Shown here: one piece after another, positions 1 to 6,818 of the stretch
Layout: each line of letters starts with the position of its first letter
How positions within the stretch are numbered: the first letter of the stretch is position 1
Assembly: GCA_947371645.1 (NCBI GenBank)
Contig: CANBQJ010000202.1
Coordinates: forward strand, 1 to 6,818
From: Burkholderiales bacterium
Lineage (GTDB): Bacteria; Pseudomonadota; Gammaproteobacteria; Burkholderiales; Burkholderiaceae
Length of the DNA stretch: 6,818 nt
Direction of reading: 5' to 3'
Notes under the pieces: model-generated
Told to the model about the DNA's origin: nothing
Database searches by the model: none
Seen by the model: only the letters and a program-made list of their open reading frames with translations
Program-made: the position numbers and the translations under genes

Positions 1-698
1 ACCTGCATGCTGCGCTCACCAAAGCTACAGGCCAGCAGCTGCTGCGGCACCACCTGGGTGTAGGTGCCCGCAAAGTCAAAGCCCATGCTGCCGTCCTTGG
101 CCTCCATGCGCGATGAAAAGCCGCCGCCCACGCGCAGGTCCACCTCGGCGCGGGTGGTGTGCCAGTCGGGCGACGCGGCGTTCCACTGGGTGATGTCGGC
201 CGGTGTGGTCCAGGCCTGCCAGATCAGTGCCAGCGGGGCGGCGATGGTGGTCTCCACGGTGATCTTCACGGGGCCTTGGCCGGCACCCAGTTCGGTGGCC
301 AGGCGGTCCAGGTTCTGCTCATTGGCCGGCTCGACGATGTGCCGAACGGCCTGGGCCACGGCCGGGTCGTCGAAGGTCTGGTCCCAGCGCAAGAGCGTGC
401 CGCCCGCAGCCGGCTCCAGGGTGATGGCCAGCTGAAAGTGCGGCGCGTTCACATGCCGGATCACCACCTTGCGGTCAGGCTCGATGACGTCGAACACCGA
501 CTCGTTGGGGTAGGTGCTGCCGTCAGGGCCGATCATGGTGAAGACCCAGTTGCCACCCACCGTGAAGTCGAACACGTCGAAGCGGTTGGCAAAGCCCGCA
601 GGGCCCCACCACCTGGCCAGCCGTTCGCCTTGCCTGATGGCGTCGAAGATGGCTGCGGGTGAGGCCTGCAGTTGGCGGCTGGTGCTGAAGGTGGTCAT
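1..698 (-). CDS. Tandem AHSA1/SRPBCC-domain protein, 3' end cut by window edge
   Basis: At least 232 codons are open to the left edge, so the C-terminus is missing. The ATG at 698 follows a clear GAGGAG Shine-Dalgarno with 7 nt spacing. Two consecutive START/AHSA1-like units can be read. The first, about residues 1-140, contains the ARWWGP segment near residue 30 and a VGGNWVFTM strand. The second starts near residue 143 with VKITVETTIAAP and continues through WTTPADITQW and a VGGGFSSRMEAKDG strand. These follow the usual AHSA1 pattern: an N-terminal strand, 'AP..lW.aWT', then 'vGG.f...m'. The family forms a helix-grip fold with a hydrophobic cavity; members bind varied ligands or assist Hsp90-like chaperones, and most bacterial ones have no assigned reaction. 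It lies 37 bp downstream of the cupin gene on the same strand and could be the last or a late gene of the cluster. The family call is firm; the function is unknown. Confidence 0.85.
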   Translation of the reverse strand, partial: MTTFSTSRQLQASPAAIFDAIRQGERLARWWGPAGFANRFDVFDFTVGGNWVFTMIGPDGSTYPNESVFDVIEPDRKVVIRHVNAPHFQLAITLEPAAGGTLLRWDQTFDDPAVAQAVRHIVEPANEQNLDRLATELGAGQGPVKITVETTIAAPLALIWQAWTTPADITQWNAASPDWHTTRAEVDLRVGGGFSSRMEAKDGSMGFDFAGTYTQVVPQQLLACSFGERSMQ

Positions 699-735
699 GT
701 CACGGCTCCTCTTACCTGGCAAGGCGGTTGCAAGA

Positions 736-1179
736 TCAGGTCGACAGCATATCGGCCTTGCCGCCGGCGTCCTGCGGCGGGTGGTCCTGGAACCATTGCG
801 CGATGCCCGGCATGTGCGGCTCAAAGCCACCCGGCACCGAAAAATTCAGCACGCCTGCGCGCGCGTTGCTGCGGTTCTCGAAGTCATGGGTGAGCCCGCC
901 AGGGATGAGCACGAAGGCACCCCGGCTCGCCTCCACCCACGTGTCGCCCACCAGCAGGCTCATGGTGCCTTCGATGACGTAGAAGACGTCGTCCTCAGGG
1001 TGGGCGTGCGCACCCGGGCCTTGGGTGTGGGCGTCCAGCCACCATTCGGAAATGGCATAGCGCGACCCGGTCTCTTCGCCATCGGCCTTGAACACGGCGG
1101 CGATGCGGCCCATGGGGTAGGCGCGGCCTTCGCCGGGGCTCAGGACAACAGGCAGGCGGGCGGATGCGGAAGCAGGCAT
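736..1179 (-). CDS. Small single-domain cupin protein
   Basis: The product is 147 aa. The ATG at 1179 is preferred because AGGAG lies 5 nt upstream; an in-frame TTG at 1206 would add nine residues but lacks a comparable ribosome site. Both cupin motifs are visible. Motif 1 at about residues 54-71 has H58 and H60 followed by FYVIEG. Motif 2 at about residues 87-101 contains PGGLTH, with H98 as the third metal-binding histidine. The motif 1 position normally held by glutamate appears to be Asp (D64, or D63). No signal peptide or membrane segment is seen, so it is probably cytoplasmic. Cupins of this size range from metal-dependent dioxygenases and isomerases to plain ligand-binding proteins, and substrate cannot be read from sequence. 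It sits 46 bp after the flavin reductase-like gene and 37 bp before the SRPBCC gene, suggesting co-transcription. Confidence 0.88.
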   Translation of the reverse strand: MPASASARLPVVLSPGEGRAYPMGRIAAVFKADGEETGSRYAISEWWLDAHTQGPGAHAHPEDDVFYVIEGTMSLLVGDTWVEASRGAFVLIPGGLTHDFENRSNARAGVLNFSVPGGFEPHMPGIAQWFQDHPPQDAGGKADMLST

Positions 1180-1225
1180 GAGGGCTCCTGTGGACCAGCT
1201 CGCCAAAGGGCAAGCAGCGGATGGG

Positions 1226-1768
1226 CTAAACGCCGGGTGGCAGTTTAGACAACATCATGTCTCTCTTGTTGAGCGTCTCGCCATCCACCACGAAAGTGCC
1301 GTCCCCAACGGCATGGATGGTTCTCTGCTCGGCGCGGTCGGCATCCCGGTAGGCGGCGATGCCCTCCAGCACCACGATGTCGTGCTTGCGCACGATGTCC
1401 ACCACCTGGCACTCGATGTTGGCCAGGCACTCTTGGATGAGCGGTGCAGGCACATGCTTGGCGGCCACAGGGGTCAGGCCAAAGCGCGCGAACTTGTCGA
1501 CGTCCTTGCCCGAGCAGGTGCCCACCCCCAGGACCTGGTCGATGAGGTCCACCGTCGGGATGGCGATGACGCACGCCTTCGTCTTCTTGAGCGCTGCGAA
1601 GGAATGGTTCCAGGCGCCGGTGGTGATGGCGAACCTGGGCGTGAAGCCCATGACCATGGTCCAGGAGATGGTCATGACGTTGGGGCGCTCGCCGTCATGG
1701 GTGGTGACCCAGACGACGGGGCCAGGCTCCAGCAAGGTGAAGGCCTTGCTCAGTGGGTAGGGCTTCAT
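1226..1768 (-). CDS. Flavin reductase-like FMN-binding split-barrel protein (flavoredoxin/DIM6-NTAB type)
   Basis: The product is 180 aa, normal for the single-domain flavin reductase-like family. The ATG at 1768 follows GGAGG at good spacing. The FMN-binding region is recognisable in the first third: VVWVTT near residue 18, then NVMTISWTMVMGFTP at about 30-44, where backbone and Ser/Thr side chains normally hold the FMN phosphate. The segment around residues 71-99, containing PTVDLIDQV, a CSGKDVDKF stretch and FGLTP, is typical of the flavoredoxin branch. Four cysteines are present (C66, C85, C114, C120), but no CxxC or heme motif. Family members bind FMN and either reduce free flavin with NAD(P)H or pass electrons to a partner. 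There is no export signal, so it should act in the cytoplasm. It starts 45 bp after the tetraheme cytochrome gene; a role tied to extracellular electron transfer is possible but is only inferred from position. Confidence 0.88.
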   Translation of the reverse strand: MKPYPLSKAFTLLEPGPVVWVTTHDGERPNVMTISWTMVMGFTPRFAITTGAWNHSFAALKKTKACVIAIPTVDLIDQVLGVGTCSGKDVDKFARFGLTPVAAKHVPAPLIQECLANIECQVVDIVRKHDIVVLEGIAAYRDADRAEQRTIHAVGDGTFVVDGETLNKRDMMLSKLPPGV

Positions 1769-1782
1769 CGCGGTCCTCCGCG
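1769..1782 (-). promoter_or_regulatory. Small hairpin overlapping the Shine-Dalgarno of the flavin reductase-like gene
   Basis: CGCGG and CCGCG can pair around a 4-nt AGGA loop immediately before the ATG at 1768. The GGAGG ribosome site is split between the stem and the loop. If the hairpin forms, it would dampen initiation and make translation depend on ribosomes or unwinding from upstream. The pairing is visible directly; any regulatory effect is inferred. Confidence 0.3.
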
Positions 1783-1813
1783 GATGAGGCTAACAGAAGA
1801 AGCCTGGCGGGGC

Positions 1814-2410
1814 TCACTCTTCGTCCGGGTCGCGGTACTCCTTGGGCAGGTGGTGCGCGATGCCCTTGTGGCAGTCGATGCAGGTCTGGCCGGCCGCCTT
1901 GGCCGCCATGTGCTTCTTGTACACGGTCTGCTTCTGGTACTCGGGGCTCATGGCATCGAAGTTGTGGCAGTTCTTGCATTCACGTGAGCCGGCCGCCTTC
2001 ATGCGCTCCCACTCGTGGGTGGCCAGCTCCATGCGGTGGGCTTCGAACTTCTCCGGTGTGTCCACATAGCCCGTGATCTTGCCGAACACCTCTTTGCTGG
2101 CTTGCATCTTGCGCACCATCTTGTGTACCCAGTCGCGCGGCACGTGGCAGTCGGAGCAGATGGCGCGCACCCCGGTGCGGTTCGCGTAGTGGATGGTCTG
2201 CTTGTACTCCTGGTAGACGGTGTCGCGCATCTCGTGGCAAGAGATGCAGAACTCCAGGCGGTTGGTTTCTTCCAGCGCGGTGTTGAAGCCGCCCCAGAAG
2301 ATGATGCCGCCCACAAAGCCCAGCACCAGCAAGGTCAGCAGCGAATACTTCGCCGAAGGCCTGCGCAAGGCCCGCCACAGGCGGCCCACGCCGCGTCCAT
2401 CGTTGTCCAT
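1814..2410 (-). CDS. cymA: NapC/NirT-family tetraheme cytochrome c (CymA/ImoA-like quinone-linked cytochrome)
   Basis: The product is 198 aa, normal for the family. A short cytoplasmic N-terminus rich in Arg/Lys is followed by one membrane anchor at about residues 23-41. The periplasmic domain then carries exactly four CxxCH heme sites, at C55-H59, C85-H89, C145-H149 and C177-H181. The CHEM segment after the first heme, the CSDCHVPRDW segment at the second and the C-terminal HKGIAHHLP are family hallmarks. The ATG at 2410 follows AAGGGAG with 6 nt spacing. In Shewanella, CymA oxidises menaquinol and feeds MtrA; in iron oxidisers the homologue (called ImoA in some work) is proposed to pass electrons from MtoA/MtoD into the quinone pool. 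It lies 43 bp downstream of the barrel gene, so it is probably translated from the same message. Family assignment is near certain; the symbol and the direction of electron flow are inferred from context. No nap or nir genes lie nearby to suggest nitrate or nitrite reduction. Confidence 0.93.
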   Translation of the reverse strand: MDNDGRGVGRLWRALRRPSAKYSLLTLLVLGFVGGIIFWGGFNTALEETNRLEFCISCHEMRDTVYQEYKQTIHYANRTGVRAICSDCHVPRDWVHKMVRKMQASKEVFGKITGYVDTPEKFEAHRMELATHEWERMKAAGSRECKNCHNFDAMSPEYQKQTVYKKHMAAKAAGQTCIDCHKGIAHHLPKEYRDPDEE

Positions 2411-2449
2411 CTTCTTCTCCCTTGGGTGCCGATGCCCGAGCCGTCCACA

Positions 2450-2466
2450 CCGGTCAGAACGACCGG
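2450..2466 (-). other. Short stem-loop spanning the stop codon of the barrel gene
   Basis: CCGGTC and GACCGG form a 6-bp stem with a 5-nt loop across the mtoB stop codon (2454-2456), 40 nt before the tetraheme gene start. There is no following T-run. It may be an mRNA-processing or stability element, or chance in GC-rich sequence. Confidence 0.25.
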
Positions 2467-4847
2467 ATGTAGCCCAGGCCGATCACGTTGACGTGGTAGT
2501 GGCCAGGCGTCTGGTTGGTGGCCATCAGCGAGCTGGGCGTGCTGCCCTGCTGGTAGCCGTTGTAGTAGTAGTCGGCGGCACCCATGCGCTGCATCATGTA
2601 GGCCACGTTCACCGTCGAGGCCTTGTCGATGGCATAGCTGCCATGGAGCTTGAGCTGGGCCGTCAGGGTGCGGATGTCGGGCAAGGTGCCGCATGAGCCA
2701 ATCACCACGGCACCCGAGGTGTTGGTGCTGTCGCAGGTCACGCCGCCACTGGTGGCCGCCGTGTAGTTCAGCCGCGTGTTGTAGCGCGTCCGCCCCAGGG
2801 CATACGACAGGTCGCCAGACACCTCCAGCCGGCCACTCATCAGGCCCTTCTCCTTGAGGCCCGCGCCGATGGTCACGTCGCGGTCGGTGAGCTTGTTCGT
2901 CCATGAGGCCGTGGCCGGTACGACGAGGGCCGTGGCCGACAGCGTGTTGGCGCTGGGCGTGGTGTTGTAGCGCTGCAGGTCGGTCAGTTCGCGTTGGCGC
3001 TGCTGTGCAGAGACATAGCTGAAGACCGAGCCGGTGTCGCTGTAGGCCAGGGTGCCGTCGGCGTCCAGGCTCCAGCGCTTGCCGCTTTGCACGCCGTAGT
3101 CGCCGCCATAGGCGTCATGGGTGAAGCTGCCCCCCAGGCCCAGGCTGAGCGCATCCGTCACCCCGATGTTGAACATGCCCTTGACGGTCTGCTCGCGGCG
3201 CGAGGCCTCGAAGAAGGGGTGGAAGCCGGGGTAGTCGCCAGCGTTCTGGCCAGCTGGCGTCGTGTTGCCGGCTGCGGGCACCGGCCCGGTCAACGAGCCG
3301 TTCTGGCTGACGAAGGCTGCGCGCGCATACGGGTCGTAGTCCGTGTTGCGCACCGCGTAGATGTAGCCCAGCTTGAGGTCGGAGCTCTCGCCCAGCTTCA
3401 TCCGATAGCCGGTGTCCAGCTTGGTGTCGTGGCTGCCGGTGGCCACCACGCAATTGCTGCCTTGCGGGTAGCCTGCGTTGACCGCGTAGTTGTTGCACCA
3501 ACGCTTGAGCTCTTCGCGCGAGACCGCCGCCCGCACGCTCTGCCCGGCCTGGATGCGGTAGTCGGCAGACACTTCAATGAACTGCTTGCGCAGGCTCATG
3601 GGCGTGTTCGGGTAACTGGCCGCGTGGCTGCCGTCGATGGCGTAGAAGTTGTAGATGTTGGACGCGGTCTGGTTGTCGCGCTGGTCGTAGCGGAACGCGG
3701 CACCCAGCGTCAGGCCCTTGAGGCTTTGATCGGTCAGGCGCAAGTCGGTATGGGTGTTGAACACCTTGCCCGTCAGCGAAGCGGCCGGCGCCGTGGTGAT
3801 CATCAGGCCGGAGGGCCACGAGCCCGGGTCGACATAGGGCGCGTCTTGCGTGTTGCGGCTCCAGGACAGGCTGCCGGCCAGCTTGGTCTCCTGGCGCAGC
3901 TTGTAGCCACCGCTGAAGGTCAGCTGGTTGAGGCTGTTGCTGGGTGCGGTGGCCACGTACTGCACCGCCTGGCTCATGCCGGTGACCATCGATGGCACGT
4001 AGCCCATCTTCTCGTTGTCGTCGTGGAAGAAGGACCCTGCATAGGCGGCGGTCCAATAGGCATCGTCGCCCGTCCAGTTCAGCGCCACGTTCAGGCCGTC
4101 GGTCTGGTAGCGCGTGGGCATGGGCAGCACGGTGACCGCTTCGCCACCCAGTGCAGCCACCGGAGACCCGACGCCAACGGCCGCCGAGCCGATGCCCTGC
4201 AGCTTGGCGCCAGACTGGTTCATGCGGCTGAAATCGACGTTGAGGCTCAGCTGCGGCGTGATGACCGTCGCCCCCATCAGGCTCGCGTTCTGGCGACGCG
4301 TCGAGATGTCCAGGTTGTGGAAGGCGCCGCGTTGCGTCGCGTTGAGGTTGTTGGTGCCGGCGCCGCTGGTCGAGACCAGGCCGAAGCCCGTCGGCAGGGT
4401 GAACAGGCTGCCACCGTTGGTGCCCACATAGGGCGTCTGGTAGGAGTCACTCAGGTTGTGCACCAGCTCGTCGTAGGCCGCGCTCAGCGTCCAGACGCCC
4501 ACCCTGCTGGTGCTCAGCTGCAGCGAGCGGTTGCTCAGCCCCAGGTCGGCCGCCTTGAGGGACCAGCGGTAGACCCCGCCCTTTTCGTTGTCGGTGTAGC
4601 CATCGCCACCCTTCAGGTTGGCCGAGCCGTTGAGCCGCGTGCCCTTGTCCTGCAGGCCGTTGTACTCGCCGAACTTGGCCGACGCCTCGTTGACGGTCAC
4701 CGTGCTGAGCTCGATGGTGTTGGTCGGCAGCTTGAGCGCGTCGGCGGCATCGCCGCCCTCTTCGCCATGGGCAGCCATCGACCCGAAAACGGCGCTCAGG
4801 GCCACGGCCATGGCCGTCAACCTGAAGCGTGTGGTGTGCGATCTCAT
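2454..4847 (-). CDS. mtoB: MtrB/MtoB/PioB-family outer-membrane beta-barrel of the electron conduit
   Basis: The product is 797 aa, in the size range of MtrB/PioB porins. A signal peptide is visible (Arg-containing start, hydrophobic run at about 11-22, cleavage near residues 25-28). The mature N-terminus carries the KFGEYNGLQDKG segment typical of the family. The rest alternates polar and hydrophobic residues in strand-like stretches with Gly/Asn/Ser/Thr-rich loops, and it ends in the C-terminal aromatic signature YIRSF used for outer-membrane insertion. The barrel sheathes the decaheme partner and lets electrons cross the outer membrane. Only four cysteines occur (C451, C466, C705, C719), in two close pairs likely in loops; the N-terminal CxxC of Shewanella MtrB is absent. 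The ATG at 4847 follows AAGGGG by 6 nt and lies 16 bp after the decaheme gene, indicating tight coupling. The symbol mtoB rather than pioB or mtrB is chosen from the neighbouring MtoD- and CymA-like genes. Confidence 0.92.
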   Translation of the reverse strand: MRSHTTRFRLTAMAVALSAVFGSMAAHGEEGGDAADALKLPTNTIELSTVTVNEASAKFGEYNGLQDKGTRLNGSANLKGGDGYTDNEKGGVYRWSLKAADLGLSNRSLQLSTSRVGVWTLSAAYDELVHNLSDSYQTPYVGTNGGSLFTLPTGFGLVSTSGAGTNNLNATQRGAFHNLDISTRRQNASLMGATVITPQLSLNVDFSRMNQSGAKLQGIGSAAVGVGSPVAALGGEAVTVLPMPTRYQTDGLNVALNWTGDDAYWTAAYAGSFFHDDNEKMGYVPSMVTGMSQAVQYVATAPSNSLNQLTFSGGYKLRQETKLAGSLSWSRNTQDAPYVDPGSWPSGLMITTAPAASLTGKVFNTHTDLRLTDQSLKGLTLGAAFRYDQRDNQTASNIYNFYAIDGSHAASYPNTPMSLRKQFIEVSADYRIQAGQSVRAAVSREELKRWCNNYAVNAGYPQGSNCVVATGSHDTKLDTGYRMKLGESSDLKLGYIYAVRNTDYDPYARAAFVSQNGSLTGPVPAAGNTTPAGQNAGDYPGFHPFFEASRREQTVKGMFNIGVTDALSLGLGGSFTHDAYGGDYGVQSGKRWSLDADGTLAYSDTGSVFSYVSAQQRQRELTDLQRYNTTPSANTLSATALVVPATASWTNKLTDRDVTIGAGLKEKGLMSGRLEVSGDLSYALGRTRYNTRLNYTAATSGGVTCDSTNTSGAVVIGSCGTLPDIRTLTAQLKLHGSYAIDKASTVNVAYMMQRMGAADYYYNGYQQGSTPSSLMATNQTPGHYHVNVIGLGYIRSF

Positions 4848-4863
4848 GATGATCCCCTTGCGT

Positions 4864-5880
4864 TCAACGTTGCAGGAAGCCGCCGGCCGGGCTGTTGCTG
4901 CCGTGGACCATGCTGTGGCAGTTCATGCAGGCACGGCCCACCAGGTTCTTGCTGGGGAACTGGGCGGCACCGGATGCATTGGTGCTGGACAGGCCGGCCT
5001 GGTAGCCACCGGCGTTGACACCGGCAGGCGTGCCGCTGGCGTGCGTGCCGTCATGGCATTCCTGGCACAGGAAGGGCGCACGTGACTTCAGCAAGGGCGT
5101 GATGTTGGAGCCGTGCGGGTTGTGGCAGTTGGTGCAGTCTTCCGTCACGGGCTGGTGCTCGAAGAGGAAGGGGCCGCGCTTCTCGGCATGGCACTGGTAG
5201 CAGGTCTCGGTCACCGAGGCCTTCTTGAGCAGCTTGGGGCCGGTGGAGCCGTGCGGGTTGTGGCAATCGCTGCAGACCACCTTGCCCGCCAGGATGGGGT
5301 GCGAGGAGATCTTGTGGGCGTCGGCGCGCTGAGTCTTGTGGCAGGCAAAGCAGACGTCAGGCTGGGTCTTCTTGTCCAGCACCTTGTCGGCGCCGCCGTT
5401 GTGCACCTTGTGGCAGTCGTTGCAGGCCAGGCCAGCCGACTCGTGCTTGCCGCCGTCCCAGTTGCTGCGCTTCTGGCCCTTGTGGCAAGCCAGGCAGGCA
5501 CCGGCGCGATCACGTTCGTCGCTGCTGGCGTAGACGCCCTTCTTGAACACCACGTCGGGGGCTGGGCGCGTGCCGCTGCTGGCGCCCTGCCCGCCGGCCA
5601 CGTGCTTGTCGCTGCTGCCGTGGCAGGACTGGCAGGTGGGCGCATTCGGGTTGCCGCGCGCCCCATGCTTGGTCTGGTAGATCGACAGGATGGGCGCGTT
5701 CTCCGACTCATCGTGGCAGCGCGTGCAGGTGGCATCCTGCTTCACGCGTGCCGCAGCGCCATCCGATGCCGCCGCGGCCAGTTCGGGCAAGGCGACCTGT
5801 TCGCCGGCCATGGCCGGCCCGGTGTGAAGCAATGCGGTGGCCAGTCCAAAGGCCATGCACATGCGCGCAATCCATCTCAT
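4864..5880 (-). CDS. mtoA: Periplasmic decaheme cytochrome c, MtrA/MtoA/PioA (DmsE-type) family
   Basis: The product is 338 aa, close to the roughly 330 aa of MtrA and lacking the long N-terminal extension of PioA. A Sec signal peptide ends at the AMA site (A25). Exactly ten CxxCH motifs follow, starting at C52, C83, C129, C153, C177, C203, C227, C249, C272 and C318. Repeated distal-ligand-type segments such as CSDCHNPHGS and CTNCHNPHGS show the two-pentaheme repeat pattern of the family. The ATG at 5880 follows GAGAGGGG with about 6 nt spacing. MtrA-type proteins insert into the MtrB barrel and carry electrons between periplasm and cell surface. The following barrel gene starts 16 bp later. 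No DMSO reductase subunits are present, so a DmsE role is unlikely. The choice of mtoA over mtrA rests on context (monoheme MtoD-like gene upstream, no surface cytochrome gene); sequence alone does not fix whether electrons flow in or out. Confidence 0.94.
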   Translation of the reverse strand: MRWIARMCMAFGLATALLHTGPAMAGEQVALPELAAAASDGAAARVKQDATCTRCHDESENAPILSIYQTKHGARGNPNAPTCQSCHGSSDKHVAGGQGASSGTRPAPDVVFKKGVYASSDERDRAGACLACHKGQKRSNWDGGKHESAGLACNDCHKVHNGGADKVLDKKTQPDVCFACHKTQRADAHKISSHPILAGKVVCSDCHNPHGSTGPKLLKKASVTETCYQCHAEKRGPFLFEHQPVTEDCTNCHNPHGSNITPLLKSRAPFLCQECHDGTHASGTPAGVNAGGYQAGLSSTNASGAAQFPSKNLVGRACMNCHSMVHGSNSPAGGFLQR

Positions 5881-5942
5881 GGGGAACCCCTCTCAATCAG
5901 TCGATCACCCATCGCGTGCCATGTCGGGCAAAGCTGCGCCTG

Positions 5943-5965
5943 AGGCGACGGGCTGGCCGTCGCCT
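5943..5965 (-). other. GC-rich intergenic stem-loop between monoheme and decaheme cytochrome genes
   Basis: A perfect 9-bp inverted repeat (AGGCGACGG and CCGTCGCCT) encloses a 5-nt loop. It lies about 31 nt after the stop codon of the monoheme cytochrome gene and about 62 nt before the decaheme start. No U-run follows on the minus strand, so it is not a classical Rho-independent terminator. It could be a weak attenuator or a 3'-end stabiliser that lets the small cytochrome be made in larger amounts than the decaheme protein. The structure is seen directly; the role is inferred. Confidence 0.55.
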
Positions 5966-5996
5966 GGATCTGGCGCGCGAATGGGGGGAGTCGGAG

Positions 5997-6347
5997 TTAC
6001 AAGGACAGGATCCAGTCGACAAGGTTCTTCACCTCGGCGTCGTCCTTGGCCTTGATGACCTTGTGTGGCTCTTCGTGGCCATCCGGGAACTTGGCCTTCT
6101 CGCCGCTCGTCAGGTGCTTGATCAGCCGGGCTTCGGCCTCAGGCTTGCCCTTGTTCTTGGCGGCCACTTCCTTCCAGGGCGGGCCATCTTTCTGCTTTTC
6201 AATGCCATGGCACTTGAAGCAGTTGTTCTGCCGGGCCAGGGCCTCGGCAGCTTCCTTGTCGGCGGCCTGTGCGGGGATGCACAGGGCGCCCAACAGCAGG
6301 GCGGCACAGAGGCCGGCCAACATCTGGCGTGGGATTGGTTTGTTCAT
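5997..6347 (-). CDS. mtoD: Periplasmic class I monoheme cytochrome c (MtoD-like)
   Basis: The product is 116 aa with a clear Sec signal peptide: basic N-terminus, LAGLCAALLLGAL core and cleavage after AQA at residue 28, leaving an 88-residue mature domain. One heme site, CFKCH (C43, C46, H47), lies near the mature N-terminus, and the C-terminal helix ends in LVDWILSL, as in small c-551/c-552-like cytochromes. The mature protein contains no methionine, so the usual Met sixth ligand is impossible. H95 in the PDGHEEPHK segment lies next to the normal ligand position; H91 and H78 are alternatives. Position directly upstream of the decaheme gene and size suggest a periplasmic shuttle between the outer-membrane conduit and inner-membrane acceptors, as proposed for MtoD in Sideroxydans. 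The ribosome site before the ATG at 6347 is weak. Cytochrome identity is certain; the mtoD symbol rests on context. Confidence 0.85.
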   Translation of the reverse strand: MNKPIPRQMLAGLCAALLLGALCIPAQAADKEAAEALARQNNCFKCHGIEKQKDGPPWKEVAAKNKGKPEAEARLIKHLTSGEKAKFPDGHEEPHKVIKAKDDAEVKNLVDWILSL

Positions 6348-6486
6348 GCGTCAACGCTCGACTGGTCATCCTGGACATCGCACCGCAGCCTGCTGGCTGA
6401 CTGGAGCGGACATGCACCGCATTGCCGCGGCACAAATGGGAAACTAGCCCATGTGTCCTTTTGTGTCTCAACGTTTCCGCATGTGC

Positions 6487-6500
6487 TTGCGGTGCATCAA
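6487..6500 (-). promoter_or_regulatory. Possible degenerate FNR/ANR-like box
   Basis: On the minus strand the site reads TTGATGCACCGCAA. Compared with TTGAT-N4-ATCAA, one half is perfect and the other matches three of five bases. It lies upstream of the weak -35 candidate, at a plausible activator position, and overlaps one arm of the TGCGGTGCA inverted pair, so either reading may be wrong. Oxygen control would make sense for this conduit, but the evidence is thin. Confidence 0.15.
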
Positions 6501-6527
6501 GTTCGAAACGTGGGGGTACGGACAGGG

Positions 6528-6550
6528 TGTGGCGGCCAGGAGTCGCCACA
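6528..6550 (-). terminator. Stem-loop downstream of the LuxR-type gene, candidate terminator without U-tract
   Basis: A 7-bp perfect inverted repeat (TGTGGCG and CGCCACA) encloses a 9-nt loop and lies about 63 nt after the regulator stop codon. A second, smaller hairpin, CCCGA/TCGGG with a 5-nt loop, is at 6563-6577. Neither is followed by a T-run on the minus strand. They may end regulator transcription in a Rho-assisted way or be operator palindromes for the downstream promoter. Confidence 0.3.
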
Positions 6551-6591
6551 GGACCATGCAGCCCCGATTTGCTCGGGACATCGCCCCAAGA

Positions 6592-6621
6592 CACACGCCC
6601 GTCACACGCCGCTCACACGCC
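6592..6621. repeat. Three CACACGCC repeats at exact 11-bp period
   Basis: CACACGCC occurs at 6592-6599, 6603-6610 and 6614-6621, so the copies start 11 bp apart, close to one helical turn. The third copy overlaps the last codons and stop of the LuxR-type gene; the first two are intergenic. Such phased short repeats can be a binding array for a regulator, but chance expansion in GC-rich DNA is possible. Confidence 0.5.
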
Positions 6622-6818
6622 CAGGCCGCGCGAAGCCAGGGCGGCGGCGGCCGCACGCGTCTCCACCCCCAGCTTCTCGAAGATGTGTTCCAGGTGCTTG
6701 TTGACCGTGCGGTGGCTCATCCCCAGGATGTCGGCGATGTCGCGGTTGGTCTTGCCCTTGGCCAGCCAGGACAGCACCTCGGTTTCGCGCGGGGTGAGCG
6801 TGGGCAAGGCCCCCCTGC
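6613..6818 (-). CDS. LuxR/NarL-type transcriptional regulator, C-terminal HTH only (5' end outside window)
   Basis: Sixty-seven codons plus the stop are present and the frame stays open through the right edge, so the start and any sensory or receiver domain are not visible. The fragment is a complete LuxR-type DNA-binding domain: LTPRETEVLSWLAKGKT opening, then NRDIADILGMSHRTVNKHL forming the scaffold and recognition helices, then the FEKLGVETRAAAA helix. This pattern is usual for NarL/FixJ response regulators and related stand-alone regulators, which bind DNA as dimers. It is transcribed in the same direction as the cytochrome genes and ends 265 bp before the first of them, so it may control them, but that is inferred from position only. 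The apparent in-frame TTG near 6807 lies inside the domain and is not a real start. Confidence 0.9.
   Translation of the reverse strand, partial: RGALPTLTPRETEVLSWLAKGKTNRDIADILGMSHRTVNKHLEHIFEKLGVETRAAAAALASRGLGV

Follow-up and report, generated by a model that had tools for sequence, protein, structure and literature searches.

The window, by which we mean the whole 6,818-nucleotide stretch of DNA analysed here, carries the known mtoD-mtoA-mtoB-imoA set and is a well supported but ordinary Mto-family member, unusual in its flanks, rather than a new system. We consider it likely that this mto operon encodes a trans-envelope haem chain that takes up electrons from extracellular Fe(II), inward flow included.

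The four-gene mto set

All four open reading frames (ORFs) are intact and lie on the minus strand in the order known for Sideroxydans lithotrophicus ES-1 from published papers (Table 1); gaps of 116 and 43 bases separate mtoD from mtoA and mtoB from imoA, and mtoB starts 16 bases downstream of mtoA. The four genes are presumably co-transcribed. The original prediction had described an Mto-type porin-cytochrome conduit at 1814-6347, consisting of three exported proteins with one, ten and four CxxCH motifs together with a barrel, all on one strand; the ORFs, shuffling and Pfam/NCBIfam matches bear this out, with export judged by eye, and the coordinates are exact. In 2000 shuffles of each window cytochrome, CxxCH arose on average 0.0025 times (monohaem), 0.09 times (decahaem) and 0.02 times (tetrahaem), with maxima of 1, 2 and 1, so ten and four motifs greatly exceed what chance would give; MtoD's single motif carries weight only in combination with its family match.

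Table 1. Features of the window, by position and strand
Feature	Positions	Strand	Description
SRPBCC/AHSA1-domain protein	3..698	-	partial at window edge
Cupin-domain protein	736..1179	-	ATG at 1179; longer start is TTG at 1206
Flavin reductase-like protein	1226..1768	-	PF01613, 180 aa
imoA/cymA	1814..2410	-	198 aa, NapC/NirT tetrahaem, 4 CxxCH, CISCHEM at haem I
mtoB	2454..4847	-	797 aa, MtrB/PioB outer-membrane barrel, 0 CxxCH; predicted fold MtrB-like
mtoA	4864..5880	-	338 aa decahaem, 10 CxxCH plus 10 conserved His outside the motifs
mtoD	5997..6347	-	116 aa, class I cytochrome c, 1 CxxCH (residue 43); PDB 4xxl match
Region 5' of mtoD	6348..6612	-	265 bases
LuxR-type regulator, C-terminal HTH part	6613..6816	-	partial at window edge

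Such a set is to be expected in a beta-proteobacterium, since mto clusters are reported to vary (ES-2 and D. aromatica with mtoC, Thiomonas with mtoABD only; PMC5566968) and mto homologues to be common in Proteobacteria (PMC10654088). A scan of species genomes yielded at least 445 relatives among 589 candidate stretches, and the best 80 loci were used for comparison. Among the 49 loci with more than 700 bases before and more than 3.3 kb after the decahaem gene, the order monohaem-decahaem-barrel-tetrahaem was found in 20 and its first three genes only in 16. Clusters from metagenome-assembled genomes (MAGs) of Comamonadaceae and other Burkholderiales (L001, L005, L006, L024) have the four genes and their order in common with the window, and the relatives of the decahaem protein point to Burkholderiales, the order to which the operon's beta-proteobacterial host probably belongs. 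Loci of methanotrophs (Methylococcales and Crenothrix: L026, L028, L030, L033, L035, L036, L044, L045 and L057) hold sets resembling mtoD-mtoA-mtoB, with no tetrahaem gene linked to them.

The decahaem protein and its barrel

MtoA of the window matches the NCBIfam DmsE/MtrA-family decahaem model (TIGR03508, 279 bits, cut-off 192) and PDB 6r2q_A (E 7.8e-67), and it is 65% identical to ES-1 MtoA across 92% of the query (P0095); in the Burkholderiales MAG clusters, decahaem identity reaches 76% (L061, partial). As the original prediction proposed, we placed the protein in a phylogeny, and it groups with ES-1 MtoA both in a quick tree (support 99) and in a careful one (94/99, not starred), on a rather long branch of 0.39. 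These trees were built without PioA and without decahaem ORFs of fewer than nine CxxCH (for example, the partial ones in L062, L076 and L023 1-787), with each row cut back to 40 residues ahead of the first motif. In the quick tree, long branches meet (L081 with gamma rows); the careful tree comprises 47 of the 101 rows, hand-chosen, and leaves out the long-branched Rhodoferax MtrA of L081, L063_15724 and both L080 rows. L063_9929 also falls inside the careful tree's 21-row set; it has two nine-haem neighbours (717 aa and 454 aa), and one of the two may be a surface cytochrome.

The family name of the decahaem model invites another reading, namely that the pair is the DmsEF conduit of an extracellular dimethyl sulfoxide (DMSO) reductase. 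The window protein does pass this model, but ES-1 MtoA and many Shewanella relatives bear the same name, other genes occupy both ends of the window, from which dmsAB is absent, and the partners MtoD and ImoA fit Mto. In addition, with E. coli as positive control, none of the 16 related genomes had a DmsA match above the cut-off, weaker matches to related molybdoenzymes occurring in all 16; absences in these genomes are soft, as most are MAGs. We regard the DmsEF reading as highly improbable, and it was rejected for want of dmsAB in the window.

MtoB matches the MtrB/PioB barrel model (TIGR03509, 346 bits, cut-off 240), and its predicted fold matches that of MtrB, reported to be a 26-strand barrel (PMC7198977), with 17-19% identity by fold alignment. 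The likeness to Shewanella MtrCAB is thus that of a decahaem protein in a 26-strand barrel, with the window matching MtrA by sequence and MtrB by fold; in contrast to MtrCAB, the window lacks MtrC, and with no mtrC/omcA gene beside the decahaem and barrel genes, that label was rejected. With Rhodopseudomonas PioABC, as described in papers, the window shares a decahaem protein and a barrel without a surface cytochrome, but no pioC-like gene was seen among those scanned, and tetrahaem and monohaem partners stand instead. The Pio label, which the original prediction had offered alongside Mto, was dropped, as the gene after the barrel encodes a NapC/NirT protein and there is no pioC HiPIP gene.

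The monohaem and tetrahaem partners

The top solved-structure match of the monohaem protein is PDB 4xxl (E 2.6e-39), the structure of MtoD, for which the unusual haem ligands His47 and His95 are reported (PMC4412085). The window protein has histidines at 47 and 95 and no methionine beyond residue 9, so the common His/Met arrangement is impossible and the haem is predicted to be bis-His; the second-ligand histidine is kept in 59 of 64 aligned monohaem rows, window counted. Tandem pairs of MtoD-like genes occur 5' of mtoA in L009 (1613-2513), L015 (8978-9847) and L016 (9166-9955), the second copy keeping the DGHEE..H stretch and having VKL(S/T)DGHEE in place of KFPDGHEE.

ImoA matches PF03264 (NapC/NirT) at 252 bits (cut-off 24) and scores 303 bits against the NCBIfam napC_nirT model, slightly below its cut-off of 311; the tetrahaem protein of L001 is 76% identical to it. 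ES-1 ImoA is reported to carry CxxCHxM at haem I, with a methionine absent from CymA, predicted distal ligands His186, His74 and His167, and a conserved Lys101 (PMC13390432). The CxxCHxM methionine, His74, Lys101, His167 and His186 are all found in the window protein at the ES-1 numbers, as are the ligand residues of MtoD, and CxxCHxM is present in 31 of 31 tetrahaem relatives of more than 150 aligned residues.

On one point the window departs from ES-1, and the original prediction of a "complete" conduit was too strong. The ES-1 Mto cluster is given as slit_2494-2498 and includes pmcA (slit_2494), a second monohaem gene, and it is PmcA, rather than MtoD, that is reported to be the electron-exchange partner of ImoA and MtoA; the same 2026 study detected no interaction between MtoD and either protein (PMC13390432). 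Other published mto clusters do not require pmcA. The window has one monohaem gene, and no second one was found there among its CxxCH ORFs. Single-CxxCH ORFs lie downstream in only 2 of the 23 tetrahaem loci with 1.5 kb of downstream sequence (L059 and L064), and both are MtoD-like, with no upstream copy in either locus. As imoA has no PmcA counterpart beside it, ImoA must have another partner here, and judging from the gene content MtoD returns as a candidate shuttle for it in the window's branch. The window, like most relatives checked, therefore tests the revised pathway model of 2026 by having no extra monohaem gene 3' of imoA.

Direction of electron flow

What, then, would the assembled machinery do? 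MtoA would form a ten-haem wire inside the MtoB barrel that carries electrons across the outer membrane, and ImoA, as an inner-membrane-anchored four-haem protein, would exchange them with the quinone pool in either direction. MtoD, as a two-histidine cytochrome, would act as a periplasmic carrier, perhaps handing electrons to an oxidase or another high-potential acceptor. Most likely the electrons would usually flow inward, with extracellular Fe(II), solid minerals included, as the source. Pointing to inward flow are the kinship with ES-1 MtoA, the MtoD and ImoA partners, the lack of a surface cytochrome in the window and the RuBisCO family match in 10 of the 16 related genomes, a model that also catches RuBisCO-like proteins (a B. 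subtilis control matched) and found nothing in the other 6. From cultured strains, ES-1 MtoA is reported to be detected only on solid magnetite (PMC12016527), and in strain CL21 mtoD and imoA are reported to rise with iron-oxidizing ability, but mtoA expression does not follow (PMC12442390).

The original prediction favoured Fe(II) oxidation, and this stands as the better guess; it cannot be derived from the genes themselves, as MtoA and MtrA are not cleanly separated in published trees (PMC10734462, PMC8805035). The same papers relate that Mtr wires are thought to run in both directions. An alternative, which we think unlikely, is a conduit that runs mostly outward and delivers electrons to Fe(III), humics, an electrode or some other oxidant. 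ImoA is reported to be able to replace CymA as quinol oxidizer in Shewanella (PMC13390432), and a Rhodoferax relative (L023) has, besides an mto-like set, a separate mtrC-mtrA pair, but the latter is the only MtrC match in the 16 related genomes, the other 15 being without one, and the window decahaem sits with ES-1 MtoA in the trees. The earlier statement that the window holds no surface decahaem gene also stands, neither mtrC/omcA nor dmsAB being seen within the window. An N-terminal CxxC is a mark of the MtrB of metal reducers. The motif, as it occurs in Photobacterium MtrB, is absent from the window barrel and from 74 of 74 relatives of at least 700 aa, again arguing against outward flow. 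Slightly less probable still is a two-way wire used according to redox state, with no fixed direction; the idea has been raised by the respective authors for MtoA (PMC10734462) and for ImoA (PMC13390432), but nothing specific to the window speaks for it. Inward flow from Fe(II) thus remains the reading we prefer.

Flanks and control

The flanks of the window differ from those of ES-1 Mto, with part of a LuxR-type gene upstream, and genes for a flavin reductase, a cupin protein and an SRPBCC protein downstream. GC content is 61-68% along the whole window and thus gives no sign of a foreign insert. The flavin reductase gene follows imoA by 45 bases on the same strand and is possibly co-transcribed with it; a search with its protein returned, among the best 120 of 7976 matches, mainly proteins without a name and otherwise scattered names (for example, Propionivibrio, Pseudomonas, Thioalkalivibrio and uncultured others). 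A promoter scan of the window gave 0 sigma-70-like sites against 0.6 expected, and 7 terminator-like sites were seen against 4.4 expected, neither giving a usable signal. Within the region upstream of mtoD lies an inverted repeat, ATGGG-7-CCCAT (6436-6452), that may be due to chance or may serve as an operator for the window's own regulator.

Many of the Burkholderiales MAG clusters carry a sensor kinase and a response regulator 5' of mtoD, and several carry ccm genes 3'; neither is in view in the window. The kinase and a LuxR-type response regulator were found in 18 of the 61 loci with at least 2.5 kb upstream of the decahaem gene (22 of 80 under a looser rule), and L001, with a shorter flank, also has the pair. 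Seventeen of the 18 pairs share the strand of mto and directly precede the monohaem gene, that of L043 being on the opposite strand, and the kinases of the two pairs scanned have Cache, PAS and HisKA_3 domains. Examples just 5' of the monohaem gene are L006 6746-9447 and L024 6743-9417, and similar pairs occur in L001, L004, L005, L007, L008, L010, L016, L017, L018, L023, L034, L042, L048, L051, L054 and L068. Of the 44 loci with at least 6 kb downstream of the decahaem gene, 11 have ccm genes 3' of it (L001 at 6328-9739, L005, L006, L009, L024, L027, L039, L046, L061, L063 and L075); those of L063 lie behind a second conduit pair.

The regions 5' of mtoD in relatives also have in common a palindrome, CATAGGAATATTCCTATG. 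The 80 loci together span 1,128,448 bases; with up to three mismatches, the palindrome has 13 sites there, every one of them 137-250 bases ahead of where the mtoD match begins (L010 9441-9458, for example, plus 12 further loci). In 20 whole genomes, the same search found the palindrome in 16 genomes at 20 places, of which 12 were assigned to mto by their letters, including all seven with 0-1 mismatch. The other eight lie elsewhere and have 2 or 3 mismatches, a reversed control pattern occurred at 5 places, and in four of the 16 genomes with a site (G001, G008, G019, G020) every place is non-mto. With up to five mismatches, the palindrome is present in 16 of 20 loci with kinase and regulator versus 1 of 24 without (Fisher 1.7e-7), a value that overstates the association because the consensus was derived from these very loci, we chose the limit of five ourselves and many of the loci are kin. 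Kinase, response regulator and palindrome look like a control module of mto, with the palindrome as candidate operator. Our literature search found no description of such control, which is no proof of its absence from print; the response regulator mentioned in PMC12442390 is a lactate regulator.

In the window's own mtoD upstream region, the best match to the relatives' palindrome has 8 mismatches in 18, equalled in a fraction of 0.43 of 500 shuffles. The LuxR fragment shares 14-21 identical residues over 45-55 with the response regulators of 14 relatives, and with so low an identity it is probably not the relatives' regulator. One could imagine that the window's mto genes have left the relatives' setting, with another LuxR-type regulator, a flavin reductase in a shared transcript and MtoD or an unlinked cytochrome in the place of PmcA; we consider this distinctly unlikely. 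If true, it would be a case of a relocated conduit rewired to other signals, perhaps coupled to flavin chemistry.

Outlook

With the window, a clear Mto operon is on record from beyond the cultured Gallionellaceae, its lineage being near freshwater Comamonadaceae MAGs. The putative control module in its relatives may be worth more than the window itself, as their kinase, regulator and palindrome would offer a handle on how extracellular electron uptake is switched on.
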